From the NCBI GenBank assembly GCA_009782405.1, contig WRJC01000008.1:30239-94238 (forward strand): 64,000 bases of DNA, given 5' to 3'. Under the pieces are notes generated by a model. That model saw nothing but the letters and a program-made list of their open reading frames with translations. It did no database searches and was not told the origin of the DNA. The position numbers and the translations under genes were made by a program. Below, piece after piece: positions 1-64,000 of this stretch (positions are counted from its first letter, which is position 1; each line of letters begins with the position of its first letter). This DNA is from Oscillospiraceae bacterium (GTDB lineage: Bacteria; Bacillota_A; Clostridia; Oscillospirales; WRJC01).

Positions 1-877
1 TATTTTGGATGGTAACCGTCGCCCCGGTGAATATGCTCCCGTTGACTTCGACCATGTCGGCGCCCGCGACGACAAGCGCGAAAGCGGGCGCAGCGCCGCT
101 TCCGGCATACCCGCTGTGGGTGAAGGCGAATAAGCCCGTGGAAGGGTCGTAGTTAGACGAAATGTCGCTGATTCCGGGCGATGAGGCGGGTTTGGCGTAC
201 TCGGCCGCCATGGCCCGCAACCCGGCGGCTATCATTTCATATTCCGCGTAGTAATTATATGTGGCGCCCAATTTTGTTTTCAGGTCCGTGAGGTCGGTCG
301 GGGTCGCCGCGGCGCCCGGCCAGTTTGCCGGATTTGGGTCGGTGACTCCCAACCGGTCTGTCCAGAGAAAGCAAGTCATGATCATGAGCCGATCCTGTTC
401 CTGCCCAAGGGTCACGCCAAACAGCTTGTTGAATTCATCGAGGCTCAGCTTTGCGCCGTAACCCGCGCTGGCCAAGGCGGCGGCCAAAGCCTGCACTTCC
501 GTCACCCCGCCGTAATAGTTGTGCAGCTCCGACCCGTCCACTTCCGGGGCCTGCAATAGTTTGTCGGCGCAGAAAGCCAAGTATCGGTGGCCTCCGGTGT
601 CTTCCAGTATGAAACGCCCATCCTCAAATTCGCCCGGCACATTGCCGACGGGCCAATAATCGGGTCCCCCGCCATTTTGCGGGTCGATGTCATACGACGG
701 ACTGTTTGCCACGGCAAGCTGCGATTGGCCCGCATCCGCCGATACATTCGGCGGGCAAATGAGAGGCCATGCGGAAAGCGCGGCCAGCGCCGACAAAGCC
801 AGCGCCAAAATCGCCTTCATCGGCGCGTAGTTTCTTTTTTTGGCGTTTTTAGCGTTTTTATCGGAAATTTCTTTCAT
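1..877 (-). CDS. Secreted surface protein, N-terminal part (cut by window edge)
   Basis: An open frame of 292 codons runs off the left edge, so only the N-terminus is present. ATG at 877 is preceded by a GGGGAG ribosome site at about 890-895. Residues 1-20 are basic, followed by an Ala/Leu-rich hydrophobic stretch (AILALALSALAALSAW) and a likely signal-peptidase site near VSA-DA at about residue 48, so the protein is exported. The mature part has FCADK and YYGG motifs followed by a segment ending in LW-T-D. That order faintly recalls Gram-positive thioester adhesin domains, but the expected Gln before the Trp is not seen. No family is assigned with confidence. It is transcribed leftward, away from the oxidoreductase gene. 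Confidence 0.7.
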   Translation of the reverse strand, partial: MKEISDKNAKNAKKRNYAPMKAILALALSALAALSAWPLICPPNVSADAGQSQLAVANSPSYDIDPQNGGGPDYWPVGNVPGEFEDGRFILEDTGGHRYLAFCADKLLQAPEVDGSELHNYYGGVTEVQALAAALASAGYGAKLSLDEFNKLFGVTLGQEQDRLMIMTCFLWTDRLGVTDPNPANWPGAAATPTDLTDLKTKLGATYNYYAEYEMIAAGLRAMAAEYAKPASSPGISDISSNYDPSTGLFAFTHSGYAGSGAAPAFALVVAGADMVEVNGSIFTGATVTIQN

Positions 878-1006
878 TTTTTTTGTTTTTCTCCCCAATA
901 CAAATTTCGTTTATGTCGTTATCGACATAATTTATTATACCCATATTGCGCTGCAATGTAAAGCCCATTGCGGAAATTTAGTTGTAAACAATTTGTGAAT
1001 TGGTGG

Positions 1007-1035
1007 TTGACAAGCTTTTCCATATGTGATATAAT
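1007..1035 (+). promoter_or_regulatory. Sigma-A promoter, consensus TTGACA-N17-TATAAT
   Basis: TTGACA at 1007-1012 and TATAAT at 1030-1035 with a 17-bp spacer, both matching the vegetative consensus exactly. It lies 50 bp upstream of the Gfo/Idh/MocA gene and should drive that gene and the following binding lipoprotein. Confidence 0.88.
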
Positions 1036-1085
1036 AGCGCCAATGCGAAAACAAAACAACAATAACTATTGTGGAGGAAAAAAAC

Positions 1086-2159
1086 ATGGCTAAACTGAAA
1101 ATCGGCATAATCGGCACGGGCGGGATAGCGGGCGCCCACCTGAACAACTACAAAAAGGTCCCCGAAGCGGAAGTGGTGGCGGGGTGCGACATAGTGCCCG
1201 GCAAAGCCGCGGAGTTCTTCAAGCGCAACAACATGCCGGATGCTTTGGCCTTCGAGAGCGCGGAGGAGATGCTCGAAAAGGTGGAATTGGATGCGGTAAG
1301 CGTGTGCGCATATGCCGCCTCCCACGCGAAATGCGCCATCCTCGCCCTCGAGCGCGGGCTCCCCGTCCTGCTCGAAAAGCCCATGTGCGTGACCCTCGAC
1401 GAGGCCAAGGCGATAGTAGCCGCCGAAAAAAAGAGCGGCAAATTCGTGACTGTGGGTTTCCAGCCGCGCTTCGACCCGAATGTGCGGCACATAAAAGAGA
1501 TCATCGAAAGCGGGACTTTGGGCAAAGTTTACTATATCCAAACCGGCGGGGGCCGCCCAAACAACATCCCGGGAAACCTCACCTTCCTGACCAAGGCGAC
1601 TGCGGGGGCGGGATCCTGTTCGGATGCGGGCTGCTATCCCATCGACCTCGCGCTCAATTCCGTGGGCAACCCCAAGCCCCTCACCGTGAGCGCGACCATG
1701 ACAACCTACTTTGGCAACGATCCCAAATACTGCCCTTCTTTTGCCGACAAATTGGACGTCGACGACTTCTCCTCGGCATACGTGCGGCTCGAGGGCGGGA
1801 TTGTGCTCGACTACCGCATGTCGTGGTTCATGCACATGGACACCGCCGGCGACTTTTTGTTTTTGGGAACCAAAGCGGGGCTCAAAATCAAGCAGTCGGG
1901 CCCTGTGGGTGCCTGGGACGGCTCGATGGGCAGCATCACCCTGTTTAAGCAAGTGGACGGGAAATTGGAAGAAACCGACATACCGCTCAAGCCGCAGGAG
2001 GATTTCTGGCTGTACAAAATAAGGAGCTTCGTGGACGCGGTGCTCGACGGCAAAAACATCGCGCCCATCCCCACAAGCCAGATCATATACAACCAGGCGA
2101 TAATCGACGGAATAATACGCTCCAGCAGCTTGGGCCGCGAAGTGGAATGCGTTTTCTAA
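1086..2159 (+). CDS. Gfo/Idh/MocA family NAD(P)-dependent oxidoreductase
   Basis: Predicted 357-residue cytoplasmic dehydrogenase acting on a sugar or inositol-like polyol. The N-terminal Rossmann fold shows GIIGTGGIAGAH within the first 20 residues, and the family EKP signature (LLEKPMCVTLDEA) appears near residue 100. The rest matches the C-terminal substrate domain in length and in the motif DAGCYPIDLAL. Start chosen at ATG 1086 because GGAGG at 1073-1077 is eight bases upstream; the in-frame GTG at 1071 overlaps that site. A perfect promoter lies just upstream. The stop is 14 bp before the binding lipoprotein gene, so the two are co-transcribed. The exact substrate cannot be read from the sequence. 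Confidence 0.9.
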   Translation: MAKLKIGIIGTGGIAGAHLNNYKKVPEAEVVAGCDIVPGKAAEFFKRNNMPDALAFESAEEMLEKVELDAVSVCAYAASHAKCAILALERGLPVLLEKPMCVTLDEAKAIVAAEKKSGKFVTVGFQPRFDPNVRHIKEIIESGTLGKVYYIQTGGGRPNNIPGNLTFLTKATAGAGSCSDAGCYPIDLALNSVGNPKPLTVSATMTTYFGNDPKYCPSFADKLDVDDFSSAYVRLEGGIVLDYRMSWFMHMDTAGDFLFLGTKAGLKIKQSGPVGAWDGSMGSITLFKQVDGKLEETDIPLKPQEDFWLYKIRSFVDAVLDGKNIAPIPTSQIIYNQAIIDGIIRSSSLGREVECVF

Positions 2160-2173
2160 AGGAGGCGGCGACA

Positions 2174-3670
2174 ATGGCAAAACGGATCATGGCATTTGTT
2201 TTGGTTGCGGCGCTCGCCCTGCCGTTTGCGGTTTCCTGCAGCGGCGAAACGGGCAAGGAAAACGTCAAGGACACAGATTCCGGCGGCGAAAACCGGGAAG
2301 AAGGCCAAAACGTCGAACAGGCGGAAGTCAAGGTGTACCCCGATTTGGAACCCAAGGATTTCGGCGGCTACGAATTTACATTCCTGACCAGGACGATTCA
2401 AAACGTGGACTGGGTGGAATGGGACCACAGAGATCTGTCGTCGGAAGAATTGAACGGCGACATAATCAACGATGCCGTCTTCAACCGAAACAAAAAAATA
2501 GAGGAAAAGTACAATGTCGCGATAACCGAATCCGTGGTGACGGATTTCGCGGGGACATTGCGCAAAACGGTGAGATCCGGGGACGATCTCTACGATATCG
2601 CCGTGCCCCACCTGATGGAAGTGGCCGCTTTGGCGCAGGATGGGAGCATAACGGACATATTCCAGGTGCCCCGCTTCGATTTCGGCAAGCCTTGGTGGAA
2701 TCAGAACACCCCGCGCGACTTATCCATCGGAAACAAGCTGTTTGTGATGCAGGGCGATTTGCTGATTATGGACAACGACGCGATGGAGGCCATGATTTTC
2801 AACAAGTCCCTGCTCAAAGACCAAGCCCTCGAAGACCCGTACGAAATCGTCAAAAGAGGCGAATGGACTTTTGAGAAGCTGTACGAAATGAGCAGGGGGG
2901 TAGCCCAGGACTTGAACGGCGACGGCAAAATGTACATCCAGGACGACAGGTTCGGCGTGATACTCCAAGCGGACACGGACATTTCGTTTCTCGTTTCGGG
3001 CGGGGACAAAATATGCAGCAAGGACTCCAACGACTACCCCATCATAACTTACGGCTCCGACCGGAGCTACAGGATCGCCGACGCGCTGATGAAGCTGATG
3101 CTCGAAGAGGACAGCGTGGTGAACCTGCACAGATACGCCGGGAAGTTTGGCATATACGACGAGCAGGTGAAGATGATGGAGGAAGACAGGGCGCTGTTCT
3201 CCTGGATACGCATGAGGATCGTCGAAAGGCTCAGGGCGATGGAAACCGATTTCGGCATACTCCCCCTGCCAAAACTCGAAAAGGAGCAGCAAAACTACAT
3301 AACCCACATGAACCCGCACACCGGCGCGGGGATCTCCATACCGGCTTCATCCCAGGACCTCGACAGGACGGGGATGATAATCGAGGATTTGTGCGCGGAA
3401 TCGAAATATACCTTGCAGCCGGCGTATTACGAGATAAATTTGCAGGGCAAGTTCATGAGGGACGATGAGAGCCGCGAAATGCTCGACATAATATTGGCCA
3501 ACACCGCATACGACATAGGCTATATCTACAATTTCGGCAATTTCGCCATGACGGTGGTGTATTTCGGCCAGGACAAAAAGACTTCGCACGCCTCGCAATT
3601 TGAGAAAATGGAACCGAAAATGCAAAGCGACATAGAAAAAACGATAGAGGCATACGAGAGCGTGAACTGA
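2174..3670 (+). CDS. Extracellular solute-binding lipoprotein (orphan, paralogue 1)
   Basis: A 498-residue sugar-type ABC binding protein. The signal peptide ends in a lipobox (FAVSC, Cys near residue 23), followed by an acidic linker, so it should be lipid-anchored outside the membrane. Start is ATG 2174, with AAAGGAGG at 2158-2165; an earlier in-frame codon at 2147 lies inside the upstream gene. Family-like motifs shared with four other window proteins are GGYEFTFL, NGDIINDAV, KIEEKYN and ILPLPK. No permease or ATPase gene is nearby, so it must use a distant transporter or have another role. It is much closer to the protein at 38886-40406 than to the other three (shared YDEQVKMMEE, NPHTGAGIS). 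It is probably expressed with the upstream oxidoreductase. Confidence 0.88.
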   Translation: MAKRIMAFVLVAALALPFAVSCSGETGKENVKDTDSGGENREEGQNVEQAEVKVYPDLEPKDFGGYEFTFLTRTIQNVDWVEWDHRDLSSEELNGDIINDAVFNRNKKIEEKYNVAITESVVTDFAGTLRKTVRSGDDLYDIAVPHLMEVAALAQDGSITDIFQVPRFDFGKPWWNQNTPRDLSIGNKLFVMQGDLLIMDNDAMEAMIFNKSLLKDQALEDPYEIVKRGEWTFEKLYEMSRGVAQDLNGDGKMYIQDDRFGVILQADTDISFLVSGGDKICSKDSNDYPIITYGSDRSYRIADALMKLMLEEDSVVNLHRYAGKFGIYDEQVKMMEEDRALFSWIRMRIVERLRAMETDFGILPLPKLEKEQQNYITHMNPHTGAGISIPASSQDLDRTGMIIEDLCAESKYTLQPAYYEINLQGKFMRDDESREMLDIILANTAYDIGYIYNFGNFAMTVVYFGQDKKTSHASQFEKMEPKMQSDIEKTIEAYESVN

Positions 3671-3704
3671 CCTTGCAAAATGGCCTTTGCAATCTCGCGA
3701 AATG

Positions 3705-3736
3705 GGCGGCAGCCGCCTTAAAAAACGGTTGCCGCC
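3705..3736 (+). terminator. Strong hairpin after the binding-protein gene
   Basis: Arms 3705-3715 and 3726-3736 pair over 11 bp with one G-U, around a 10-base A-rich loop. It lies 35 bp past the stop of the binding lipoprotein. There is no clean U-tract after it, so it may be an mRNA 3'-end stabiliser rather than a classical terminator. Confidence 0.45.
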
Positions 3737-3850
3737 TTGGCCGCGGCAAAAAATGGGAGGGCTTTTGGAGTCTGATTCGATACACTGCGTATTTTTATGA
3801 ATTTCAACAAATATTATGTATGCGCAACGCAAAAAAATCAAAAATAACCC

Positions 3851-3879
3851 TTGACAAATGGCAAAAAATATGATATAAT
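3851..3879 (+). promoter_or_regulatory. Sigma-A promoter with extended -10
   Basis: TTGACA at 3851-3856, a 17-bp spacer, and TATAAT at 3874-3879 preceded by TG at 3871-3872 (extended -10). It drives the transglutaminase-like gene starting at 3920. Its position rules out the in-frame translation start near 3851. Confidence 0.87.
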
Positions 3880-3919
3880 TGTAAAAGTCGGATGTTTTTG
3901 GGGAGGGGTATCAATATCT

Positions 3920-4822
3920 ATGGAAAAGACAAGAAGATTCGCAAAATATTTTGTCGCTTTTGTTTTGGCGGCCATTTTGGCTGTGGGCGCTTTTCCCGTC
4001 CCGGTCAGGGCAGAAACCGGGGTTGTCTCGAACGACAAAGCCAAAATGGATTTCACCGATTCGAACGCCACCGGCACGGTCAAGATCAACGTGGTGGCGA
4101 AAGTGGACAAAAAGGTCAAGGTTTCGATAGAAAAAGGCGACAGGAAATACAGCTACGATCTAAACGGCGGCGGAAAAGTTGAATCCTACCCGCTCCAGTG
4201 GGAAAACGGGGAATACACCGTGAAAGTCCTGATACAGGCGAGCGACCCCACGAAGTATTCGGTCGCGCTCACCAACACATTCAAACTCGAGCTGAAAGAC
4301 AACAAAGCCCCCTACATGAACCCAAACCAGTTCGTGAACTACACCAAAGAAACCGCCATCGTGAAAAAAGCCGCCGAGCTCGCGAAAACCGGAGCGACGC
4401 AGCTCGACAAAGTCGAGGCGATATACAAATTCGTGATAGAGAGCCTGTCATACGACACGAACAAGGCGACCACCGTCCAGAGCGGCTATGTGCCCGATGT
4501 GGACAAGATAGTGAGTTCCGGGAAAGGAATATGCTTCGACTACGCCGCGGTGTTCGCAGTGATGCTGCGCTCGCAGGGCATACCCGCCAAGCTTGTGATG
4601 GGGTATGTGAAAGACCCGAATTCGAAGGATTCCGTCTACCACGCCTGGAACGAGTTCTATCTGTCGGACAAGGGCGGCTGGTTCAAGATAAACGAAATGA
4701 AATTCGACGGCCAGAAATTCGAGAGGATCGACCCGACATTCGATTCGTCTTCCAAATCAAGCAAGGCCGTGATAAAATTCATCGGCGACGGCTCGAATTA
4801 CTCAAAAAGCTGGGATTTCTGA
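3920..4822 (+). CDS. Secreted transglutaminase-like (cysteine protease-fold) protein
   Basis: A 300-residue exported protein. The signal peptide (ARF... to VPVRA) has a signal-peptidase I site near residue 34. Residues about 35-125 form a beta-type domain of unknown family. The C-terminal half is a transglutaminase-like core: the catalytic Cys lies in GKGICFDYAAVF, the His in HAWNEFYL and the Asp in the following RIDPTFD. The triad is therefore complete. Such bacterial proteins usually act as surface proteases or peptide-modifying enzymes, and the true substrate is unknown. Start is ATG 3920 with GGGAGGGG at about 3900-3908. It has its own promoter and is followed by rpmE 48 bp downstream. 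Confidence 0.85.
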   Translation: MEKTRRFAKYFVAFVLAAILAVGAFPVPVRAETGVVSNDKAKMDFTDSNATGTVKINVVAKVDKKVKVSIEKGDRKYSYDLNGGGKVESYPLQWENGEYTVKVLIQASDPTKYSVALTNTFKLELKDNKAPYMNPNQFVNYTKETAIVKKAAELAKTGATQLDKVEAIYKFVIESLSYDTNKATTVQSGYVPDVDKIVSSGKGICFDYAAVFAVMLRSQGIPAKLVMGYVKDPNSKDSVYHAWNEFYLSDKGGWFKINEMKFDGQKFERIDPTFDSSSKSSKAVIKFIGDGSNYSKSWDF

Positions 4823-4870
4823 GCCATTGACATACAAAAAATCAATCAAAACATGACGAGGTATACAAAA

Positions 4871-5074
4871 ATGAAGGAAAAAATCCATCCCAACTACTAC
4901 GACGTGACAGTGAAATGCGCGTGCGGCGAACAGATAACCACGCGCTCTACGAAAAAAGACATAAAAGTCGATATCTGCTCCAAATGCCATCCCTTTTTCA
5001 CGGGCAAGCAAAAGTTCGTGGATGTAGGCGGAAGAGTGGACAAATTCAAGAAACGCTACAACGCGAACGTGTAA
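4871..5074 (+). CDS. rpmE: Ribosomal protein bL31
   Basis: A 67-residue 50S subunit protein beginning [10 protein letters not shown], the usual bL31 start. Zinc ligands are visible as CACG near residue 16 and CSKC near residue 37, so this is the zinc-binding (C+) form rather than the zinc-free paralogue induced in zinc starvation. The motif [12 protein letters not shown] is characteristic. ATG 4871 is preferred over an in-frame upstream codon near 4853 because GAGG at 4858-4861 sits nine bases before it and the family begins here. It stands between the transglutaminase-like gene and hflX. Confidence 0.96.
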
Positions 5075-5226
5075 CGCGGTTTGCTCCGGCTTGGGCGCGC
5101 AATGTCGATTTTTTTGCGGTTTTATACTGTCACAAATTGACGGATTCGGGAAAAACGCCGAGTCTGCTCTGTTTGGGCGGTATTTTTTTATTTTGCGCTT
5201 AATTTGAGAAAGGGCCAAAAATACAT

Positions 5227-6534
5227 ATGACGGAAAAAAACAAAACGATAGAGACAACGGCGGAAACAAAAGCCAAGGCGCTTTTGGTGGGATTGGTCAC
5301 GCCGGATATTTCGGAGGGCGAATGCGAACTTTCCCTCGACGAACTCGAAAGACTGGCCGAAACGGCCGAAATATCTTCCATGGGCCGGCTTTGCCAGAAC
5401 AGGGCGGCCCCCGACCCCGCCAGCTATATCGGAAAAGGCAAGCTGGAAGAGGCGAAGGCCATAATGGAATCGAACGAAATAAACGTCGCGATAATCGACG
5501 GCGAGCTTTCGCCTTCGCAGATAAAGAACATCGGGGACTTTTTGGGCGGCATAGAGGTGATCGACAGGACAATGCTTATCCTGGAGATTTTCGAAAAGCA
5601 CGCGCACACAAGCGAAGGGAAGCTGCAAGTGGAAATCGCGAAGCTCAGGTACACATTGCCCCGCCTTGTCGGAAAAGGCAAGGATATGTCGAGGATCGGC
5701 GGGGGCGGCGGAGGGACGGCCGGGGCGCGCAGGGGCTCCGGCGAAACGAAGCTGGAAGTCGAGCGCAGGAACGCAAAGGCGCGAATCTCCGCGCTCGAGC
5801 AGGAAATAGAGAAACTCGGGACATCCCGGAACTTGACGCGATCCCGCAGGCAAAAAGCGGGAATACCGAACATAGCAATCGCGGGCTACACGAATTCCGG
5901 AAAATCCACGCTGCTCAATTACCTCACGGATGCGGGCGTGCTGGCCGAAAACAAACTGTTTGCCACCCTCGACCCCACCACGCGGAAACTGCGGCTGCCA
6001 AACGGCTCCGAAGTGCTTTTGACCGACACCGTGGGGCTCATAAGAAAATTGCCGCACCATTTGGTGCAAGCCTTCAAATCCACCCTCGACGAAATAAATT
6101 ACGCCGACATAATCCTGCTCGTCTCGGACATATCGGATCCGGAGCACCAAAGCCAGCTGGAAGTGGCGGCGGAGCTTCTGTCCGAAATGGGCATAACGCA
6201 AAAACCCATCGTCACAATCTACAACAAGATCGACATGCGGGAAAGCCCGCCCGCCCCGGATGGCGTCCGCTTTCCCGAAGCATACATATCGGCCAAAACC
6301 GGAGAGGGCATAGAGGACCTTTTGGCCCAAATACAGCAAACTTTGGAAACCTTGAGAAAGTCCGTGGTTTTCGCGTTTCCGGCGGATGGCAGCCAACAGG
6401 GGCATATAAACTACCTCTACAGGAACGCCGCCGTTTCAGAAGTGGAATACGGCCCGGATTTCGCGACTGTGCGGGCCTCAGCCGACGAAAAGACGAGGAA
6501 CATGTACGCGAAGTATTTGGCCGTTGGCGATTAA
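5227..6534 (+). CDS. hflX: GTPase HflX, ribosome-splitting factor
   Basis: A 435-residue HflX. The N-terminal HflX domain (residues about 10-150) is followed by the glycine-rich stretch GGGGGGTAGAR near residue 160, a basic coiled-coil helix, and the G domain. The P-loop GYTNSGKST is near residue 220, the switch/G3 motif is DTVGLI, and the G4 motif NKID is near residue 335. HflX proteins bind 50S or 70S ribosomes and rescue stalled ribosomes during stress. Start is ATG 5227 with a weak AAAGG upstream. Its stop overlaps the stop of the convergent acyl carrier protein gene by four bases. Confidence 0.96.
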   Translation: MTEKNKTIETTAETKAKALLVGLVTPDISEGECELSLDELERLAETAEISSMGRLCQNRAAPDPASYIGKGKLEEAKAIMESNEINVAIIDGELSPSQIKNIGDFLGGIEVIDRTMLILEIFEKHAHTSEGKLQVEIAKLRYTLPRLVGKGKDMSRIGGGGGGTAGARRGSGETKLEVERRNAKARISALEQEIEKLGTSRNLTRSRRQKAGIPNIAIAGYTNSGKSTLLNYLTDAGVLAENKLFATLDPTTRKLRLPNGSEVLLTDTVGLIRKLPHHLVQAFKSTLDEINYADIILLVSDISDPEHQSQLEVAAELLSEMGITQKPIVTIYNKIDMRESPPAPDGVRFPEAYISAKTGEGIEDLLAQIQQTLETLRKSVVFAFPADGSQQGHINYLYRNAAVSEVEYGPDFATVRASADEKTRNMYAKYLAVGD

Positions 6535-6758
6535 TTGCCGTTGGCCGTTATATATTCCGCTATGTCGCCTACGCATACGAGTTTTTTCAGTTCCTCGTCT
6601 TTTATCGAGATTTTGAACTCTTCCTCGCAAGTCAAAATGAATTCGGCGAGTTCAAGCGAATTGAGCTCGAGGTCCGCTATGAGTTTGGCTTCCGGGGTTA
6701 TGAGTTTTTCGTCGATTCCCATGTTTTCGACAAGAAGGTTTTTCACTTTTTCAAACAT
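6531..6758 (-). CDS. Acyl carrier protein
   Basis: A 75-residue acidic helical protein with the phosphopantetheine-attachment Ser in ELNSLELAE (residue about 34). The usual DSL triplet is NSL here, which still keeps the modified serine. It lies 13 bp downstream of an acyl-AMP ligase gene on the same strand and is clearly its partner: the ligase probably loads free fatty acids onto CoA or onto this carrier. The main fab cluster at 25.6-34.8 kb has no acyl carrier gene, so this could also be the general carrier, but the linkage to the ligase favours a dedicated one. The 3' end overlaps the hflX stop on the other strand. Confidence 0.9.
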   Translation of the reverse strand: MFEKVKNLLVENMGIDEKLITPEAKLIADLELNSLELAEFILTCEEEFKISIKDEELKKLVCVGDIAEYITANGN

Positions 6759-6771
6759 GATTTTGGCTCCT

Positions 6772-8520
6772 TTATTTTAACTTATATCTCAGGATTTTTT
6801 TGGTAGTGGTTTTTTCGAATTCCTCGCTGCGGATCTCCACTTCGTTTATCTGCTTGAATACCGGCAGCCGCTTGTTCGTCTCTATCACCTTGTCTTTTAT
6901 CGCGGCCTCGATTTCGCCGGAATCCTTGCCCGCGAAAATTTCAAGTTCCAAATCGGGGAACACCAAAGCGGTCAAAACATCGTCCCCATTCTCTTTTTTG
7001 CGGCCGATCACCGCGCATTCCTTTATTTCTTCGATCTTTTCCAAATATTCCTCGATTTCCTCGGGGTAGATGTTTTTACCGTTGCTCAGTATTATTATGT
7101 TTTTCCTGCGGCCCGTAATATACAAAAACCCGTCCTTGTCCAAATAGCCTATGTCCCCCGTTTTGAAAAACCCATCTTCGGTGAAGACTTCTTTCGTGGC
7201 TTCTTCGTTGTCCAAATAGCCGATCATGACATTGTCGCCCTTGACGAGTATTTCCCCGTTTCCGTCTTCGTCTTTTTCGCCTATTTTTATCTCGTCCTGG
7301 AACACGGGATAGCCCACCGAGCCCGCTTTTTTCATATGGAAGCCTTTGGGTATGACCGCGACCAAAGGCGAACATTCGGTTATCCCGTAACCCTGCCAGA
7401 CCGCTATCCCGAAAGCGTCCATCGTCTTCACGTGCTCGGGCTTCAGCGGGGCTCCCCCGCATATGATGGCATTCACGTTTCCGCCGAGTTCCGCCAAAAT
7501 ATCCTTGAAGAGCGTCCTTCTGAGGTCGATTCCGGCTTTTCGGAGCGAATTGCTCAGCTTGATCGCGGTTTTGACGGTTTTTGTCTTGCCTTTCTTTTCT
7601 ATCCCGTCCCAGATTTTTTTCACCAAAGTGTCCACGAACAGCGGCACGAGCACCATTTTGTCGGGTTTGTACGTTTTGAAATCGCGCAGCACGGTTTTCA
7701 GCGATTCGTTTTGGCACAGTTGGGTGCCCAGCATCGCGGCGGCAAACATCGTGCAGGTCGTCTCGTAGGTGTGGTGGATGGGCAGCACGGGGACCATGAC
7801 GTCGAGGCGTTCGAGCATGACGCAGCAAGCCGCGTTATAGGCGTTCGAGGCGATGTTTTTTTGCGAAAGCATGACGGCTTTGCTCGTCCCGGTGGTGCCC
7901 GAGGTGAACAAATACGCGCAGGGCTTTTGGGCGTCTATTTCGACGTCGGCAAATTCGGCGAAGTTTTCGCTTTGCGCCTCTTCGCCCATTTCCAGAACCC
8001 GCCCAAAGGAATATATCCCGAAGTCTTTGTATTCGGGAAGTTCCCCATCTTCCGGATCCAAGTCGAAATTTATAAACTTGTTTGCGGTTTTTTGCGGCCT
8101 GTCCGAAGTTTTGGCGTAATTTTCGATCAAGGGCGCGAACTGGCCGGAATAGACAACGCATTTTACCCTCGCCCTCTCCAAAAAATTCATTATCTGTTCC
8201 GCCATGAGTTCCTTGTCAAGCGGAACTATTATGCCGTTTCCGTTGACGACCGCCATATAGCAGGCCAGCCATTCGTATCTGGTTTCCGTGATGATCGCCA
8301 CAGTTTCCCCCATGAGCCCCATTTTGCAAAATGCCGCTCCCGTTATTTGCATTATGTCGTACATGCCGTCGTATGTGAGGGTGGTCGCCTCCCCCTTTTT
8401 TTTGAATGTGAAATAGGGCTGCGGGCCGTACTGCCTTTTGGCGTATTCCCAAAGCTGTCTCAAATTTTCGACTTTTTCGACTTTGTCCGGATAAAAAGTT
8501 TTCGGCATTTTTCCGCTCAT
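6772..8520 (-). CDS. Long-chain acyl-CoA/acyl-ACP synthetase (AMP-forming)
   Basis: A 582-residue ANL-superfamily adenylating enzyme. The P-loop-like A3 motif is YLFTSGTTGTSKAVM (about residue 205), the A5 motif is GYGITECSPLVA (about residue 380), and the GDIGYLDKDGF and GRRKNIIILSNGKN motifs mark the hinge to the C-terminal lid, whose catalytic Lys (TTKKILR) is near the end. It activates fatty acids with ATP. No signal or membrane helix is evident. Start at 8520 has AGGAGG nine bases upstream (8530-8535). The acyl carrier protein gene follows directly, suggesting a scavenging pair that feeds exogenous fatty acids into phospholipid or surface-lipid synthesis. Confidence 0.92.
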   Translation of the reverse strand: MSGKMPKTFYPDKVEKVENLRQLWEYAKRQYGPQPYFTFKKKGEATTLTYDGMYDIMQITGAAFCKMGLMGETVAIITETRYEWLACYMAVVNGNGIIVPLDKELMAEQIMNFLERARVKCVVYSGQFAPLIENYAKTSDRPQKTANKFINFDLDPEDGELPEYKDFGIYSFGRVLEMGEEAQSENFAEFADVEIDAQKPCAYLFTSGTTGTSKAVMLSQKNIASNAYNAACCVMLERLDVMVPVLPIHHTYETTCTMFAAAMLGTQLCQNESLKTVLRDFKTYKPDKMVLVPLFVDTLVKKIWDGIEKKGKTKTVKTAIKLSNSLRKAGIDLRRTLFKDILAELGGNVNAIICGGAPLKPEHVKTMDAFGIAVWQGYGITECSPLVAVIPKGFHMKKAGSVGYPVFQDEIKIGEKDEDGNGEILVKGDNVMIGYLDNEEATKEVFTEDGFFKTGDIGYLDKDGFLYITGRRKNIIILSNGKNIYPEEIEEYLEKIEEIKECAVIGRKKENGDDVLTALVFPDLELEIFAGKDSGEIEAAIKDKVIETNKRLPVFKQINEVEIRSEEFEKTTTKKILRYKLK

Positions 8521-8602
8521 TTTTCATTTTCCTCCTGCAATTGTTTTTATTGTTTGGCGATTTGCGCGAATTTTTAATATTTTCTTAATATCTGCGTCCA
8601 TT

Positions 8603-8620
8603 GTATATTATATAATATAC
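8603..8620. promoter_or_regulatory. Perfect AT palindrome between divergent genes
   Basis: An 18-bp perfect dyad of only A/T except its outer G and C, at the centre of the 169-bp gap between the acyl ligase and the thymidylate-kinase-like gene. TATAAT at 8611-8616 reads rightward, and the mirrored copy reads leftward from 8607-8612, so it may contain back-to-back -10 boxes. Convincing -35 boxes were not found for either direction. Confidence 0.4.
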
Positions 8621-8689
8621 CATAAATATAACAAATGTTTAAATGAAATTCAAAAAATTAATTATTTTTTGCAAAAAGGTCAAAAAAAT

Positions 8690-9367
8690 ATGGGAAATCT
8701 CATCGCCTTCGACGGCATAGACGCCTCCGGCAAAACCACGCAGGCAAAAATCCTCGAAAAAAGGCTGCGCGAATCGGGGCGGGAAATTTTGTATCTCAGC
8801 TTCCCCGCATATGAAAGCGAAAGCTCTTCGTTAGTCAAGCTGTATTTGAACGGCGCCCTCGGCGCGCGTCCCGACGAAGTGAACGCTTATGCCGCTTCCT
8901 CGTTTTTTGCGGCGGACAGATACATATCCTTCTCCACAGGCTGGAAAGAATTTTACGGCAGGCCCGGCAGCCTGATAATTGCCAACCGATACACCACCGC
9001 CAACGCCGTGCACCAGCTTTCGAAACTGCCAAAGAACGAATGGGACGGGTTTTTGGACTGGCTGTACGACTTTGAATTCGAAAAACTGAAGCTGCCGAAA
9101 CCCGACCTGACGGTTTTTTTCGACATGCACTTCGATGTGGCGCTCAAGCTGGTGGAAGAACGCGCGAAAAAGACGTCGGCGAAAAAAGACATACACGAAA
9201 TGGATCAGCAATACTTGAAAAGATGCTGCGAAGCAGGCAAGTACGCCGCCGAATATTTGGGCTGGGAGAGCATCGTGTGTTACCGCGAAAGCGAATCGGG
9301 CGTTTTGTCGCCCAAAAGCGAATCGGAGATAAGCGAAGATTTATTTGAGCTGACAAGGTACATATAG
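8690..9367 (+). CDS. tmk: Thymidylate kinase-like protein
   Basis: A 225-residue P-loop kinase of the thymidylate kinase family, which phosphorylates dTMP to dTDP. The Walker A motif FDGIDASGKTT is at residues about 6-16, and NRYTTANAVH at about residue 100 corresponds to the nucleotide-binding DR(Y/H) region. A lid with ERAKKTSAKKD follows near residue 160. Start ATG 8690 has AAAGG ten bases upstream. The family is confident; that it is the main cellular Tmk rather than a deoxynucleoside-monophosphate kinase paralogue is likely but not proven. The stop codon abuts the start of the GNAT gene, implying co-translation. Confidence 0.85.
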   Translation: MGNLIAFDGIDASGKTTQAKILEKRLRESGREILYLSFPAYESESSSLVKLYLNGALGARPDEVNAYAASSFFAADRYISFSTGWKEFYGRPGSLIIANRYTTANAVHQLSKLPKNEWDGFLDWLYDFEFEKLKLPKPDLTVFFDMHFDVALKLVEERAKKTSAKKDIHEMDQQYLKRCCEAGKYAAEYLGWESIVCYRESESGVLSPKSESEISEDLFELTRYI

Positions 9368-10288
9368 ATGGCATATATGACGCTTGCGGATTTTTCGCAC
9401 AAAAAAGAGCTGGTCGAGCTGTGGGTCGAGGCGTTTGGCGACGAAGAAGGCTTCATATCGTCCTTTTTGGATTCCTACATGACCCCACGCCGCAACGTCC
9501 CCGCTGTGATAGATGGGGGCAAGCTGGCATCCGCGCTTTATCTGATCGATTTCCCGTTGTATTCAAATGCGGGCGCCATCGGGGTTTGCGCCTATCTTTT
9601 CGCAGCCGCCACAAAAAAGGCCCATAGAAATAGCGGATATATGTCCGAACTTGTCGGGTATTCCTCCGAGCTTTGCAAGAGCAGGGGGCAAAAAGCGATT
9701 TTTTTGTTCCCGCAGGCCCAAAATCCCAAACTTTTCGATTTTTATTCCAAATTCGGCTTTGAGTGCATATACGCCGAAAAGAAAATAAAAGGCATGGGAG
9801 GGGGCGGCCGGAATCAATCGCACGAATTAAAAGACATCGACATCGCCAACGAAGCCATTTTCAGCCGGCTGTATGAAGCCTATGCCGCATTCGCCGGCAA
9901 TTCGCCCTTGGCTCCCCTGAAAGACAAGCCTTTCTATTTCATGTGCGCCGCCTCATATTTGGATTCCGGCGCCCGCTCTGCGGTCCTGGAGCGCACAAAT
10001 GAACATAATTGCGAAAAAATTTGTTATGTTTTTTACAAAAAAGATAAAAATACTTATTATATCGATGATATAATACCTATAGAAGGCAAAAACAGCATGG
10101 AAGCTTTGTCGGAGTTCATGGCAAATTCGAAAGCCGGCACGAATTTCGAGATAAACGTCCCTCCCGATTCGCGCGAAGATGAAAAAAATTCGCCGCTGGC
10201 GATGATTCTGCCGCTTTCGGACGATGTGCGCCGCATTGCGCATGGGCTCGAAGTTCCCGCGTATATAAATATGTTTATGAATATATAA
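9368..10288 (+). CDS. GNAT-family N-acetyltransferase
   Basis: A 306-residue protein whose first 150 residues read as a GNAT fold: LVELWVEAFG, then GVCAYLFAAATKKAHRNSGYMSEL as the acetyl-CoA-binding region, and LFDFYSKFGFECIYAEKK as the typical late-GNAT strand and helix. The C-terminal half has no recognised family and may be a second, degenerate GNAT or a substrate-binding domain as in Eis-type enzymes. The gene starts one base after the upstream kinase stop and belongs to a rightward string with DJ-1, 5-FCL, CPBP and mltG. Substrate unknown. Confidence 0.75.
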   Translation: MAYMTLADFSHKKELVELWVEAFGDEEGFISSFLDSYMTPRRNVPAVIDGGKLASALYLIDFPLYSNAGAIGVCAYLFAAATKKAHRNSGYMSELVGYSSELCKSRGQKAIFLFPQAQNPKLFDFYSKFGFECIYAEKKIKGMGGGGRNQSHELKDIDIANEAIFSRLYEAYAAFAGNSPLAPLKDKPFYFMCAASYLDSGARSAVLERTNEHNCEKICYVFYKKDKNTYYIDDIIPIEGKNSMEALSEFMANSKAGTNFEINVPPDSREDEKNSPLAMILPLSDDVRRIAHGLEVPAYINMFMNI

Positions 10289-10323
10289 ATATGTGAAAAT
10301 AATTTTGGGGAGATGCAAAATTT

Positions 10324-10887
10324 ATGGTATATGTTTTTTTGGCTGACGGATTCGAGGAAATCGAGGCTGTGGCGCCCATCGATATTTTGAGGCGCGCCGG
10401 CTTGGAGGCGCGCTCCGTCAAAGTGGGCGGCGAGGGCAAAATCGCCACAGGCTCGCACGGGATAAAAATCGAGGCCGACATGCGCGAGGGCGAAATCGGC
10501 GCGAAGGAGAAAAAAAATCCGGAAATGATCGTGCTTCCCGGAGGCGGGGCGGGCGTGGAAAACCTGTACAAATCCAAAACGCTGCGGGAAATTGTTTCTT
10601 TCTGCGTCGAATCCGGAATAAAAATCGGGGCGATCTGCGCCGCGCCTTCGATTTTGGCGAGGATGGGTTTCCTCAAAAACATAAAAGCCACCTCATACCC
10701 TTCTTTTTTGCATTACCTGTCCGAGGGCGGGGCGGTTTTGGAAGAAGGCAAAAAAGTCGTGACAGACGGCATATTCACGACTGCGGAGGCGGCGGGCGCA
10801 TCCGCCGAGTTTGGGCTCGAACTTGCGAGGGTTTTAAAAGGCGGGGGCGAGGCGGAAAAAATCGGGAAACAAATTTTATTTTATTGA
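10324..10887 (+). CDS. DJ-1/PfpI family protein
   Basis: A 187-residue protein of the DJ-1/YajL type. The conserved Glu lies in DGFEEIEA (residue about 10), the nucleophile-elbow Cys in GAICAAPSIL (residue about 103), and the family PGGGAGVENL loop lies between them. Members act as stress-response deglycases, chaperones or small hydrolases; this protein's activity is not determined by the sequence. A GGGGAG ribosome site precedes ATG 10324. It sits in a housekeeping string immediately before the folate gene. Confidence 0.92.
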   Translation: MVYVFLADGFEEIEAVAPIDILRRAGLEARSVKVGGEGKIATGSHGIKIEADMREGEIGAKEKKNPEMIVLPGGGAGVENLYKSKTLREIVSFCVESGIKIGAICAAPSILARMGFLKNIKATSYPSFLHYLSEGGAVLEEGKKVVTDGIFTTAEAAGASAEFGLELARVLKGGGEAEKIGKQILFY

Positions 10888-10909
10888 TTTATTGAATTGA
10901 GGTAACATA

Positions 10910-11515
10910 ATGTCTGAACTGCGCATCATAAAAAATGAACTGAGAGTCGAATTGCTGGAAAAACGCAGGAATATCGCCGCAGAAAAACGGGAGGAATGGG
11001 ACAAAAAAATAGCGAATGTGTTTTTGGGTTCGATATCGTACAGGTTTTGCGACATAGTGCTCATATACGTGTCCGCCAAGGAAGAAATATCCACCCTCGC
11101 GATAATCGAACATTCGCTCGCAAACAAAAAAATAGTGGCCTGCCCGGTTTCGAACACCGCGGAGAACACCCTTTCGTTCAAAACGATAAAATCGACCGAC
11201 GAGCTGTATTCCGGAAGCTACAACATACTCGAACCCCCCAAGACAAACCGGGACTTCAGGGATCTGCAAACCGAAGAGCTCGCCGGAAAAAAAGGCCAAT
11301 CCCTGGCAGTCTGCGTGATCCCTTGCTTGACCTACGATTCCGAAGGATATAGGATGGGTTACGGGAAGGGGTATTACGACAGGTTTTTGCCCACATTCGA
11401 GGGCACAAAAATCGGGCTCTGCTATTCCGGCTTCAAATCGGACAAATTGCCCAAAGGCAAATACGACGTGAAACTGGACGTGGTGATCACCGAAAAAGGC
11501 GTGACCGTGATATGA
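10910..11515 (+). CDS. 5-formyltetrahydrofolate cyclo-ligase
   Basis: A 201-residue enzyme converting 5-formyl-THF and ATP to 5,10-methenyl-THF in one-carbon metabolism. Diagnostic motifs are the N-terminal basic helix (LRVELLEKRRNIA), EEIST in the middle and the C-terminal ATP-binding signature RMGYGKGYYDRFL near residue 150. The ATG at 10910 is preceded by GAGG. The gene follows the DJ-1 gene by 22 bp, so co-transcription is likely. Confidence 0.95.
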   Translation: MSELRIIKNELRVELLEKRRNIAAEKREEWDKKIANVFLGSISYRFCDIVLIYVSAKEEISTLAIIEHSLANKKIVACPVSNTAENTLSFKTIKSTDELYSGSYNILEPPKTNRDFRDLQTEELAGKKGQSLAVCVIPCLTYDSEGYRMGYGKGYYDRFLPTFEGTKIGLCYSGFKSDKLPKGKYDVKLDVVITEKGVTVI

Positions 11516-11553
11516 CGGGCGCGGCAAAAGCGGAAAACTGAGGGGGGATATAT

Positions 11554-12543
11554 TTGCATATATCGGATAATTTGGCGGCCCCCTGCCTATTGGTCGCGGC
11601 GATGCTCATTTTGATTTTGTTCCAGAGCGCGCTGTATCAAGCCGGCGGCGCGATTTATCCCGAACCCGAAGGGCAAGAGGCCGAATCGGAGGCGGGCTGC
11701 ATAAGCCTGAACGGCGTAAGATACGTGCCCGACAGATTTTTCGCGCTTTCGGTGGCTGCGAACGTGTGCGCGTTTTTGCTTCCAGGGATCATCTACGTGA
11801 AATTCAAAAGCGCGGGGCATTCGAAAAAGCTGAAGTTCGGTTTCCCCAAGCCGCAGTACCTGCCTTTGTGCCTGTATATGGTTTTGCTCCTGTTTTCGGG
11901 GACGGTGCTGATAAATGCGCTGCTTTTTTGCTTCGGCCAAAGTGATTTCGGCGTTTCGGGCGTTTTGCCGCTTGTATTTCAAACCGGCGGAAATGCGGCT
12001 TACGACATGGGCGTGCTGACCGGTTTCGTGCTTTTGCCCGCTGTTTGCGAAGAATTTTTTTTCAGGTCGGTTATAGCGGCGGAATATGAAAAACACGGGG
12101 CTTTTTGCGCCTGTGCGCTCAGCGCCTTGGGTTTCGCGATTTCGCACTTTTCCTTGAAATTTTTGCCTTCGTATATTTTCGCCGCAATAATTTTCTACGT
12201 GCTCGCGAAAATCACGAATTCGGTGTTTTTTGCCATGTTTTTGCATATGGGGTATAATTTCTTTTGCATATATTTGGCCGACAAGTTTTTGGGGGCTTTG
12301 AATTTCGAGCAGAACCGCGCGATGTTCGTTTTCGTGGTTGCGATAATTTTTATCGTTTGCATGTTTTTTGTCCTGAACGCGCTCGAGGGCATATATTACA
12401 AAAAAGCCGACGCCAACGAGCCGTCCCCCGAAAGCGCCGGGCAAAACGGCCAAAAAAACGCGGCGGCCAAATTTTTGGCTTCGCTCGCCTCACCCACTTT
12501 CATAGCCGCCATAGTCATATTTTTTGTATATATAAACATATAA
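11554..12543 (+). CDS. CPBP family intramembrane metalloprotease
   Basis: A 329-residue polytopic membrane protein. All three CPBP (Abi/CAAX-protease) motifs are present: EEFFFRS near residue 168, FAISHFSLK near 194, and HMGYNF near 231, giving the Glu-Glu, His and His/Asn metal or catalytic residues. A short extracytoplasmic or cytoplasmic loop (residues about 28-60) follows the first helix. The start is probably TTG 11554 after an AGGGGGGA site; an in-frame ATG 15 codons later is the alternative. Target unknown; members process prenylated peptides, anti-sigma factors or bacteriocin precursors. A second CPBP gene lies in the fab operon. Confidence 0.86.
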   Translation: MHISDNLAAPCLLVAAMLILILFQSALYQAGGAIYPEPEGQEAESEAGCISLNGVRYVPDRFFALSVAANVCAFLLPGIIYVKFKSAGHSKKLKFGFPKPQYLPLCLYMVLLLFSGTVLINALLFCFGQSDFGVSGVLPLVFQTGGNAAYDMGVLTGFVLLPAVCEEFFFRSVIAAEYEKHGAFCACALSALGFAISHFSLKFLPSYIFAAIIFYVLAKITNSVFFAMFLHMGYNFFCIYLADKFLGALNFEQNRAMFVFVVAIIFIVCMFFVLNALEGIYYKKADANEPSPESAGQNGQKNAAAKFLASLASPTFIAAIVIFFVYINI

Positions 12544-12570
12544 TTTTCAAATTTTCAAGGGTAATTTCAA

Positions 12571-14304
12571 ATGGACAGCGATACAAACAAAAACCGGGGA
12601 GAAAATCAAAACGACGATTCCTGGGATTTGGGCGATATAATGGATATTTTGGGGGAAGGCAAAATCCACGAAAATCCCACCCCTCCCGCAAGCGAGAAAA
12701 TGGAAACGTATTTCCAGCCTCAAATCCAAAACCGGCCCAAAACTCAAAAACCGCCCCCGCCCCCGCCGCAAAACAAGCCGGCAGAGCGCCAAAAGCCAAG
12801 CCCCGGGCCGGTTTCGGCGAAGCCTTCCCCCAATCCCAATCCCCGCCAAACGGCAAACCGCCCGGCCGGGCCTGAACAGAAGCCGCCGCAAAAGGCACAA
12901 AACATAAAAGAGGCGAACATGGCCGACGAGGCGCAGAGCGGGCAAACAAAAAAATTCGACGCCGCCCGCAAAAAAACCGCAACGGCCGAAAGTCCGGCCC
13001 CCGACCCCACATACCACTACACGGGGCGGGACATAAAATCGAGCAGGCAAATATTCGAAAAAACGGAAGAAGATGAAATCCGGGTTTCGGAAAACAGGGA
13101 AAAGGCAAAAAACAAGCGCAGGGACGAGGAATCCGAAAGCCAAAAAAGCGGCTCCATCGTGTACGGGATACTCAAAGTGGTGCTGTACATTGCCGGGGTC
13201 GCGGTGGTATCGGGCATAATCGCGTACAACATAATCATGATGGCAAACGATGTATTCGCCTTTGTAAAAAACCCCGTGGAAGCTGTGGTGTTGATCCCCG
13301 AAGGCGCCGAGATCCCCGAAATCGCCCAAATATTGAAAGAAAAGGGGATCATAAAATACCCGGGGATTTTCACGCTGTATCTAAATTACAGGAAAAAAGA
13401 CAAGCTGTGGGAATACGAGCCCGGTTCATACGTGGTTTCATCGGAGACGAATTACGACGATTTGCTGGCGACATTCAGGAAAAAGGCGGCCGCGCGCGAA
13501 ATCGTCAGGATAACCATACCCGAAGGATATTCGATCGAGGAAATAATTTCCGAACTTGTGGACAACAACAAAATCGGCGTCCGCGAAGAATTCGAAAGAG
13601 TGATAAACGAATTCGATTTTTCCGGAAGCTACAGATTTTTGAAACCGCTCTACGAAAGCGAGCTTTCGCCGGACCGCAAATACAGGCTTGAGGGCTACTT
13701 GTTCCCCGACACGTACGATTTTTACAGGGACGAGAGCGAATTGAACATCATAGTCAGGTTCCTCGACAACTTCAGCGTCAAGTTCCCCGAGGAATATTAC
13801 AAGCAAATCGAAATCCTGGACAATATGTACAAAAATCTCACGGGGCGCGGGATGACCATAGACGACATAATCTCCTTAGCCTCGATTGTCCAATGGGAAG
13901 CGGCCCAAAACGACGATTTCCCGAAGATCGCGGCGGTCTTCCACAACAGGCTCACATCCCCGGGAAACTATCCCAGGCTGGAATCCGACGCCACGGTGCA
14001 ATACACGAACCTCGAACGCTTTTACGACGACGAAAAGGAAAAGTACAGATTCAAAAGGCCCGTCGGCGACGAACTCAGGGCTTTGCTGGAATTGGACGCG
14101 CCCTACAACACATACAGGCGAAACGGCCTCCCGCCGAGCTCCATATGCAACCCGGGATATGAGGCGATATCCGCCGCGCTCTGGCCCGAGGAAAACAGCC
14201 CGTATTACTATTTCGTAGCCAACACCAATACCGGCGAAGTCTATTACGGCAGGACAAGCGCCGAGCACTCCGAAAACATAAACAGGGCCAGGGCGGGCGA
14301 ATAG
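12571..14304 (+). CDS. mltG: Endolytic murein transglycosylase MltG (YceG-like)
   Basis: A 577-residue single-pass membrane protein that cuts nascent peptidoglycan glycan strands. Residues 1-190 are a cytoplasmic Pro/Lys/Gln-rich, probably disordered region with a proline run near residue 63. A membrane helix follows at about 196-218, then a LysM-like subdomain (VLIPEGAEIPEIAQIL) and the YceG catalytic domain. The active-site segment reads SIVQWEAAQ near residue 438 and ends in FHNRL; one of the two Glu positions common in this motif is Gln here while the next Glu is kept. The region DATVQYT...NTYRRNGLPPSSICNPG is typical. The long N-terminal tail is unusual beside the short E. coli form. Confidence 0.93.
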   Translation: MDSDTNKNRGENQNDDSWDLGDIMDILGEGKIHENPTPPASEKMETYFQPQIQNRPKTQKPPPPPPQNKPAERQKPSPGPVSAKPSPNPNPRQTANRPAGPEQKPPQKAQNIKEANMADEAQSGQTKKFDAARKKTATAESPAPDPTYHYTGRDIKSSRQIFEKTEEDEIRVSENREKAKNKRRDEESESQKSGSIVYGILKVVLYIAGVAVVSGIIAYNIIMMANDVFAFVKNPVEAVVLIPEGAEIPEIAQILKEKGIIKYPGIFTLYLNYRKKDKLWEYEPGSYVVSSETNYDDLLATFRKKAAAREIVRITIPEGYSIEEIISELVDNNKIGVREEFERVINEFDFSGSYRFLKPLYESELSPDRKYRLEGYLFPDTYDFYRDESELNIIVRFLDNFSVKFPEEYYKQIEILDNMYKNLTGRGMTIDDIISLASIVQWEAAQNDDFPKIAAVFHNRLTSPGNYPRLESDATVQYTNLERFYDDEKEKYRFKRPVGDELRALLELDAPYNTYRRNGLPPSSICNPGYEAISAALWPEENSPYYYFVANTNTGEVYYGRTSAEHSENINRARAGE

Positions 14305-14310
14305 GGGCTT

Positions 14311-15336
14311 CTAACAGCTATATTTTTCCCGCAGGGCTTTGCTTTTTTCCCGCGCTTCGTTATTGTCGTTTGCCCAGTCCTGTATCACCACGCGCATGTT
14401 TTTGTTGTCATTCTGCCATTGCCCATCGGATATTCGCGCGTGCATCTGGACGCAGGAATCCTCGAAATACTTGTACGCTTCCGGGTAGCGATCCGGCGTA
14501 TGGGTCAAATTCAGATTCAGCAGCGCAAGGTTTTTTATCGCTTTGAAGTTTTCCCACTGGTGCCCCGAATCCGCGCAGCAGTGCATTCCGGTGAGCCCGT
14601 ACCTGTCGGCCAGCCGGTTCAGGCTTCCCAGCGAAAAGCGGGCGAACATATCCGGGCTTATCGCCCCCACTTCGTCCTCTGAGAACGTCACCCCATAGGG
14701 CATATAATAATCGGGGTGGTGCGCTATAAACTCCGTGCCGTATCTCGCATACCATATATCCAAAAAATCGCAGAGGAATTTTTCGGTCATGGCCACCAAT
14801 TCCGTGACGGCTTCGGGGTCTTCGTACATCGCCGCGAAAAAATCTTCTTTGTTCCAGATCAAAGCCGCCACGTCGAGCGGGCTCTGGATGTCAGGCAGAT
14901 GCATCATGGCATTCGGGGCGGATTCCCTCAGTTTGTCCGCAATCTCAAAAATTTCCGCTGTGGGCGGGGAATTTAGCGGATCCGGCAAAGCGAGTTTTGC
15001 CACTTCCCTGGAATTGCGGACCAATGGCAGCGCAAACGGCATGTCGCCGGCCGGATACGATACCTTGCAGCCAAACGCGGCGGCGAATACCTCCGTGCCC
15101 GTATATGGCAGCAAAAACGGGATCATGTCTTCGTCGGTGTATTCGAGCGATTCCATCTGCATTTTGTAGGCGTTTACGCCGTATTCTATGCGGCCGGTTT
15201 TGTTTTCGGGATATGGCAGTGGGCGCCCGCCGTAATTGCGTCCGATCAAAATGACTGCGCCGCTTTTTTCTTTGTTTTCGTACAGGCTGATCCATCTCTG
15301 TTTTCTTTTTTCTATGATGTTTTCAATGCTATCCAT
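14311..15336 (-). CDS. URO-D-like (uroporphyrinogen decarboxylase fold) protein 1
   Basis: A 341-residue TIM-barrel protein resembling the uroporphyrinogen decarboxylase/MtaA superfamily. Visible family-like segments are LPDIQSPLDVAALI, the helix before it, and a late GMHCCADSGHQWENF strand with a Cys-rich patch suited to metal binding. Heme-pathway genes are absent nearby. Its partner 27 bp upstream is an alpha-L-fucosidase, so a role in sugar or methyl-group catabolism is more likely than heme synthesis. Start 15336 has CGGAGGGAC upstream. Two further URO-D-like genes occur at 23170-24300 and 54303-55367. Confidence 0.72.
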   Translation of the reverse strand: MDSIENIIEKRKQRWISLYENKEKSGAVILIGRNYGGRPLPYPENKTGRIEYGVNAYKMQMESLEYTDEDMIPFLLPYTGTEVFAAAFGCKVSYPAGDMPFALPLVRNSREVAKLALPDPLNSPPTAEIFEIADKLRESAPNAMMHLPDIQSPLDVAALIWNKEDFFAAMYEDPEAVTELVAMTEKFLCDFLDIWYARYGTEFIAHHPDYYMPYGVTFSEDEVGAISPDMFARFSLGSLNRLADRYGLTGMHCCADSGHQWENFKAIKNLALLNLNLTHTPDRYPEAYKYFEDSCVQMHARISDGQWQNDNKNMRVVIQDWANDNNEAREKSKALREKYSC

Positions 15337-15363
15337 GTTGTTTGTCCCTCCGATAATATTGAT

Positions 15364-16704
15364 TTATTGCACAAAATGCAGTATATACGCATCGGCGATC
15401 GATTCGGCGCCCAAATCGCCGCCATCCGGTTTTAGGGCATAGCCTTTCTCTGAGGTTTCAAACGTGATGGTTTTGCCCGTGCGTATATTTTCGATACGCG
15501 ATACTTTTTTGTTTATATGGGGTATGACGATTTCTTCCGGGAAACCCGCGCTTTCGCCGCGCATATGGAAAGCGAAGGCCTTTTTTTCTTTTTCCTTTTG
15601 CGTGAATGCGAAATTGCCGCTGCGGTACGGGTAGCAAGCCCTTGTGCCGTAAACGGCTTCGCCGTAAATTTTAAGCCAGTTCCCTATGCCGTTCATCCTC
15701 TCGATAGCGGGTTTTGGAAGCCTGCCGTCCGGCTGCGGCCCGACGTTCAGCGCCAGATTGCCGCCTTTGGCGATCACGTCGATGAGAAGGTGGATAAGTT
15801 CCTTCACCGATTTGTAGTCGTCGTCATAGGCAAACGAGAAGCTTTTTCCCATTGTCACATTGCTTTCCCAAGGGATGTCCATCGGGTTTTCAGGCACGCA
15901 CTGCTCGGGCGTGACGTAATTTTCGCATATCCCGCCGCAAGTCCTGTCCGCTGAAAGCAGCCACGGCTGCACCTTCCGCGCCTTTTCGATGAGTTCCTCG
16001 ATTCTTATGTCTTGCCCGCCGGCTCTGTTCACTTGGCCCGCGTCAAACCACAGCACATCTATTTTCCCGTAATTTTTCACCAATTCGAGCACTTGGTTGT
16101 GGGTGAACTCGACGAAATTCTCCCAAAGCTTCGGAAATTCTTCCGGATTGTATGTGGGGTTGCGGCCCACAAAGTTGCCCCGCGCCTGGTTTTTTGCCCA
16201 ATAGTACGGCGTGTGCCAGTCCGCTTTGGAAAAATACGCGGCTATCCCGAGCCCCCTGCGCCTGAACGCCTCGAACAGATGGGCGCACACATCGGCGTAT
16301 CGGTGGGTGCAAAACGGGCAGTTTTGCGCAGTTATCTTGTAGTCGGAATATTCCGTGTCCCACATGCAGAAACCGTCGTGGTGCTTGGTGGTGAAAATGA
16401 GATATTTGAAGCCGTTGTCCTTTGCCAGGTCCGCCCACAGTTCCGGCCGGAAGCGGATGGGGTTGAATGTCTTGTTCAGGTTGAAATAGTCGCGCTTGAA
16501 ATCATTGCCGCTGGTCTCCCAGTCCACCCCGGCCCTCGACCAGCTCGCATCTTCGTCCGACAGCGCCCAGGATTCCACTATGCCCCACTGCGAATACGGG
16601 CCCCAGTGCATCATCAGCGCCAGCTTTTGGTCGCGAAACCATTCCAGTCTTTGCAGGATATATGGGTCTTCGGGCCAAATATATCCTTTTTCGTTTTCCG
16701 CCAT
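15364..16704 (-). CDS. Alpha-L-fucosidase, GH29
   Basis: A 446-residue glycosidase without a signal peptide, so it acts in the cytoplasm on imported fucosylated oligosaccharides. The GH29 signature region includes MMHWGPYSQWG near residue 33, KYLIFTTKHHDGFCMWD near residue 100, and the nucleophile Asp in DVLWFDAGQ near residue 215. It has its own sigma-A promoter at 16754-16782 and a GGGGGGA ribosome site. It precedes the URO-D-like gene in a two-gene operon. Confidence 0.93.
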   Translation of the reverse strand: MAENEKGYIWPEDPYILQRLEWFRDQKLALMMHWGPYSQWGIVESWALSDEDASWSRAGVDWETSGNDFKRDYFNLNKTFNPIRFRPELWADLAKDNGFKYLIFTTKHHDGFCMWDTEYSDYKITAQNCPFCTHRYADVCAHLFEAFRRRGLGIAAYFSKADWHTPYYWAKNQARGNFVGRNPTYNPEEFPKLWENFVEFTHNQVLELVKNYGKIDVLWFDAGQVNRAGGQDIRIEELIEKARKVQPWLLSADRTCGGICENYVTPEQCVPENPMDIPWESNVTMGKSFSFAYDDDYKSVKELIHLLIDVIAKGGNLALNVGPQPDGRLPKPAIERMNGIGNWLKIYGEAVYGTRACYPYRSGNFAFTQKEKEKKAFAFHMRGESAGFPEEIVIPHINKKVSRIENIRTGKTITFETSEKGYALKPDGGDLGAESIADAYILHFVQ

Positions 16705-16753
16705 AAAATTATCCCCCTGTCATGATTGTTTTTGAATTTTTTGCATTTAATAT

Positions 16754-16782
16754 ATTATACGACAATCAAATGTTTTTTTCAA
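16754..16782 (-). promoter_or_regulatory. Sigma-A promoter for the fucosidase operon
   Basis: On the minus strand TTGAAA (16782-16777), 17-bp spacer, TATAAT (16759-16754). About 50 bp upstream of the alpha-fucosidase start. Confidence 0.85.
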
Positions 16783-16800
16783 GGGGGTTTTGCAAAATAG

Positions 16801-16908
16801 TTGGACTCCGCCGTAAAACGGATGGCGCCCGAGGTGGACGCAGAGGAACTCCGGGCGGCGCTTCGGGGCCACATAGATATGCTTGAGCGGCTGTACAGCC
16901 AGATTTGA
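16801..16908 (+). pseudogene. Short gene-end remnant
   Basis: A 35-codon frame ending in TGA at 16906-16908, with an amphipathic, Glu/Ala/Leu-rich sequence (EVDAEELRAAL...MLERLYSQI). It is GC-rich, has no ribosome site or start of note, and an in-frame stop lies immediately upstream. It reads like the last helix of a lost protein. It lies beside the methyltransferase fragment. Family unknown. The rest of 16705-17000 contains the fucosidase promoter and AT-rich sequence with nothing else recognised. Confidence 0.3.
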
Positions 16909-17000
16909 TTTTGCGATTTGCCTGTGCGCGAAACATGCTGATATATTGACAAAAAACGCAAAAAAGCGGGCAAATTTGCCAAAACCATTTGATAAAATTT

Positions 17001-17324
17001 TTAATGTATTTTAATGCTTTTATTATTATTCAGACCGTCGCCTAAACAGCTTATTGAATGAGGGTGGTTTTTTTTCCAAGTTTCGATTGCCGGTTTTAAA
17101 TAATCAATACCGAGAACAGGAAAAAAACCCGCCCACGAACAACCTACGGAAAAGCCACCGGCGCCACAAAATAAATCAAGCATTGTAAGACTATCTTGGG
17201 GTACAGATAATTTGTCAATATTATAAAATACAGGTTCAATTTCTTGAACATAAGCACTTTTTTCAGCAGGATTTTTTCGTAATTTGCAATAACTTGCGAT
17301 TGCCTCCCTGCCGATACTGCCCAT
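17001..17324 (-). pseudogene. C5-cytosine DNA methyltransferase, N-terminal fragment
   Basis: A 107-residue frame holding methyltransferase motif I (LDLFCGAGGFSVGCSWAGF) and the following IDYLKPAIETWKKNHP segment, both typical of C5-cytosine methylases. The catalytic Pro-Cys motif IV and all later motifs are missing, so the gene is dead. The frame stays open upstream through the codons just past the stop of the adjacent binding-protein gene, which ends at 17338, so the fragment abuts that gene's 3' end. It is visibly more AT-rich than its neighbours, which suggests transfer. A different methyltransferase fragment lies at 22812-23077. Confidence 0.75.
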
Positions 17325-17337
17325 TGGGACACACGGG

Positions 17338-18852
17338 TCATTTGTTTAAATCGTCTATATTTTTTTGGACTTTGGCCTCGAGTTTTTCGTAAAACGAGGT
17401 AAAGTTGAAATTTTTGGTTGTAGCGAGCCGCTGGCCGACATAAGCCAGGTCGAGTGAAACCGAACTGTTGAAATACCCGTAGTCATAGACCCTGCCTTCT
17501 TTGACATAATCTATCATCGCCGACGATTCGTCGTCGCGGGAATATTTTGTCTTCAGGGAAACGTCGTAAAACGCGGGCATCACAAGCCGCGAGCCCTCCG
17601 CGCAGAGAGCCTCGGCTATGACGCTCGTCCTCTCCGTGTCGGCCGCCGTGACCGGGACTGAAAGCACATTCTGTCCGGCGTCCACGTTTGTGCAATATTT
17701 GGGAGTGGACTGCTCGTATTTCGGGAGCGGCAGAATTCCGATTTCATACTCCAAATCCCTGTGGTTTACCACATCTTGCAAATATGTGGTGTAAAACAGC
17801 GAGCGCCCCGACCTGAATGCGGTGTTCAAGGGGAAATTCCCGTCTTTTGCAAGGTCGTGCATATATACGGCTTCGTCGCCCAGCATGTCGATCAGCTTAT
17901 CGACTATATCGACCGTGCGTTCGTTGTATATGGCAAGCTGCGGCGCGCCGTCGTCGCCGATCGATATTACCCGGTCGCCCCCGCAGTATAGCATGGAAAT
18001 GGGGTAGTCCCATTCGTGGCGGATCTCGACGCCGTATCTGTCCTCGCCGATTGTCATCGCCCCGTCGCCGTTTAAATCGGAGGCCCCGCTTTTGGCGATC
18101 GACATGAATTTTTCGACGGTCCATTTGCCATTCAGCACCTCGTCATACGGATATTTTATGCCGAGGCTTTCAAACAGATCCTTGTTGAACAATATGCAGC
18201 CCGTGGAAGCAAGCCCTTTGTGGCTTATATCCCCGGTGATGCAGTAAAGCTTGCCGAATGCGCTCAGATTTTTGATCGTGTCGGCGGCCCACCACGGCGC
18301 GTCGAAGTTTACATGCGGCATATTTTCAAACCAGTCCACGGCATAATTTTTCTGCGCCATTATGAAGGCCCCGGCTCCGTGCGCGGCTACTATGTCGAAT
18401 GAGTCTTCTCCCGCCAAAATCGTCTTTTGGGCGGAAGCGGCGTCCCATTCGTCTTTGTCATAATACATCGGCACGATGTTTATATTGAACCTCTCCTCGG
18501 TTTTTTTGTTGCGTTTGTAGACCGCGTCGTTTATGGCTTCGCCTATTTCGCTTTCCGCGTACATATCCGCGTTGTAATGTTCGTCGTCGCGCATATACAT
18601 CACAAAATCATATCCGTCGAAATTTCTTTCCGGCAGATTGTCCTGCACTTGGCTTTCCTGCCCTTCGTTTGCATCGCCTTCGTTTGCCCCCTCTTGGCCG
18701 ATATTGCCGGCAATGTCGTCATTTCCGTCGCCCGGCTCTTTATTGCCGCATGAGCACGCAAATGCCATGGACAAAGCGATCAATGCGGCAAACAAGCATA
18801 GGCGCCTGTTGATTTTTTTGTTTTTCCGTCCCGGTTCGTTCATAATTGGCAT
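17338..18852 (-). CDS. Extracellular solute-binding lipoprotein (orphan, paralogue 2)
   Basis: A 504-residue binding protein of the same family as the one at 2174-3670. The signal helix ends at a lipobox (FACSC or MAFAC), followed by a Gly/Asn/Asp-rich linker. Family motifs include GEAINDAVYKRNKKTEERFN near residue 105 and EIGILPLPKYE in the C-terminal half. Start 18852 has AAGGGG upstream. No transporter genes are near; copA follows upstream on the same strand with a 68-bp gap. Its 3' end touches a C5-methyltransferase fragment, a feature mirrored by paralogue 3 at the other end of this block. Confidence 0.87.
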   Translation of the reverse strand: MPIMNEPGRKNKKINRRLCLFAALIALSMAFACSCGNKEPGDGNDDIAGNIGQEGANEGDANEGQESQVQDNLPERNFDGYDFVMYMRDDEHYNADMYAESEIGEAINDAVYKRNKKTEERFNINIVPMYYDKDEWDAASAQKTILAGEDSFDIVAAHGAGAFIMAQKNYAVDWFENMPHVNFDAPWWAADTIKNLSAFGKLYCITGDISHKGLASTGCILFNKDLFESLGIKYPYDEVLNGKWTVEKFMSIAKSGASDLNGDGAMTIGEDRYGVEIRHEWDYPISMLYCGGDRVISIGDDGAPQLAIYNERTVDIVDKLIDMLGDEAVYMHDLAKDGNFPLNTAFRSGRSLFYTTYLQDVVNHRDLEYEIGILPLPKYEQSTPKYCTNVDAGQNVLSVPVTAADTERTSVIAEALCAEGSRLVMPAFYDVSLKTKYSRDDESSAMIDYVKEGRVYDYGYFNSSVSLDLAYVGQRLATTKNFNFTSFYEKLEAKVQKNIDDLNK

Positions 18853-18920
18853 AATTAATCCCCTTCAAGATTCTGTATTATTGTTTGTGGCGGTCATATC
18901 GCCCGTTTTGCCGACTTTGC

Positions 18921-21146
18921 CTATCGCATCAGCTTGAACCGCTTCAGCCTGAGCACATTTAACAGCAGTGAAATATCCGAAAAGCACATCGCCGCCGCGG
19001 CGATCATGGGGTTCAATAAGCCAAATGCCGCGATTGGGATTCCTATTATGTTATAGCCGAATGCCCAAGCCAAATTTTGCTTTATGTTTTTTATCGTCGC
19101 GCGGCTCAGCTTGATGGCGGCGGGGACATCGGACAAATCGGAGCGCATGAGGACTATGTCGGCCGACTCCATCGCGACGTCCGTGCCGGAACCTATCGCA
19201 ATCCCGATGTCGGCCTGCGCCAGCGCGGGCGCGTCGTTTATCCCGTCGCCCACCATGGCGACCCTGCGGCCCGCGGCCTGGAGCTTTTTGATTTCATTCG
19301 CTTTGTCCTGCGGCAGGACTTCCGAAAGCACACTTGCGATGCCGACTTGCTTGGCGACGGCCGACGCGGTTTTTTGATTGTCGCCCGTGATCATGAGCGC
19401 CTCTATGCCCATTTCGCATAGGGCCGCGATTGCCGAAATGCTGGATTCCTTTGCCGTGTCGGCCACGGCCACGATGCCCTCCGGCTTTCCATCGATGGCG
19501 ACGTACATGGGCGTTTTTCCCTCGGCCGCCAGTTTGTCGGAATTTGCTTGAATGTCTGCAAGCGATATGTTTTTTTCCTCCATGAGCTTGCCATTTCCCA
19601 CAAGCAAGGTTTGCCCCCCGACGACCGCTTCTATTCCGTGCCCGGTGACGGAATTGAAACTTTCGGCGCCTGAAAGTTCTATCCCCCTGTTTTGCGCCTC
19701 TTTGACAATCGCTTTCCCCAGCGGGTGTTCAGAGCCTTTTTCCGCAGAAGCCGCGAGCCGCAAAATTAATTCCGGGCATTTTTCGCCGAGAGCCAAAATA
19801 TCCGTGACTTCGGGTTTTCCGTTAGTTATGGTGCCTGTTTTGTCGAATACGACCATATCGGTTTTATGGGCGGTTTCCAGAGCTTCGCCGTTTTTTATCA
19901 AAATTCCGTTTTCCGCGCCCTTGCCCGTGCCCACCATGATGGCAGTGGGCGTGGCAAGCCCCAGGGCGCAAGGACAGGCGATGACAAGCACGGAAATGAA
20001 GATGGTCAGGGCCAATTTCAAATCGCCGCCGCTTCCAAAAAACCATGCAACCCCGGAAAGAAGCGCCGCAACGCACACGGCGGGGACGAAATAGCCGGAA
20101 ACGACATCCGCCATTTTGGCGATGGGGGCTTTGCCGTTTTGCGCATCCTCCACAAGTTTGATGATCTGCGAAAGCGCGGTGTCGCCGCCGATCTTTTCGG
20201 CTCTGAACTCTATCGATCCCGTGGCATTCAGCGAAGCAGCATACACGGGGTCGCCGGGTTTTTTGTCTATGGGCATGCTTTCGCCGGTCAGCATGGATTC
20301 GTCTATGGCAGTGGCGCCGCTTGTCACCGTTCCGTCCACCGGTATTTTTGCGCCGGGCCTCACAATGACCGCATCGCCGATTTTCACTTCTTCGATAGGG
20401 ATTTCAAACTCCGTTTTGCCACGCATGACAAAAGCGGTTTTCGGCGCGAGTTCCATGAGTTTTCTTATGGCTTCGCCCGTTCTCCCTTTTGCGGCCGTTT
20501 CGAGCGTCTCCCCGAGCGAAATCAGCGTTATTATCACTGCGGCGCATTCAAAGTAAAGCGAATCCACCGCCTCCGGATTTCCGCCTGCGATTTGAAGCGT
20601 GTTGTAGAGGCCAAGCAAAAAAGCTGCGCTCGTGCCTATGGCGATCAGCGAATCCATGTTGGGGCTCCGCCGCCAAAGCGCCTTGAAACCGACTGCGTAA
20701 ATTTCATGCCCCGTCGCCATGACCGGCAGCGCCAGGCATAGTTCGAGAAGCGCGTATGCGAGCGGGGTTTCTCGCATCATGTGGTGCAGTTCTCCTGAAA
20801 ACGGAAAGTTCGCAAAGCTCGCCATCGGGACCATGGCGATATACAGCAGGGGCAAAGAAAAAACCGCCGAAACAAAAAATTTCGCCCAAAGGCTTTTTGT
20901 CCCGCTTTCTTTTTTGCCTTCGCTTTTTGTTTGCTTTGTTTCCAAGGCTTTGTATCCCGCTTTTTCGATCGCCTCCAAGATAGCCGGCAGCAAAATTTTG
21001 TCGGGGTCGTAGGATACGGCGGCTTTTTCGGTCGCGAAATTCACCGACGCGCTGTCCACGCCCTCCAATTTTTTTATGCTTTTTTCCACTCTTTGGGCGC
21101 AGGCCGCGCAGTGCATTCCCCCGACATTTATGATTTTTTTATCCAT
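18921..21146 (-). CDS. copA: Copper-exporting P1B-type ATPase
   Basis: A 741-residue Cu+ pump. One N-terminal heavy-metal-associated domain has GMHCAAC at residues 10-16. The transmembrane CPC motif (CPCALGLATP) is at about residue 390, the phosphorylated Asp is in DKTGT at about 435, the HP motif is in GSEHPLGKAI, and GDGINDAPAL is near residue 630. The last two helices have YN (GYNIIGIP) and MCFSDISLLLN, as in copper pumps. Start is placed at ATG 21146: a promoter -10 box ends at 21186, so the ATG at 21179 would be almost leaderless, and longer frames upstream cross the promoter. No CopZ or CsoR gene is visible. Confidence 0.94.
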   Translation of the reverse strand: MDKKIINVGGMHCAACAQRVEKSIKKLEGVDSASVNFATEKAAVSYDPDKILLPAILEAIEKAGYKALETKQTKSEGKKESGTKSLWAKFFVSAVFSLPLLYIAMVPMASFANFPFSGELHHMMRETPLAYALLELCLALPVMATGHEIYAVGFKALWRRSPNMDSLIAIGTSAAFLLGLYNTLQIAGGNPEAVDSLYFECAAVIITLISLGETLETAAKGRTGEAIRKLMELAPKTAFVMRGKTEFEIPIEEVKIGDAVIVRPGAKIPVDGTVTSGATAIDESMLTGESMPIDKKPGDPVYAASLNATGSIEFRAEKIGGDTALSQIIKLVEDAQNGKAPIAKMADVVSGYFVPAVCVAALLSGVAWFFGSGGDLKLALTIFISVLVIACPCALGLATPTAIMVGTGKGAENGILIKNGEALETAHKTDMVVFDKTGTITNGKPEVTDILALGEKCPELILRLAASAEKGSEHPLGKAIVKEAQNRGIELSGAESFNSVTGHGIEAVVGGQTLLVGNGKLMEEKNISLADIQANSDKLAAEGKTPMYVAIDGKPEGIVAVADTAKESSISAIAALCEMGIEALMITGDNQKTASAVAKQVGIASVLSEVLPQDKANEIKKLQAAGRRVAMVGDGINDAPALAQADIGIAIGSGTDVAMESADIVLMRSDLSDVPAAIKLSRATIKNIKQNLAWAFGYNIIGIPIAAFGLLNPMIAAAAMCFSDISLLLNVLRLKRFKLMR

Positions 21147-21185
21147 AACCCGCAATTTTCCCTTTTTGTCGTCTGTCATATGCCC

Positions 21186-21214
21186 ATTATACCACGGAAA
21201 ATCAAAAAATTCAA
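21186..21214 (-). promoter_or_regulatory. copA promoter, extended -10
   Basis: Minus-strand TTGAAT (21214-21209), 17-bp spacer, TATAAT (21191-21186) preceded by TGG. It faces the rightward promoter of the next gene, so the 168-bp gap holds divergent promoters. Confidence 0.75.
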
Positions 21215-21251
21215 GCGTTTGCGAAATAAATATAAAACTCTTGAAAAACAC

Positions 21252-21281
21252 TTGACATTTTTCATGCCGATATGTTAATAT
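21252..21281 (+). promoter_or_regulatory. Sigma-A promoter for binding-protein paralogue 3
   Basis: TTGACA at 21252-21257, an 18-bp spacer, and TAATAT at 21276-21281 preceded by TG. It lies about 35 bp before the lipoprotein start. Confidence 0.7.
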
Positions 21282-21314
21282 TATGGCAGAAAGCAAATAT
21301 TTTGGGAGGATATT

Positions 21315-22811
21315 ATGAAAAACATAAAAATCATAATGCTGCTGGCGGCCATTTGCATCGGGTTTTCCGCATGTTCGTCCGGCAATGAGGGAACTGCGGA
21401 AAGAGAAACCGCCGCCCAGCCGGAAAACGAATTTGAAGAATCGACGAAACCGGCAATCGAGCGGCCCTACATACCCGAAGGGACAAACTACGGCGGCTAC
21501 GAATTTACGGCGCTCATACCAAACAGCTATATAGGAAACCACGAAGACGATGAAGTTTACGCTGAATCCGAAAACGGAGAACCATTGAACGATGCGATAT
21601 ACAAACGAAACAGCATAGTGGAAAGCCTTTTGGACATAAAAATCAAGTCTATAGTGGCGGATGCGGGCACAAGCGAACTTGCCGCCTACGCGAAAAAACT
21701 GATACAGTCCGGATCCGACGAGTTCGACGCGGTCGTGGGGGCGAACTGGACTCACATAGCGCTCGTCCAGTCGCGATGCCTCGAAAATCTGTACAATGTG
21801 GCAGGCATGGATCTTTCGAAACCGTGGTGGGATCAGCGCGCAATCGAGGAAATGTCGTACAAAAAAAGCAAATTGTACTACATATGCGGCGACATAAACT
21901 ATTATGACAAATACGGAATCGGGATTGTATATTTCAACAAGCGCCTATTCGCCGAAAACGGGCTCGAATACCCGTATGAAAAAGCGAGAAACGGCGCCTG
22001 GACGCTTGGCGAATTCGCCAAGCTCATAAAGGATTACACCCGCGACATAAACGGCGACGGAAAACTCGATGAAAACGACCAGTGGGGAATGCTCGAAAAC
22101 ACCGGTGGCGTATATCATTTTCTCATAGGATGCGGCGAAAAAACGGTCACTCTCGATGAAGATGGGATTCCGGCCATAAACACGATAAGCGAAAGGCACA
22201 TCCAAGTGGTATCGGCGTTAGCCGACCTGTTCTCCGACAAAAGCAACGTTTTGCTTGCGGGATCGAGCCAGCTGAGCCATATAGCGAACCCGTATGATGA
22301 CGGGATATTCAAGGTTTTCAGGGAAGGGCGCGGTTTGATGTTCTTTGAAATGATCGGCACAATACCCAATTTCAGGGAAATGGAGGACGATTTCGGCCTT
22401 CTTCCGCTTCCCAAATTCGACGAAGCTCAGAAGCAGTACCATAGTTTCACAAGCTACGGCTGGGCCACCTCATACAGCATCCCCGTGACCAATTCCGACA
22501 TAGGGCGCACCGGCACGATAATCGAAACGATGGCGGGGTATTCGACCGACACGCTCACCCCTGCGGTCATAGACGTGTCCCTCAAATCGAAATTCGCGCG
22601 CGACGAGGAATCCGCGGAAATGCTGCAGATCATATTCGACACGAAAACTTACGATTTGGGGGTGGACTACAACTGGGGCGGCTTGTACGGAGTCTATAAC
22701 GATGCAGCCGTAAACGGCTTCACGAAATTTGTCTCGTCGATGGAAAAGCAAATTCCGAAAGCCGAAAAGGACATGGAAAAAGTGATCGATTTGTTCGAAG
22801 AATTGAATTGA
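21315..22811 (+). CDS. Extracellular solute-binding lipoprotein (orphan, paralogue 3)
   Basis: A 498-residue binding protein with a short signal peptide and lipobox FSAC near residue 20. Family motifs include GGYEFTALIP, GEPLNDAIYKRNSIVE and LLPLPKFDEAQKQY. A GGGAGG site precedes ATG 21315, and it has its own promoter. It is divergent from copA and is followed immediately by a methyltransferase fragment beginning at its stop codon. No permease or ATPase genes are nearby. It is more distant from paralogues 1 and 4 than those are from each other. Confidence 0.87.
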   Translation: MKNIKIIMLLAAICIGFSACSSGNEGTAERETAAQPENEFEESTKPAIERPYIPEGTNYGGYEFTALIPNSYIGNHEDDEVYAESENGEPLNDAIYKRNSIVESLLDIKIKSIVADAGTSELAAYAKKLIQSGSDEFDAVVGANWTHIALVQSRCLENLYNVAGMDLSKPWWDQRAIEEMSYKKSKLYYICGDINYYDKYGIGIVYFNKRLFAENGLEYPYEKARNGAWTLGEFAKLIKDYTRDINGDGKLDENDQWGMLENTGGVYHFLIGCGEKTVTLDEDGIPAINTISERHIQVVSALADLFSDKSNVLLAGSSQLSHIANPYDDGIFKVFREGRGLMFFEMIGTIPNFREMEDDFGLLPLPKFDEAQKQYHSFTSYGWATSYSIPVTNSDIGRTGTIIETMAGYSTDTLTPAVIDVSLKSKFARDEESAEMLQIIFDTKTYDLGVDYNWGGLYGVYNDAAVNGFTKFVSSMEKQIPKAEKDMEKVIDLFEELN

Positions 22812-23077
22812 AGATACTGTCGGTATCTTACGAAAAAGAAGACCATGGATTGCACGAAACGCAAAAACCGCTGAAACTAATGGAATGTCTTGTGTCTCTC
22901 GTGACGCAAGAAGGAGCGATTGTGCTTGACCCGTTTGCGGGTTCCGGCACAACATGTTTGGCGGCAAAAAAACTCAACCGCCATTATATTGGCGTGGAAA
23001 TTGATGGCGGTTATGTTAAAATCGCTCGCAATCGCATATTTGACGATGTTATGCAATTGAAATTGGATATGGTTTGA
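22812..23077 (+). pseudogene. N6-adenine/N4-cytosine DNA methyltransferase, C-terminal fragment
   Basis: An 88-residue in-frame tail of a beta-class type II DNA methyltransferase. It carries motif X (HETQKPLKLMECLV) and motif I (LDPFAGSGTTCLAAKKL), followed by the usual HYIGVEID strand and a helical end. The DPPY catalytic motif and target-recognition domain, which precede these in beta-class enzymes, are missing. The fragment joins the stop codon of the upstream binding-protein gene with no gap, so translation could at best restart there; it is a relic. Its codon use differs from that of its neighbours. Compare the C5-methyltransferase fragment at 17001-17324. Confidence 0.8.
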
Positions 23078-23169
23078 AATGAAATAATATTGAAATCAAA
23101 CGAGAATGTCAAGGAGGCGCATTAGGATAGAAGCGCCGGAAAACTGAAAATGCCAAATTTTCCATTCTG

Positions 23170-24300
23170 TCAGAGCCAGCCTGTATATTGGGCCAGCAGC
23201 CTCGAATAATAGACGAAATTTTCGAGCGATATGTCGTTTGGCACGCCGTGGTCGCACGATGGGATGAATCCGCCGGCTTCTATTGCGGGCGCGATTCTTT
23301 TCAGCTCGTTTTCTATAGCCTTCCCCCCTGCGGCTATCGCCCGCTTGTCCACGCCGCCCCTGTACGCCATTTTTTTGCCGTAAGTTTCGCTGTATTTTAC
23401 TATGTCGTTGTATGCCGCCACCTCGATCGGGTCGCAGACGTTTATTCCCGCCTCTATCCATATCGGTATGAGTTCCGCCACATATCCGTCCGAATCCATG
23501 TCTATCACCCGGACCCCGTTCGATTTCAAACAGCCAATCCATTTTTTGTAGACAGGAAGCAAAAATTCCCTTGTCATCGCGGGCGAAATCATGCTGTGCG
23601 ACTTGTAGGCCATGTCCTCGGAAATATGCACTCCGTCCAAAATTATCCCCTGGGCAAAAATCCGCTCGAATATGCGCATGACGTAATCCTGCCAGAATTC
23701 GACCATTTCAGAGACAAAACCGGGGTCGTCGAGTGCCATCATGCACAGGTTCTCAAAACCGAGCCATTCCCGCAGCTGCCAAAACGGCCCGTTGACGTGC
23801 ACGGACAAGAAGCTGTCGCGCCCGTTTAGCTGCCGCACTTCTTCGAAAGTCAGCGCCTTTACCCTTTGCGGAGTTTCCGGGTCATAGCGTTTTTTCATTT
23901 CCATCCAGTCCTGATGCGTTTCGACGGGGCATTTGATCCATTTGCGGGTGACGAAATCGATCGCGTTCCTTATGTATGTATAATCGTATTTGTCGGAAAT
24001 TTCCAATATCGCGCCCATCCAGTCCTGGATGATGTAGTGCCCGTCTTTGTGTTCGATCACTTTTTCCTCGAACCAGGGGATCATCCTGTGGTCGATGTGA
24101 AAGGGCGGAACCGGTTTCGACTGCGGCAGGGTCAAATTCAACCTGTCGCGCACCACGTACTCCCACCAATTCACCTCTTTGGGCATCCCCTCGCTTTGCC
24201 AGCGCTCTATGGTCGATTTTCTCGGCCCGCCCGGCTCGAAGGGGATTTTTTCCGGGTTGGAGAATAACAGCGTGTTTAAATACAGATCGCGTTGAGTCAT
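23170..24300 (-). CDS. URO-D-like protein 2
   Basis: A 376-residue TIM-barrel protein of the uroporphyrinogen decarboxylase superfamily. Recognisable segments are SVHVNGPFWQLREWLGFENLC, the helix DDPGFVSEMVEFW, DGVHISEDMAYKS and the C-terminal GGVDKRAIAAG...GGFIPSCDHGVP. The SCDHGVP end is typical of a methyltransferase-like branch of this superfamily rather than HemE. AAAGGAGG precedes ATG 24300. It stands next to the methyltransferase relic on one side and mnmM on the other. Function unknown; sugar- or methyl-linked catabolism is an inference from the other two copies. Confidence 0.75.
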   Translation of the reverse strand: MTQRDLYLNTLLFSNPEKIPFEPGGPRKSTIERWQSEGMPKEVNWWEYVVRDRLNLTLPQSKPVPPFHIDHRMIPWFEEKVIEHKDGHYIIQDWMGAILEISDKYDYTYIRNAIDFVTRKWIKCPVETHQDWMEMKKRYDPETPQRVKALTFEEVRQLNGRDSFLSVHVNGPFWQLREWLGFENLCMMALDDPGFVSEMVEFWQDYVMRIFERIFAQGIILDGVHISEDMAYKSHSMISPAMTREFLLPVYKKWIGCLKSNGVRVIDMDSDGYVAELIPIWIEAGINVCDPIEVAAYNDIVKYSETYGKKMAYRGGVDKRAIAAGGKAIENELKRIAPAIEAGGFIPSCDHGVPNDISLENFVYYSRLLAQYTGWL

Positions 24301-24353
24301 TGCAGGATCCTCCTTTTGTTAAATTTAATTGGCCGTATAGCCATTATATGGCG

Positions 24354-24962
24354 TCAAATTCGCTTCGGGGCTTTTTTTTGGAATGCGATTATATATGGCG
24401 CGGCGGGTATGTTGACGAGTCGGTGATAAAGGCAGTCAAATTCTTTGTGGTCGAGGCTTTTCGCAAGTTCCAGAATTTCTTCGCCTTCTTTTGCGCCCTC
24501 GTCATGCCCCGGATAGGCGCATACGACGATCACCCCCCCGATTTCCAAAATTTCGAGGGCGCCCCGAAGGCATTCGAGCGTGGACTGCACCATCGTCGTT
24601 ATGGATTTGTCCCCTTTTGGGAGATATCCGAGGTTGAAAATCGCCCCGTCCAATTTTTCATGTATGTATTTTCTGAAATTTGCGTGCGAATCGCAAATCA
24701 AATGCGCGCCGGCATCAAGGCAATTCTCGCTTTCGAAGAGCTTTTTTGTCGTTTCCACGGCATCTTGCTGTATGTCAAAGGCATAGATGCTGCCCGACGG
24801 GCAGGCTTTTTTCATGTACAATGCATCGTTTCCATTTCCCATGGTGAAATCGGCGTATGTCCCGTTTTCCTTTATCGAAATGCCGAAAAGCCTTTTTGCC
24901 ATGGCCAAGATGTTTGTCAGGGACGCCCGTTTTTTGTATTCGTTTTCCGGCGTTTCATCCAT
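24354..24962 (-). CDS. mnmM: tRNA 5-(aminomethyl)-2-thiouridine-methyltransferase MnmM-type (YtqB)
   Basis: A 202-residue class I SAM methyltransferase of the YtqB/MnmM family, which finishes mnm5s2U at tRNA position 34 in Gram-positive bacteria. The family features are a SAM loop ADFTMGNGNDALYM, the acidic strand end AFDIQQDA, and FNLGYLPKGDKSITT, plus VCAYPGHDEGAKEGEEI. The start is ATG 24962, overlapping the end of trmB by eight bases; longer frames run inside trmB and are not real. It is the last gene of the fabD-trmB-mnmM operon. Confidence 0.85.
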   Translation of the reverse strand: MDETPENEYKKRASLTNILAMAKRLFGISIKENGTYADFTMGNGNDALYMKKACPSGSIYAFDIQQDAVETTKKLFESENCLDAGAHLICDSHANFRKYIHEKLDGAIFNLGYLPKGDKSITTMVQSTLECLRGALEILEIGGVIVVCAYPGHDEGAKEGEEILELAKSLDHKEFDCLYHRLVNIPAAPYIIAFQKKAPKRI

Positions 24963-25590
24963 TTTTGCCTTCCCCCGCAATTGCTTCCAGATAGCATATG
25001 GGCACGTTTTGCGAGACGAAAATTTTTTCGTACTCGGTCTGTATATTATTGTCGGGGTCAAAAAAATCGCTTTCGTACAAATCGTAGCTTTTTTTCTCCA
25101 CGGCAAAACCGTTTTCAAAAAAGCTTTTCGCCGAAAAGTCGAAAAAAGCCCTGTTGTCCGTTTTCAGCATGACTTTTGCCCCGGGCTTCGCTATTTTTTT
25201 GTAAATTTCCAAAAATGCCGCTGAACTCAGCCTTTTGCCCTTCTGATACCTTTTGTGCCAAGGGTCGGAAAAATTCAGATATATCTCCGAAATCGTCCCG
25301 GCTTCAAACAAATCCGCGAGATTTTTGGCGTCTGAAATCAAAAACCTCACATTCGGAAGATTTTCGCCCTTGGCTTTCTCAGCCGCCATCACGACGACGT
25401 CGGTGATCTTTTCGACTGCGACAAAATTGATCCCGGGAAACTTTTTGGCCATGGCGCATACAAAATTCCCCTTCCCGCAACCGATTTCCAGATGCACGGG
25501 CTTGTTTTTTTCGAACATGCTGCGCCATTCCATAAAATCCGCGCAGGCCTGTATCCTTTTTTCTGCATTTTTCTTTTTGCGCATCCTCAT
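24955..25590 (-). CDS. trmB: tRNA (guanine-N7)-methyltransferase TrmB
   Basis: A 211-residue SAM methyltransferase making m7G46 in tRNA. Diagnostic segments are HLEIGCGKGNFVCAMAKKFP (SAM binding), the VAVEK acidic strand, and the family signature LNFSDPWHKRYQKGKRL. The start overlaps the fabD stop by four bases (ATGA), and the end overlaps the mnmM start, so the three are translationally coupled. Two tRNA-modifying genes in a fabD transcript may couple membrane synthesis to growth rate; that is inference. Confidence 0.96.
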   Translation of the reverse strand: MRMRKKKNAEKRIQACADFMEWRSMFEKNKPVHLEIGCGKGNFVCAMAKKFPGINFVAVEKITDVVVMAAEKAKGENLPNVRFLISDAKNLADLFEAGTISEIYLNFSDPWHKRYQKGKRLSSAAFLEIYKKIAKPGAKVMLKTDNRAFFDFSAKSFFENGFAVEKKSYDLYESDFFDPDNNIQTEYEKIFVSQNVPICYLEAIAGEGKNG

Positions 25591-26549
25591 GTTTCTTTCA
25601 TTCTCCCCTGCAGAAATTCAAGAGCCGCCTCAAAAGTTTGGTCATCTTGGACATTGGCGAATTCTGCGGATTCGCAGGTTTTTTTCACAAATCCCGAAAG
25701 CGCTCGCCCCGCCCCGATTTCGATGTATATGCCGCAATCCGGCGACATATTTTCCAGCTCGTTTCCAAACTTCACCGGGCTTGTCATTTGTTTTGGGATG
25801 TATTCGGCCATATAACGATTTATGTCGCCGCCAAAATCGAACCGTTTGCCTGTCAGATTGGAATACAGCGGTATTTTTGGCGGGTTGAAATCCAAGGATT
25901 TCAAAAAATCGACAAGTTCGGATTGTTCGCATTGCATCAGCTTGCTGTGATATGCTCCCGCGACGTTCAGCTTCACCGTCCGGTATTTTTTATCGCCGAG
26001 TATTTCGGCCGCTTTTTCGACGGCGGCAGTTTCGCCGCTTATGACGATTTGTTTTGGGCAGTTGTAGTTCGCGGGCGCGACATACCCGACGGTTTTTTCC
26101 ACATTGCGGCACACTTCTTCGATCAATGCGTCTTCTGCGCCGATAATCCCGGCCATCGCCCCCGGGACGCGCTCACAGGCTTTTTGCATCGCGTTCCCGC
26201 GGACCGCAATCAAATCCAATGCGTCTTCGAAGCAAAGCATTCCGGAAGCGGCAAACGAAGTTATTTCGCCCAGCGAAAAACCCGCCATACAGCCGGGATT
26301 TATACCGCGCATTTCAAGCAGCTTGAATATGCCGAAGCTCATCGCGAAAATCGCCGCTTGCGCATTGTCCGTTTTTGAAAGCATTGCCTCGCTTGCGCAT
26401 ATATGCTTCAAATCTATCTTGAGCCGCTCGCTTGCCTTTTCGAATACATCTCTGAAAGCCGCGTATTTTTCGTACAAACCGAGCCCCATCCCCGCATATT
26501 GGGCACCCTGGCCGGTAAATAAAAAAGCGATTTTATCCATTTTATCCAC
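25587..26549 (-). CDS. fabD: Malonyl-CoA:ACP transacylase
   Basis: A 320-residue enzyme moving malonyl from CoA to acyl carrier protein. The family shows FLFTGQGAQYAGMG at the start, the nucleophile Ser in AGFSLGEITS near residue 90, and the His in AGAYHSKLM near residue 198. The GTG at 26549 is favoured over ATG 26540 because the GGGGA site is better spaced, but either is possible. It runs leftward and divergent from fabH, with a TTGCAT-N17-TATAAT promoter at 26583-26611. Confidence 0.94.
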   Translation of the reverse strand: MDKMDKIAFLFTGQGAQYAGMGLGLYEKYAAFRDVFEKASERLKIDLKHICASEAMLSKTDNAQAAIFAMSFGIFKLLEMRGINPGCMAGFSLGEITSFAASGMLCFEDALDLIAVRGNAMQKACERVPGAMAGIIGAEDALIEEVCRNVEKTVGYVAPANYNCPKQIVISGETAAVEKAAEILGDKKYRTVKLNVAGAYHSKLMQCEQSELVDFLKSLDFNPPKIPLYSNLTGKRFDFGGDINRYMAEYIPKQMTSPVKFGNELENMSPDCGIYIEIGAGRALSGFVKKTCESAEFANVQDDQTFEAALEFLQGRMKET

Positions 26550-26582
26550 TTGTGCAATTTCCCCGTTTTTTTGTTTTTATAT

Positions 26583-26611
26583 ATTATACACCATATTTGC
26601 CGTATATGCAA
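26583..26611 (-). promoter_or_regulatory. fabD operon promoter
   Basis: Minus-strand TTGCAT (26611-26606), 17-bp spacer, TATAAT (26588-26583), about 35 bp ahead of fabD. The fabH -10-like box is 76 bp away on the other strand, so a common regulator could bind between them. Confidence 0.7.
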
Positions 26612-26663
26612 CAAAATTTTTATTTTATTTGATTCCATTCAATATTTGCTAACATATTTGGGG

Positions 26664-26669
26664 TATAAT
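26664..26669 (+). promoter_or_regulatory. Probable -10 box of the fabH operon
   Basis: TATAAT directly precedes an ATG at 26670. No good -35 box lies 16-18 bp upstream. If this is the real -10, transcription starts inside the first codons of the longest fabH frame. Confidence 0.45.
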
Positions 26670-27719
26670 ATGCGTTACAGCATAAAAAGGGGGAGGGGTG
26701 GCAAAATAAATTCGGCCATAACAGGGACAGGGGCGTATTTGCCGGAATTTGTCTTGGACAATTCCATGTTCGACCAGACAGTGGAGACAAGCGACGAATG
26801 GATTTATTCCCGGACAGGCATAAAAGAAAGGCGCCTCGAACAAAAAAAATGCACTTTTGAGATAGTCGGCGAAGCCTGCAAGGCCGCCTTGGGCGAAGCC
26901 GGGATCTCTCCCGGCGACGTGGACGTGATGATTGTCAGCACTTCCACCCCGGACTATGCTTTCCCTTCGACTGCCTGCCTTGCAAGCAATTACATAAACG
27001 CGAACGGCGCCATGTGCTTTGACATTTCGGCGGCCTGCGAGGGGTTTGTGTTCGCGCTCGACATAGCCGATTCCTACATAAAATCCGGCAAGGCGAAAAA
27101 TGCCCTCGTCGCTTCGGGCGACGTGCTGCACCGCATAGTCGATTATTTTGACAGGAAAAACTGCATCCTGTTCGGCGACGGCGCCGGGGCCGTTGTTTTG
27201 TCGGCTGCCGATTTTCCGGAAAAAGAAGAGCGGGGAATCCTTTCGAGCTATACCGCCTGCGAATGCGACGGGCAAAAGACGCGCTTCATATCCCAGCGCA
27301 CGCATGAACCGGGTTGCGTGTTCGACGAAAACACGAAACAATTTTTAGGCAACGCCGAAAAGCTGAAAAACAGCTATATTTACCAAAACGGGCGCGAAGT
27401 GATGCAATTCGTCTCAAAAGTCGTGCCGAAAGCATTGGACGAAGCGCTGAGGAGGGCAAGCAAAAAAATATCCGACTTGAAATACATACTCCTTCATCAG
27501 GCAAACAAAAGGATAATAGACCACGTGATAGAAAAATACGGGATGGATCCGGCCAAAGTGCCGATGACCATAGAAAAATACGGGAACACGTCGAGTTCGA
27601 CCTTGCCTATACTGCTGCATGAACTTTGCATCGGGGGCAAGCTGGAAAAAGGCGACCTCTTCGCGCTCGTGGGTTTTGGTTCGGGCATGGGCTACGGCGC
27701 GGCGGTGGTGAGTTGGTAG
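26670..27719 (+). CDS. fabH: 3-oxoacyl-ACP synthase III
   Basis: A condensing enzyme starting fatty-acid synthesis from an acyl-CoA primer and malonyl-ACP. The triad is intact: Cys in SAACEGFVFAL, His in LHQANKR and Asn in YGNTSSSTLP. The start is uncertain. ATG 26670 gives 349 residues with an extra basic dodecapeptide, yet it touches the -10 box. The strong GGGGGAGGGG site at about 26689-26698 instead points to an in-frame ATA at 26706, which is where family alignment would begin (INSAITGTGAYLP). It is the first gene of a nine-gene rightward operon. Confidence 0.93.
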   Translation: MRYSIKRGRGGKINSAITGTGAYLPEFVLDNSMFDQTVETSDEWIYSRTGIKERRLEQKKCTFEIVGEACKAALGEAGISPGDVDVMIVSTSTPDYAFPSTACLASNYINANGAMCFDISAACEGFVFALDIADSYIKSGKAKNALVASGDVLHRIVDYFDRKNCILFGDGAGAVVLSAADFPEKEERGILSSYTACECDGQKTRFISQRTHEPGCVFDENTKQFLGNAEKLKNSYIYQNGREVMQFVSKVVPKALDEALRRASKKISDLKYILLHQANKRIIDHVIEKYGMDPAKVPMTIEKYGNTSSSTLPILLHELCIGGKLEKGDLFALVGFGSGMGYGAAVVSW

Positions 27720-27753
27720 TGGATGAATATTGGCAAAGGGGGAATTTTTGAAA

Positions 27754-28494
27754 ATGAGCGAAAAAAAAGCGGTCCTGGTGACCGGGGCGGCGCAGGGGAT
27801 CGGAGCCTGCATCGCCGAAACCCTTGCGGGCGAAGGATACAATATCGCGATAACGGATATAGTTCCAAAAGAAAAAGCGCAAATTGCCGTAGACAGCTGC
27901 AAAAGCAAAGGCGCCGAAGTTTTGTTTGTGCAAAGCGACGCTTCTTGCCATGATTCCTGCGGGGAAGCCGTGAAAACATTCATCGAAAAATTCGGCTCCA
28001 TATACGCCCTTGTAAACAATGCCGGCATCATACGCGATGCCCTTTTGATGCGCATGAGCGAAAAACAGTTCGATACGGTGATGGAAGTAAATCTAAAAAG
28101 CGTTTTCAACATGTCAAAGCACGCCATTGCGCATATGGTCAAGGCGAGAGAAGGCAGGATAGTGAACATATCCTCGGTGGCGGGCATATACGGCAACGCG
28201 GGGCAGACGAACTACGCCTCGAGCAAGGCGGGGATCATAGGTTTCACAAAGTCGCTCGCCGCGGAGGTGGGCAGCCGCAACATCACGGTGAACGCGGTGG
28301 CCCCGGGATATATAGCAACAGACATGACGGCCGCTTTGCCCGAGGGCGCCGCCGAAAAAATAAATTCGCGAATATCCCTTAAAAGGCCGGGGAGCCCGAA
28401 GGATGTGGCCGATGCCGTATCTTTTCTGATAAGCGACAAAGCTTCATATATTTCAGGCCATGTGCTGTCTGTGGATGGGGGAATGAGCATATGA
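27754..28494 (+). CDS. fabG: 3-oxoacyl-ACP reductase
   Basis: A 246-residue short-chain dehydrogenase reducing beta-ketoacyl-ACP with NADPH. The cofactor motif TGAAQGIGA is near residue 10, NNAG is at about 85, and the catalytic Ser and YxxxK are in NISSVAG and NYASSKAG. The C-terminal segment [12 protein letters not shown] is characteristic. ATG 27754 with an AAGGGGG site is used; an in-frame TTG at 27730 is less likely. The stop overlaps the fabF start by four bases. Confidence 0.95.
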   Translation: MSEKKAVLVTGAAQGIGACIAETLAGEGYNIAITDIVPKEKAQIAVDSCKSKGAEVLFVQSDASCHDSCGEAVKTFIEKFGSIYALVNNAGIIRDALLMRMSEKQFDTVMEVNLKSVFNMSKHAIAHMVKAREGRIVNISSVAGIYGNAGQTNYASSKAGIIGFTKSLAAEVGSRNITVNAVAPGYIATDMTAALPEGAAEKINSRISLKRPGSPKDVADAVSFLISDKASYISGHVLSVDGGMSI

Positions 28495-29738
28495 GCGGCA
28501 GGAGGGTTGCAGTCACGGGGATCGGGATGATTACCGCGGCGGGAAAAAACGTGGGTGAAACTTGGAAAAAAGTTTTGTCCGGCGAAAGCGCGATAGATGC
28601 GATCACGAGGTTTGACACGTCGAATTTCAAAGTTTCGCTCGCTGCGGAAATAAAGGATTTTGACCCGGAGCAGTACGTCGAAAAAAAAGAAGTGCGGCGC
28701 CTTGACAGATATTCCCAATACGCGCTCGCAGCGGTGCAGGAAGCGGCGCTGAGTTCAGGAATCGACTTCGAAAGCGAAAAGCTCGACAGGGCCCGCATGG
28801 GGGTCATATTCGGCTCCGGGGTGGGCGGCATTGAAACCATGGAAACCGAAGTGGCCAAATACATCGAAAACAAAGAAAAAGGCGCGGCGCGGGTTTCGCC
28901 GTTTTATGTCCCCATGCTGATCTCGAATATCGCCGCAGGGTATATATCGATAAAATACGGGCTTGAGGGCCACGGGTTTGCCCCGGTTTCAGCCTGCGCC
29001 ACGAGCTCCCATGCGATCGGGGAGGCTTATCGGGCGATAAAGCACGGATATGCGGATCTGATGATCGCAGGGGGCAGCGAAGCGGCGATCACCCCGACTT
29101 CGATCGCGGGATTTCAGAATATGACCGCCATGAGTTCCGCGACCGATAAAAACGAAGGCCTCCTCGCCTTTGACAGGCGCAGGAAAGGCTTTGTGATGGG
29201 CGAAGGGGCGGGGGCGCTGATTTTGGAAGATTACGAGGGCGCGAAAAGGCGCGGAGCTCAAATATGGGGCGAAGTGGCGGGGTATTGCGCGAGTTTTGAC
29301 GCGCACCACATAACCGCGCCCGAACCCGCCGGAAAGGGCGCGGCAAGCGCGATGCTCGGCGCAATCGGCGACGCAAAACTCGACAAAGCCACAATAGGCT
29401 ACATAAATGCGCACGGAACGGGCACTCCCCCAAACGACAAGACCGAAACGCTCGCCATAAAGCGCGTGTTCGGCAAAGGCGCGTATGATATTCCCATATC
29501 CTCGACAAAAGGCGCAGTCGGCCATATGCTGGGGGCGGCCGGCGCCGTCGAAGCGATATTTAGCCTGATGGCGATGGATGGCGGGATCTTGCCGCCTACG
29601 GCAAATCTGCGCGAAAGCGACCCGGAGTGCGACTTGGACTATATCCCGCTTGCCGCCAAAGAATCCAAAGCCGAATACGCGATGTCCGTTTCTTTGGGGT
29701 TCGGCGCCACAAACGCAGCGCTTGTTTTCAAATCATAG
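28491..29738 (+). CDS. fabF: 3-oxoacyl-ACP synthase II
   Basis: A 415-residue elongating condensing enzyme. The Cys-His-His triad appears in [25 protein letters not shown] and [11 protein letters not shown]. It begins [15 protein letters not shown], the usual FabF start. The ATGA overlap with fabG implies coupled translation. Together with FabH, FabG, FabZ and FabD it supplies a near-complete type II cycle; enoyl-ACP reductase (FabI/FabK/FabV) is not encoded in this window. Confidence 0.96.
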
Positions 29739-29781
29739 AAATATCATGGAAATCATGGAAAAAAATAAAAAGGAAAAAATT

Positions 29782-30219
29782 ATGATGTTATTTGCCGGCA
29801 AAAAAGACATTTTGGAACTCTTGGAAAGTTTCGACAAAAGCTCGCTTTCCGAACTGGAAATCTCGACAGGGGCGGAATTTCACATTAAGCTTTCAAAAAA
29901 TTCCGCCCCGGAAAACAGGCATATCCCGAAGGCCGCCGAAACTTTCGAGGATTACGGCGATGAGCCTTATGAATCCCCGGATGAGTCGAAAATAATCAAG
30001 GCGCCTTTGGTGGGCACATTCTACGCTTCCCCCTCGCCGGATTCCGAGCCATATGTGGCAGTGGGCGACATGGTGGAAAAGGGCATGGTTTTGTGCATAA
30101 TCGAGGCGATGAAAACCATGAACGAGATAGAAAGCGACGCCCGGGGCGAAGTAATCGAAATTTTGGCAAAAAACGGCCATCCCGTGGAATACGGGCAGCC
30201 GCTGTTCAGATTGAAGTAG
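29782..30219 (+). CDS. accB: Acetyl-CoA carboxylase biotin carboxyl carrier protein
   Basis: A 145-residue BCCP. The C-terminal biotinyl domain has the biotin Lys in [13 protein letters not shown] near residue 110. The N-terminal 65 residues are a short helical region and the usual acidic, Pro-containing linker ([18 protein letters not shown]). ATG 29782 has an AAAAGGA site eight bases upstream; in-frame ATGs at 29746 and 29755 are less well placed. It sits between fabF and fabZ. A hairpin repeat follows its stop. Confidence 0.94.
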
Positions 30220-30285
30220 TTGTCAGTTTTCAGCGACAGTTTGGCCAATGTTTTTTTGATAACTGACAACTGACAACTGAAAACT
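30220..30285. repeat. Short dispersed hairpin repeat in the fab operon
   Basis: Between accB and fabZ, a left arm with GTTGTCAGTTTTCAG and a right arm with AACTGACAACTGACAAC can pair over ten bases. The right-arm block CTGACAACTGACAACT also occurs at 60066-60081. The type resembles intergenic palindromic repeats dispersed in many genomes. It may affect mRNA stability between the two genes. Confidence 0.6.
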
Positions 30286-30303
30286 TAATATGGAGTTTAT
30301 ATT

Positions 30304-30741
30304 ATGCTGTATAATAGAGATCAGATAAAAGAAATCTTGCCGCACCGGGAACCGTTTTTGCTGATTGACGAAATAGAGGAGCATACGCCAAATGAAAGCG
30401 TAACTGCGATAAAATACGTCACGGGCGAAGAGGATTTTTTTGCCGGGCATTTCCCGGAATACAAGGTGATGCCGGGGGTTTTGATACTGGAAGCGCTCGC
30501 CCAAGCGGGGGCGTTCGTGGTGCTTGGCATGGATGGGAACAAAGGCAAAATCGCCTTTTTCGCAGGCGCGGACGAGGTTAAGTGGAAAAGGCAAGTCAAG
30601 CCGGGAGACACGCTCAGGCTTTGCGTGAAATTGGAAAAAATAAAGTTTGGGATGGGCGTCGCGGATGCGGCAGCCTATGTGGGGGAAGAGATTGCCTGCA
30701 CGGCGAAAATAAAATTCGCCATCCCGAAAAACCAAGGATAA
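30304..30741 (+). CDS. fabZ: 3-hydroxyacyl-ACP dehydratase
   Basis: A 145-residue hot-dog-fold dehydratase. The catalytic His is in AGHFPEYKVMPGV, and the following ILEALAQAGAF supplies the conserved Glu. The N-terminal PHREPFLLIDEI is the standard FabZ opening. It follows the repeat described above and is eight bases upstream of a CPBP protease gene. It performs the dehydration step in each elongation round. Confidence 0.97.
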   Translation: MLYNRDQIKEILPHREPFLLIDEIEEHTPNESVTAIKYVTGEEDFFAGHFPEYKVMPGVLILEALAQAGAFVVLGMDGNKGKIAFFAGADEVKWKRQVKPGDTLRLCVKLEKIKFGMGVADAAAYVGEEIACTAKIKFAIPKNQG

Positions 30742-30748
30742 AAAATTC

Positions 30749-31603
30749 ATGAAAGCAATAAAAAACATCTGGAAAATCATATGCTATCCGCTTCTTTACC
30801 TTGGGGCGCAGATTGTCGTCTCGGTTTTTTATGCGGTGGCCGCGGCGGTGGCCATCGGGGTGCAAATCGCGATGGAAAACGCCGCATCCGGCAAAAAAGT
30901 GGACGCGGAAAACATCGGGGAAATAATTTTTTCTGAAATCGATTTGAAAATCCCGATGATCATAAGCATTTTCGCGGCATTTTTGGTCATGTTCCTCATT
31001 TTGCGCAAAGAGTGGAAAGCCGAAAGGCTGTGGAATCTCAAGAATATCGGGCCCGCTTTCGTGTTTTGCCTGAGCCTCGGCTTCGCCATGAATATTTTGA
31101 CAAACTGCGTTTTGAGCTTTTTGCCGATACGGGAATATTCGTCGCCCATAGACGACATCGTGGGCAGCAATTTGGTTTTCGATTTTTTGGTTTTCGCCTT
31201 GTTCGCGCCAATTCTGGAAGAGATCATTTTCCGGGGGGTGGTGCAAAGGCGCCTCGCCAAAATGGTGAATCTGCATTTCGCGATCATCTTGCAAGCCTTT
31301 CTCTTCGGGCTGATACATATGAATTTCATACAGGGGATGTACGCGTTTGTATTGGGGATTATAATCGGGTACATATACCATTGGCACGACTCGATCTGGT
31401 TTGCCTTCGCGATCCACATTTCTTTCAATGCCACTTCGATTTTGCTTTTGTACGCCTTGGGGGAAACGGAAGTGAATTTGTTCTATTTTTTGATGGTTTC
31501 CTTGGGTTTTATCGCGATTTCAATGGCGAGCCTGCGGGTTTTCGCCAAAAACGCAAAAATCGCTTCAAAGACGGCGAGCGGCATAAACCGCTGGTATTAT
31601 TGA
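30749..31603 (+). CDS. CPBP family intramembrane metalloprotease (in the fab operon)
   Basis: A 284-residue polytopic protein with about six to eight membrane segments. All CPBP motifs are visible: APILEEIIFRGVVQRRL near residue 155, GLIHMNFIQGM near 190, and HISFNATS near 225. It is inserted between fabZ and accC on the same strand with short gaps (7 and 16 bp), so it is co-expressed with fatty-acid synthesis. Its substrate is unknown; proteolysis of a membrane regulator of lipid synthesis is speculation. Confidence 0.86.
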   Translation: MKAIKNIWKIICYPLLYLGAQIVVSVFYAVAAAVAIGVQIAMENAASGKKVDAENIGEIIFSEIDLKIPMIISIFAAFLVMFLILRKEWKAERLWNLKNIGPAFVFCLSLGFAMNILTNCVLSFLPIREYSSPIDDIVGSNLVFDFLVFALFAPILEEIIFRGVVQRRLAKMVNLHFAIILQAFLFGLIHMNFIQGMYAFVLGIIIGYIYHWHDSIWFAFAIHISFNATSILLLYALGETEVNLFYFLMVSLGFIAISMASLRVFAKNAKIASKTASGINRWYY

Positions 31604-31619
31604 GAAAGAGTTTGTATTT

Positions 31620-32975
31620 ATGTTCAACAAGATATTGATAGCCAACAGGGGCGAAATAGCGGTGCGCGTGATACGCGCCTGCAGGGACATGGGGATCATC
31701 AGCGTGGCGGTATATTCCGAGGCCGACAGGGATGCGATGCACGCCAATATCGCCGACGAAAGCCTATGCATCGGGGGGGCGATGGCAAGAGACAGCTACT
31801 TGAACATGGGCGCGATAATAACCGCGGCCAGGATTTCCGAAGCGGAAGCCATACACCCGGGCTACGGGTTCTTGTCCGAAAACGCGGATTTCGCAGAGCT
31901 GTGCGCGGAAAACGACATAAAATTCATCGGCCCGGACGCAAAGTCGATAGCGCAGATGGGAAACAAAGCCGAAGCGAAAAAAATGATGGCCAAAGCCGGA
32001 GTCCCCGTGATCCCGGGCTCGGAGGGGGCAATAGGCGGTTTGCCCGAAGCGGAGGCCATATGCGACAAAATAGGGTATCCCGTGATGATAAAAGCCTCGG
32101 GCGGAGGCGGCGGACGCGGGATCAGGCTGGTTTCCGGCAAGCCTGAGCTCAAAAACGCCTACAATATGTGCAAGGCCGAAGCAAAAGCATCTTTTGGCGA
32201 CGACGAGCTTTACATAGAAAAATACATAGAAAACCCGAAGCACATAGAAATACAGATACTCGCCGACGAGCACGGAAAGGTGATACATCTGTTCGAGCGC
32301 GACTGCTCGCTGCAGAGGCGCCACCAAAAAATGATAGAGGAAGCCCCCGCTGTTTTCATGGACGAGACCCTTCGGAAACAAATGGGCGAGGCGGCGGTAA
32401 AAGCGGTGTTCGCGGCGAATTACTCCAATGCGGGGACGGTGGAATTTTTGGTGGACAAAAACAAAAATTTCTATTTCATGGAGATGAACGCCCGGATACA
32501 AGTCGAGCATCCCGTGACTGAGTTCATCACCGGGGTTGACATAGTGAAACAGCAGATAAAAATAGCGGCGGGGGAAAAACTATGCATATCCCAAGCCGAA
32601 ACGAAAATTTTGGGGCATTCCATCGAATGCCGTATAAACGCGGAAAACCCCGAAAAAAATTTCGCCCCTTGCCCGGGGATGATCCGGGAACTCAACGTGC
32701 CCGGGGGGCCCGGGGTCAGAGTGGACAGCGCGGTCTATCAGGGATATTTCATCCCGCCGCACTACGATTCGATGATTTCAAAACTCATAGTGTTCGGCAA
32801 CGACAGAGCCGAAGCCATAGCGAGGATGAGGCGCGCACTCGCCGAATATTTATTCGAGGGGATAGAAACGAACGTGGACTATCACATCGAGCTGCTTTCC
32901 ACCGAAGAATTTCAGCGGGGCGATTTCGACATCGACTTTATAGACGAATACAACAAAGGCAAAAATATTCAATGA
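31620..32975 (+). CDS. accC: Acetyl-CoA carboxylase biotin carboxylase subunit
   Basis: A 451-residue ATP-grasp enzyme carboxylating biotin on AccB with bicarbonate. It begins FNKILIANRGEIAVRVIRACR, has the ATP-binding glycine-rich loop KASGGGGGRGIR near residue 160, the ERDCSLQRRHQK motif at about 225, and EMNARIQVEHPVTE at about 285. Length matches the family. Its stop overlaps a possible accD start (ATGA). Confidence 0.97.
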   Translation: MFNKILIANRGEIAVRVIRACRDMGIISVAVYSEADRDAMHANIADESLCIGGAMARDSYLNMGAIITAARISEAEAIHPGYGFLSENADFAELCAENDIKFIGPDAKSIAQMGNKAEAKKMMAKAGVPVIPGSEGAIGGLPEAEAICDKIGYPVMIKASGGGGGRGIRLVSGKPELKNAYNMCKAEAKASFGDDELYIEKYIENPKHIEIQILADEHGKVIHLFERDCSLQRRHQKMIEEAPAVFMDETLRKQMGEAAVKAVFAANYSNAGTVEFLVDKNKNFYFMEMNARIQVEHPVTEFITGVDIVKQQIKIAAGEKLCISQAETKILGHSIECRINAENPEKNFAPCPGMIRELNVPGGPGVRVDSAVYQGYFIPPHYDSMISKLIVFGNDRAEAIARMRRALAEYLFEGIETNVDYHIELLSTEEFQRGDFDIDFIDEYNKGKNIQ

Positions 32976-32992
32976 AAAAGCAGGTGAGTGAA

Positions 32993-33850
32993 ATGGCTAT
33001 AAAGGAATTGTTCAAAAAAGCGAAATACATATCGGTTCCCGTGGCGAAACGCGCCATAAACGAAATGAGCGAAGGGGAAAACATGCAGGACTACATCGTT
33101 TGCGCGAAATGCGGAAAAAATGTTTTTGCGGAACAGTATGAAAATCTTTTGAAAGTTTGCCCTTTTTGCAATTTCCACACTCGCCTTTTCGCCCATGAGC
33201 GCCTTTTGTGCACCGCCGACTTGGACACTTTCGAGGAAAAATTCGGCAATCTGAAAACCGTCAACCCGCTTGATTTCGAAGGGTATCTCGAAAAAATCGA
33301 AAAACTGCAAAAAACGACGGGGTTGGAAGAAGCCGTTTTGACCGGCTTTTGCAAGATCGGGGGCTTTGGTGTGGCGCTCGGGATCATGGATTCCTCGTTT
33401 TTGATGGCTTCGATGGGTTCGGTGGTCGGCGAAAAGCTTGCGCGGCTTTTTGAGGAGGCCACGGAAAGGCGCCTGCCGCTGGTGATATTTGCCGCTTCGG
33501 GTGGAGCGAGGATGCACGAGGGGATCATTTCCCTGATGCAGATGGCGAAAGTGTCGGCGGCAGTCGGGAGGCATTCGGACGCCGGTCTGTTATACATCAC
33601 GGTGCTGACCGACCCCACCACGGGCGGCGTGACCGCTTCATTTGCCAGCCTTGGCGACATAATACTCGCCGAACCGGGGGCGATCGTGGGATTCACCGGG
33701 CGCAGGGTTATAGAGGGAACGATAGGCCACAAGCTCCCGGACGATTTCCAAACTGCGGAGTTTCTGCTCTCGCGCGGGTATATAGACAAGATCGTGCCGC
33801 GAACCGAAATGAAAAAAACGCTTGCGAGCTTGCTCTCAATGCACGCGTGA
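32993..33850 (+). CDS. accD: Acetyl-CoA carboxylase carboxyltransferase beta subunit
   Basis: A 285-residue carboxyltransferase subunit with the N-terminal four-Cys zinc finger (CAKCGKNVF and CPFCNFH, residues about 33-55) and the crotonase-like core (FAASGGARMHEGIISLMQM, PTTGGVTASFA, GFTGRRVIEGT). ATG 32993 has AGGTGAG just upstream and begins with the expected MAIKELFKK; ATG 32972, overlapping the accC stop, would add seven residues and would allow coupling. It forms the heterotetramer with AccA. Confidence 0.95.
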   Translation: MAIKELFKKAKYISVPVAKRAINEMSEGENMQDYIVCAKCGKNVFAEQYENLLKVCPFCNFHTRLFAHERLLCTADLDTFEEKFGNLKTVNPLDFEGYLEKIEKLQKTTGLEEAVLTGFCKIGGFGVALGIMDSSFLMASMGSVVGEKLARLFEEATERRLPLVIFAASGGARMHEGIISLMQMAKVSAAVGRHSDAGLLYITVLTDPTTGGVTASFASLGDIILAEPGAIVGFTGRRVIEGTIGHKLPDDFQTAEFLLSRGYIDKIVPRTEMKKTLASLLSMHA

Positions 33851-33908
33851 AACCAAAAATGCCCGAAAACATTACGAAAAAGATGAAAGGACAGAACGGT
33901 GATTATGC

Positions 33909-34751
33909 ATGGCGAACGAAGCGAACCAGATAATTTTCACTCCGAAAGAGGAAGCGGCGATAAAACGCTATGAAATATCAAAGCACAAAAACCGTCCCAC
34001 GATCAACGACTACATCCCAAAAATTTTCGATGATTTCATCGAGCTTCACGGGGACAGGGGGTATTTTGACGACAAAGCGATAATTGCCGGCATAGCGCGG
34101 TTTGGGGGAATGCCGGTCACGGTGATCGGCCACGTGAAGGGCAGGAACACAAAAGAGAACATCGATTCCAATTTCGGCATGCCACATCCCGAAGGCTACA
34201 GGAAAGCGCTGCGGCAGATGAAATTGGCCGAAAAATTCCGCCGCCCGGTGATAACCCTCGTCGATACCCCGGGCGCGTATTGCGGGGTGGCCGCGGAGGA
34301 GAGGGGCCAGGGCGAGGCGATAGCGCGAAACCTTTTGGAGATGTCGCGGCTTTCGGTTCCCGTCGTCGCCGTGATCACCGGCGAAGGGGCTTCAGGCGGG
34401 GCGCTCGGGATAGCGCAGGCGAACAAAGTTCTGATGCTGGAAAACGCGACTTATTCCGTCATATCGGCAAAAGGCTTCGCCAGTTTGCTCTGGCAGGATC
34501 CGAAACGCGAAAAAGAGGCGATAATACGCCAGAAGATGACTTCTGACGATTTGCTTGCGATGGGTGTGGTCGATGCCGTCGTCCCCGAGCCGCCGGAAGG
34601 GGCCCACAAAGATCCGGCGCTCGCCGCCGCTGCGATCAAGCTTTCTATAGAGGCGCAACTAACACCGCTGCTTGTTATGACCCCCGAGGGGATATGCAGC
34701 CAGCGATACAAAAAATTCAGGGAAATAGGGGCTTACGAAGAAATATTGTGA
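33909..34751 (+). CDS. accA: Acetyl-CoA carboxylase carboxyltransferase alpha subunit
   Basis: A 280-residue protein with the alpha-subunit signatures RPTINDYIPKIFDDFIELHGDR, GMPHPEGYRKALR, TPGAYCG and GEGASGGALGI, plus the SAKGFASLLWQD segment. It is shorter than the approximately 320-residue E. coli protein at the N-terminus, as usual for this clostridial layout. It is the last gene of the fab/acc operon. A GGTG site precedes ATG 33909. The 275-bp gap after it contains the promoter and terminator described next. Confidence 0.96.
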   Translation: MANEANQIIFTPKEEAAIKRYEISKHKNRPTINDYIPKIFDDFIELHGDRGYFDDKAIIAGIARFGGMPVTVIGHVKGRNTKENIDSNFGMPHPEGYRKALRQMKLAEKFRRPVITLVDTPGAYCGVAAEERGQGEAIARNLLEMSRLSVPVVAVITGEGASGGALGIAQANKVLMLENATYSVISAKGFASLLWQDPKREKEAIIRQKMTSDDLLAMGVVDAVVPEPPEGAHKDPALAAAAIKLSIEAQLTPLLVMTPEGICSQRYKKFREIGAYEEIL

Positions 34752-34843
34752 TTTTTCGGATGCCCGAAGTTGAAAATACAAAAAATTGAAGTTTCAATCG
34801 CCTTTGCGAAAAATAAATTTTCCAAAAATTCATAAAAATGCTA

Positions 34844-34872
34844 TTGAAAATTCACAATAATTATGGTATACT
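34844..34872 (+). promoter_or_regulatory. Sigma-A promoter upstream of the alpha-galactoside operon
   Basis: TTGAAA at 34844-34849, a 17-bp spacer, TATACT at 34867-34872 with TGG before it (extended -10). A transcript would begin near 34879, about 150 bases before the first operon gene. Confidence 0.8.
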
Positions 34873-34878
34873 GATTTC

Positions 34879-34968
34879 GGCGATTGGGGAAAATCGCTAG
34901 GGCGGATATGGCGAAGCGGAAGAAATAGAAGGCGGGGGCGGATCGAAATTGCCCCCGCCTTTATTTTT
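34879..34968 (+). ncRNA. Candidate small RNA or attenuator leader
   Basis: The approximately 90-base stretch between a good promoter (34844-34872) and a strong intrinsic terminator (34931-34968) begins with a hairpin (GCGATT at 34880-34885 pairing with AATCGC at 34892-34897) and then a purine-rich GGCGGAUAUGGCGAAGCGGA-like region. It has no long reading frame and matches no riboswitch class I recognise. It could be an independent small RNA or a 5' leader that attenuates the operon starting at 35027. Confidence 0.5.
34931..34968 (+). terminator. Strong intrinsic terminator in the leader
   Basis: GGCGGGGGC (34931-34939) pairs perfectly with GCCCCCGCC (34951-34959) around an 11-base loop, followed by TTTATTTTT. 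It lies downstream of a promoter and upstream of the operon, so it also ends any read-through from accA. Confidence 0.88.
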
Positions 34969-35026
34969 ACCCGTGCCCCTCCGCAAAAAAAATACGAAAA
35001 ACAAAAATAACGGAAAGGGATGTTTT

Positions 35027-36055
35027 ATGGCAAAAAGCTACTTTGAAAAACTGAAATACGTCGGCAACAAAAACCAGCTGTTTTCGGCAAAAAACTATGT
35101 CATGGCCGACGGGAAGGCAAACGGTACCCGCGCCATCGACGTAATAAACGGGAAAGGCCTGTTTATGACGATTTTGCCCGACCGCTGCATGGACATCTAC
35201 CAGCTTATCTACAAAGACACCAATATGTGCTTCATCTCGCCGGCCGGGGCGGTCCATCCCAGCTATTACGACAACAGGAAACTCGAATTTCTGCGCAGTT
35301 TCTACGCCGGTTTTTTGACCACCTGCGGGCTTGAAACCATTTGCGCGCCCTGCGAGGACGAAGGCGAGGAACTCGGGCTCCATGGCAGGATCGCAAACAC
35401 CCCCGCCGATAATTTCTATTGCCGCATAGAAGAAAACACGCAAAGCGGCGAACCGGAAATCGTGATAACCGGCATTATGAACCAGGCGCGGCTTTTCGGG
35501 GACAAGTACAGCTTGACCCGCGAGATAAAAATCTGCACCGGGGAAAACAAATTTGAAATACGGGACACAGTCAAAAATACGGGATACAAAAGCTCGCCGC
35601 ACATGATTTTGTACCACTTGAATTACGGCTACCCGTTCTTGGATGAAAACATCGAAATCAACGTGCCCGCGCTCGAATCATCGCCGCGCAGCGACTATGC
35701 GGCGGCGGAATTTTCCAGATGGGACAAATTCGACGCCCCCCGCCACGGAATAGATGAATTTTGCTACTACCACAAGCTGAAAACAAATGAGCAGGGCCAA
35801 GCCGCGTATTCGCTCTACAACCCCAATCTGAAAAAAGGGGTGAAAGTCCAATATGACGCAAAACCGCTCGATTTTTTCATAGAATGGAAAATGCCGGGGG
35901 AGGGCGATTATGTGCTCGGGCTCGAACCCGCCAATTGCGACGGCGAAGGCAGAAATACCGCAAGGGAAAACAAAATATTGAAATACATCGAAGCGCAGCA
36001 AGAAATAAAATACCATTTTATCGTGTCTTTTTCGGATGAAAGGCAGGATGCTTGA
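35027..36055 (+). CDS. DUF4432 family protein, aldose-1-epimerase-like
   Basis: A 342-residue beta-sandwich protein of the galactose-mutarotase-like superfamily. Features are ILPDRCMDIYQLIYKD near residue 50, the SPAGAVHP segment, GLHGRIANTPADNF, and HLNYGYPFLDE. It acts in the cytoplasm on a sugar or sugar conjugate, as its partners are an alpha-galactosidase and a SIS-domain protein. ATG 35027 has GGAAAGGGA upstream; a longer frame from 34949 overlaps the terminator and is rejected. It is the first gene of the operon. Confidence 0.8.
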   Translation: MAKSYFEKLKYVGNKNQLFSAKNYVMADGKANGTRAIDVINGKGLFMTILPDRCMDIYQLIYKDTNMCFISPAGAVHPSYYDNRKLEFLRSFYAGFLTTCGLETICAPCEDEGEELGLHGRIANTPADNFYCRIEENTQSGEPEIVITGIMNQARLFGDKYSLTREIKICTGENKFEIRDTVKNTGYKSSPHMILYHLNYGYPFLDENIEINVPALESSPRSDYAAAEFSRWDKFDAPRHGIDEFCYYHKLKTNEQGQAAYSLYNPNLKKGVKVQYDAKPLDFFIEWKMPGEGDYVLGLEPANCDGEGRNTARENKILKYIEAQQEIKYHFIVSFSDERQDA

Positions 36056-36057
36056 AA

Positions 36058-36672
36058 ATGAAGGATTCAACCAAAAAGATCATCGAAGCGCTGTTTTTGG
36101 AATACGACGATTTGAAGGACGGCAACCTCGGCCGCGATATAATCTCGGCTTATCATATCATATCCAAATGCTATGCCGCCAAAGGCAAGACGCTCATATG
36201 CGGCAATGGCGGCAGCGCTTCGGACTGCGAACACATCGTGGGCGAATTCATGAAGGGTTTCAAGCTAAGGCGCCCGCTGGCATCGCCCATACCCGGGCTT
36301 CCGGGCTTGCAGGCCCCGCTCCGCTCGATTTCGCTTGCAAGCCAGACGAGCATAATCACCGCAGTGGCAAACGACATAGGCGCGGACTATATTTTCGCGC
36401 AGCAGGTTTTGGGATATGCCGACAAAGGGGATGTTTTGATCGCGCTTTCCACCTCGGGAAAGGCGGCGAATGTGCAAAATGCCGTTTTGGCCGCATCCGC
36501 CCTTGAATGCGGCACCATCGCCATAACGGGCAAAAACGGGGGGAAACTTGCGGACATTTGCGATTTGGCCATAAAACTTCCGGCAGATGAAACCTACAAG
36601 GTCCAGGAACTGACCCTGCCTGTATACCACGCGCTGTGCGCTGCGGTCGAAAACGAATTTTTCGGCGAATGA
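36058..36672 (+). CDS. SIS-domain phosphosugar isomerase/binding protein
   Basis: A 204-residue SIS protein most like the GmhA/DiaA group. CGNGGSASDCEHIVGEF near residue 47 is the phosphosugar-binding motif, and IALSTSGKAANVQNAV near residue 125 is the second. GmhA isomerises sedoheptulose-7-phosphate, but the operon (mutarotase, alpha-galactosidase) suggests a hexose- or tagatose-phosphate step. ATG 36058 follows the previous stop by two bases and has AGGCAGG nine bases before it. Confidence 0.82.
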   Translation: MKDSTKKIIEALFLEYDDLKDGNLGRDIISAYHIISKCYAAKGKTLICGNGGSASDCEHIVGEFMKGFKLRRPLASPIPGLPGLQAPLRSISLASQTSIITAVANDIGADYIFAQQVLGYADKGDVLIALSTSGKAANVQNAVLAASALECGTIAITGKNGGKLADICDLAIKLPADETYKVQELTLPVYHALCAAVENEFFGE

Positions 36673-36706
36673 ACGCCGGCATAACAAAACCAAGGAGGGC
36701 AAAATT

Positions 36707-38896
36707 ATGGACAAAGCATATATCGGCGCATTCGAATCGGGCGAGGGGGTCACGGGTTTCAGGTATGTTTCCGGCAGGCAGGTATCAGACGAGGCTTTGA
36801 TCGGAGGCAGGCTCGTTTCCCGGTACAGAAACTGCACAGGGCAGGTATATCCCGAAATGAGCCTCGGCAAAGGGAATTTCGAGCGCATTATCTCAAAATA
36901 TCCCGAAGCGGACGCATTCAAGCTGTCGGTAAACGGCATCGATCTCGCCGGGGGCTGGCGGCATTCGGGCTTCGAGGAGCGCGGCGGCGGGGAATATGCG
37001 CAAAAATTATGCCATGATTCGGGGATAAACGTAAACGTCTGCACAATGCTCACCGGAACCGATTTCGCGGCGAGATGGCTCGAAGTTGAAAACGGCACAA
37101 AAAAACCGGCGGCGATAACGGGCATAAGCCCGATTGCGGGCTATATATGGCGGCATTATATGAACCTTCCGAAACAGGAGATAATTTGCGGCGGCAAACC
37201 GAGTTTCGCGATTGCCTACAACCATCTAAAAGACTGGGGCAAAGAGGGCGATTTCTATTTCGATGATTTGCCCGCCGGGGAATTTGGATTTTTTTCGGAT
37301 TACGGAAAATCGGGCTGGACGAGGCCCGCCGCCTGGCTCAGGGATCGCCTCACCGGCGAAACTTTTGTCTGCGAATACGCTTGGAGCGGCAATTGGCAAT
37401 TCAAAGCGAATGTTCGCGAGGACGATTATGCGGCGCTTTCTTTTGAAATCGGCATGCTGGATGTTGCCGGCGAGGCGCTTTACGTGCTCGAGCCGGGCGA
37501 AACTGCGGCGAGCCCGAAAGCGCATTTCGGGCTGTTTCGAAACAGCGACGACGAAATAGTGCAGGCCACCCACAGCTATGTGCGCGAATATATACTCCCC
37601 AAACTGCCGGACGGCGTCCCGATAAGCGAGATAGAGGCGAACCACAGGGGGTATTTGTGCGATCGCGAAAGCGAGGAAGGCATAAAGGCCGACATAGACG
37701 TGGCCTGCGAAATCGAAGCGGAAATGTATGTGGTGGATGCGGGCTGGTACGGTTCCAAGGAGCCAAACGAGTGGGGAAACAACGTGGGCGACTGGGTCGC
37801 GGGCCCTTGGATGAAAAACGGATTTGAGCCCATACCAAACTATGCGCACAAAAAAGGCATGAGGTTCGGGCTCTGGGTCGAAATAGAGGCGGCGGGCCAA
37901 AACAGCGATCTCAAAAAAGATCACCCCGAATGGCTTGCGAAACGAAATGGCGAACCCTGTGCCGGGGGGCGGGCTCTCGACCTCGCAAACCCGGAAGTCG
38001 AAAATTTTTGTTTTGGCACGATATGCAGGTTAATCGAGCAGTACAATCTGGATATGTACAGACTTGACCACAACCACAACATAGGCCTCGGCGCCACGCG
38101 GCAAAACGGCGAATTTTGCGAAAATACCCTGTGGCGCTACTATGAGGCGCTTTACAGGGTATTTGACAAACTCAGGGAAAAATATCCAAACGTGGTGTTC
38201 CAGAACTGCGCGGGCGGGGGAGGCCGGCTCGACTGGGGCATTCTCAGCCGCTTCCACAACACGGAACTTTCGGACTGGATGCGCTGCCCGCGAAGCGCGC
38301 GCATATTTTCCGGGGTGACGATGTCGCTGCCGCCGGAAATACTGCTGCGCACGTTCGGGACGGAAGTGCCCGAATGGCAAATGGACGGGGATCTCGAATC
38401 GCAGATACGCATATCCATGATCTGCCGCCCGATATACAGGGGAATCGCGCCTTCTTCGGACGCGCTCGCCCCGCATTTGAAAAAGATGCTGATAAAATAC
38501 AACCGGCTGTACAAGAGCTTTTTTGTGCCCCTGTTTGAAAACTGTTCAGTGTACCACCACACCCCGTTCCAGCCGGTGCAAAAAACGGCTCCCGCGACGA
38601 TTTTGGAATATGCCTCACCGGAAAAGGACAAGGGGATGATCATAGCCTTCACGCAGTCCGAACCCTGCGAAAATATGAATATAAGGGTGCGGGGGGCTTC
38701 CCGCGAAAAATTTTACGAAGTGGTTTTTTCGAACAGCGGCGAAAAAATATCCGTTTGCGGCTATGAACTGGCAACTTCGGGGATTTTCGTCAATGTGGGG
38801 CTGAATATGTCCAGCGAGCTTGTCATTTATCGCGAAAGCAAAAAAATCGATAAAAACAAAATAAACGAAACGGAGGAAAAACAAAATGAAATCTAA
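36707..38896 (+). CDS. Alpha-galactosidase, GH36
   Basis: A 729-residue cytoplasmic glycosidase. The N-terminal 300 residues form the GH36 beta-sandwich. In the TIM barrel, VVDAGWYGSKEPNEWGNNVGDW is at about residue 345, the nucleophile Asp is in YRLDHNHNIG near residue 450, and the acid/base Asp is in NTELSDWMRC near residue 525. There is no signal peptide, so it cleaves imported alpha-galactosides (raffinose type) after uptake. AAGGAGGG precedes ATG 36707. Its 3' end overlaps the next gene, a binding lipoprotein, by 11 bases. Confidence 0.93.
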   Translation: MDKAYIGAFESGEGVTGFRYVSGRQVSDEALIGGRLVSRYRNCTGQVYPEMSLGKGNFERIISKYPEADAFKLSVNGIDLAGGWRHSGFEERGGGEYAQKLCHDSGINVNVCTMLTGTDFAARWLEVENGTKKPAAITGISPIAGYIWRHYMNLPKQEIICGGKPSFAIAYNHLKDWGKEGDFYFDDLPAGEFGFFSDYGKSGWTRPAAWLRDRLTGETFVCEYAWSGNWQFKANVREDDYAALSFEIGMLDVAGEALYVLEPGETAASPKAHFGLFRNSDDEIVQATHSYVREYILPKLPDGVPISEIEANHRGYLCDRESEEGIKADIDVACEIEAEMYVVDAGWYGSKEPNEWGNNVGDWVAGPWMKNGFEPIPNYAHKKGMRFGLWVEIEAAGQNSDLKKDHPEWLAKRNGEPCAGGRALDLANPEVENFCFGTICRLIEQYNLDMYRLDHNHNIGLGATRQNGEFCENTLWRYYEALYRVFDKLREKYPNVVFQNCAGGGGRLDWGILSRFHNTELSDWMRCPRSARIFSGVTMSLPPEILLRTFGTEVPEWQMDGDLESQIRISMICRPIYRGIAPSSDALAPHLKKMLIKYNRLYKSFFVPLFENCSVYHHTPFQPVQKTAPATILEYASPEKDKGMIIAFTQSEPCENMNIRVRGASREKFYEVVFSNSGEKISVCGYELATSGIFVNVGLNMSSELVIYRESKKIDKNKINETEEKQNEI

Positions 38897-40406
38897 GCAA
38901 ATTTTGGCGATCATGCTGCTTTTGGCCGCGTCGCTCGCGCTTTTTGCGGCAAGCGCGTGCAATTCCGCCCCGGAAAAAACCGAAGAAGCCACCGCCGAGA
39001 AAGCCGCGGACGGCGCGGAAGAATCGGAAGAGGGCGAGCAAGCGGCGGAAAGGGTGTACCCGAACCTTGAGCCGAAAGATTTCGGCGGCTACGAATTTGT
39101 GTTTTTGATCAGGGGAGTCGAAAGCCTCGGGGCTGACTGGGTGGAATGGGCCCACAGGGACATATTCGCCGAAGAAGTGAACGGGGATGTGATCAATGAC
39201 GCGGTCTACAACAGAAACAGCAAAATAGAAGAAAAATACAACATAACAATCAAGGAAATATCGGTGGACAACCCGCAGGTCGAAACCAAAGTCACCCAAG
39301 CGGTCAAGGCGGGCGACGACATCTACGATGTGGCGGTCCCCCACCTGACCCAGTTCCCCGCCACAGCCCAAGCGGGAAACTACGTGGACTTTTTTTCCGT
39401 CCCCTATCTCGAATTGGAAAAACCCTGGTGGGACCAGGGCACAATACGAGACCTTTCGATCATTCACAAGCTGTTTATTTTGCAGGGGGCGCTTTTGGTG
39501 CTGGACAACGACGCCATGGAGGCGATGATCTTCAACAAGGAACTATTGAAGGAACACGCATTGGACGATCCCTACGCGATAGTAAAAAACGGCGATTGGA
39601 CTTTTGACAAACTGCTCGAAATGAGCAAAGGCATCGCAAAAGACTTGAACGGAGACGGAGAGATGTACATCAAGGACGATTTGTTCGGATGCATAACGCA
39701 AGCCGACGCAAATGTCTCGTTCTTCGTTTCGGGCGGCGAAAAGATATGCGCCAAAGACGAAAACGACTATCCCATAGTCACTTTCGGCACCGAGCGGGGA
39801 TACAGGGTCACAGACAAGATTTCCGAACTCATGCTCGACGAGAACAACGTGGTGCACCTCCACAGGTACGAAGGCAAATTTCCGATATACGACGAGCAGG
39901 TCAAGATGATGGAGGAGAACAGGGCGCTGTTTTCTTGGATCCGCATGAGGATCGTCGAGAGGCTCAGGGGAATGGAAATGGATTTCGGCATACTGCCGCT
40001 TCCCAAATTGGAAAAAGCGCAGGAAAAATACATCACCAACATGAACCCGCACACCGGCGCCGGCATATCGATACCGGTGGTCGCCTCCGATTTGGAGCGC
40101 ACCGGGATGATACTCGAAGATTTGTGCGCCGAATCGCTGTACACGCTGCAGCCCGCCTATTACGACATAAACCTGAAAGGCAAATACGCGCGCGACGAGG
40201 ACAGCCAGGAAATGCTCGACATAATACTCAACAACACCGCGCACGACATAGGCTATGTGTATAACTTCGGCGGTTTCGGAATGGACATCATGCTGCGAAA
40301 CGCGCAAAACAAAAAGGCGGACTACGCCTCTCCGTTTGAAAAAGCGCTCCCGAAAATGGAAAGCGCCATAGACAAAGTGGTGGAAGCCTACGAAAAAATA
40401 GATTGA
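38886..40406 (+). CDS. Extracellular solute-binding lipoprotein (orphan, paralogue 4)
   Basis: A 506-residue binding protein with lipobox ASAC near residue 24 and a Glu/Ala-rich linker. It is the close twin of the protein at 2174-3670 (shared GGYEFVFL, YDEQVKMMEE, NPHTGAGIS, AHDIGYVYNFGGF). CGGAGG precedes ATG 38886, and its first codons overlap the GH36 gene, so it is made with that enzyme. The coupling suggests it binds an alpha-galactoside. No permease or ATPase gene is present. An intrinsic terminator follows at 40442-40467. Confidence 0.88.
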   Translation: MKSKQILAIMLLLAASLALFAASACNSAPEKTEEATAEKAADGAEESEEGEQAAERVYPNLEPKDFGGYEFVFLIRGVESLGADWVEWAHRDIFAEEVNGDVINDAVYNRNSKIEEKYNITIKEISVDNPQVETKVTQAVKAGDDIYDVAVPHLTQFPATAQAGNYVDFFSVPYLELEKPWWDQGTIRDLSIIHKLFILQGALLVLDNDAMEAMIFNKELLKEHALDDPYAIVKNGDWTFDKLLEMSKGIAKDLNGDGEMYIKDDLFGCITQADANVSFFVSGGEKICAKDENDYPIVTFGTERGYRVTDKISELMLDENNVVHLHRYEGKFPIYDEQVKMMEENRALFSWIRMRIVERLRGMEMDFGILPLPKLEKAQEKYITNMNPHTGAGISIPVVASDLERTGMILEDLCAESLYTLQPAYYDINLKGKYARDEDSQEMLDIILNNTAHDIGYVYNFGGFGMDIMLRNAQNKKADYASPFEKALPKMESAIDKVVEAYEKID

Positions 40407-40441
40407 TTTGCAAAGCGGCCAGTCGCGAAACCCGACGAAAC

Positions 40442-40467
40442 AAGGGGCGAAATTCTTTTCGCCCCTT
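40442..40467. terminator. Bidirectional intrinsic terminator
   Basis: AAGGGGCGAAA (40442-40452) pairs perfectly with TTTCGCCCCTT (40457-40467), with a four-base loop. The rightward run is followed by CTAATTTT; the leftward run is preceded by AT-rich sequence. It ends both the alpha-galactoside operon and the convergent CD3324-like gene. Confidence 0.85.
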
Positions 40468-40493
40468 CTAATTTTAAAATATATTTTTTTCAT

Positions 40494-40754
40494 TTACCCG
40501 CTCACGATTTTTCTTATGCTGTCAGCGGAAAGGTAATACGCCGTCGCGATTTCGTCTACAGTCATTCCGCCGCTTCTAAGGGCTTTGATGTCGTTGTTTC
40601 TCTTGTCGTATTTTTTCCTGCTGCCGTTTTTTATTCCCCATTTGATTTTTTCCTCGCTCTGTTTCGGGATATAGATTATTTCGCCTTTCACGTACTGCTG
40701 GATCTCCGCAAGCAGATATGCGGGCAAGATTTCTTTTGCGTTAATGTAACTCAA
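40494..40754 (-). CDS. CD3324-like helix-turn-helix protein
   Basis: An 86-residue protein matching the CD3324 family, small clostridial proteins with YINAKEILPAYLL at the start, KGEIIYIPKQ in the middle and a helix-turn-helix (MTVDEIATAYYLSADSIRKIV) at the C-terminus. It is probably a DNA-binding regulator, though direct evidence for the family is limited. Translation appears to start at TTG 40754 with AAAGGAG nine bases upstream. A 250-base leader with hairpins precedes it (see 40755-41046), and its promoter is at 41018-41046. Confidence 0.8.
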   Translation of the reverse strand: MSYINAKEILPAYLLAEIQQYVKGEIIYIPKQSEEKIKWGIKNGSRKKYDKRNNDIKALRSGGMTVDEIATAYYLSADSIRKIVSG

Positions 40755-41017
40755 ATTTAGACGCTCCTTTCAATATCGGACAAAAACCATGCTTTCTTTC
40801 TATACACGCCCATAAAGCGGAAAATTCGCACTTCCCGCTTTATGAGGCACGCATCCAAACGTGATTATTGAAAGGAATAATCCGGACAAATCAAAATCGC
40901 CCGTAATTATTTAACTTTCAATCACCTTTCCTACGTTCTTCAATATAACCAGCTCCTTTCCACGCGTATTTCAAGCAAAAAACATACTTTTCCTACATTT
41001 CCCGCCCGATACGCATA
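40755..41017 (-). promoter_or_regulatory. Long structured leader of the CD3324-like gene
   Basis: The approximately 260-base 5' region has no long frame. It contains a perfect 10-bp hairpin (40811-40820 with 40835-40844) and a small dyad GATTATT...AATAATC. It also has two mini-ORFs after ribosome-site-like sequences: M-F-F-A read from a minus-strand ATG, and one of about ten residues with a TTG start behind AAAGGAG. This suggests attenuation or translational control. No known riboswitch was recognised. Confidence 0.5.
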
Positions 41018-41046
41018 TAATATCATACTTTTTTGCATATTTCAAG
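41018..41046 (-). promoter_or_regulatory. Sigma-A promoter for the CD3324-like gene
   Basis: Minus-strand TTGAAA (41046-41041), 17-bp spacer, TATTAT (41023-41018). It sits about 260 bases before the TTG start. Confidence 0.72.
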
Positions 41047-41100
41047 ATAATTTTTGATTATAATAAAATTTTCCGAAAGTTTCGGCCCCCGTTTCGATTT

Positions 41101-41829
41101 TCACTTGTAAAATGCCAAACCGCCTATTATCGGGAGAGGCTTGTCGCGGTTTTTGTTTATGTTCATTATGGCCGTGACCGCCAAAAACGCGACGCTTCCC
41201 CAAGCGACGAGCCATATCAGCCAGCTGACGAGCACCGCGCCGATATGCGGAGACGAATATCCATAACCCCAAATAACCGAAGTAGTGGTCCTCCAAACCG
41301 ATTGCAGTACCATCGAAATTATTATATGGACAATCCAGACAGCGGCCCAATATATACTCAGCATAATCCCCTGCCCTACGTGGAAACGGACGCGAGGGTC
41401 GTTTTTTTCGTTTGATGCCAGCATCCCGACCAAAAACAAAACCGGGATATACGCGAGGATGCAATACAGCTTCCTGTTGTCTGCGGGGGCATAGGGCTGT
41501 TGATATTGTTGCTGATACTGTTGCTGCTGGGGCTGTTGCTGATACTGCTGTTGGGGCTGTTGGAATTGCTGTTGGGGTTGCTGGGGCTGCTGCCTTTGCT
41601 GGAATTGCTGTTGGGGTTGTTGCTGATACTGCTGTTGCTGATACTGCTGTTGCTGGGGCGGCCTCTGCTGGGGCTGTTGCTGTTGCTGGGGCTGCTGGGG
41701 CTGGGGCGGCCTCTGCTGGGGCTGTTGCTGTTGTTGGGGTTGTTGGGGCTGCTGTTGGGGTTGGGGTTGTTGTTGGCAGGTGCACTGGCCGCCGTCGGGA
41801 TATTCTTTTCCGCATTTTGTGCAAAACAT
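41101..41829 (-). CDS. Zinc-ribbon, glutamine-rich membrane protein (DUF4870-like)
   Basis: A 242-residue protein in three parts. Residues 1-18 hold a zinc-ribbon half (FCTKCGKEY and CTC). Residues about 19-113 are extremely low complexity, about two thirds Gln with Pro and Tyr and no Lys. The C-terminal 130 residues form three to four membrane helices resembling the DUF4870/Tic20-like domain. ATG 41829 has AGGAGG upstream. The reverse complement of the repeat region gives a poly-Leu frame, a shadow. It may be a scaffold with a phase-separating or prion-like tail; the function is unknown. It has its own promoter at 41901-41929. Confidence 0.8.
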   Translation of the reverse strand: MFCTKCGKEYPDGGQCTCQQQPQPQQQPQQPQQQQQPQQRPPQPQQPQQQQQPQQRPPQQQQYQQQQYQQQPQQQFQQRQQPQQPQQQFQQPQQQYQQQPQQQQYQQQYQQPYAPADNRKLYCILAYIPVLFLVGMLASNEKNDPRVRFHVGQGIMLSIYWAAVWIVHIIISMVLQSVWRTTTSVIWGYGYSSPHIGAVLVSWLIWLVAWGSVAFLAVTAIMNINKNRDKPLPIIGGLAFYK

Positions 41830-41900
41830 TATATGGCCCTCCTGATTGAATTTTTGTATTTTCATCGTTATTTTATTTAAAATTGTCGTATACATACGTG

Positions 41901-41929
41901 ATTATAGCAAATATATGCAAATATGTCAA
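41901..41929 (-). promoter_or_regulatory. Sigma-A promoter of the Gln-rich protein gene
   Basis: Minus-strand TTGACA (41929-41924), 17-bp spacer, TATAAT (41906-41901). Confidence 0.82.
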
Positions 41930-41970
41930 CAAATTTTTTTGGCTTGGGGCGGCAATATGCAAAATAATTT

Positions 41971-43929
41971 TTATTTTTGGTTTTTCAAAAAAACCGCCGC
42001 CGTCCTGGGCCCGATGGCGGACAAATCCGATTTTGCCGCGCTTTTCGATGTATTCAGAACTTCCCGATATCCTTTTGGATGTTTTGCCGCAATATTCGAA
42101 AAATCGCAGTTTTGGGATACGTGGAAATTGAACAAAAACAGATATTTGCCTTTTTCAAAAGCGATAATCTTCTTTTTTTCGTCGGTATGAAGCAGCCGGG
42201 ACGGATATTTCAATAGGTTCCCCTTTTTGGCGAGGGCGATCATGGCCTTGTCAAAATCCTGCAAAGCGGCGTATCGCAGGTTTTCGTCGTCGGCCAAGCG
42301 CCAAAACCTCCTGGCGTAATGGTAGCAAAACCCGTTTTCCGGCCTGGGAAAATCGATCCATTCGGGGTGCCCGAATTCGTTTCCCATAAAATTGAGGTAA
42401 CCTTCCCCCGCGCACATGCAGGTGACAAGCCTTATCATTTTGTGCAAAGCTTCCGCGCGCTCTATTTCCGGGCTGTCGGAGCCTTTGTTCATGTGCCAGT
42501 ACATCTCCTTGTCGGCCAGCCGGAACATGAGCGTCTTGTCGCCCACCAACGCCTGGTCGTGGGATTCCGCATAGCCGATCACCTTCTCCTTGGGCCTGCG
42601 CTGCGTGAGTTCCCAAAACATATGCCCCATTTCCCATTCTTCGTCTTTTTTCGTTTTGAGGGTATTGATCCAAAAATCGGGCGCCCCCATCCCGAGCCTG
42701 TAATCGAAGCCAAAGCCGCCGCAATCGACCGGAAGGCACATCCCCGGCATTCCGCTCACATCCTCGGCGACAAGCAGGCAATCCGGCCGCACTTCTTTGC
42801 AAAGTTCGCAGGCGAGCTGCAGATAGGCCGCAGATCCAAGGTCGGTGTTGGGCGAAAAGTATTTTTCGTAGCTGCCAAAATTTTCGCCGATCCCGTGGTT
42901 TAAGTACAGCATCGAAGTGACGCCGTCGAAGCGAAATCCGTCGAACCTGTATTCTTCGAGCCAAAATTTCAAATTCGACAAAAGAAAATGCGCCACTTCG
43001 GGTTTTCCGTAATCGAAAAGTTTGGTGCCCCAGGCGGGGTGGCTGCCCTTTATTCCGGCGTGGAAAAATTGGTACGGCGTCCCGTCGAATTCCGCCAACC
43101 CCTCTTCGACGTTCGGGGAGGCGTGCGAGTGCACGAGATCTAACAAAACCGCCATTCCCATTTCGTGGGCGGCGTCGATGAGCGCTTTCAATTCTTCCGG
43201 GGTGCCGAACCTCGAAGAAACCGCAAAAAAGTTTGTCACTTGATAACCAAAAGAGGCGTAATACGGGTGTTCCATGATCGCCATGAGCTGAACCGCGTTA
43301 TAGCCGAGCTTTTTTGCCCTCGGCAAAACGATTTCGATGTAATCGGAAAATCCGGCGACTTTTTCCTCCTGGCTGCACATCCCGACATGGCTTTCGTAAA
43401 TCAGCGGCACCTTGATTTTGCCCGCATCGAATTTGCCCGTACGCCAAGAGTAGCACATATCCCAAATCTGCCCGTAAAATCCGCGGGTTTCGGGATCTTG
43501 CACCACCCTTTTGCAATATGCGGGAATCCTGTCGAATATTTTGTTTTTCGCTTCTATCCTGATTTTCACCCTTGAGCCATGCGGAAGGGAATTTGCGCCG
43601 GGTATGAAAATTTCCCAGGTGCCGTTTGCTTTTATTTTGTTTAGCCTGTGCGAGGTTCCGTCCCAACCGTTGAAATCCCCGATAAGCGAAACCGCTTCGG
43701 CGTTCGGCGCCCACTCGCGGTAATGCCAGCCGTCCTGTTTTGCGGATTTATGGAAACCGAAGTACAAGTGCCCGTTGGCAAACGAGGACAAACTTTCGCC
43801 GCCGCAAAGAAGCCTGCTTTTGAATTTGAAGTAATTATCCATCCTCATGCCGACGCCGCTTTCATATGGCGCCAGCAACGGGTCGATGTCCAATATGGAA
43901 TAGCTGTGTTTGTTTTTTTTCGCGATCAT
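41971..43929 (-). CDS. glgB: 1,4-alpha-glucan branching enzyme (GH13, eukaryote-like)
   Basis: A 652-residue branching enzyme making alpha-1,6 branches in glycogen. An N-terminal CBM48 has REWAPNAEAVSLIGDFNGWDG; the GH13 core has nucleophile Asp in GFRFDGVTSM near residue 320, acid Glu in VAEDVSGMPG near 380, and the transition-state Asp in ESHDQ near 460. Segments such as GEGYLNFMGNEFGHPEWIDFPR and ALVGDKT are typical of the eukaryote/Bacteroides type (GH13_8), unlike E. coli GlgB. ATG 43929 has a GGGGGAC site. No other glycogen gene is in the window. Confidence 0.93.
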   Translation of the reverse strand: MIAKKNKHSYSILDIDPLLAPYESGVGMRMDNYFKFKSRLLCGGESLSSFANGHLYFGFHKSAKQDGWHYREWAPNAEAVSLIGDFNGWDGTSHRLNKIKANGTWEIFIPGANSLPHGSRVKIRIEAKNKIFDRIPAYCKRVVQDPETRGFYGQIWDMCYSWRTGKFDAGKIKVPLIYESHVGMCSQEEKVAGFSDYIEIVLPRAKKLGYNAVQLMAIMEHPYYASFGYQVTNFFAVSSRFGTPEELKALIDAAHEMGMAVLLDLVHSHASPNVEEGLAEFDGTPYQFFHAGIKGSHPAWGTKLFDYGKPEVAHFLLSNLKFWLEEYRFDGFRFDGVTSMLYLNHGIGENFGSYEKYFSPNTDLGSAAYLQLACELCKEVRPDCLLVAEDVSGMPGMCLPVDCGGFGFDYRLGMGAPDFWINTLKTKKDEEWEMGHMFWELTQRRPKEKVIGYAESHDQALVGDKTLMFRLADKEMYWHMNKGSDSPEIERAEALHKMIRLVTCMCAGEGYLNFMGNEFGHPEWIDFPRPENGFCYHYARRFWRLADDENLRYAALQDFDKAMIALAKKGNLLKYPSRLLHTDEKKKIIAFEKGKYLFLFNFHVSQNCDFSNIAAKHPKGYREVLNTSKSAAKSDLSAIGPRTAAVFLKNQK

Positions 43930-43951
43930 TTTTTGTCCCCCGATAACAAAA

Positions 43952-43977
43952 CAAGCTGACCTTTCAAAGCCAGCTTG
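43952..43977 (-). terminator. Terminator of the rplJ-rplL transcript
   Basis: CAAGCTG (43952-43958) pairs with CAGCTTG (43971-43977). On the minus strand it is followed by TTTTGTT. It lies between rplL and glgB. Confidence 0.6.
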
Positions 43978-43993
43978 CAAATGTCTTTTTTGG

Positions 43994-44380
43994 TTATTTC
44001 AATTCGACCGCCGCGCCTGCCGCCGCCAGCTTGTCTTTTATCTGGTTCGCTTCGTCCTTTGTTATGCCTTCTTTGATCGCCTTGGGCGCGCTTTCGACCA
44101 AATCTTTGGCTTCCTTCAAGCCGAGGCCGGTGATTTCGCGCACGACCTTGATGACTTCGAGCTTTTTTTCGCCCGCTCCCGCGAGCACGACGTCAAACTC
44201 CGTTTTCTCCTCGACCGGGGCTGCAGCGGCAGCGCCCGCCGCAGGAGCCGCCGCGACCGCCACGGGGGCGGCGGCCGAAACGCCGAATTCCTCTTCGAGC
44301 GCCTTGACCAGATCCGCGAGGTCCAAAACCGTCAGGGTCTTTATTTCTTCGATCAATTTCAATGTTTTTTCAGATGCCAT
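43994..44380 (-). CDS. rplL: Ribosomal protein bL12 (L7/L12)
   Basis: A 128-residue stalk protein. The N-terminal dimerisation helix ([26 protein letters not shown]) is followed by a long Ala/Pro/Val hinge ([17 protein letters not shown]) and the compact C-terminal domain with [28 protein letters not shown] sequence and the AGAAVELK end. It recruits translation factors. It lies 45 bp downstream of rplJ and shares its leader. Confidence 0.99.
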
Positions 44381-44425
44381 AATAAATTTCCTCCAAGTTA
44401 TGATTTAATTAATTTTTGATTTTTT

Positions 44426-44974
44426 TTACGCTTCTTGTTCGGCGCTACCGCTTTTTTTGTCGCAAATGGCCTGCAAAACGCAAGCCAGTCCGCGCAAATT
44501 GCCGTTGAGCACGTTGACCAGCCCGTAAATCGGGGACTGCAGGCTGCCCAGCGCTTTTGCGACCAATTCCTCTTTTGAAGGGAGCGTGGCCAGCCGGTTC
44601 ACGCCGTCGGCATCGATCACCGAACCTTCCACGAATCCCGCCTTGATGTTAAATGTTTGGATTTTGTCGGCGTAGGCTGTGAGTATCTTTGCCGGAGCCA
44701 CCGGATCGTTTGAGCTCACCGCGATGGCGGTCATCTTCACCAGCGCCGGGAGCAGATCGTCAAAGCCGCATTCTTTTGCCGCGAACCTCGCCAAGGTGTT
44801 CTTGAACACGAAATAGTCGACGCCCGCCGCGCGCAGCTCGCTTCTCATCTTCGTGTCCATCCCGACGTCGATTCCCTGATAATCCACCAAAACCCCGCTC
44901 GCCGAGTTTTTGAACTTTTCGGACAAGTTGGCGACCAATTGCTTTTTTTCTTCAAGCACTTTTGCATTCGGCAT
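44426..44974 (-). CDS. rplJ: Ribosomal protein uL10
   Basis: A 182-residue stalk base protein that binds 23S rRNA and L12 dimers. It begins MPNAKVLEEKKQLVANLSEKF; the mid part DYQGIDVGMDTKMRSELRAAGVDYFVFKNTL is characteristic. ATG 44974 is used: a GTG at 44989 is in frame, but GAGGTG upstream suits 44974 and the alignment starts there. The preceding leader can bind the L10-L12 complex for autoregulation. Confidence 0.97.
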   Translation of the reverse strand: MPNAKVLEEKKQLVANLSEKFKNSASGVLVDYQGIDVGMDTKMRSELRAAGVDYFVFKNTLARFAAKECGFDDLLPALVKMTAIAVSSNDPVAPAKILTAYADKIQTFNIKAGFVEGSVIDADGVNRLATLPSKEELVAKALGSLQSPIYGLVNVLNGNLRGLACVLQAICDKKSGSAEQEA

Positions 44975-44983
44975 TTTTCTTGA

Positions 44984-45195
44984 TTTCACCTCAATTCATT
45001 TGTTTGATTTTGGAAACAAAACAAAAAAATCCCCTTTGGCTGTCGAGACAAGCGCAAAAAGAGATCACAAAGCAAAAACAGCCGGAACCGCGCTTCCGTT
45101 TTTGTCTTTGGATATTTCTCCTCGACAGGCAAAATTATGCGGCAGATGCAAATCACGCCCGCGCCTGTTGTCTCAGGATTATTTTTGGTTACATA
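44984..45195 (-). ncRNA. L10 ribosomal protein leader
   Basis: The approximately 200-base leader between the promoter (45201-45229) and rplJ has the conserved CCTGTCGAGGAGAAAT block and the distal T-rich AAAGGGGATTTTTTT end expected of the Gram-positive L10 leader, an RNA bound by the L10(L12)4 complex to repress synthesis. rplK-rplA are not upstream here, so rplJ-rplL form their own unit. Confidence 0.75.
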
Positions 45196-45200
45196 GGCAA

Positions 45201-45229
45201 AGTATATCATATTTTTTTTCTTTTGTCAA
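45201..45229 (-). promoter_or_regulatory. Sigma-A promoter of rplJ-rplL
   Basis: Minus-strand TTGACA (45229-45224), 17-bp spacer, TATACT (45206-45201), upstream of the L10 leader. Confidence 0.85.
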
Positions 45230-45261
45230 GGAAAATTCCGAAATTTTTTCAAAATTTGTGG

Positions 45262-45267
45262 TATAAT
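45262..45267 (+). promoter_or_regulatory. Extended -10 box for the glutaredoxin-like gene
   Basis: TATAAT at 45262-45267 is preceded by TGG (extended -10), 43 bp before the glutaredoxin-like gene. No good -35 box is seen. Confidence 0.55.
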
Positions 45268-45309
45268 AAAAACAAAACGCAAATTATCGCCAGTTGAAAG
45301 GGAAAAATC

Positions 45310-45570
45310 ATGAAAAAAATACTTATGTTCACCATGGATACCTGCCCCTATTGCAAAAGCGCCCATAAATGGATGGACGAAATCCTGAAATCGGACGCCA
45401 GATACAAGGCGATCCCCCTGACAATAGTGGACGAAAACAAAAATCCCGAAATATCCGCGAAATATGATTACTCCTATGTCCCCACATATTACCTCGACGG
45501 TGAGAAAGTGCACGATGGCGCGGCGAGTTTCGAAATCGTGAAGAAGATTTTTGACGCTGCGCTGAACTGA
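45310..45570 (+). CDS. Glutaredoxin/thioredoxin-like protein
   Basis: An 86-residue thioredoxin-fold protein with the redox motif CPYC near residue 12 (TMDTCPYCKSAHKW), the cis-Pro in SYVPTYYLDGEKV, and a C-terminal helix. The fold and length match the glutaredoxin group; with no second domain it probably reduces small thiols or repairs protein thiols in the cytoplasm. It is monocistronic, divergent from rplJ, with an extended -10 box at 45262-45267. Confidence 0.9.
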   Translation: MKKILMFTMDTCPYCKSAHKWMDEILKSDARYKAIPLTIVDENKNPEISAKYDYSYVPTYYLDGEKVHDGAASFEIVKKIFDAALN

Positions 45571-45619
45571 GCCGGCCGGCGGCGATAAATTAATTTTTTG
45601 TAAACATTTTCCAAACGAA

Positions 45620-45648
45620 TTGAAATAACCGTAAATATATGATAAAAT
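45620..45648 (+). promoter_or_regulatory. Sigma-A promoter for binding-protein paralogue 5
   Basis: TTGAAA at 45620-45625, 17-bp spacer, TAAAAT at 45643-45648 with TG before it. Confidence 0.72.
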
Positions 45649-45698
45649 TTGTGTATAATGTTTTCATGTCCAACTTTATCAGGGAAGTGTGTTTTTTT

Positions 45699-47225
45699 AT
45701 GAAAAGGATTTTATCGATCGCTTTGCTTGTTTCGCTTATGGGGTCTTTGGTTTTGCTTGCTGCCTCGTGCGGGGGCGAAACGGTCTCAACCCAAGAAAAA
45801 AATGACGCGAACGAAGGCCCGACGGCGGAAAATGGCGGCGAAGCCGCAGAAACCCCGACAGAGGAATCGTTTGACCCGGGATTGCCGGACATGGATTTCG
45901 GCGGGGCGGAATTTCGGATATTGAACTTGGACCAAGAATCGATGTGGTGGGCGATATCCGATTTGGACATGGACATCGACTCCATCGACAAAGTGGGCAC
46001 GGCGCTGAGCGACCCTGTGGTCAACGACGCAATCTACAAAAGAAACAGGACTTTGGAGGAAAAGTACAATTTCGTCGTCAAGGAGACGAGGACTTCGTCG
46101 GCGCAGGTCGCCTCCATACTCAAAAACAGCGTGAACGCGGGCGGGGACGATTACGACTTGGTTTCGCCGCATACGCAGACCGCGCCTTCGATGGCCACTT
46201 CGAACCAGCTCGTCGATTTGAACAAAGTCCCGTACCTGAACTTCGACAAGCCGTGGTGGAACAACTCCGTGAGCCATTATTTCGCGATGGGAAACAGGCT
46301 GTTTTTCACTTGCTCGGATTTTACGATCTCTGACAAAGACAATGTGGCCGTATTCATGTACAACAAAAAGCTCGCGGAGATTTTGGGAATAGACGGCGCG
46401 GAATCGCTGTACGGCCTTGTCGAGGAAGGCAAGTGGACTTATGGCAAATTTATCGAACTTTGCAAGGCCGCCCCGGCCGATTTAAACGGCGACGGCGTGA
46501 TAAAAGGCCCGGACGACAGGTACGGCCTGTCGTGCTGCGGCTGGCTCTACACATACCTGCTCGCCGGATTCGACGAGACCGTCATAAAAAAAGACGCCGA
46601 CGACTTGCCCTATATAGCGGCGAAATCCGAACGCTTCGCCGAAGCATATGCCGCCATGGTCGATTTTCTGTTTTTGCGCGAGGTGGTCGTGAGGGAATAC
46701 ACCGATACACCAAACCTCAGGACGGAAGAAATGTTCGTAAATGACAAAGCGCTGTTTTGCGCGCAGGTGCTGGCCTGCGTGAGGCTGTATAAAAACATGG
46801 GAAGCGATTTCGCGCTGCTCCCATTCCCCAAATACGACGAAGCGCAGCCCACATACTGCACGCCCGCCTTGGGTTCGCAGTGCCTCGTAATCCCCACCAC
46901 AAACCCGAACTTGGAACAAACCGGGTTCATCCTCGAAGCGATGAGCGCGGAGAGCAGAAAAGTTGTAATCCCCGCCTATTACGAAATATCGATTGGAACG
47001 AAATACCTGCGCGACGACATCTCGGTTAAAATGCTCGACATAATACTCCAAAACAGGATATATGACATCAACGACTCGATGTACAACTGGGGCAATTTCC
47101 CGGGCGCCTTTTCGGCGGCGGCCTCGAAAGGCGACAAGAATTTCGCTTCCCTGCTGGAAAAAAACGAAACGAAACTCGAGGCGGCGATGCAAAAAACCAT
47201 AGACGCATTCAACGATATCGATTAA
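45699..47225 (+). CDS. Extracellular solute-binding lipoprotein (orphan, paralogue 5)
   Basis: A 508-residue binding protein with lipobox LAASC near residue 24 and a Glu/Thr/Asn-rich linker. Shared family motifs are DPVVNDAIYKRNRTLEEKYN, the LNFDKPWWN segment and LLPFPKYDEAQPTY (Phe in place of the usual Leu in LPLPK). It is the most divergent of the five. ATG 45699 is chosen because the earlier in-frame ATGs lack ribosome sites and the sequence between is not secretory. It is followed by a discoidin-domain surface protein after 36 bp. Confidence 0.87.
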   Translation: MKRILSIALLVSLMGSLVLLAASCGGETVSTQEKNDANEGPTAENGGEAAETPTEESFDPGLPDMDFGGAEFRILNLDQESMWWAISDLDMDIDSIDKVGTALSDPVVNDAIYKRNRTLEEKYNFVVKETRTSSAQVASILKNSVNAGGDDYDLVSPHTQTAPSMATSNQLVDLNKVPYLNFDKPWWNNSVSHYFAMGNRLFFTCSDFTISDKDNVAVFMYNKKLAEILGIDGAESLYGLVEEGKWTYGKFIELCKAAPADLNGDGVIKGPDDRYGLSCCGWLYTYLLAGFDETVIKKDADDLPYIAAKSERFAEAYAAMVDFLFLREVVVREYTDTPNLRTEEMFVNDKALFCAQVLACVRLYKNMGSDFALLPFPKYDEAQPTYCTPALGSQCLVIPTTNPNLEQTGFILEAMSAESRKVVIPAYYEISIGTKYLRDDISVKMLDIILQNRIYDINDSMYNWGNFPGAFSAAASKGDKNFASLLEKNETKLEAAMQKTIDAFNDID

Positions 47226-47261
47226 TTTTGATTATAATTTTTTAAGGAGGATAATTTTACA

Positions 47262-48113
47262 ATGAAAAAGCGCATTTGTTTGTTTCTGGCATTTTGCATA
47301 GTCATTTCCTTGGCAAGCGCAATAACCGCATCGGCATGGACTGGCGGCCCCGCAATTGCAAGCGTCGGGGCGACTACGGACGACTATGACTACGAGGGCG
47401 AATTGGCATTTGACAACGACCCCGAACAGTTCTGGCACAGCCAATGGCGCGCCGACCCCGACGACGAGGACGAATATGTCGCCTTGGATGATTTCCCGCA
47501 GACATTGATAGTCGAACTCGACAACACTTACTGGATCGACTGCGTGGGCTATCTCCCCAGGCCGGACGCTTCCCGCAACGGATCGGCTCTCGAGGCGGAA
47601 ATCTGGGTTTCGACCACAGGGACTGTAACCGATTTCGACAATGACTCGGGTTGGACCAAAGTCGCCTCCGCCACATGGGACGAAGACCACTGGCTCGATT
47701 TTAAGGAAGCTTGGGACGATACCGAAGCAGTCGTTTTTTCCAATGTGGAATTTGATCCCGTGGAAGCCAAGCTCGTAAAATTTAAAATTGTCGACGGCAT
47801 GGGCGGCTGGGCCTGCTGCGCCGCGCTCGAACTCGGGTTTTTGGGCGTCGGCTACACGCCAATGGAAGGTTTCGTGCCAAAGAGCGCGCCCGGGACTCCG
47901 GCCCCTGCAGTCGAAGAACCCGAACCCGCCCAAGAAGAACCCGCAGCCGCAGCCGCCCCGGAGGCCGCCCCTGAACCGGCCGCCCCGGTGCCCGAACCCG
48001 CGCCGACCGCCCCGCAAACGGGCGACGGAGCGGACATCGTGATATTTTCCATCATGCTGCTCGCGGCGCTGTGCCTTGTTTCATACAAAACGATAATAGT
48101 AAAAATCAATTAG
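47262..48113 (+). CDS. Discoidin (F5/8 type C) domain surface protein
   Basis: A 283-residue exported protein. Residues 1-26 are a signal peptide (ITASA-WT). Residues 27-190 match the discoidin/CBM32-like fold, with DNDPEQFWHSQW and FPQTLIVELDNTYWIDCVGYLPR, and probably bind fucose- or galactose-type glycans. A Pro/Ala/Glu linker (about 210-250) leads to PQTGD, one membrane helix and a short KIN tail: an LPXTG-like cell-wall sorting signal of the PQTGD type. AAGGAGG precedes ATG 47262. It follows a binding lipoprotein, consistent with glycan capture. Confidence 0.86.
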   Translation: MKKRICLFLAFCIVISLASAITASAWTGGPAIASVGATTDDYDYEGELAFDNDPEQFWHSQWRADPDDEDEYVALDDFPQTLIVELDNTYWIDCVGYLPRPDASRNGSALEAEIWVSTTGTVTDFDNDSGWTKVASATWDEDHWLDFKEAWDDTEAVVFSNVEFDPVEAKLVKFKIVDGMGGWACCAALELGFLGVGYTPMEGFVPKSAPGTPAPAVEEPEPAQEEPAAAAAPEAAPEPAAPVPEPAPTAPQTGDGADIVIFSIMLLAALCLVSYKTIIVKIN

Positions 48114-48130
48114 TTTCGGGGCTTTTGCTG

Positions 48131-48152
48131 TGGGGCGGCTATGGCCGCCCCA
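48131..48152 (+). terminator. Perfect 9-bp hairpin after the discoidin gene
   Basis: TGGGGCGGC (48131-48139) pairs perfectly with GCCGCCCCA (48144-48152) around TATG. It lacks a U-tract and is followed by the SD of the next gene, so it may attenuate rather than end transcription. Confidence 0.5.
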
Positions 48153-48182
48153 TGGCAAGCAGTTTGGGAGGGGCAAAAAATC

Positions 48183-50258
48183 TTGAAGATACGCGACGCA
48201 AAATTTTATTTTTATATCCCGCTTATTTTGTTTCTGCTGTTTTTGCCGGCTTGCGCGGCAAAACCGTCCGAGCCCGCCGCGCCCCTTGTGAAAATCATGG
48301 TTTCCGTGCCCGATGGGGTGGCGGTCGAAAGCGAAAACCCGGTGTATGTAAGTTCGGGCGGGACGGCGGAGTTCATGCTGAAAATCGACGACGGGTTCAA
48401 GCTCGAAAGCATAGAGACGGTGGATTCGGAACTGAGCGCGCTGTCGGGGGGCGACGGCTTTTGCGGAGCGTTTTACGAAAACGGCCTGTTGCGCTTTGAA
48501 GGCGCGGTTTACCCGTCCACGCTGCGGCTTGACATAAGGCCGATAAAAACATACAGGTGTTTCATCGAAAACAACATAAAAATGGGGATTGCCACATCCA
48601 ACGTGGAGCAGGGCAGGATCCCCGAAGACACTTTTGTTTCAGTTTCTGCCGAAGCTTTGGAAGACTGCATTTTCATAGGCTGGTCAAAGGGCGCGCTGAT
48701 GTCAAAAGGGGGGCAATTTCTTTCGCATTCCCAAAATTACAGCTTCACCCTCGTTTCGGATATGTTCATTTACCCGAACTACCTCTCCAAAAACGGCCAA
48801 TATATAAAATACAGCGCCAACGGCGGCGTTTTGGCGGGGGCGGGCCCGGAACAGGATGAAGCCGACATATTGTACTACGAAGTGAACACGAAGCATTACC
48901 CGTGCCCCAACGCATTTGGCGATACCGGGATATTTTCCCGCGAAGGCTATGCGCTGATCGGATACAATACTGAGCCCGACGGCGGCGGCGTTTCCATCGG
49001 GCTTGGGTGCAATGTGGCAGTGATGCCCCAGGGCGAAAATGTGCTCGAACTATATGCCCAATGGGTGAAATACAGCGACGCGGATTTGTTTTCCTATACC
49101 GAATCAAACGAGAAAATAACGATAACCGGTTATGAAGGAAACGAGGAAATGCTTGTGATACCCGAAGAAATCGACGGCCTGCCCGTGGCCGCGGTTTCAA
49201 ACGGGGCGATAAAAAGCAATGAACTCAAAACATTGTTTTTGACCAGAAACATCACTTCGCTTTCAGTGCGGGCCATATCGAACTGCCCGAACTTGGAAAC
49301 TCTGTACATTTCGGACAGCATCACGAAAATGCCGAACGAAAGCATATCGAACTGCCCCAACTTATCGAATTTTTATGTGAGCGCGGTTATTGCGCCCCGC
49401 TATTCCGATGCCCTCGGATGGGGGAGTTCGATAAAATACAAACGGCTGATTACCGCGCCGGGCAAGCGGCTGACGGTCATATCGGGGTCAAGTTCCGCTT
49501 TCGGCCTCAATTCCCCGCTGCTCTCCGAACTTTTGGACGGCGAATACTCGATAGTCAACTACGGCACCCATGCGGGCGTCTGCGCGCTGTTTTTCCTCGA
49601 GTTCACCGCAAACCAGACAAGGGAAGGCGACATCGTGGTCATGGCGCCCGAACCGGTATGGGAAAGCCAGCAGGGGGCAAATTGGCTCGATGCGCTGACA
49701 TTCCAGATTGTGGAAGGGGCATATGACGCATTCCGCCATGTGGACATAAGAAATTATGCGAATGTGTTCGCCGCTTTCGCCGATTTCAATTCGACCAGGA
49801 AAAACATGGGCGCGGGCAGCTACGATGAATATATCGACGATGTGAACATATACGGAGACATACTCACAAACCAGGCCGACCACCCGGTGGACTATGTAGC
49901 CGGAGGCCAGTGGATCTCCTTTGGCAACATCATGAACCGGGACGGCGCCGCGAGGATAAACCGCGTAAACGATATAATAAAATCGAAAAACGGGCGTTTT
50001 TACTTGGCCTGTTCCCCGGTGAACCGCAACGCGCTGGTCGATAAGGGCGACACGGAAAAAAGGCAGTTGGCTTACAGGGACAATTTGGAGCGTCTGCTCG
50101 AACTTCCCGTCATATCCTTTCCCGGCGACTATGTCTTCCCCGGAAATTTTTTTTCCGACACGGACCACCACTTAAACGACATCCATTCCGCCGACCGCAC
50201 CATACAGCTCGCCAAAGATTTGAAGGCGCAATTTGAAAAGGAGGAGCTTAGTGATTAG
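48183..50258 (+). CDS. Surface lipoprotein: InlB-type repeat, LRR, C-terminal SGNH domain
   Basis: A 691-residue secreted lipoprotein. Residues 1-20 are a signal ending in lipobox FLPAC. An N-terminal beta region is followed by an InlB-like repeat (EPDGGGVSIG...LYAQW), then BspA-type leucine-rich repeats (NLETLYISDSITKMPNES). The C-terminal 250 residues are SGNH-hydrolase-like, with GSSSAFGLNS and a terminal DTDHHLND Asp/His motif. TTG 48183 with GGGAGGGG is the likely start. It opens the gene set with the MBOAT protein at 50555. The last codons overlap a dispersed repeat. Probable role: cell-surface O-acylation partner (inference). Confidence 0.78.
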   Translation: MKIRDAKFYFYIPLILFLLFLPACAAKPSEPAAPLVKIMVSVPDGVAVESENPVYVSSGGTAEFMLKIDDGFKLESIETVDSELSALSGGDGFCGAFYENGLLRFEGAVYPSTLRLDIRPIKTYRCFIENNIKMGIATSNVEQGRIPEDTFVSVSAEALEDCIFIGWSKGALMSKGGQFLSHSQNYSFTLVSDMFIYPNYLSKNGQYIKYSANGGVLAGAGPEQDEADILYYEVNTKHYPCPNAFGDTGIFSREGYALIGYNTEPDGGGVSIGLGCNVAVMPQGENVLELYAQWVKYSDADLFSYTESNEKITITGYEGNEEMLVIPEEIDGLPVAAVSNGAIKSNELKTLFLTRNITSLSVRAISNCPNLETLYISDSITKMPNESISNCPNLSNFYVSAVIAPRYSDALGWGSSIKYKRLITAPGKRLTVISGSSSAFGLNSPLLSELLDGEYSIVNYGTHAGVCALFFLEFTANQTREGDIVVMAPEPVWESQQGANWLDALTFQIVEGAYDAFRHVDIRNYANVFAAFADFNSTRKNMGAGSYDEYIDDVNIYGDILTNQADHPVDYVAGGQWISFGNIMNRDGAARINRVNDIIKSKNGRFYLACSPVNRNALVDKGDTEKRQLAYRDNLERLLELPVISFPGDYVFPGNFFSDTDHHLNDIHSADRTIQLAKDLKAQFEKEELSD

Positions 50259-50296
50259 CGATCAATTGGCCGGCGGCAAAAACTAACCACTAACCA
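50246..50296. repeat. Hairpin repeat, TTAGTGATTAG type
   Basis: CTTAGTGATTAG and CTAACCACTAAC can pair imperfectly across about 45 bases. The left arm supplies the last codons and stop of the upstream gene. A similar repeat of different sequence occurs at 30220-30285 and 60017-60088. It may mark an insertion or an mRNA-stabilising element. Confidence 0.5.
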
Positions 50297-50308
50297 ACCT
50301 GAGTAACC

Positions 50309-50539
50309 ATGTTCTACATAACATATCTGGTTCCCGCTTTGGCTCTGCTTGCTTGCGCCGTTTTGTATGTCCTCGAAAACAGGGCGAAACAAAAAAAATG
50401 GATTTACGGAGCGGCGATTTTCGCCCTGCACGTTTTTTCGATTGTGTATTTTTTATTTGCCGAACTTACTATGGACGTACTTCTGGTGTTTTTGCTCGCG
50501 TCGTTTGCTTTGGCGATAAGCGCCAAACCACTTAAATAG
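50309..50539 (+). CDS. Small membrane protein
   Basis: A 76-residue, mostly hydrophobic protein: two or three predicted membrane segments (YLVPALALLACAVLYVLEN, WIYGAAIFALHVFSIVYFLFAEL, VLLVFLLASFALAISA). No known family. No good ribosome site precedes ATG 50309. It lies between the SGNH lipoprotein and the MBOAT gene and may be a subunit of the same complex, as small proteins often accompany MBOAT acyltransferases. Confidence 0.6.
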   Translation: MFYITYLVPALALLACAVLYVLENRAKQKKWIYGAAIFALHVFSIVYFLFAELTMDVLLVFLLASFALAISAKPLK

Positions 50540-50554
50540 GTTGCATAATTTTAT

Positions 50555-52024
50555 ATGATATTTAATTCGTTCGCGTTTTTCGTGTTTTTTCCCATCGTTT
50601 TATTGGGACATTTTTTTCTGCCTCATAAATTTCGGTGGGTCTTTTTGCTTCTTGCCAGCTACTATTTTTACATAAGCTGGAATTTTGACCTATTGTACCT
50701 CATACTCCTGACTACGGCGATTTCGTACGCGAGCGCGCTGATCATCGAGAAGGTTTCGAGCCCCGGAATCAAAAGGCTGGCTCTTGTGGTGACCCTTGTT
50801 TCGTGCCTCGGCATTTTGTTTTTTTTCAAATACTTCAATTTTTTGTCCCTCGCCTTTTTCCAAGCGGCGAACTTCTTTGGCGCGGGGGCGTCCGAATTTA
50901 CGCTGAATGTCGTGCTTCCCGTGGGCATATCTTTTTATACCTTCCAGACGCTTTCATATGTCATCGACGTGTACCGGGGAACCATGAAAGCCGAGCGCCA
51001 TTTCGGGTATTACGCGCTGTTCGTGTCTTTTTTCCCCCAGCTCGTGGCCGGGCCCATCGAAAGGCCCGAAAACCTGCTGCCGCAGTTCAAGGCAAGAAAC
51101 AGACCCGACCCTGCGGATTTTTCCGAAGGGCTGAGGATCGCGCTCAGGGGGTTTATAAAAAAAATAGTGGTGGCGGATCTTTCGGCGCAGTTTGTCAACA
51201 AGGTCTACAACGACCCTGCGGGAGCAAACGGCCCGCTTGTCGTCGTGGCCACGCTTTTGTTCGCTTTTCAGATTTACTGCGATTTTTCCGGTTATACGGA
51301 CATCGCCACGGGCTGCGCGCGCATGATGGGCATAAAGCTGATGAAAAATTTCGACCAGCCGTATTCCTCGAAAACCATAAAGGAATTTTGGGCGCGCTGG
51401 CACATCAGCCTTTCTTCCTGGTTTCGCGACTATTTGTACATACCCCTCGGGGGCAATCGCTGTTCCGCGCCGCGCTACCTGACCAACATATTCATAGTGT
51501 TTTTGGTCAGCGGGCTGTGGCACGGGGCGGACTGGACTTTTGTCATATGGGGAGCCCTCCACGGTTTTTACCAGATAACGGGGCACATGACAAAAAACAT
51601 CCGCGAAAAGGCCTGCACCCGGCTCAAAATCGACCCGAAAAGCAAAATTGCCGCAATTTGGAAAAACGCCTGCACTTTTGTTTTGGTTTGTTTCGCCTGG
51701 ATTTTTTTTCGCGCGAACAACGTGTCTGATCTCGGCGTGCTTTTAAACCGCTTGTTTTTTTCGTGGTCCGGCGGCTTTGGCCGAATTTTCGATTCGTTCG
51801 GCGAAATCGGCTACAAAACGGCGCAAATCGCAATCACGGTATTTTCCGTGTATATAATAAATGTGCTGGACGCCTCCCCGAGGGCGCTTTCGGGCCCGCA
51901 AAGCGGGGAACTTGATTTTTTTTCCGTGAGCAAATATGTCTTGGCCGTATGGGTTATCGCGTTCGCCTGGCTCATACTGCTGACCGGGAACGGGGCCAGC
52001 GCGTTCATATACTTCCAATTCTGA
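50555..52024 (+). CDS. MBOAT O-acyltransferase (AlgI/DltB type)
   Basis: A 489-residue polytopic membrane protein. AlgI-family signatures are VGISFYTFQTLSYVIDVYRG, FVSFFPQLVAGPIERP, DFSGYTDIATGCARMMG, FWARWHISLSSWFRDYLYIPLGGNR, and the catalytic His in SGLWHGADWTFVIWG near residue 320. Such enzymes move acyl groups from a cytoplasmic donor to surface polymers with help from an SGNH partner. Both neighbours, at 48183 and 52041, carry SGNH domains, and the order matches alginate- or teichoic-acid-acylation loci. The polymer here is unknown. Confidence 0.94.
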   Translation: MIFNSFAFFVFFPIVLLGHFFLPHKFRWVFLLLASYYFYISWNFDLLYLILLTTAISYASALIIEKVSSPGIKRLALVVTLVSCLGILFFFKYFNFLSLAFFQAANFFGAGASEFTLNVVLPVGISFYTFQTLSYVIDVYRGTMKAERHFGYYALFVSFFPQLVAGPIERPENLLPQFKARNRPDPADFSEGLRIALRGFIKKIVVADLSAQFVNKVYNDPAGANGPLVVVATLLFAFQIYCDFSGYTDIATGCARMMGIKLMKNFDQPYSSKTIKEFWARWHISLSSWFRDYLYIPLGGNRCSAPRYLTNIFIVFLVSGLWHGADWTFVIWGALHGFYQITGHMTKNIREKACTRLKIDPKSKIAAIWKNACTFVLVCFAWIFFRANNVSDLGVLLNRLFFSWSGGFGRIFDSFGEIGYKTAQIAITVFSVYIINVLDASPRALSGPQSGELDFFSVSKYVLAVWVIAFAWLILLTGNGASAFIYFQF

Positions 52025-52040
52025 AATCGGGGGTTGCTTT

Positions 52041-53462
52041 ATGAAAGGTTTTGCCATAAAATTCATAGCCGGGGTTTTGGCGGTATGCCTGCCCCTTTTC
52101 GTCGTGGCTGTTGCGGGGCTTTCCTTCGAGCCGCAATTCGGCGAAACGTTTTTGGGCGAGCTCGCGGCCAAAAACAACCGCCTTGAAATCATCGGCAAAC
52201 CCAAGATCGCGGTAGTGGGCGGCAGCAGCATCGCCTTCGGGTTAAACAGCGACATGCTTTCGGAAGAGCTCGGGATGCCGGTGGTCAACTTCGGGCTTTA
52301 TGCGACGCTGGGCACAAAACTCATGCTCGATCTCGCGCAGGCGAGCATAAAAAGCGGGGACATAATCGTCGTCGCGCCCGAACTCGACGGCCAGACGCTG
52401 TCGCTCTATTTCAACGCGGAGAGCGCCTGGCAAGCGTTTGACAGCGATATGTCTATGCTCAAAAACGCAAAATTTGAAAATTACGGCGCGCTCGCCGGAA
52501 ATTTTTGGGGCTATGCGATTTCAAAGCTGAAATACAAACGCTACGGCGGGCTCAAGCCCGAAGGGGTGTACAGCAAATCCTCTTTTAACGTAGACGGGGA
52601 CATCGTATATCCGCGCCCGCACAACATCATGCCGCTCGAATTTGGCCCGAACCACATGATAGACTTGGAACCGGCGATTTTAAGCGGGGATTTCGCAAAG
52701 TATTTGAACAAATTCGTGAAATTCGCGAAAGGCAAGGGAGCGGCGGTGTATTTCGATTTCCCGCCGATGAACCGCTTGGGAGTCTTGCAATACGGAGACG
52801 AAAACGCCATCTACGAATTTTACCGATCTTTGGCAAAAAATCTCGACTGCGAAATAATCGGGAACATAAACAGCTATATCCTCGACGAAAGATATTTTTT
52901 CGACAGCAACTACCATTTAAACGACAGCGGCGTTTTTGTAAGGACCGCGCTTTTGGCGGAGGACATAAAGCGGGCCTTGGGCGTCGCCGTCCCGGTGGCT
53001 ATAGCGCTGCCGCTTCCGCCCGAAAAGCCTCTCGAAGAATATGTTTCCGGCGAGGACGCATATTCGGAGTATTTTTTGTATGAGCCGTACGCCTCGGGGC
53101 TGATAATTGTGGGGGTTTCGGATGCGGGAAAGGGCATGGGAGAACTCACCGTGCCGCGCATGGCAGACGGAAAGCCGGTTCTGGCGGTCGGCGAAAGGGC
53201 GTTTGCGGGTTGCAATATGCTCGCAAAGGTCACAATAGGCGACAACATCGCCCAATTTTACGATTATGCGTTTGAAGGCTGCGAACGCCTGGAAATGATA
53301 ATGCTCAACATGACCGATGCCAGCGCAGTCGCGGTCGGAAACGACTTTTTGGGCGGCGCCAGGGAATCTTGCAGAATATATCTGCCCCGCGAGGCTTTCG
53401 GCAATTTCGCCGTCGATTATTTTTGGAGCAGATATTCAAGCAAAATGGACGTCGCGCCATGA
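52041..53462 (+). CDS. Membrane-anchored SGNH protein with C-terminal leucine-rich repeat
   Basis: A 473-residue protein with one N-terminal membrane helix (AIKFIAGVLAVCLPLFVVAVAG), then an SGNH-like catalytic domain. Its Ser is in VVGGSSIAFGLNSDMLS near residue 55 and its Asp/His in FFDSNYHLNDSG near residue 290. The C-terminal 130 residues hold a leucine-rich repeat (FAGCNMLAKVTIGDNIAQFYDYAFEGC). The domain order (SGNH then LRR) is the reverse of the gene at 48183. GGGGG precedes ATG 52041. It probably acts with the MBOAT protein as an AlgJ/AlgX/DltD-like acyl transfer partner. Confidence 0.8.
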   Translation: MKGFAIKFIAGVLAVCLPLFVVAVAGLSFEPQFGETFLGELAAKNNRLEIIGKPKIAVVGGSSIAFGLNSDMLSEELGMPVVNFGLYATLGTKLMLDLAQASIKSGDIIVVAPELDGQTLSLYFNAESAWQAFDSDMSMLKNAKFENYGALAGNFWGYAISKLKYKRYGGLKPEGVYSKSSFNVDGDIVYPRPHNIMPLEFGPNHMIDLEPAILSGDFAKYLNKFVKFAKGKGAAVYFDFPPMNRLGVLQYGDENAIYEFYRSLAKNLDCEIIGNINSYILDERYFFDSNYHLNDSGVFVRTALLAEDIKRALGVAVPVAIALPLPPEKPLEEYVSGEDAYSEYFLYEPYASGLIIVGVSDAGKGMGELTVPRMADGKPVLAVGERAFAGCNMLAKVTIGDNIAQFYDYAFEGCERLEMIMLNMTDASAVAVGNDFLGGARESCRIYLPREAFGNFAVDYFWSRYSSKMDVAP

Positions 53463-53487
53463 TATGGATTTTGCCGCATATAGACCG

Positions 53488-54276
53488 TCACCATTCAGCG
53501 ATATTCGGCCTTTTTTTGTACCACCAAACCTCGTTGTCATCGACAAACCTCGTCAAAACTTCGGAATAGTCTTTTGGCGGATCGTAGTCAATGAAATCCA
53601 AAACGGCTTTGACAAATTCGTTTTTGGATTCCTCCGTCAAATTGCTTATGAAGCAGTTTGCTTTTTCGACAATATCCTCCGGTTTGTTTTCTAAATTGCC
53701 TACCGTTTCCAGCAATGCCTTGTGGCACGGAAACAACACTTCGTTGTTTTGCAGAATCAGCCTCAACCCGAACAAAACGATGTCGGAAGCGGCTTTTATG
53801 CGCAGATACGCGTTGTTTTCCGAACTTCCCCAAAAGTATCCGCAGCTCAGGCTGAACGCGCTGTAAAATGACAGCATTTTGTCATTTTTTTCCTGTTTTT
53901 GAAAAACCGGTATTTTTTCGATGAGTTCCGCCACCTTTTTGTTTTCGCCAAATACGCATTTAGATGATTTGAATGCGTTTCGCGACGGTTCGCTCCCTCT
54001 CTCCGCAAGGGCTTCGAGATATTCTATCGTGGTGTATTTTATGTCAAAATACCCTTTTTCATACGTGCAATAACCGTAAATACATTCAGATAATCTGTTT
54101 TCCTGTTCAAGCGCGGCATATTTCGCATCGGTCACAACGACGATGGCATCTATGTCCGAATCAATGCGTTCGCAGCCTTTCGCTATCGATCCGCCCAATA
54201 TCACCGAAACGACATCGACGTCGTTTTTGAAATAATCCACCAAATTTTCCAAAGATTTTTTATGATGCCCAAACAT
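53488..54276 (-). CDS. Nucleotidyltransferase of the MNT fold
   Basis: A 262-residue protein. The N-terminal 100 residues are a nucleotidyltransferase: VILGGSIAKG followed by RIDSDIDAIVV supplies the GS motif and the DxD metal ligands. The C-terminal two thirds is helical with no recognised family. It could be an antitoxin-like MNT, an adenylyltransferase or an aminoglycoside-modifying-type enzyme; no HEPN toxin partner is near. ATG 54276 has AAGGTG upstream; a longer frame through the next gene is rejected. It lies at the end of the leftward catabolic group. Confidence 0.72.
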   Translation of the reverse strand: MFGHHKKSLENLVDYFKNDVDVVSVILGGSIAKGCERIDSDIDAIVVVTDAKYAALEQENRLSECIYGYCTYEKGYFDIKYTTIEYLEALAERGSEPSRNAFKSSKCVFGENKKVAELIEKIPVFQKQEKNDKMLSFYSAFSLSCGYFWGSSENNAYLRIKAASDIVLFGLRLILQNNEVLFPCHKALLETVGNLENKPEDIVEKANCFISNLTEESKNEFVKAVLDFIDYDPPKDYSEVLTRFVDDNEVWWYKKRPNIAEW

Positions 54277-54302
54277 TGCGCACACACCTTCATAAATAAT
54301 TT

Positions 54303-55367
54303 TTAAATTCCGGGAAGCCACATTGTGGAATACTTTTCCAGAGCCTGCGCAAGCGCCTCCACGTTTTTTATCGGGGTAGGGGGGTACAACCCGCAGATGA
54401 ACATCAGCCCGCCTTTGGGAGAGCCGAGTTTTTCCATTTCCTCGCGGATCAGATCGTCTATGTCGCCGGGGGTCCCGTATGGGATCACCGATTGCCTGTC
54501 TATGTCGAGCCTTATGCATGCTTTGCCCTTTATGCGCCGCGCCAGCTCGTCGATTCCGTTGCACAGATCCTGCGGGTTGACCACATCCACGCCCGCTTCG
54601 ATCTGGTCTTCGAGTATGTCGAGCGTTTTTCCGTCGCTGTGCAGCCCGACATACATCCCCGCCTTTTTGCACGGCTGCATGAGCGCCGAATATGCCGGCT
54701 TTATCCATTTCCTGAATGTTTCGGGCCCCACTATCGTTCCGGTTTGGGTGCCGAGGTCTTCGGCGAATTCCATATAGTCGCTGCCGCGCCTTATGTGGTG
54801 ATTAACCAGTTTCATGTTGTAGTCCACGATCATGCCGTATATGCGTCGCAGATTTTCGTGCGCGCTTTCATCGGAATAATCGAGCATGGCGTTGTCAAAT
54901 CCCCGGAGATACGTGTGCCTTAAAAACAAAAACCCGTGCTCCGTTCCGCCCGAAACGATTTCCCCGCGCATCTTTGCCGCTTCCACGCTCTTTATTTCAT
55001 TTTCCCATTCCTTTTCGCTCAATTCGGGCACGGGCGAGGCGGGCGGCACAAACGAGCCGAGTTTTGATATGTCTTCGAGGGGGTGGCCGATGACCGCCCC
55101 GTCCATGTACCTGAGCGGATAATGCCATTTGCAGCCCCAGGCGTCAGTCACATAATTTTCGTCGAGCGTTTCGGTGGAAAAAGACATATTGGCGTAATCG
55201 GCGCCGCCTTTTTTGTAACCCCTGAAAGCCTTCGGGTGCTTCAAGACGACCTCTTCGAGCTCGCCCTTGTACACCGCCCACATCGCGGGGTTTATATGGA
55301 TGTCGTAATGCAGCCATTGGGGGTTGTTGAAAGTTATTGTGCGCAAAAAATTTTCGCGGTGATTCAT
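54303..55367 (-). CDS. URO-D-like protein 3
   Basis: A 354-residue TIM-barrel protein of the uroporphyrinogen decarboxylase superfamily. Features are GDYDIHI-like start (WLHYDIHINPAMW), WGCKWHYPLRYMDG, DYMEFAEDLGTQTG, VGLHSDGKTLDIL (His/Asp segment), VDVVNPQD and LMFICGLYPPTPIKN. TGGAGG precedes ATG 55367; a longer in-frame start at 55412 is less likely. It is co-transcribed with the tandem metallo-hydrolase and the sugar-isomerase-like gene, which again places this family in sugar catabolism. Confidence 0.75.
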   Translation of the reverse strand: MNHRENFLRTITFNNPQWLHYDIHINPAMWAVYKGELEEVVLKHPKAFRGYKKGGADYANMSFSTETLDENYVTDAWGCKWHYPLRYMDGAVIGHPLEDISKLGSFVPPASPVPELSEKEWENEIKSVEAAKMRGEIVSGGTEHGFLFLRHTYLRGFDNAMLDYSDESAHENLRRIYGMIVDYNMKLVNHHIRRGSDYMEFAEDLGTQTGTIVGPETFRKWIKPAYSALMQPCKKAGMYVGLHSDGKTLDILEDQIEAGVDVVNPQDLCNGIDELARRIKGKACIRLDIDRQSVIPYGTPGDIDDLIREEMEKLGSPKGGLMFICGLYPPTPIKNVEALAQALEKYSTMWLPGI

Positions 55368-55418
55368 CGATTTTTTTCCTCCAAACAATTCATTAGAAAT
55401 TTCACTTGCCATTTGCCC

Positions 55419-57317
55419 TTAAAGCCCGTAGCCGGATTTGAACCCGGCGCCTTCGACGCATATCACGTGGTCGAACAATTCGCCGAAATCCACTCCGTCG
55501 CGCCGTATATCCGCCGTGACGGGGTAAATCCCGGGCGGGACAGGCTTTTCGGCCCGGACATAAAATGCGAGAGTCAGGCGCCCGCCCGCCTGCAGCGTCG
55601 CGTCGAAGCCATTTTCAAAACAGCGAAATCCTTCGGGCAGGCAAATGCAGCCTTGAAATCTGGCGGGACTTTCGCTGTTGTTTCGCAATTTGACCCGGAC
55701 AAAACAGCCGCGCTCGCCTTTTGCGATGATCTGCCCTTCCGGCGTCGCCCAAAACGGGTCGGCATACCACTCATATTCCGTTTCCGGCGAAAATTCGCGC
55801 AATTTTTCGATCAAATCCAAAGCGAAGCGTTCCAAACGCAAAATCTGCGGCATCGGCTTGTCTATTATATGCGAATGGCCGCACATCAGGCGGTCGGGCC
55901 CAAGCTCCTTTAAAACCCGCGCACATTTTAGATATCCTTCTTTTTCGGGCAAGGCGCGGTTGTTTACGGCGAAGCAGTCGTGGCCGCTGACAGCTTCGTT
56001 GGGCGAATAATATATATTGTCGCCTGTAAAGGCAAGCCTCAGGCCGTCAAGCTCCATATAAAAACCGCAGCCCATGTCCGTTTGCCCGGGAAGATGGAAC
56101 GCTTTTATTTCGTGGTTGGCAATGGCGAAAATTTCCCCATCGGACAAAACCCGGTCCACCGCCGTGTGCGGCATTTTTGTTTCGAAAAAGCTCATGCCCG
56201 AATTTTCGCCGCGGTCGTAATAAGGCAAAGTCGCAGGAAACTTATAGCAAAACGGGTTTTCGACCACATCAGCCATGTTTTCATATACCCAGAGTTCAGC
56301 GCCGAAATTTTTGCGCATTTCGTCGTAGTTCAGCAAATGGTCGCCGTGGTAATGCGAAAGCAGGACGCATCTGTATTTTATTATGCCATATCTCTTTGCC
56401 AACGTTTCCATCATTTCCGAAAAGGGCGGCAGATTGCCCGAACCGCTGTAGCCGTTCGCCCAGCAATCGACCAAAAACGCCGTATGGTCTTCGCAGATGA
56501 CTATATAAAGATTCGAATAGTTTTTGTGGACGCGCAGCAGATTCGGCGATATTTCGTCGACGCCCTCCACGCCGGCGGGCTTGGTCAAAAAACCGGAATC
56601 TATTGATTTCGAATCGAAACTTTGCGTTTCATTTCCCGAAGCCATGTAGTCGCGGAGCAGAAAATGCGCGAAATCGTCCAAGCGATCGGCAAATTTGGCC
56701 AATTCGCCCGTGCCGCCCAAAATCGGCCCGCTGCGGTCCGGCAGCAATATGTCCGGCTTGCATGCCGTCAAAAGCCTGAGCGATTTTACCGTTTCAAACA
56801 GGCCGTTCATATAACCGTAATCCCACTCGCAGTCATACAGGTTCGGCAGCTTTCCCCCCTGATAGATGAGCCCGCCGGTAAATGCGTATCTGACGCCGCC
56901 CGAATCTAAAAGATAGACGGTGTGCGACGGCGAATGGCCGGGCGCGCCGATTGCGGCGAGGGGCGCAATGCTGCAATTTTCGCCTTTGGACACTTTTGAA
57001 GGCTGCCGTATCGGAGGCCTGACATAAGGAGTGCCAAGGCTTTCGTAGACAAGCCCGTATTTTTTCCAATAACCGGAAATGTCGGACAATATCCCGTATT
57101 CATCGCCAAACGCCACGATTTCCCGGTCGAACAGCCACAAATCCGCGCAGTTTTCGCGATGGGCGTGCGTGAGCAACACCCTGCTGATGTCCGCGCCATT
57201 CAATGCTTTTTGCATTTTGTCGTGCCTTCCGTAATCGACGAGAATGTTTTCGCCATTTATGCCTATCAAATAACTGTTGCAAAATCCCCCGTCGATCGTC
57301 TTTATTTCCGCATCCAT
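55419..57317 (-). CDS. Tandem metallo-beta-lactamase-fold hydrolase
   Basis: A 632-residue protein with two MBL-fold units. The first (residues 1-200) has LLTHAHRENCADLW in place of the HxHxDH motif, so its metal site is degenerate. The second (about 250-480) has the intact LLSHYHGDHLLNYDE and later HLPGQTDMGCGF and FTGDNIYY. The C-terminal 130 residues form a beta domain (VRVKLRNNSES...GIYPVTADIRRDGVDF). No signal peptide. Probably a hydrolase acting on a sugar lactone or ester, but the substrate is unknown. AAAGGGGTG precedes ATG 57317. Confidence 0.82.
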   Translation of the reverse strand: MDAEIKTIDGGFCNSYLIGINGENILVDYGRHDKMQKALNGADISRVLLTHAHRENCADLWLFDREIVAFGDEYGILSDISGYWKKYGLVYESLGTPYVRPPIRQPSKVSKGENCSIAPLAAIGAPGHSPSHTVYLLDSGGVRYAFTGGLIYQGGKLPNLYDCEWDYGYMNGLFETVKSLRLLTACKPDILLPDRSGPILGGTGELAKFADRLDDFAHFLLRDYMASGNETQSFDSKSIDSGFLTKPAGVEGVDEISPNLLRVHKNYSNLYIVICEDHTAFLVDCWANGYSGSGNLPPFSEMMETLAKRYGIIKYRCVLLSHYHGDHLLNYDEMRKNFGAELWVYENMADVVENPFCYKFPATLPYYDRGENSGMSFFETKMPHTAVDRVLSDGEIFAIANHEIKAFHLPGQTDMGCGFYMELDGLRLAFTGDNIYYSPNEAVSGHDCFAVNNRALPEKEGYLKCARVLKELGPDRLMCGHSHIIDKPMPQILRLERFALDLIEKLREFSPETEYEWYADPFWATPEGQIIAKGERGCFVRVKLRNNSESPARFQGCICLPEGFRCFENGFDATLQAGGRLTLAFYVRAEKPVPPGIYPVTADIRRDGVDFGELFDHVICVEGAGFKSGYGL

Positions 57318-57318
57318 T

Positions 57319-58209
57319 CTATTTCACCCCTTTATTTTCACTTGCCAAGATGTTTTCAATCAACCCATATGCGCGCGCTATTTTTCCCTCGTCATAAATT
57401 CCGTGCAGCAGCATGTCGCCTTTATAGCCATATTGGCCGAGCAGTTCGAAAAACAGCCCGAAATCGACGATCCCTTCGCCCGTCGGGCAAAATTTTATCC
57501 CCTCCGACTCTGCTATGTCCTTGCCGTGGGCGATCACGGCCTCGCCGCCGAAAAGCTCAAAAGCATGGCGCATGATGCCATGGACGTTTTCTTTTTTTGC
57601 CTTGCCTGCGGGAAACAGGTTCGCGCAGTCCATGATCATCTTTATATTCGGCGAATTGGTTTCATCCATCATTTTCCGCGCCTTCTCGGGGCTGTTGACG
57701 ATATTTGCCATTTCGGTTTCGACAGCTGCGACAATGCCGTGGCTTTCGGCGATTTTCGCGGCTTTTTTCATGGTGCCGATCATCGCCTCCCACGCTTCTT
57801 TGGTGTCGTTGTCTTTGTGGAAAGTCCACAAATGGCTCTCGCAGCGCGTCCCGCTGCAAAGCGAAACCATGCCGCAGCCGAGTTGTTTTGCGGATTTTGC
57901 GAGCAGCTCGAAGCGTTTTATGCCCTCGCCGCGCACCAGCGCGTCGGGGTGCGCCATGTTGAAAGTGCCGCTGCATACCGTTATGGGGACATCGTGCCTT
58001 TTTGATGCCCCGGCGATTACGCAGATGGCGCAATCGCTGATTTCTCCCGGTATTTCGTATTGCCCGTTTGATGCATATTCCATTTCGCTGACTGAGGAAA
58101 AACTCAATTGCGCGGCGCCAAAGCCGAAACGCTTTATTTTGGCGAACAACGCCTCTGCGGGCATCGGCCCGGATTTTGTGAATTCCGATGTGAGCACGCC
58201 GATTTTCAC
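57319..58209 (-). CDS. Sugar phosphate isomerase/epimerase (xylose isomerase-like TIM barrel)
   Basis: A 296-residue AP-endonuclease-2-like TIM barrel protein. The N-terminal strand is MKIGVLTSEFT; later TVCSGTFNMAHPD, AAVETEMAN, MIMDCANLFPAG and IAHGKDIAES carry the metal-binding Glu/Asp/His pattern of this family. GTG 58209 with GGAGG is the start. It heads a leftward operon of four genes ending in the nucleotidyltransferase. Its likely role is interconversion of a keto- and aldo-sugar; exact substrate unknown. Confidence 0.82.
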   Translation of the reverse strand: MKIGVLTSEFTKSGPMPAEALFAKIKRFGFGAAQLSFSSVSEMEYASNGQYEIPGEISDCAICVIAGASKRHDVPITVCSGTFNMAHPDALVRGEGIKRFELLAKSAKQLGCGMVSLCSGTRCESHLWTFHKDNDTKEAWEAMIGTMKKAAKIAESHGIVAAVETEMANIVNSPEKARKMMDETNSPNIKMIMDCANLFPAGKAKKENVHGIMRHAFELFGGEAVIAHGKDIAESEGIKFCPTGEGIVDFGLFFELLGQYGYKGDMLLHGIYDEGKIARAYGLIENILASENKGVK

Positions 58210-58251
58210 TTTGCAATCGCCTCCAATATGCTGTTTTTGCTTGTACCTGCT

Positions 58252-58280
58252 ATAATACCACTATTTGATGCGTTTGTCAA
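58252..58280 (-). promoter_or_regulatory. Sigma-A promoter of the leftward catabolic operon
   Basis: Minus-strand TTGACA (58280-58275), 17-bp spacer, TATTAT (58257-58252), preceded by TGG. Confidence 0.8.
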
Positions 58281-58338
58281 CAGCGACGGAAAAATTTTCA
58301 GATCCCCAAAAAATTACGCCCATGTCGGCTTGAAACCC

Positions 58339-58367
58339 TTGACAAATCGCTCCGTTTGGGATATAAT
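58339..58367 (+). promoter_or_regulatory. Sigma-A promoter of nadB
   Basis: TTGACA at 58339-58344, 17-bp spacer, TATAAT at 58362-58367; consensus match. Transcription should start near 58374. Confidence 0.87.
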
Positions 58368-58417
58368 GGGAAAAAGCGTCAAAAATAACCCAAAACTGAA
58401 AGCGGATCTGGTGAAAT

Positions 58418-60016
58418 ATGCAAAAAACGACGGTGCGGCCAAACGAATACAGGCGATATGCCGGCAATGCCATTAATATATCAAGCAATTCAAACGAATT
58501 TGACGCAGTCATAATCGGCTGCGGCATAGCGGCGATCTATGCGGCGCTGCACATGGACAAAAGCAAAAAAATAGCGCTGATAAACAAAGGCGAAATAAAG
58601 TCCGGCAGCTCCTATTACGCCCAGGGCGGCATAGCGGCGGTCATGTCGAAAAGCGACAGCTACGATCTGCACATTGAAGACACGATAAACGCGGGGGCGG
58701 GGCTGTGCGATCTCGAAGCTGTCAAGGTTTTGGTGAAAGAGGGGCCGGAAAACATCCGCGAGCTTGTGGAATTGAATGTTCCCTTCGACGTGAATTCCGA
58801 AGGCGAGCTGGTGACCACGCGGGAGGGCGGCCACAGGGAGCGGCGCATCGTCCATTGCGGCGGCGACGCCACGGGCAGGGAAACCACGCAGCGGCTGTAT
58901 CAGATTGCCTGCGGCAGGGAAAACATAAAATTCTTCTTCAACGCATTTTTTTCGGATATAGCCAAAAACGAAGATACCGGCGAAGTTGCGGGGGTCATCT
59001 TGCAAATGGAGGGCAAAAACGCCGTTTTCGAAACCGAAAACGCGATAATCGCGACGGGCGGAATAGGGCAGATTTACAGCTACACCACAAACCCAAAAGG
59101 CGCGCTCGGCGACGGGATCGCGGCCGCATACAGGGCAGGGGCGCAAATTGAGAGCATGGAGATGGTGCAATTCCACCCCACCACGCTGATTCCGCATTAC
59201 GAAACAGACAGGCTTTTTCTGATTTCGGAAGCGGTTCGGGGCGAGGGCGGCATACTGCGAAACAGGATGGGCGAAGCGTTCATGAGCGGCATTCACCCGA
59301 TGGCCGACCTTGCGCCCAGGGACATCGTGACCCGGGCGATATACAGGGAAATGCAAAAAACCGGAGACAACTGGGTGTTCATCGACGCGGGCAGCATGAC
59401 AAAAGAGTTTTTTGCCGCGAGGTTTCCCACCATATACGGCGAATGCGTGAAATTTGGCATAGATGTGCCCATCGATTTCATCCCGGTGCGCCCCGCGCAG
59501 CATTATCACATGGGCGGGATAAAAACCGATTTGGACGGAAAAACCAATATACCCGGGCTTTACGCCTGCGGCGAGGCGGCGAGCACGGGGATACACGGGG
59601 CAAACAGGCTCGCCTCCAATTCCGTTTTGGAATGCTTGGTTTTCGGGAAGCGTTGCGCGCTTCACATAAACGGAAAAGTCGCCGCTCACAAAGGCGCATG
59701 GGGCAAAAAAGCGATCAATTCGATAAATGCGCAAAATCGGTTGTTTGGCCGCGAAATGGATACCCACCAAATAGAAGGATTCGCCAAAGAGATAAAAAAC
59801 ATCATGAGCCTTTATGTGGGCGCGGTGAGGCGAATCGACAAAATGCTGTACGCGCTCGAAAGGATCAACAAAATCATGGGATATATAGACAAAACGGATA
59901 TTTCGTCCCAAAATGGGGCTGAAATTTACAATATGGCGCAAACCGCGCAAATGGTCGTGGAATCCGCCCTCGAGCAAAAAGAAAACATAGGCGCGCATTT
60001 CGTCGAAGAAGCTTGA
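58418..60016 (+). CDS. nadB: L-aspartate oxidase
   Basis: A 532-residue flavoprotein making iminoaspartate for NAD synthesis. The FAD motif VIIGCGIAAIYAAL is near residue 30, SSYYAQGGIAAV at about 65, and ATGGIGQIYSYTTNPKG at about 215; the succinate-dehydrogenase-like active site has HPTTLIPH and DLAPRDIVTRAI. Good promoter upstream, TTGACA-N17-TATAAT. The first 25 residues before the flavin fold are unusual in sequence. nadC follows; nadA is not between them or elsewhere in the window. Confidence 0.96.
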   Translation: MQKTTVRPNEYRRYAGNAINISSNSNEFDAVIIGCGIAAIYAALHMDKSKKIALINKGEIKSGSSYYAQGGIAAVMSKSDSYDLHIEDTINAGAGLCDLEAVKVLVKEGPENIRELVELNVPFDVNSEGELVTTREGGHRERRIVHCGGDATGRETTQRLYQIACGRENIKFFFNAFFSDIAKNEDTGEVAGVILQMEGKNAVFETENAIIATGGIGQIYSYTTNPKGALGDGIAAAYRAGAQIESMEMVQFHPTTLIPHYETDRLFLISEAVRGEGGILRNRMGEAFMSGIHPMADLAPRDIVTRAIYREMQKTGDNWVFIDAGSMTKEFFAARFPTIYGECVKFGIDVPIDFIPVRPAQHYHMGGIKTDLDGKTNIPGLYACGEAASTGIHGANRLASNSVLECLVFGKRCALHINGKVAAHKGAWGKKAINSINAQNRLFGREMDTHQIEGFAKEIKNIMSLYVGAVRRIDKMLYALERINKIMGYIDKTDISSQNGAEIYNMAQTAQMVVESALEQKENIGAHFVEEA

Positions 60017-60088
60017 TAGTTTTCAGTTATCAGCGGAGCGAGTTTTCAGTCAAAGTTAGTTTTTACTGACAACTGACAACTAAAAACG
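60017..60088. repeat. Hairpin repeat between nadB and nadC
   Basis: A left arm TAGTTTTCAGTTATCAG and a right arm CTGACAACTGACAACTAAAAAC can pair imperfectly. The right arm shares CTGACAACTGACAACT with the repeat at 30263-30278, so these are two copies of one element class. Confidence 0.6.
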
Positions 60089-60100
60089 AGGAGAAAAAAC

Positions 60101-60943
60101 ATGAACATAAGCGATATTGCCGTAAACGAAATAATATCGAACGCCCTCAAAGAGGACATGGGAACAGGCGACATAACCACAAACGCCACGATTTCCGAAG
60201 GCGCGATGGCCAAGGGCCGTTTCATCGCGAAAGAGGACGGGATAATCTGCGGGCTTTGGGTTTGCCAAAGAGTTTTTGAAACATTGGACAAAAACGCAAA
60301 ATTCACCGCGCTCAAAAAAGAGGGCGAAGCGGCCAAAAACGGCGAGACAATCGCCGAAATTTCGGGCAGCGCAAAAAATCTGCTGACAGCGGAGCGAACC
60401 GCTTTGAACTTGCTCCAAAAAATGTCGGGAATCGCCACAAAAACCGCCGCTGCCGTAGCGCAAATCTCGGGCGCGAAGGCAAAAATCGCCGACACGCGCA
60501 AAACCACCCCGGGCTTGCGCCTGCTTGAAAAATACGCCGTTTTGGCCGGAGGCGGCACGAACCACAGGTTCAATCTGTCCGACGGGATATTGATAAAAGA
60601 CAACCACATAGCCGCCGCCGGAAGCATAGCCGCCGCTGTCGGGCTGGCTAAGGCAAATGCACCCCATACGCTAAAAATCGAAGTGGAATGCGAAACCCTC
60701 GCTGATGTAAAAGAGGCGCTCGATGCCGGGGCCGATATAATCATGCTCGATAACATGACAAATGCCGACATGAAAAAAGCGGTGGAACTTATCGGCGGCA
60801 GGGCGATCGTGGAGGCCTCCGGCAACATGGGCGACAAGGATCTGCTCGAAGCGGCCATGACCGGAGTGGACATAATCTCCGTGGGCGCGCTCACCCATTC
60901 GGCAAAGAACTTGGACATAAGCCTGAAATTACGTGTTGAATAA
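60101..60943 (+). CDS. nadC: Nicotinate-nucleotide diphosphorylase (quinolinate phosphoribosyltransferase)
   Basis: A 280-residue enzyme joining quinolinate and PRPP. The N-terminal ALKEDMGTGDITTNAT motif, RTALNLLQKMSGIAT in the middle, KIADTRKTTPGLR near residue 130, the LIKDNHIAAAG segment and LEVECETLADVKEALDAG-like helix are all characteristic. AGGAG precedes ATG 60101, after the repeat. The stop lies five bases before the LTA-synthase-like gene. Confidence 0.97.
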   Translation: MNISDIAVNEIISNALKEDMGTGDITTNATISEGAMAKGRFIAKEDGIICGLWVCQRVFETLDKNAKFTALKKEGEAAKNGETIAEISGSAKNLLTAERTALNLLQKMSGIATKTAAAVAQISGAKAKIADTRKTTPGLRLLEKYAVLAGGGTNHRFNLSDGILIKDNHIAAAGSIAAAVGLAKANAPHTLKIEVECETLADVKEALDAGADIIMLDNMTNADMKKAVELIGGRAIVEASGNMGDKDLLEAAMTGVDIISVGALTHSAKNLDISLKLRVE

Positions 60944-60947
60944 ATTT

Positions 60948-62801
60948 ATGAAAATAAAATCGATAAAATCAAAACAAAGCGATAAAACGGCGCTGATATT
61001 GGGCCAGGCGCATTTGGCGCTGGCTTCCGGCTCGGCGGTTTTCTTTTCGGTTATCGCGGGAACCACCGTGAAAACAAACCCGTTTGGATGGATGATCGGG
61101 CATTTGCCCGCGTTTTTGCTGTCGTTTTGCATCGTCTTTGTCCTCGCGGAAGTCATATATCTTTTTACTTTTCAATTACTCGCCTCCCTTTTTGCCGTAT
61201 ACCCGGTCGCGGTTTTGTTCGCTTTCGTCAATTACATAAAAGTGCTATACAGAAACGAGCCTTTTGTGTTCAGCGATTTTCTCATACTAAAAGAAACCGG
61301 CGACATCGCGGGAAATTACGAGATAAAACTCACTGCGGCGGTTTATTTTGCCATCGTTTTTTTCGCAGCCCTCGCGGCGGCCGCGCTTTTTGTAAAAAGG
61401 CCAAAACTGCCGCTTATCCCGCGCCTCGCGCTGCCCGCCGCCGCAACGATTCTCTCGGGCGCGTTTTTTTGCGCCATTTTGCTTTCGCCCGATTCGCTCT
61501 TGGACAAAATATATGTGTCCTCCACCATGGACTTGACCAGGGAATACAACGAAAACGGTTTTATTCTCGGCTTTTCCACCAGCTTCAAGCGCGGATTGTT
61601 TTTCGCGCCGGATCGCTACGACAAAAACACGGCTCAAGAAAGCGCAAAACAGCTGGGCTACGGCGCGGCGGACATCGGAATGCCCCTGCCCGAAACGCTG
61701 CCCAACGTGCTCGTGGTGATGAGCGAATCGTACTGGGACTGCTACAATAATTTGACCGGGGTGGCCTATAACGCCGATCCGATGGAAGCGGTCCGGGGCA
61801 TCATGGAATCCCACGGCTCGGGAAAGCTTCTCTCGCCGCTGTTCGGCGGGGGCACCTCGAATGTGGAATATGAGTTTTTGACGGGAAAGAGCATACTGTA
61901 CTATCCCCCCCATTCCATAATGTATCAGCAGTATATCACAAAAAAGCAGTGGTCGCTGGCCTGGCATTTCGGGGGATTGGGTTACCAAACCCTCGCAATC
62001 CACCCCTATGCCCACTGGTTCTGGAAGAGGAGCACGGTTTTCCCCCTGCTCGGCTTTGACAGCATATATTTTGACGCGGATATGAAGTTCACGGAAAAAA
62101 AAGGCAAATACATATCGGATATGTCGCTTTCAAATGAGATAATTTACCGGTACGAATCGCTTTCAAACAGCGGCGCCGCTCCGGTTTTCGGGTTTTTCAT
62201 ATCGATGCAAAACCACGGGGGCTACTACGCGGAGACCTACGGCGAGACCCAAATCAAGCTCACGCGCGAAGCGGACGGCAGAAACGAAATCGCCTGCGAA
62301 GTGTTCGGAGAGGGGATCAGGTACGCCTCGGAGGCGTTTTTGGCGCTTGCCGAATACTTTGAAAACGAGAGTCGGCCCACCTATATCATAATGTTCGGCG
62401 ACCACGGCCCCTCGCTTGCCGCCGACAAATATCTGTACGCCTTGGATGAAGACGTGAATATGTACCCCGAGGACAAATTCAACCAATATGTCGCTCCGAT
62501 TGTGATATGGTCGAACACCGGCGAAAATTTCGGCGACATCGGCGCGTTTACGCCGACAATGCTCGCCGCCGAAATATTCGAGCTGACAAAACTGCCCAAG
62601 CCGCCATATATTCAAATGCTTTGGGATATGAGGGAAACAACCGCCGGATTTACCCATATGTATTGCCTCGACGCTGACGGAAATTTGAGCGACGATGCCG
62701 AATTGATGCGAAAAATCGAAGAAATAAGCGAAAACCTGCGAATTTGCCAATACGACGCAACCTTAGGCAAAAACTACGCGATCGACGAGTTCGCGGATTG
62801 A
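60948..62801 (+). CDS. LTA synthase family phosphoglycerol/sulfatase-type transferase
   Basis: A 617-residue membrane enzyme. Four or five helices occupy residues about 20-190; then the extracellular sulfatase-fold domain. The nucleophile Thr is in GGGTSNVEYEFLTG near residue 305 (the family uses GGTxxxEF-type), and metal ligands include ESYWDCYNN and FGDHGPSLA near residue 485. Such enzymes polymerise glycerol phosphate or transfer phosphoglycerol or phosphoethanolamine to lipids. ATG 60948 is used; GTG 60933, inside nadC, is possible. Its link to nadBC looks accidental. Confidence 0.9.
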   Translation: MKIKSIKSKQSDKTALILGQAHLALASGSAVFFSVIAGTTVKTNPFGWMIGHLPAFLLSFCIVFVLAEVIYLFTFQLLASLFAVYPVAVLFAFVNYIKVLYRNEPFVFSDFLILKETGDIAGNYEIKLTAAVYFAIVFFAALAAAALFVKRPKLPLIPRLALPAAATILSGAFFCAILLSPDSLLDKIYVSSTMDLTREYNENGFILGFSTSFKRGLFFAPDRYDKNTAQESAKQLGYGAADIGMPLPETLPNVLVVMSESYWDCYNNLTGVAYNADPMEAVRGIMESHGSGKLLSPLFGGGTSNVEYEFLTGKSILYYPPHSIMYQQYITKKQWSLAWHFGGLGYQTLAIHPYAHWFWKRSTVFPLLGFDSIYFDADMKFTEKKGKYISDMSLSNEIIYRYESLSNSGAAPVFGFFISMQNHGGYYAETYGETQIKLTREADGRNEIACEVFGEGIRYASEAFLALAEYFENESRPTYIIMFGDHGPSLAADKYLYALDEDVNMYPEDKFNQYVAPIVIWSNTGENFGDIGAFTPTMLAAEIFELTKLPKPPYIQMLWDMRETTAGFTHMYCLDADGNLSDDAELMRKIEEISENLRICQYDATLGKNYAIDEFAD

Positions 62802-62834
62802 AAGTTCATATCAAAACGAAATGAGGTATGTGTA

Positions 62835-64000
62835 ATGTTTTACGTCCAAAAAAGCCGGGCAAGCGACTATGTCTATATGTGGTGGCCCAACGGCTGGCAG
62901 GCGCAGACAAAAGACAAAGGCGACCTTTATTTCAGATCGGGTGCTTACGCTATGGTTTGGAATGTGGCAAGCGGCTCGATAAACCGCCTCGGAGTGGCCG
63001 TTGACGGCAAAACGCAGGCGCAGGCGGCCTTGGAGGAGAACGGCGTCACGGAGGCCATGCCGGAAAGCTCCAGCTCCATTTCTTTGTCGGTGGGGGGCAG
63101 ACAGTACAGCCCCTTGTCGTTTGGCACGATAAAGACCGACATGACCAAGACCCCCTCGCTGAGCTATGCCATGGGCCAGGACACCCAAAATCCCAGCAGG
63201 ATCGAGGACAGCGGTATGTACATGCAGCGCTCCGACATACCCTACATCGCATTCGAGGGCGGATATGTGGGCAGGCTGAAAGTGGCCGCCGCCCCGAGGC
63301 ACATAACCTTGGAGTACAGCATGCGCAACATCGAAACGGCATTCGAGGACGCGACCCTCGCATTCACGCTCAAGCCAAGCGAAAAATATTCCAACGCCGA
63401 GTGGAGCGACGACAAATATGCGCTGACCCTTTCCGCCGCCGACGGAAGCGGATTCACCTTCGTTTCGCCGATCGAAGAAAACCGCCCCGCGATAAGCCTT
63501 TCCGGCACCTCGGTCACATTTACGAAAACGGGAGTGTCCGGCTCCCCTGATGCCGACGGGAGCATGGGTTTTTCGATTATCCCGTCCAAAAATGCGTCGG
63601 TCGCCGACGGGCTCGATTTTTTGAGCGCGCAAAACGATGTTTCCATCGAATACGCCAGGCTGTCGCCCGGGGGCGCGGCCGGCAATTATTCGCCTTCGCG
63701 CTATGATCCGCTGCGCGGCATGCATGTCATATCGCTGGAGGCGCTCAGCGCGGACCGGAATGCCGGCGAGCACAATGTCTACAACCGGGTGCATTTCACG
63801 CTCGATAACCCCATCGGCAGGGATCTGTACGTCCCCTTGGCTTTCGACGACGATATCGGGGCCGCCGGGCTGTACATCATCGGGGGCGCGCCCATGCTGC
63901 GCGACGCCGAGACGGGAGAGCCCATTGGCATACCCGTGCAGATATCCAAGAACTGGCACGACACGCTCCTCGGGCATAGCTGGTACCATCTGTACACCGG
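62835..64000 (+). CDS. Unknown protein, N-terminal part (cut by window edge)
   Basis: An open frame of 388 codons runs to the right edge. GAGG precedes ATG 62835 by seven bases. There is no signal peptide; the sequence begins MFYVQKSRASDYVYMWWPNGW and is beta-rich, with FKLEY-like repeats (ITLEYSMRNIETAFEDATL). The last segment (PIGIPVQISKNWH...GHSWYHLYTG) resembles a conserved motif of large uncharacterised, possibly carbohydrate-active proteins. Family not assigned; the missing C-terminus would decide. It follows the LTA-synthase-like gene by 33 bp. Confidence 0.65.
   Translation, partial: MFYVQKSRASDYVYMWWPNGWQAQTKDKGDLYFRSGAYAMVWNVASGSINRLGVAVDGKTQAQAALEENGVTEAMPESSSSISLSVGGRQYSPLSFGTIKTDMTKTPSLSYAMGQDTQNPSRIEDSGMYMQRSDIPYIAFEGGYVGRLKVAAAPRHITLEYSMRNIETAFEDATLAFTLKPSEKYSNAEWSDDKYALTLSAADGSGFTFVSPIEENRPAISLSGTSVTFTKTGVSGSPDADGSMGFSIIPSKNASVADGLDFLSAQNDVSIEYARLSPGGAAGNYSPSRYDPLRGMHVISLEALSADRNAGEHNVYNRVHFTLDNPIGRDLYVPLAFDDDIGAAGLYIIGGAPMLRDAETGEPIGIPVQISKNWHDTLLGHSWYHLYT

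Follow-up and report, generated by a model that had tools for sequence, protein, structure and literature searches.

Which process is served by a cassette in which an MBOAT gene stands between the genes of two LRR-bearing SGNH proteins? Systems of the MBOAT-SGNH kind modify peptidoglycan, teichoic acids, alginate and cellulose. The cassette examined here comprises four neighbouring genes (A to D) on a single strand at positions 48183-53462 of the window, i.e., the whole stretch of 64,000 nucleotides that was analysed. The translated ORFs of the window include a single A, a single C and a single D, and confirmed the gene content originally predicted: a lipoprotein, a small membrane protein, an MBOAT and an anchored SGNH-LRR protein (Table 1). 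The cassette looks like a device by which an acyl group, probably acetyl, is moved across the membrane and given to a surface target via two LRR-bearing enzymes. Literature searches found no description of such a layout. If this reading is true, the genes represent an unstudied surface-modification route in uncultured Clostridia, many of them from animal guts, and the question of the acceptor becomes testable with defined proteins.

Table 1. Features of the cassette (positions in the window; residue numbers refer to the respective protein)
Feature	Position	Strand	Description
Ribosome-binding-like GGGAGGGG	48166..48173	+	5' of gene A TTG start; read by eye
Gene A, lipoprotein	48183..50258	+	InlB-like beta repeats, BspA-type LRR, SGNH domain
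Gene A modules			InlB-like beta repeats about residues 30-295; BspA-type LRR 296-403; SGNH 409-688
Gene A putative catalytic residues			Ser436, Asp659, His663
Gene B, 76-aa small membrane protein	50309..50539	+	Hydrophobic segments
Gene C, AlgI/DltB-like MBOAT	50555..52024	+	His in SGLWHG; C-terminal FIYFQF (FxYxxF)
Gene D	52041..53462	+	N-terminal TM helix, then SGNH, then BspA-type LRR
Gene D modules			SGNH residues 30-315; BspA-type LRR 338-472
Gene D putative catalytic residues			Ser62, Asp288, His292

Domains and conserved residues of the four proteins

The LRR_5 model (PF13306) matched gene A with 29.1 bits against 27.7, gene D remaining just under with 27.1 bits; all 22 A relatives matched it (E up to 0.01), and a fold search agreed with a BspA-type LRR in both proteins. 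The same kind of search matched an SGNH fold in A and D, whose SGNH domains are homologous over their full length (hhalign, 6e-56). Fold matches and alignment thereby bear out the expected swap of module order between the two proteins.

As anticipated, catalytic residues are kept in both SGNH partners, with few exceptions for Ser and His. Ser and His were each present in 80/80 D-type proteins and the positions of Ser62, Asp288 and His292 were likewise found in 80/80, a count which for Asp and His is partly fixed by the search pattern; the three residues are invariant across a 34-row D alignment. A-type proteins retain the Ser in 75/78 (Cys in the other three) and the His in 78/78. The acid four positions before the His is replaced by Asn in 40/78 A proteins, and 13/79 lack any acid at positions -4 to -1, so that part of the A proteins may lack activity or rely on a different acid. 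Ser precedes Asp/His in the sequence of A as well as of D, and no block III Asn is apparent in the SGNH domains.

None of the SGNH models of Pfam matched these domains convincingly, AlgX alone appearing in 1/26 D-type domains with an E-value of 0.035. The DltD model matched none of the tested A-type and D-type domains, and PF14286 (DHHW) none of 26 D-type and 29 A-type domains (E up to 0.1). The nearest solved sequence to the A-type SGNH profile was DltD (E 0.0055), which was also among the fold matches; AlgX and AlgJ were not among the fold-search matches listed for A and D, and the D-type profile gave no useful match to PDB sequences. If the reading of the cassette is right, the A/D SGNH domains add a family outside the present Pfam models. 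Protein P0187, an A-profile match with GDSL Pfam labels, was considered as a possible connection to canonical SGNH sequences and rejected, since it is a fusion protein with an A/D-like part (47-311) separate from its GDSL part (465-640).

Gene C matches PF03062 (6e-28), and its solved sequence matches are DltB chains only. Its full-length relatives carry the WHG His motif and FxYxxF without exception (65/65 each). FxYxxF is the Tyr acyl-shuttle motif, for which acyl-Tyr chemistry was demonstrated in PatA, and the available parts of that paper tie a Tyr motif on the MBOAT to acyl-CoA donors (PMC12148441). The motif is absent from the sequence of B. A counterpart of B lies directly 5' of C in 60/63 related loci, a count that leaves out L012 and L079 (contig ends) and three loci with a short C; control searches found B in 0/55 cases at the end of D, 0/55 after D and 1/45 before A.

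Distribution and modularity of the cassette

The order A-C-D was found in 60/80 D-type loci, and 79/80 of these loci are titled as Clostridia. Within one family of 196 genomes, A, D and C-type MBOATs each occur in 32; all three occur together in 30/196, with a union of 33. Co-occurrence of the flanking genes with the MBOAT gene had been named as a check on the original prediction; together with the conserved residues and the MBOAT motifs, it supports a distinct MBOAT-SGNH system. Two loci (L004 and L005) contain C and D with room for A, yet no A. In four others (L009, L036, L053 and L062) three full-length A copies adjoin one C and one D. Among 15 pairs of tandem A copies, median identity was 60% in the N-terminal repeats, 54% in the LRR and 53% in the SGNH part. 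The repeats differ no more than the SGNH part, hence a change of specificity via the repeats finds no support. A mobile origin of the cassette is not supported either: the plasmids searched held no D relative, and the phages searched gave a single match, weak and partial (24.8% over 64%), to a 5-kb record lacking annotation.

In ten loci, A and D are adjacent although no MBOAT accompanies them. In 9/10 of the respective genomes a C-type MBOAT of the same clade as C is encoded at another place; A-D and B-C therefore look like two modules, and to judge from these loci a single MBOAT may supply more than one transfer head. Before MBOATs at other places, our script found B in L082 to L085 and not in L081, L086 and L087; in L086 it was recognized by eye. 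In L082 and L084, B precedes the MBOAT though neither A nor D adjoins.

Comparison with known MBOAT-SGNH systems

The PatA/PatB system resembles the cassette in an MBOAT with an essential His and a C-terminal FxYxxF, a separate SGNH partner and, within the SGNH sequence, a Ser before Asp/His, as far as described in the available text (PMC12148441). However, the cassette has two SGNH partners, each with an LRR and unmatched by Pfam models, and gene D carries D-x-x-x-H where PatB has Asp302/His305 (PMC12148441). Moreover, no observation links the cassette, known here from its genes, to peptidoglycan. In the alginate system AlgI/AlgJ/AlgF/AlgX, a single MBOAT likewise works with a pair of SGNH proteins, of which one is polymer-binding (PMC4148444, PMC10641220) and, according to the excerpted account, terminal (PMC4148444). 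AlgJ and AlgX are circularly permuted with Asp/His before Ser and DxH in AlgJ (PMC4148444), whereas A and D have the Ser first; the LRR and InlB-like repeats and the near absence of AlgX matches further set the cassette apart.

An MBOAT with an acetyltransferase partner is also found in CcsHI, which occurs in Clostridia, and in PatA1/PatB1, but there the partner is a DHHW protein (PF14286), a family different from the A/D SGNH domains, as described in the sections available (PMC7710045). One genome (G008) encodes A-D plus an MBOAT-DHHW pair (L087), the MBOAT of which falls outside the C clade on a long branch. The Dlt system (DltB/DltD/DltX) provides the solved match of C and the nearest solved sequence to the A-type SGNH profile; in contrast to Dlt, the Tyr motif is located on the MBOAT and not on a separate DltX-like protein. 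By the features tested, the cassette is not an AlgJ/AlgX, DHHW/CcsI or DltX-type system. It is best read as a variant of MBOAT-SGNH envelope O-acyltransferases, with acyl transfer predicted from sequence, whose SGNH partners are LRR-fused, doubled and paired even where no MBOAT adjoins.

Predicted acyl transfer and competing readings

On balance, we consider it probable that C, with B, loads an acyl group, that D takes it over and that D or, more likely, A transfers it. With the help of B, C would accept the group from a donor in the cytoplasm (probably acetyl-CoA) and load it onto the Tyr of its C-terminal FIYFQF. Membrane-anchored D would receive it on Ser62 and either acylate the acceptor itself or, more likely, hand the group to lipoprotein A. 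The InlB-like and LRR modules of A would then hold the acceptor for the last transfer step, carried out by the SGNH domain of the same protein (Ser436/His663). As originally proposed, the LRRs may dock on a surface glycan, which could itself be the acylated acceptor. The flanks of the 80 loci, inspected for clues to the acceptor, contain no recurrent glycan-synthesis neighbour, which counts against the main reading. More tentatively, the system may be modular: B-C would be a membrane loading unit for a single A-D pair or for several, including from other genomic positions, and A-D a two-protein head of a new SGNH family, with an acid-His spacing unlike that of PatB and AlgJ and a D to A relay. 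The LRR and InlB-like modules would then pick the acceptor, which may be a protein or glycoprotein of the surface and not a cell-wall polymer.

Instead of a relay, D and A might each take acyl groups from the MBOAT Tyr and serve an acceptor chosen by their own LRR. The full-length homology of the two SGNH domains, the Ser and His kept in both and the several A copies adjoining one MBOAT agree with this arrangement. We nevertheless regard it as rather doubtful: the A-D pair is kept even without an adjoining MBOAT, and A, as a lipoprotein held on a long stalk of repeats, would presumably reach the MBOAT exit less well than TM-anchored D.

It is unlikely that the donor is not plain acetyl-CoA but, in the manner of Dlt, an aminoacyl or other special acyl group made by an adenylating enzyme. 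In the flanks of the 80 loci, the larger groups of recurring ORFs consist of A/D, of C or of ORFs lying mostly inside these on other frames. Of the free groups, the largest are those of adenylate-forming enzymes (8/80 loci), of ORFs with a solute-binding representative (6/80) and of ORFs with an ABC transporter representative (6/80). The adenylate-forming enzymes include amino-acid-adenylation-like genes divergent from A (L050 with two ORFs, L058, L070), acyl-CoA-ligase-like genes divergent from A at a distance of about 1.1 kb (L044, L060, which is cut, and L064) and acyl-CoA-ligase-like genes 4-8 kb downstream (L068, L075). A search with the single L058 adenylating sequence matched only L050, L058 and L070, plus L086 weakly; in L086 the adenylate-forming gene lies directly 5' of B-C and is the sole PF00501 match in that genome. 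However, the eight loci fall into three related groups, and 81 PF00501 matches across 10 genomes (about 26 Mb in total) would by density alone place about two in the 0.64 Mb of flanking sequence read; given this density and the kinship of the loci, there is no clear excess. Beside the cassette of the window, no DltA ligase or DltC carrier was seen in the part of the window ORFs covered, the carrier being sought by a simple motif scan, and the PF00501 enzyme found in the window (6772-8517) lies about 40 kb away. The Tyr motif on the MBOAT likewise speaks for an acyl-CoA donor, following the available parts of the PatA paper (PMC12148441).

SGNH folds are mostly esterases, and A might accordingly remove a group that C and D attach. 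An esterase, Ape1, does stand in the PatAB cluster (PMC12148441, as far as available), and P0187 fuses an A/D-type SGNH to a canonical GDSL domain. This division of labour appears improbable, as the SGNH domain of A belongs to the family of D and is matched by no known esterase model, and the presence of A coincides almost completely with that of C and D. Least probable of all is that A is no longer an enzyme but serves as an adhesin-like scaffold or is itself the acceptor that becomes acylated, as its frequent Asn at the acid position and rare Cys at the Ser position might suggest, against the universal His and nearly universal Ser of the A-type proteins.

The four-gene cassette and its products

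The cassette is a real, conserved and coherent variant of the MBOAT-SGNH systems, consisting of the genes A to D. The original prediction of four same-strand genes holds, as all four ORFs are present on the plus strand (see table).

Features of the window (window coordinates)
Feature	Position	Strand	Product
Melibiase	36707-38896		PF02065 protein
Solute-binding lipoprotein	45639-47225	+	upstream of A
F5/8-type C (discoidin) protein	47262-48113	+	directly upstream of A; PQTG-TM-like tail at C-terminus
A	48183-50258	+	lipoprotein with InlB-like repeats, LRR and SGNH
B	50309-50539	+	hydrophobic protein, 76 aa
C	50555-52024	+	MBOAT
D	52041-53462	+	TM, SGNH and LRR
Sulfatase family	60933-62801		PF00884 protein

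Gene A has a TTG start with GGGAGGGG immediately 5' of it and encodes a signal peptide and an LPAC lipobox with Cys24, followed by beta-repeat segments, LRR and SGNH. In D a hydrophobic N-terminal helix precedes SGNH and LRR, so that the swapped module order proposed for the two proteins was found. C matches PF03062 (MBOAT, 6e-28), has DltB chains as solved-structure matches (about 3e-32) and ends in FIYFQF. In a literature search confined to open-licence papers, no description of an MBOAT-SGNH-LRR or BspA-MBOAT layout was found. Most surprising are two features: LRR-SGNH proteins of the same family occur as a pair, and this pair can be separated from the MBOAT.

Conservation, distribution and separability of the modules

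A genome scan with a D profile yielded 191 loci, of which the best 80 were analysed. With one exception titled as Gastranaerophilales (L040), these 80 derive from bins titled as Clostridia-type (79), many of animal-gut origin and some from other sources. Among these best 80 of 191, an A-type gene was present in 71, an MBOAT in 68 and the one-strand order A-C-D in 60; the counts include genes cut at contig ends, a few A or C being fragments. At seven of the nine loci without an A gene, either C or D sits within 244 bases of the stretch end, and L004 and L005 have room for A, yet lack it. Twelve loci had no MBOAT: two lie at a stretch end and ten have A and D directly adjoining, including L029 and L061, where the stretch ends inside A and upstream sequence is beyond reach. 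WHG and FxYxxF were both kept in 65/65 full-length MBOATs. Of 63 loci tested, 60 carry a counterpart of B next to C: a small ORF containing two or more hydrophobic segments, whose end falls between 18 bases upstream and 11 bases downstream of the C start. In 41 the two overlap by 4 bases; on other stretches as controls the same test gave 0/55, 0/55 and 1/45.

For co-occurrence, 196 genomes of one family were sampled. D (E up to 1e-30) and A (E up to 1e-40) were each detected in 33 genomes, or 32 once G352, with an SGNH protein without LRR, and G421, a cross-match to D only, respectively, are removed. MBOATs occurred in 40 genomes at E up to 1e-100 and in 32 at up to 1e-139, a cut-off set after scores were seen. 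Homologues of the flanking genes had been expected to accompany the MBOAT gene, and, with the three sets of 32 genomes, A, MBOAT and D indeed occur together in 30/196 genomes (union 33). Every pair of the three shares 31 genomes, each member being alone in one, with 163 carrying neither (Fisher 9e-34, kinship ignored). Eight genomes yielded nothing but weaker MBOATs; one was read from each, and 8/8 fell outside the LRR-type clade. At class level D was found in 2/291 genomes, one of them the centre genome; the distribution is patchy. The protein database contained 557 relatives of D at E up to 1e-3 (7999 scored) and 35 of A, or 70 with a profile, many of the 70 covering little beyond the LRR. 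In an Oscillospiraceae bin, FWD23_11455 (A) and FWD23_11470 (D, partial) have locus tag numbers that differ by 15, which would equal the A-to-D spacing of the window if tags step by five.

The whole genomes of the ten A-D loci without adjacent MBOAT were searched for a C-type MBOAT, which was found at another place in 9/10 (43-60% identity). It belongs to complete A-C-D loci in G005, G006 and G007 (L007, L011, L024), adjoins an A-type gene in G001 (L081), lies about 9-11 kb from A-D on the same contig in G009 and G010 (L085, L086), and stands without A or D in the 10-11 kb read around it in G002 and G004 (L082, L084); in G003 the contig stops just past it (L083). The best match in the tenth genome, G008, is paired with a DHHW partner (L087). 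In a tree of 83 MBOATs, a single branch (support 99/97) sets all 74 from LRR-type systems, including these nine, apart from the nine remaining sequences, whose partner is SGNH-only, DHHW, other or none recognised; some of the latter are on long branches. Given these separate locations and the single-branch grouping, the cassette behaves like a composite of two modules, A-D and B-C.

In both L085 and L086 the interval that separates A-D from B-C contains same-strand genes for glycoside-hydrolase-3-like proteins. In L088 (4630-5580 and 5635-7080) the MBOAT adjoins an SGNH protein of A/D type that is 316 aa long and has no LRR, possibly an ancestral or stripped form; by eye, discoidin-like and solute-binding-like proteins seem present in its flanks, as upstream of A in the window. 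A sister MBOAT group (L092-L095) is followed by 427-466-aa proteins with a hydrophobic N-terminal segment, perhaps another partner family without existing model; 2/4 gave a very weak A-type SGNH match.

Catalytic residues of the SGNH domains

Ser62, Asp288 and His292 of D were each kept in 80/80 D relatives (best 80 of 191 loci), a count partly built in because one of two search patterns included the Asp...His block; all three are also kept in 34 alignment rows gathered by word search. Since Ser63 is variable (69 Ser, 10 Asn, 1 Ala), the alignment points to Ser62 as the probable nucleophile. E114, likewise kept in 80/80, stands in our alignment reading at what we take to be the place of the canonical block III Asn. 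In A relatives (n=78), the nucleophile position is Ser in 75 and Cys in three, His is kept in 78/78, and at position -4 from His 38 carry Asp and 40 carry Asn. Counting the window's A, an acid stands four or two residues ahead of His in 66/79 A sequences, and 13/79 have none anywhere from -4 to -1; in D an acid occupies -4 in 81/81.

None of 26 D-type and 29 A-type SGNH domains matched the DltD, DHHW or GDSL Pfam models, and the AlgX model reached E 0.035 in one D-type member. The solved sequence nearest to the A-type SGNH profile is DltD (E 0.0055). The D-x-x-x-H spacing of D is unlike the pairs reported for PatB (Asp302/His305; PMC12148441) and AlgJ (Asp190/His192; PMC4148444). One database protein, P0187 (667 aa), fuses an A/D-type SGNH domain (47-311) to a canonical GDSL domain (465-640).

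Proposed acyl transfer and adenylate-forming neighbors

Work on PatA and PatB describes self-acetylation of PatA on the Tyr of an FxYxxF motif and acceptance of acetyl from such a Tyr by PatB (PMC12148441); by analogy, this acyl-Tyr chemistry would fit C and D. A precedent for C with both A and D is the alginate system, which has one MBOAT with two SGNH proteins, AlgJ and AlgX. There AlgX binds polymer and is assigned as terminal transferase, AlgJ shows weak or no detectable binding (PMC4148444) and AlgF is a mediator (PMC10641220). Neither A nor D is a member of the AlgJ/AlgX family. The role of D would be AlgJ-like and that of A AlgX-like, and we infer that the acyl group may be relayed from D to A.

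Adenylate-forming enzymes, in three related groups, occur near 8/80 cassettes (best 80 of 191). The background of 81 PF00501 matches in about 26 Mb (10 genomes) predicts about two in 0.64 Mb of flanks, so there is no clear excess. The acyl-CoA-ligase-like gene directly ahead of B-C in L086 is the sole PF00501 match in that genome. Divergent adenylate-forming enzymes lie about 0.2-1.4 kb upstream of A in L044, L064, L058 and L070, and cut or broken ones in L060 and L050; one group of these is acyl-CoA-ligase-like, the other amino-acid-adenylation-like.
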